A stretch of 5,261 nt of DNA, from NCBI GenBank assembly GCA_022565195.1, contig JADFJZ010000156.1, positions 1 through 5,261 on the forward strand. The letters are read 5' to 3'. Shown here one piece after another: positions 1-5,261 of this stretch (position 1 is the first letter of the stretch; every line of letters starts with the position of its first letter). Source of the DNA: Planctomycetota bacterium (GTDB taxonomy: Bacteria; Planctomycetota; Phycisphaerae; UBA1845; CAIVHJ01). The notes below the pieces were generated by a model. The model was not told the DNA's origin and did not search any database. It saw only the letters and a program-made list of their open reading frames with translations. The translations under genes were made by a program, and so were the position numbers.

Positions 1-1
1 G

Positions 2-646
2 ACCTATTTTGTTATGCGGGCCGCCGCTGGCGCAGGCGCGAGCGGTGTGGTGCCGTTGCTCATCGAGGCTTTGGACAACCCGGATGCCGGGATCCGCCGC
101 GAAGCCCTCGGTTCTTTGGCATTGATGGGTGATTGCGAAGCGGCGAGGGCTCAGGTCGTCCGCGTTGCCCGAAGCCTGGGCGATTCCGAGCCGGTTGTTC
201 GCATGGTGGCCTGTGCGGCGCTCAGTAATCTGGCGGATCCTGCCGATGCCGAAGTAATAGATGCCCTGGCCGACGCCCATTTGGCCGATGAGGATCAAGA
301 TGTTCGCTGGAACGCGGCCATGACTCTGGCCCGCCTCGGCAGTCCGAAGGCACTGCCAACGATCGCGGACATGTTGCAGAGGAGCTATTGGCAGAATCAA
401 AGGGTTCAATTCCAATCTTCAGAAGGTAGAATGGTGGATCGGTCCTTGGCGCCCGAGCGCGTCAACGAGTATTTGATCACCGCGATCGAGGCTGCCGAGA
501 ACCTCGATGATGGAGTAATTTGGGGTCGCATTGAGGACCTCACCAAGGACCAAGTGTTGAGGGTGGTCGGCCGGGCCAGACGGGCCATCGCCGATCGGGC
601 AGGTTCGGGCCACGATTCCCCCGACGCAGATGCGGAGCAAGAGTGA
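2..646 (+). CDS. HEAT-repeat protein, 3' part (5' end outside window)
   Basis: The frame is open to the left edge. The first ATG is at 14, but the residues before it (T-Y-F-V from base 2) already fit the second helix of a HEAT repeat, so the true start is probably upstream. Numbered from that ATG, HEAT-like helix pairs occupy about residues 1-20 (half repeat), 22-40, 57-76 and 92-120, with the usual V-P-L-L-I-E-A-L and V-R-W-N-A-A pattern. Residues 145-195 form a further helical, charged region, and the tail is acidic (DSPDADAEQE). There is no signal peptide, membrane segment or cysteine cofactor motif, so it is probably a soluble protein-protein scaffold. Its stop TGA (644-646) shares a base with the next ATG, which suggests translational coupling to the ferredoxin/Rieske gene and a role with, or in assembly of, the Rieske-cytochrome b complex. 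The HEAT fold is well supported; the role is inferred from neighbours only. Confidence 0.8.
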   Translation, partial: TYFVMRAAAGAGASGVVPLLIEALDNPDAGIRREALGSLALMGDCEAARAQVVRVARSLGDSEPVVRMVACAALSNLADPADAEVIDALADAHLADEDQDVRWNAAMTLARLGSPKALPTIADMLQRSYWQNQRVQFQSSEGRMVDRSLAPERVNEYLITAIEAAENLDDGVIWGRIEDLTKDQVLRVVGRARRAIADRAGSGHDSPDADAEQE

Positions 647-648
647 TG
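634..648 (+). promoter_or_regulatory. Shine-Dalgarno GGAG and TGATG stop-start overlap
   Basis: GGAG at 634-637 lies 8 bases before ATG 646, and the upstream stop TGA (644-646) shares its A with that ATG. This favours ATG 646 over the in-frame GTG at 643 and indicates translational coupling between the HEAT protein and the ferredoxin module. It is the only clear Shine-Dalgarno site among the starts visible in this window. Confidence 0.65.
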
Positions 649-1074
649 CCGACGAAGGAACTGATAACGAAAGTCTGGATCGATCCCGGCTGCATCGTGT
701 GCGATGCCTGCGAGACGGCGGCACCTACGGTGTTCGAGGTCCTGGAAGAAACCTGCATCGTCAGGCCCGCGGCGCTTGACATGGAGTTCACCAAGCCGCT
801 GACCGAGTCGATCATCGAGGCCGCCGAAGAGTGCCCGGTCGACGTGATCAAGTTCGAGACGGTCGCCACGGAAGTCAGCGAAGAAGAGTTGGCCCCGCCG
901 CCTCCGCCAAGACCGAGAAATCGGCGTCGCCGGAAGCGCCTTCCTCTGAAGCCGACGCCGCCATCGCGGCGTTTAGCAGCAAGACCGTCCCCGACGCGCC
1001 CGAAGGCCCTGTCGATCCAGCCATCAGCGCTCTTCTCAAGGCTGTTACCGCCCGCGGCGGCAGCAGCGGCGTGA
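646..1074 (+). CDS. [4Fe-4S] ferredoxin module, probably the N-terminal domain of a frameshifted ferredoxin-Rieske fusion
   Basis: Residues 1-75 (M1 at 646) are a small single-cluster ferredoxin. C16-x2-C19-x2-C22 lies near the N-terminus and C63-P64 near residue 63, the classic CxxCxxC...CP arrangement for one [4Fe-4S] cluster; C37 is an extra cysteine. The core is acidic like other ferredoxins. After about residue 81 (E-L-A-P-P-P-P) the frame becomes a Pro/Arg-rich stretch ending in poly-Ala, which looks like out-of-frame translation. The frame one base back carries a normal Ala/Ser/Glu linker leading into the Rieske domain. I therefore think only 646 to about 890 is genuine coding in this frame, and that 890-1074 is read through only because of an indel, or is bypassed by recoding. 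The stop TGA at 1072-1074 overlaps a possible GTG start at 1071 in the Rieske frame. The ferredoxin identity is firm; the end point is not. Confidence 0.75.
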   Translation: MPTKELITKVWIDPGCIVCDACETAAPTVFEVLEETCIVRPAALDMEFTKPLTESIIEAAEECPVDVIKFETVATEVSEEELAPPPPPRPRNRRRRKRLPLKPTPPSRRLAARPSPTRPKALSIQPSALFSRLLPPAAAAAA

Positions 1075-1709
1075 CTGCGGGAGGCACAAACGCCCGAGCC
1101 GCTCTGGACAGCTTGGCCAAGAAGAAGTTCGACGATTTGCCACCCGACGCGCGATACACACGCGTGTTGGAGTCGTCGCGTGAGGTGAACAAGAAGGATC
1201 CCAAAGCGGATGCACTGTCCCGCCGCGAGTTTGTCAACACAGCCGCTTTGACGGTGGGTTGGCTTTCGCTGGGAGGAACGATCGCGGTCAGCGCCGGCCC
1301 GGCTTTCGGGCGGTTCATGATGCCCAACGTCCTGGAAGAGCCCGATCCCAAGGTTCGCCTCGGCCCCAAGGAGAAGTACGACGCCATGGAGCCGGGAGAA
1401 GTTAGTGAGGACTCCAAGAAAGACGGCATTTGGATGATCCGGCTGGAGGATCGCTTCGCCGCCCTGTCCACAACCTGCACGCACCTTGGCTGCATTCCCA
1501 ATTGGCTGGAGAGCGACCGTAAGTTCAAGTGCCCCTGCCACGGCAGTGGATTCAAGCAGGACGGCATCAATTTTGAAGGTCCCGCACCGCGTCCGCTCGA
1601 ACGACTGGACATTAAACTGGTCGACGGGCAGGTGGTCGTGAATAAGAGTGTGAAATTCTTGCAGGAACAAGGGCAGTGGGATGATCCCAACAGCTATATG
1701 CTGGTCTAA
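831..1709 (+). CDS. Rieske [2Fe-2S] protein of a cytochrome bc/b6f-type complex (start uncertain)
   Basis: The Rieske subunit takes electrons from quinol at the Qo site of cytochrome b and passes them to a cytochrome acceptor. Numbered from GTG 831, box 1 is C216-T-H218-L-G-C221 and box 2 is C234-P-C236-H237-G-S. The expected cluster ligands are C216, H218, C234 and H237, with a C221-C236 disulfide. The G-P-A-P-R-P-L segment that follows box 2 is also typical. S-R-R-E-F (130-134) followed by a hydrophobic segment (about 137-160) is a Tat-type uncleaved anchor, placing the Rieske head on the p-side and everything before residue 130 in the cytoplasm. Residues 1-20 overlap the ferredoxin frame and look like noise. 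Residues 23-125 look like real linker. There is no credible start upstream of the linker, so the protein is best explained as the C-terminal part of a ferredoxin-Rieske fusion. A less likely separate start is GTG 1071, giving 212 residues. Rieske identity is certain; the N-terminus is not. Confidence 0.85.
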   Translation: MPGRRDQVRDGRHGSQRRRVGPAASAKTEKSASPEAPSSEADAAIAAFSSKTVPDAPEGPVDPAISALLKAVTARGGSSGVTAGGTNARAALDSLAKKKFDDLPPDARYTRVLESSREVNKKDPKADALSRREFVNTAALTVGWLSLGGTIAVSAGPAFGRFMMPNVLEEPDPKVRLGPKEKYDAMEPGEVSEDSKKDGIWMIRLEDRFAALSTTCTHLGCIPNWLESDRKFKCPCHGSGFKQDGINFEGPAPRPLERLDIKLVDGQVVVNKSVKFLQEQGQWDDPNSYMLV

Positions 1710-1852
1710 CATTCGTATGGGCGAAGTTCCGCACATTCGCTGCTTGCATGTTCGCGGGCTTTCTGCCACAATCCCCGATCCGATTAGCGCGTGAAACGTC
1801 GGCATGGGCCGCAATTACCTTGTACTAGGCCATTGAGAGACAAGTTCACAAC

Positions 1853-2638
1853 ATGAGTGTGTTCCGAGCATTCGGAGACTACGTTCGCGATTCGCAGATC
1901 TGGGGAAGCATCTTCCGGCATGGCGTGCCGCGCGACCGCCGGACGCGCGCCATGGCCATTCTGACCAACGTCTTCTTGCACTTGCACCCCGTGGCGGTTC
2001 GCCGCAGCGGGATCAAGCTGTCGTTTACTTGGTGCATGGGCGGGCTGACCTTCTTCCTCTTTCTCGTCGAAACCGTCACTGGTGTATTGCTGATGTTCTA
2101 CTACCGCCCGACGGTCGAGTACGCCTATTTCGACATGCAGGGCTTGCGGGCCCATGTGACGCTCGGCCTGTTGCGCGAGATGCACCGCTGGGGCGCTCAC
2201 GCCATGATCATCACCATTTGGCTGCACATGCTGCGCGTGTTCCTGACCGGCAGTTACAAGCCGCCGCGCGAGTTCAACTGGGGCATCGGCGTCATTCTGT
2301 TGGTTCTGACATTGCTGTTGTCGTTTACGGGCTACCTGCTGCCCTGGGACCAGTTGGCCATGTGGGCCATCACGGTGGGCTCGAACATGGCCCGGGCAAC
2401 TCCATTCGTCGGCAACGAGGGACCCGGGGCCGCCCTGATCCAGTTCGCCGGCGTGCCACTCGTCCATTCGGGGGATGATGCGCGCTTCGGGTTGCTGGCG
2501 GGCACTTTTGTCGGACCTAATGCGCTGCTGCGCTTTTACGTGTTGCACTGCGTCTTTATCCCGATCGTTGTTTCGGTTCTGATTGCCACGCACTTCTGGC
2601 GTGTTCGCAAGGACGGCGGCATCAGCGGGCCGCTGTAG
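1853..2638 (+). CDS. Cytochrome b N-terminal subunit, b6-like, four transmembrane helices
   Basis: This is the diheme membrane subunit of the quinol-oxidising Rieske/cytochrome b complex. It has 261 residues with helices at about 57-83, 110-132, 143-165 and 224-248, preceded by an amphipathic N-terminal stretch. Heme-b ligands are H111/H125 (spacing 14) and H232/H247 (spacing 15). The 15-residue second spacing is the b6f-type value, one longer than in most bc1 enzymes. C61, in T-W-C-M-G-G-L-T before helix A, aligns with the b6 cysteine that covalently binds heme ci. F-Y-Y-R-P-T-V, P-W-D-Q and the C-terminal G-I-S-G-P-L are also b6-like. An in-frame TAG at 1826-1828 and no earlier start codon fix the start at ATG 1853. 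Only a weak GAGAGA (1835-1840) lies upstream. The C-terminal half of cytochrome b is the separate next gene, again as in b6f. The family call is firm. Confidence 0.95.
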
Positions 2639-2664
2639 AAGAAAGTACGAAGGACGAAGTTTGA
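2637..2664 (+). repeat. Short imperfect 7-bp tandem repeat between the cytochrome b genes
   Basis: Starting inside the stop of the b6-like gene, four 7-base units can be laid out: AGAAGAA, AGTACGA, AGGACGA and AGTTTGA. The middle two differ at one base and the flanking two are degenerate. The rest of the 84-bp spacer (to 2722) shows nothing I recognise, neither a terminator nor a Shine-Dalgarno site. The heptamer period matches that of the unrelated array at 3861-3902. Confidence 0.4.
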
Positions 2665-2722
2665 AATCGGGATGCTGTCCAGCGCACGGATTTGAGCTTC
2701 GTGAGGCCATTGACATTAGCCG

Positions 2723-3856
2723 ATGATGGAATTCCTCCTCGCACAAACGCCCCACACGACTGGTGAAGTGATCAAGGACTTCATCAACCAGGCGCTCCAG
2801 CCGGCGTGGTTCTTCGCCATGGCCGTGACCGCGCTGGCGATATTCCTGCTGGGGTATCGCTTTTTCACCAAGCCGAGGGTGGCCCTCCTTGCTGCCATCG
2901 CAGCCGCGGTTGGATTCGGGCTGAGCATGCTCGATGAGGACTTCCTCAAGATCGTCACTAAGGCGGACAATGTTCCCATTGTGATGATGCTCATGGGCGT
3001 CGGCTTTTGCCTGTGGCTGGCGTTCCGCCAGGCGGCCATCAACGACGAACGAACGGAAAAGGGCCAACCGCTGCTTGAAGCCGGCTCCGATGACAAAGTG
3101 TTGGTTTGGCCGGATCTTGTCTATGTCGAATTGATCGCGCTGGTGTTGTGTACGGCGTTCCTGATCGTCTGGGCTATTGTCCTCCGCGCCCCGCTCGAGC
3201 AGCCGGCCGACCCGTCCACCATTCCCAATCCCTCCAAGGCGCCGTGGTACTTCCTCGGCCTGCAGGAATTGCTGGTGTACTTTGATCCCTGGATCGCCGG
3301 CGTGCTGCTGCCCGGCCTCATTGTCGTGGGTCTGATTTCCATTCCTTACATCGATCGCAACCCCAAAGGCAACGGCTACTACACGTTCAAAGAGCGGCCA
3401 TTCGCCATCACGTCGTATATGTTGGGCTTCGTCATCATGTGGGTGCTCTTGATTGTCTTTGGCACTTTCCTGCGCGGGCCGAACTGGAACTTCTTCGGAC
3501 CCTTCGAGTACTGGGACGACCAGAAACGCGTCGCCTTGGTCAACCTGCAGTTTTACGAACTCTTCTGGGTCAAGATCCTCGGCGGCGGCGAACCGGAAGG
3601 ATGGTCCAAGACCTTCGCATTTCTCCCCCGCGAGTTGCCCGGACTGTTGTTTATGTTCGGCTACTTCTTCATCCTGCCCGTCATCCTCGCGGTCACCGTG
3701 TTCAAGAAGCTCTATAAGCAAATGGGCGTGCCCCGATATGCCACCTTCATGGTGCTGTTCACTTGGACCGCGATCGTCCCGATCAAAATGGTCCTGCGCT
3801 GGACCATGGACTTCAAGTACTTCGTCAACATCCGCGAGTACTTCTTCAACATTTGA
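2723..3856 (+). CDS. Cytochrome b C-terminal subunit, enlarged subunit-IV-like protein
   Basis: This subunit supplies the second half of cytochrome b and part of the Qo quinol-oxidation pocket. It has 377 residues, against about 160 for b6f subunit IV. The subunit-IV core spans about 128-250: V-W-P-D-L near 128-132, helix at 132-154, the A-D-P-S-T-I-P loop, the Qo motif at 173-176, then helices at 190-210 and 230-250. The Qo motif reads A-P-W-Y instead of P-E-W-Y, with Glu182 eight residues after the missing Glu position. An N-terminal extension adds three helices (about 27-48, 52-69, 83-102) and a C-terminal extension adds two (306-327, 340-360), ending in Y-F-F-N-I. TAG at 2717-2719 lies in frame just upstream, so translation starts at ATG 2723 or 2726; no Shine-Dalgarno is evident. 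It contains no CxxCH, so no cytochrome c domain is fused. I recall similar extended forms in other bacterial phyla, but could not check this. Confidence 0.92.
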   Translation: MMEFLLAQTPHTTGEVIKDFINQALQPAWFFAMAVTALAIFLLGYRFFTKPRVALLAAIAAAVGFGLSMLDEDFLKIVTKADNVPIVMMLMGVGFCLWLAFRQAAINDERTEKGQPLLEAGSDDKVLVWPDLVYVELIALVLCTAFLIVWAIVLRAPLEQPADPSTIPNPSKAPWYFLGLQELLVYFDPWIAGVLLPGLIVVGLISIPYIDRNPKGNGYYTFKERPFAITSYMLGFVIMWVLLIVFGTFLRGPNWNFFGPFEYWDDQKRVALVNLQFYELFWVKILGGGEPEGWSKTFAFLPRELPGLLFMFGYFFILPVILAVTVFKKLYKQMGVPRYATFMVLFTWTAIVPIKMVLRWTMDFKYFVNIREYFFNI

Positions 3857-3860
3857 ACGA

Positions 3861-3902
3861 ATGCGGAATGCGGATTGCGGATTGCGGATTGCGGATTGAA
3901 GA
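3861..3902 (+). repeat. 7-bp tandem repeat array (WTGCGGA)
   Basis: Five consecutive 7-base units are visible: ATGCGGA twice, then TTGCGGA three times, followed by a degenerate TTGAAGA. The array starts 4 bases after the cytochrome b stop codon. On the opposite strand it reads as repeated AATCCGC, and if translated would give a repeating seven-residue peptide, which is why spurious ORFs appear here. It is probably a slippage-prone intergenic microsatellite between convergent genes. Confidence 0.85.
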
Positions 3903-3909
3903 ATCCGAG

Positions 3910-3929
3910 CCCGGAGCGCAAGCGACGGG
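3910..3929 (+). other. Compact hairpin with tandem G-A pairs and a GCAA tetraloop
   Basis: The 20 bases divide as CCCG-GA-GC-GCAA-GC-GA-CGGG. CCCG pairs with CGGG, the two GA steps face each other as tandem G-A mismatches of the sheared type, GC pairs with GC, and the loop is GCAA, a GNRA tetraloop. G3909 and T3930 could add a G-U pair. No T run follows, so it is not an ordinary terminator. It lies between convergent genes and resembles an intergenic element I associate with planctomycetes (recollection, not checked). Confidence 0.45.
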
Positions 3930-3935
3930 TCGATC

Positions 3936-3956
3936 CCAGCGCGTGCTGGAGGTTTT
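3936..3956 (+). terminator. Possible weak intrinsic terminator of the cytochrome b cluster
   Basis: CCAGC (3936-3940) pairs with GCTGG (3945-3949) across a 4-base loop, followed after three bases by TTTT (3953-3956). The stem is only 5 bp and the T tract only four, so this is a weak candidate. Its place, about 80 bases after the last + strand gene and before the convergent peptidase gene, fits termination of the + strand unit. On the - strand no T run follows the stem. Confidence 0.35.
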
Positions 3957-3978
3957 GTAAACACGATCGACGACGGAA

Positions 3979-5261
3979 TCACAGGTATTTATGCACGATT
4001 CGCCGAACGCGCCGTTCGTCAAATGGCCGCGTGTTTGCACCAAAGATCAGGAAGAAGTTCTTCTTCACGAAGACGCGATCCAACAATTCCGTCAAGTCCT
4101 TCATTTCAATTTCACGGATGATGCGATTCTCCTGCTCCATCGTCAGAGGGCGCTCTTCCTTCCGCGCGCAAATTTCCTCTGAGCCGATGCGGTGGGCGAT
4201 GGATTCCGGGAAGTCCAAAGCTCTCTGAACCCAATACAGATATCGTTCACGCGTGAGCGTCAGCCAACTTTCTGGGTACAAGCCTTGTTTGAGTGCTTCG
4301 AATTCACCGAGGAGGAGATTCAAGAACGCGTCCCGGTCTCCGCGATTTGTGACAGCATGAACATAGAACATCGTCCGGCCACCCAGGCTTTCGTAAGTCG
4401 GCTCGAAACTGTACACGCTCGTATCGCCGTACCTGGATTTCTCAAACAGCGGGCAGGAAATCAGGCCCAATCCCAGCGGCAGCATCCGTAACACAATCTC
4501 ACTCTTCTGTGGCAGTGATTCCGGAATAATGAAGCCGCCTACAACGTGGCGGATCGCACCTTCCGGTGTCTCACGCCGGAGTTGCGGCAGCCTCAGCGCA
4601 GGATAGACCGGGGACGCAACAGCCTCCGTTTCCCCGGCGCTCCATCCACTCAAGCGCTCTCTGGCATGATTCAATTCGCAATCCAGGATCGGACCAGAGA
4701 TGACCACAACAGTGTTTCGAGGCGTGAAGTGTTTTCTGTCGAACTCGCTGATCTGGTCGCACTTGAGCTTGCGAATTGATGATTTCGTACCCATGGACGG
4801 TTTCGATAGAGGATGTTTGCGGTCCAAGCGGCTGTAGATATACCGCGCATCTATTTCCTCCTGTGAACACTTGATCTCGTTGATCACGAGCTGCTTTTCG
4901 GATTTCAAAATGTCATCGGGATACGGTCTGGCCTCCAACAGCTCCGTCAGCAACTCGGCAGCACGGCCAACGTGCTGTGGCGGCGAATCGATGTGGAACT
5001 GCACATACTGCGGATAGGTGAAAGCGTTCATTTCACCAGGGATGCTGTCGATCGCCCTAAGGAGTTCGAGGCGCGACGGATAACTTCGAGTCACTGACAT
5101 GTGCAGGTGCTCAAGCAAGTGGCTCACACCGCTGTTCGTGTGATCCTCGTACGTCATTCCCGCCCTCACAAATGCGTTCATGACAGTGCTCTGTACGTGC
5201 GGCATGTCGTGGCGGATCAATTTCAGCCCGTTCTCAAGCACCTCTGTTTGGTATTCGTATC
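3979..5261 (-). CDS. M16 family zinc metallopeptidase, 5' end outside window
   Basis: The reading frame runs off the right edge. The first start-like codon inside is GTG 5241, but the residues before it (Y-E-Y-Q-T-E) already fit the usual lead-in to the L-x-N-G-L motif, so the true start is a little upstream. Numbered from that GTG, the zinc site is H41-L-L-E44-H45 with the third ligand E122, exactly 76 residues after H45 as in the family signature HxxEH(x)76E; E115 gives the E-x6-E pair. M71-N-A-F-T is the family's N-A-x-T element. A second M16-like half follows from about residue 230 and keeps R270 and Y277 in the C-terminal R...Y position. At least 420 residues is normal for a one-chain M16B peptidase. 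The usual F-x-G-T after HxxEH is replaced by H-M-S-V-T-R-S-Y. It is likely an active endopeptidase; the substrate is unknown. It is convergent with the cytochrome genes and probably unrelated to them. Confidence 0.92.
   Translation of the reverse strand, partial: YEYQTEVLENGLKLIRHDMPHVQSTVMNAFVRAGMTYEDHTNSGVSHLLEHLHMSVTRSYPSRLELLRAIDSIPGEMNAFTYPQYVQFHIDSPPQHVGRAAELLTELLEARPYPDDILKSEKQLVINEIKCSQEEIDARYIYSRLDRKHPLSKPSMGTKSSIRKLKCDQISEFDRKHFTPRNTVVVISGPILDCELNHARERLSGWSAGETEAVASPVYPALRLPQLRRETPEGAIRHVVGGFIIPESLPQKSEIVLRMLPLGLGLISCPLFEKSRYGDTSVYSFEPTYESLGGRTMFYVHAVTNRGDRDAFLNLLLGEFEALKQGLYPESWLTLTRERYLYWVQRALDFPESIAHRIGSEEICARKEERPLTMEQENRIIREIEMKDLTELLDRVFVKKNFFLIFGANTRPFDERRVRRIVHKYL

Follow-up and report, generated by a model that had tools for sequence, protein, structure and literature searches.

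Sequence comparison shows a genuine and conserved fusion of a single-cluster ferredoxin to the Rieske subunit of a b6f-like respiratory complex, which may thereby possess a dedicated entry or exit for electrons on the inner side of the membrane. The window, i.e. the whole stretch of 5,261 nucleotides analysed here, carries on its forward strand a truncated HEAT-repeat gene, a ferredoxin frame, a Rieske frame, a cytochrome b6-type gene and the gene of an enlarged subunit IV, in this order (Table 1). Searches of the open-licence literature turned up no description of such a fusion, and the Rieske proteins of plants and cyanobacteria are not known to have a ferredoxin domain.

Table 1. Positions of the features in the window
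Feature	Position	Strand	Details
HEAT-repeat protein, 5' part missing at window start	2..646	+	Pfam HEAT_2, E 3.6e-17
Ferredoxin domain and start of linker	646..894	+	Fer4_13; P0001 residues 1-83
Frame break, approximate position	892..903	+	Frame shift between 894 and 897 relative to P0001; C/G-rich run
Linker, two conserved motifs within low-conservation stretches	897..1220	+	
Arg-Arg (1221-1226) and hydrophobic segment, presumed Tat signal-anchor	1221..1298	+	
Rieske [2Fe-2S] head	1326..1706	+	Pfam Rieske; CTHLGC from 1476, CPCH from 1530; stop ends 1709
Cytochrome b6-type subunit	1853..2638	+	Heme-ci Cys61 (codon 2033-2035); heme b His111/125/232/247
Enlarged subunit IV	2723..3856	+	Glu136 (3128-3130); APWYF replaces PEWY
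M16-family peptidase	3857-5261	-	

The ferredoxin motif CIVCDAC...CPVDVI lies in a frame that is open from 643 to 1074, starts with the ATG at 646 and has its ligand Cys codons at 691, 700, 709 and 832. Its C..C..C...CP ligands and a match to the Pfam profile Fer4_13 that passes the cut-off (E 7.5e-07) define a single-cluster ferredoxin, predicted to bind a [4Fe-4S] cluster. The second frame, open from 831 to 1709, encodes ALSRREF, a hydrophobic segment and then CTHLGC...CPCHGS (Pfam Rieske, E 1.7e-08), i.e. the CTHxGC...CPCHGS motif of a Rieske subunit downstream of an Arg-Arg signal-anchor. Both the CxxCxxC...CP module and the S-R-R-E-F anchor with its Rieske head, as described in the first-pass annotation, were thus confirmed; in an alignment of relatives the four cluster cysteines and the internal Arg-Arg ahead of the hydrophobic segment are each invariant (35/35).

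The same annotation had read the two frames as an apparent fusion. This holds for the relatives, in which ferredoxin and Rieske domains form one protein of 353 residues, but not for the window, which has two frames and no single ORF. Four database proteins (P0001-P0004) are continuous over 353 aa and 95-98% identical to the Rieske frame of the window; frame 1 of the window encodes residues 1-83 of P0001 at 646-894 (98.8% identity), and frame 3 encodes residues 84-353 at 897-1706 (98.1%). As these proteins are uninterrupted, the frame break is peculiar to the window sequence, and by this comparison the window holds a normally fused gene with a local frame break, due to either a mutation or an assembly error. 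The Rieske frame matches fused relatives at E values as low as 1.5e-172, which argues that the fusion is not a product of chance.

Among the best 120 of 7997 scored candidates listed in a search with the Rieske-frame protein, 113 are fused, containing both ferredoxin and Rieske motifs. The remaining seven (P0009, P0013, P0040, P0059, P0089, P0092 and P0109), located on contigs of 0.9-9.6 kb, are probably fragments. A genome scan confirmed at least 581 stretches, of which 80 were kept: 16 with a ferredoxin, every one titled as a member of the Planctomycetota group, and 64 with no ferredoxin match within the locus. The idea of a fusion present throughout the phylum was rejected: a scan of 391 of its genomes gave matches at E 1e-15 in 209, but full-length ones in just five. 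The class of genome G008, to which loci with the titles Phycisphaerae and Humisphaera belong, was scanned in 198 genomes; 46 of them gave a match, 28 at full length, i.e. with the fusion. The ferredoxin is single-copy in all 14 fused genomes searched at E 1e-5 and absent from all six unfused ones. The carriers of the fusion are a group of poorly known bacteria.

The phylogeny was built from 123 distinct Rieske heads (identical heads were removed, and no ORF could be used from loci L016, L065 and L146). All 37 fused heads, together with the head of genome G534, in which the two parts are re-split, form a single clade with support of 100/94. The G534 sequence is nested within this clade, on a long branch which makes its placement less sure. 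We read the tree as two changes, one gain and one loss of the fusion, provided that the root lies outside the clade. The existence of such a re-split pair, along with the two overlapping frames of the window, could be taken to mean that ferredoxin and Rieske subunit are two separate proteins in the source organism of the window as well. This is very improbable: the relatives at 95-98% identity are continuous, the window and the re-split sequence sit apart in the tree, and in G534 the ferredoxin-linker frame ends with a TGA four bases 5' of the Rieske-frame ATG, an arrangement that differs from the window. Two overlapping genes as the usual state were rejected, as the close relatives are continuous; had the relatives encoded two proteins, the fusion proposed in the first-pass annotation would have failed, but they are mostly single proteins, with one branch re-split.

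The ferredoxin part is conserved to the same degree as the Rieske head (0.82 versus 0.81). The tether is of conserved length: in all 39 ORFs measured, some of whose loci share a genome, 116-144 residues separate the ferredoxin from the Arg-Arg, and a further 81-87 lead from there to the first Rieske Cys. The hydrophobic segment is weak, the top 19-residue hydropathy being merely 1.37 (P0001 residues 199-217). Since the ferredoxin precedes the internal Arg-Arg of the presumed Tat signal-anchor, we infer that it would reside on the cytoplasmic side. A hand estimate for a coil tether puts the effective ferredoxin concentration at the complex near 1 mM.

Within the linker, two motifs, DPAISALLKAVTARGG and LPPDAR, stand out, with a majority-residue share of 0.76 and 0.79 against 0.37-0.49 in their surroundings. 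By patterns defined after sight of the sequences, a PxDxR-type motif is present in 99 of the 113 listed fused proteins, in 19 of 36 fused locus ORFs and in one of 48 unfused Rieske proteins with a long N-terminus; the corresponding numbers for a DPxIxALL-RGG-type motif are 109/113, 28/36 and 0/48.

The cytochrome partner is of the b6f type, being split into a b6-type cytochrome b, which has the four heme His, and a subunit IV, here enlarged to eight hydrophobic segments (counted by eye). In 27 of 29 fused loci the next gene of the complex after the fusion is that of cytochrome b; in the genomes of the two exceptions, L014 and L165 (G012 and G251), it is found on another contig, apart from the fused gene. 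Cys61 aligns with Cys35 of spinach b6, the heme-ci (cN) cysteine, as the first-pass annotation had supposed, and is invariant in 16/16 fused and 62/62 unfused rows. Glu136 of subunit IV aligns with Phe40, the second-ligand position (invariant in 25/25 fused and 61/61 unfused sequences), and His43 and His45 of cytochrome b are likewise invariant (28/28 and 62/62). A study of anammox complexes associates a glutamate in this place with a low potential of heme cN, and models an extra interface heme b on His43 of Kuste4571 and His62 of Kustd1481 (PMC12954380). Cys, Glu and His43/His45 do not tell fused from unfused complexes. As the Cys and Glu are equally invariant in complexes without a ferredoxin, they are on their own no argument for a ferredoxin link.

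The solved structure nearest to the Rieske head is 9rk3 (E 3.8e-36), which is Kustd1480 of Kuenenia stuttgartiensis. The closest precedent is provided by the Rieske/cytochrome b complexes of anammox bacteria, Kustd1480-1485 and Kuste4569-4574, which carry an NAD(P) oxidoreductase on the n-side; published models connect n-side FeS clusters to heme cN in these anammox relatives (PMC12954380). Shared with them are the b6-like cytochrome b, the enlarged subunit IV, the Glu that takes the place of a heme cN ligand, an FeS-bearing module (here presumably on the n-side) and, in 20 of 29 fused loci, a p-side multiheme cytochrome c. The module itself differs: in Kuenenia separate subunits with FAD and several FeS clusters make up the NAD(P) oxidoreductase, here it is a single-cluster ferredoxin on the Rieske protein. 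By motif scan, FeS/flavin NAD(P) oxidoreductase subunits were not recognized in the fused operons: in the 27 of 29 fused loci with cytochrome b, the one CxxCxxCxxxC ORF flagged was the fusion of L016 itself. With cytochrome b6f the complex shares the split cytochrome b6 and subunit IV and the heme-ci Cys, but no cytochrome f was found in the loci read, nor any CxxCH-bearing gene downstream in the window. A block of Rieske, cytochrome b6, subunit IV and large multiheme cytochrome genes is conserved across loci L017-L080, titled Poribacteria, Marinimicrobia, Omnitrophota, Acidobacteria and Planctomycetota. One of these, L045, is titled Kuenenia stuttgartiensis and was rejected as the Kustd1480 operon, as its Rieske protein differs from 9rk3; it groups with an Isosphaeraceae sequence, and mis-binning is possible.

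The same ferredoxin domain occurs beyond the fusion. At E 1e-8 it was detected in 35 of 382 genomes of the phylum, five of these hits being the Rieske fusions. Of 25 other loci viewed, one (L175) joins the domain to a NuoI-like protein and another (L173) is truncated; the remainder appear by eye to be stand-alone ferredoxins. These Planctomycetota single-cluster ferredoxins share the domain and the KVWI..GCI.C..C and CP pattern of the fused one, but have a complex I-like partner or none instead of the Rieske subunit. In three database proteins (P0157-P0159) the partner has Fer4 domains according to Pfam, and in our reading it is NuoI-like, as in L175. The domain is placed in these four cases at the C-terminus of the two-cluster protein, behind an Ala/Pro/Lys-rich linker. 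Judged by its domains, the NuoI-like fusion parallels the Rieske fusion, as it would put the same ferredoxin on another quinone-linked complex.

We hypothesize that the fusion forms a tethered n-side [4Fe-4S] port on a b6f-like complex, through which ferredoxin electrons would reach the n-side hemes and quinone. This reading is tentative, our confidence in it falling just short of even, and it draws on the inferred topology, the conserved ligands, the precedent in anammox bacteria and the attachment of the same domain to a complex I-like subunit elsewhere. In such a Rieske/cytochrome b complex the Rieske N-terminus normally carries the ferredoxin, whose long and presumably flexible tether would let it work as a swinging arm, loaded perhaps by soluble donors, e.g. 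2-oxoacid:ferredoxin oxidoreductases; electrons would then pass from the tethered ferredoxin to the n-side hemes and on to menaquinone or the Q-cycle. Transfer from ferredoxin to quinone would be the easier direction, as it is downhill and requires no membrane crossing. With regard to donors, PF01558 was found in all 30 genomes examined (28 fused, G534 and G431), but lends weak support, since 11 of 14 control genomes match too. NuoF-type genes (PF01512) are also present in 30/30, and other electron entries therefore exist.

The flow could also be reversed. In that case quinol would be bifurcated, one electron leaving via the Rieske protein for a multiheme cytochrome in the periplasm and the second travelling along the b hemes and heme ci to reduce the tethered ferredoxin. 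The head is nearest to Kustd1480, for which a potential of +335 mV was measured; the authors of that study consider it compatible with bifurcation-driven reduction of NAD(P) (PMC12954380). Moreover, a cytochrome with 6-8 CxxCH motifs is encoded next, on the 3' side, in 20 of 29 fused loci (19 of 28 distinct ones, L153 repeating L009), six of the 29 being impossible to judge; that of L153 has MtrC/F-like and cytochrome c domains. On the other hand, the multiheme gene was not found in the flanks seen of L013, L015 and L164, nor in the 1.4 kb of the window beyond subunit IV. In addition, ferredoxins usually have lower potentials than NAD(P), and electron movement from the p- to the n-side opposes the membrane potential. 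We consider the reverse direction quite unlikely. Unfused loci have a 5-8-motif cytochrome in 55 of 64 cases; the other nine either end soon downstream or lack a match to cytochrome b. In a related proposal, the complex would be a quinol:ferredoxin reductase powered by the Q-cycle, bifurcating menaquinol to periplasmic cytochromes and, by way of the b hemes, heme ci and possibly the extra interface heme, to the tethered ferredoxin. We regard this as decidedly unlikely; if true, it would constitute a quinone-based route to low-potential reductant.

It is unlikely that the ferredoxin carries no catalytic electrons and serves instead as a redox or oxygen sensor, or as an assembly or stability element. 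Such a role would be in line with the long tether, with the fact that complexes of the same kind manage without a ferredoxin (64/64 unfused loci kept) and with the long ferredoxin-free N-terminal extensions of other Planctomycetota Rieske proteins. However, the ligand set and the domain are fully conserved, and the sister domains are stand-alone ferredoxins or are attached to a complex I-like subunit. The long extensions were rejected as ferredoxins on reading 11 of them: that of L102 has two Cys-rich zinc-ribbon-like units, and those of L103, L107, L110, L111, L117, L119 and L122 contain short helix-like repeats.

The re-split branch bears on how the tethered port might dock. Eight split-type proteins of 204-252 residues were identified, two of them named (Tepidisphaeraceae and Tepidisphaerales); the full ferredoxin ligand set is present in six and the remaining two start too late. 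All eight have kept the PxDxR-type motif, which suggests that this motif could have a docking role, while the DPxIxALL-RGG-type motif, unlike PxDxR, has been lost from them (0/8, or 3/8 in a looser form). Cytochrome b gave no match at E 1e-20 in the whole, possibly incomplete, G534 assembly and none within 6 kb around the split pair. The ferredoxin half of G534 may therefore serve something else, and the lack of such a match in this re-split genome weakens the docking argument and slightly lowers our confidence in the mechanism.

Work on cyclic electron flow has long asked whether heme ci is the site at which ferredoxin delivers electrons to b6f-type complexes, and ferredoxin input to b6f is a hypothesis. 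A ferredoxin held covalently on the n-side and kept across a bacterial class would make the question testable inside one enzyme. If the port is real, it would represent a second type of n-side redox attachment alongside the anammox NAD(P) oxidoreductase, and would suggest that the n-side of such complexes is an evolutionarily open electron port.

As for the flanking genes, the TGA of the HEAT-repeat gene shares one base with the ferredoxin ATG, and 26 of 29 fused loci, or 25 of 28 distinct ones, have a HEAT relative immediately 5' of the fusion; the protein perhaps has an assembly role. The M16 peptidase was rejected as an operon partner, as none of the ORFs in the loci examined matched it at E 1e-5. 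It occupies the place of the multiheme cytochrome gene found in most fused relatives, with a short GCGGATT repeat in between.
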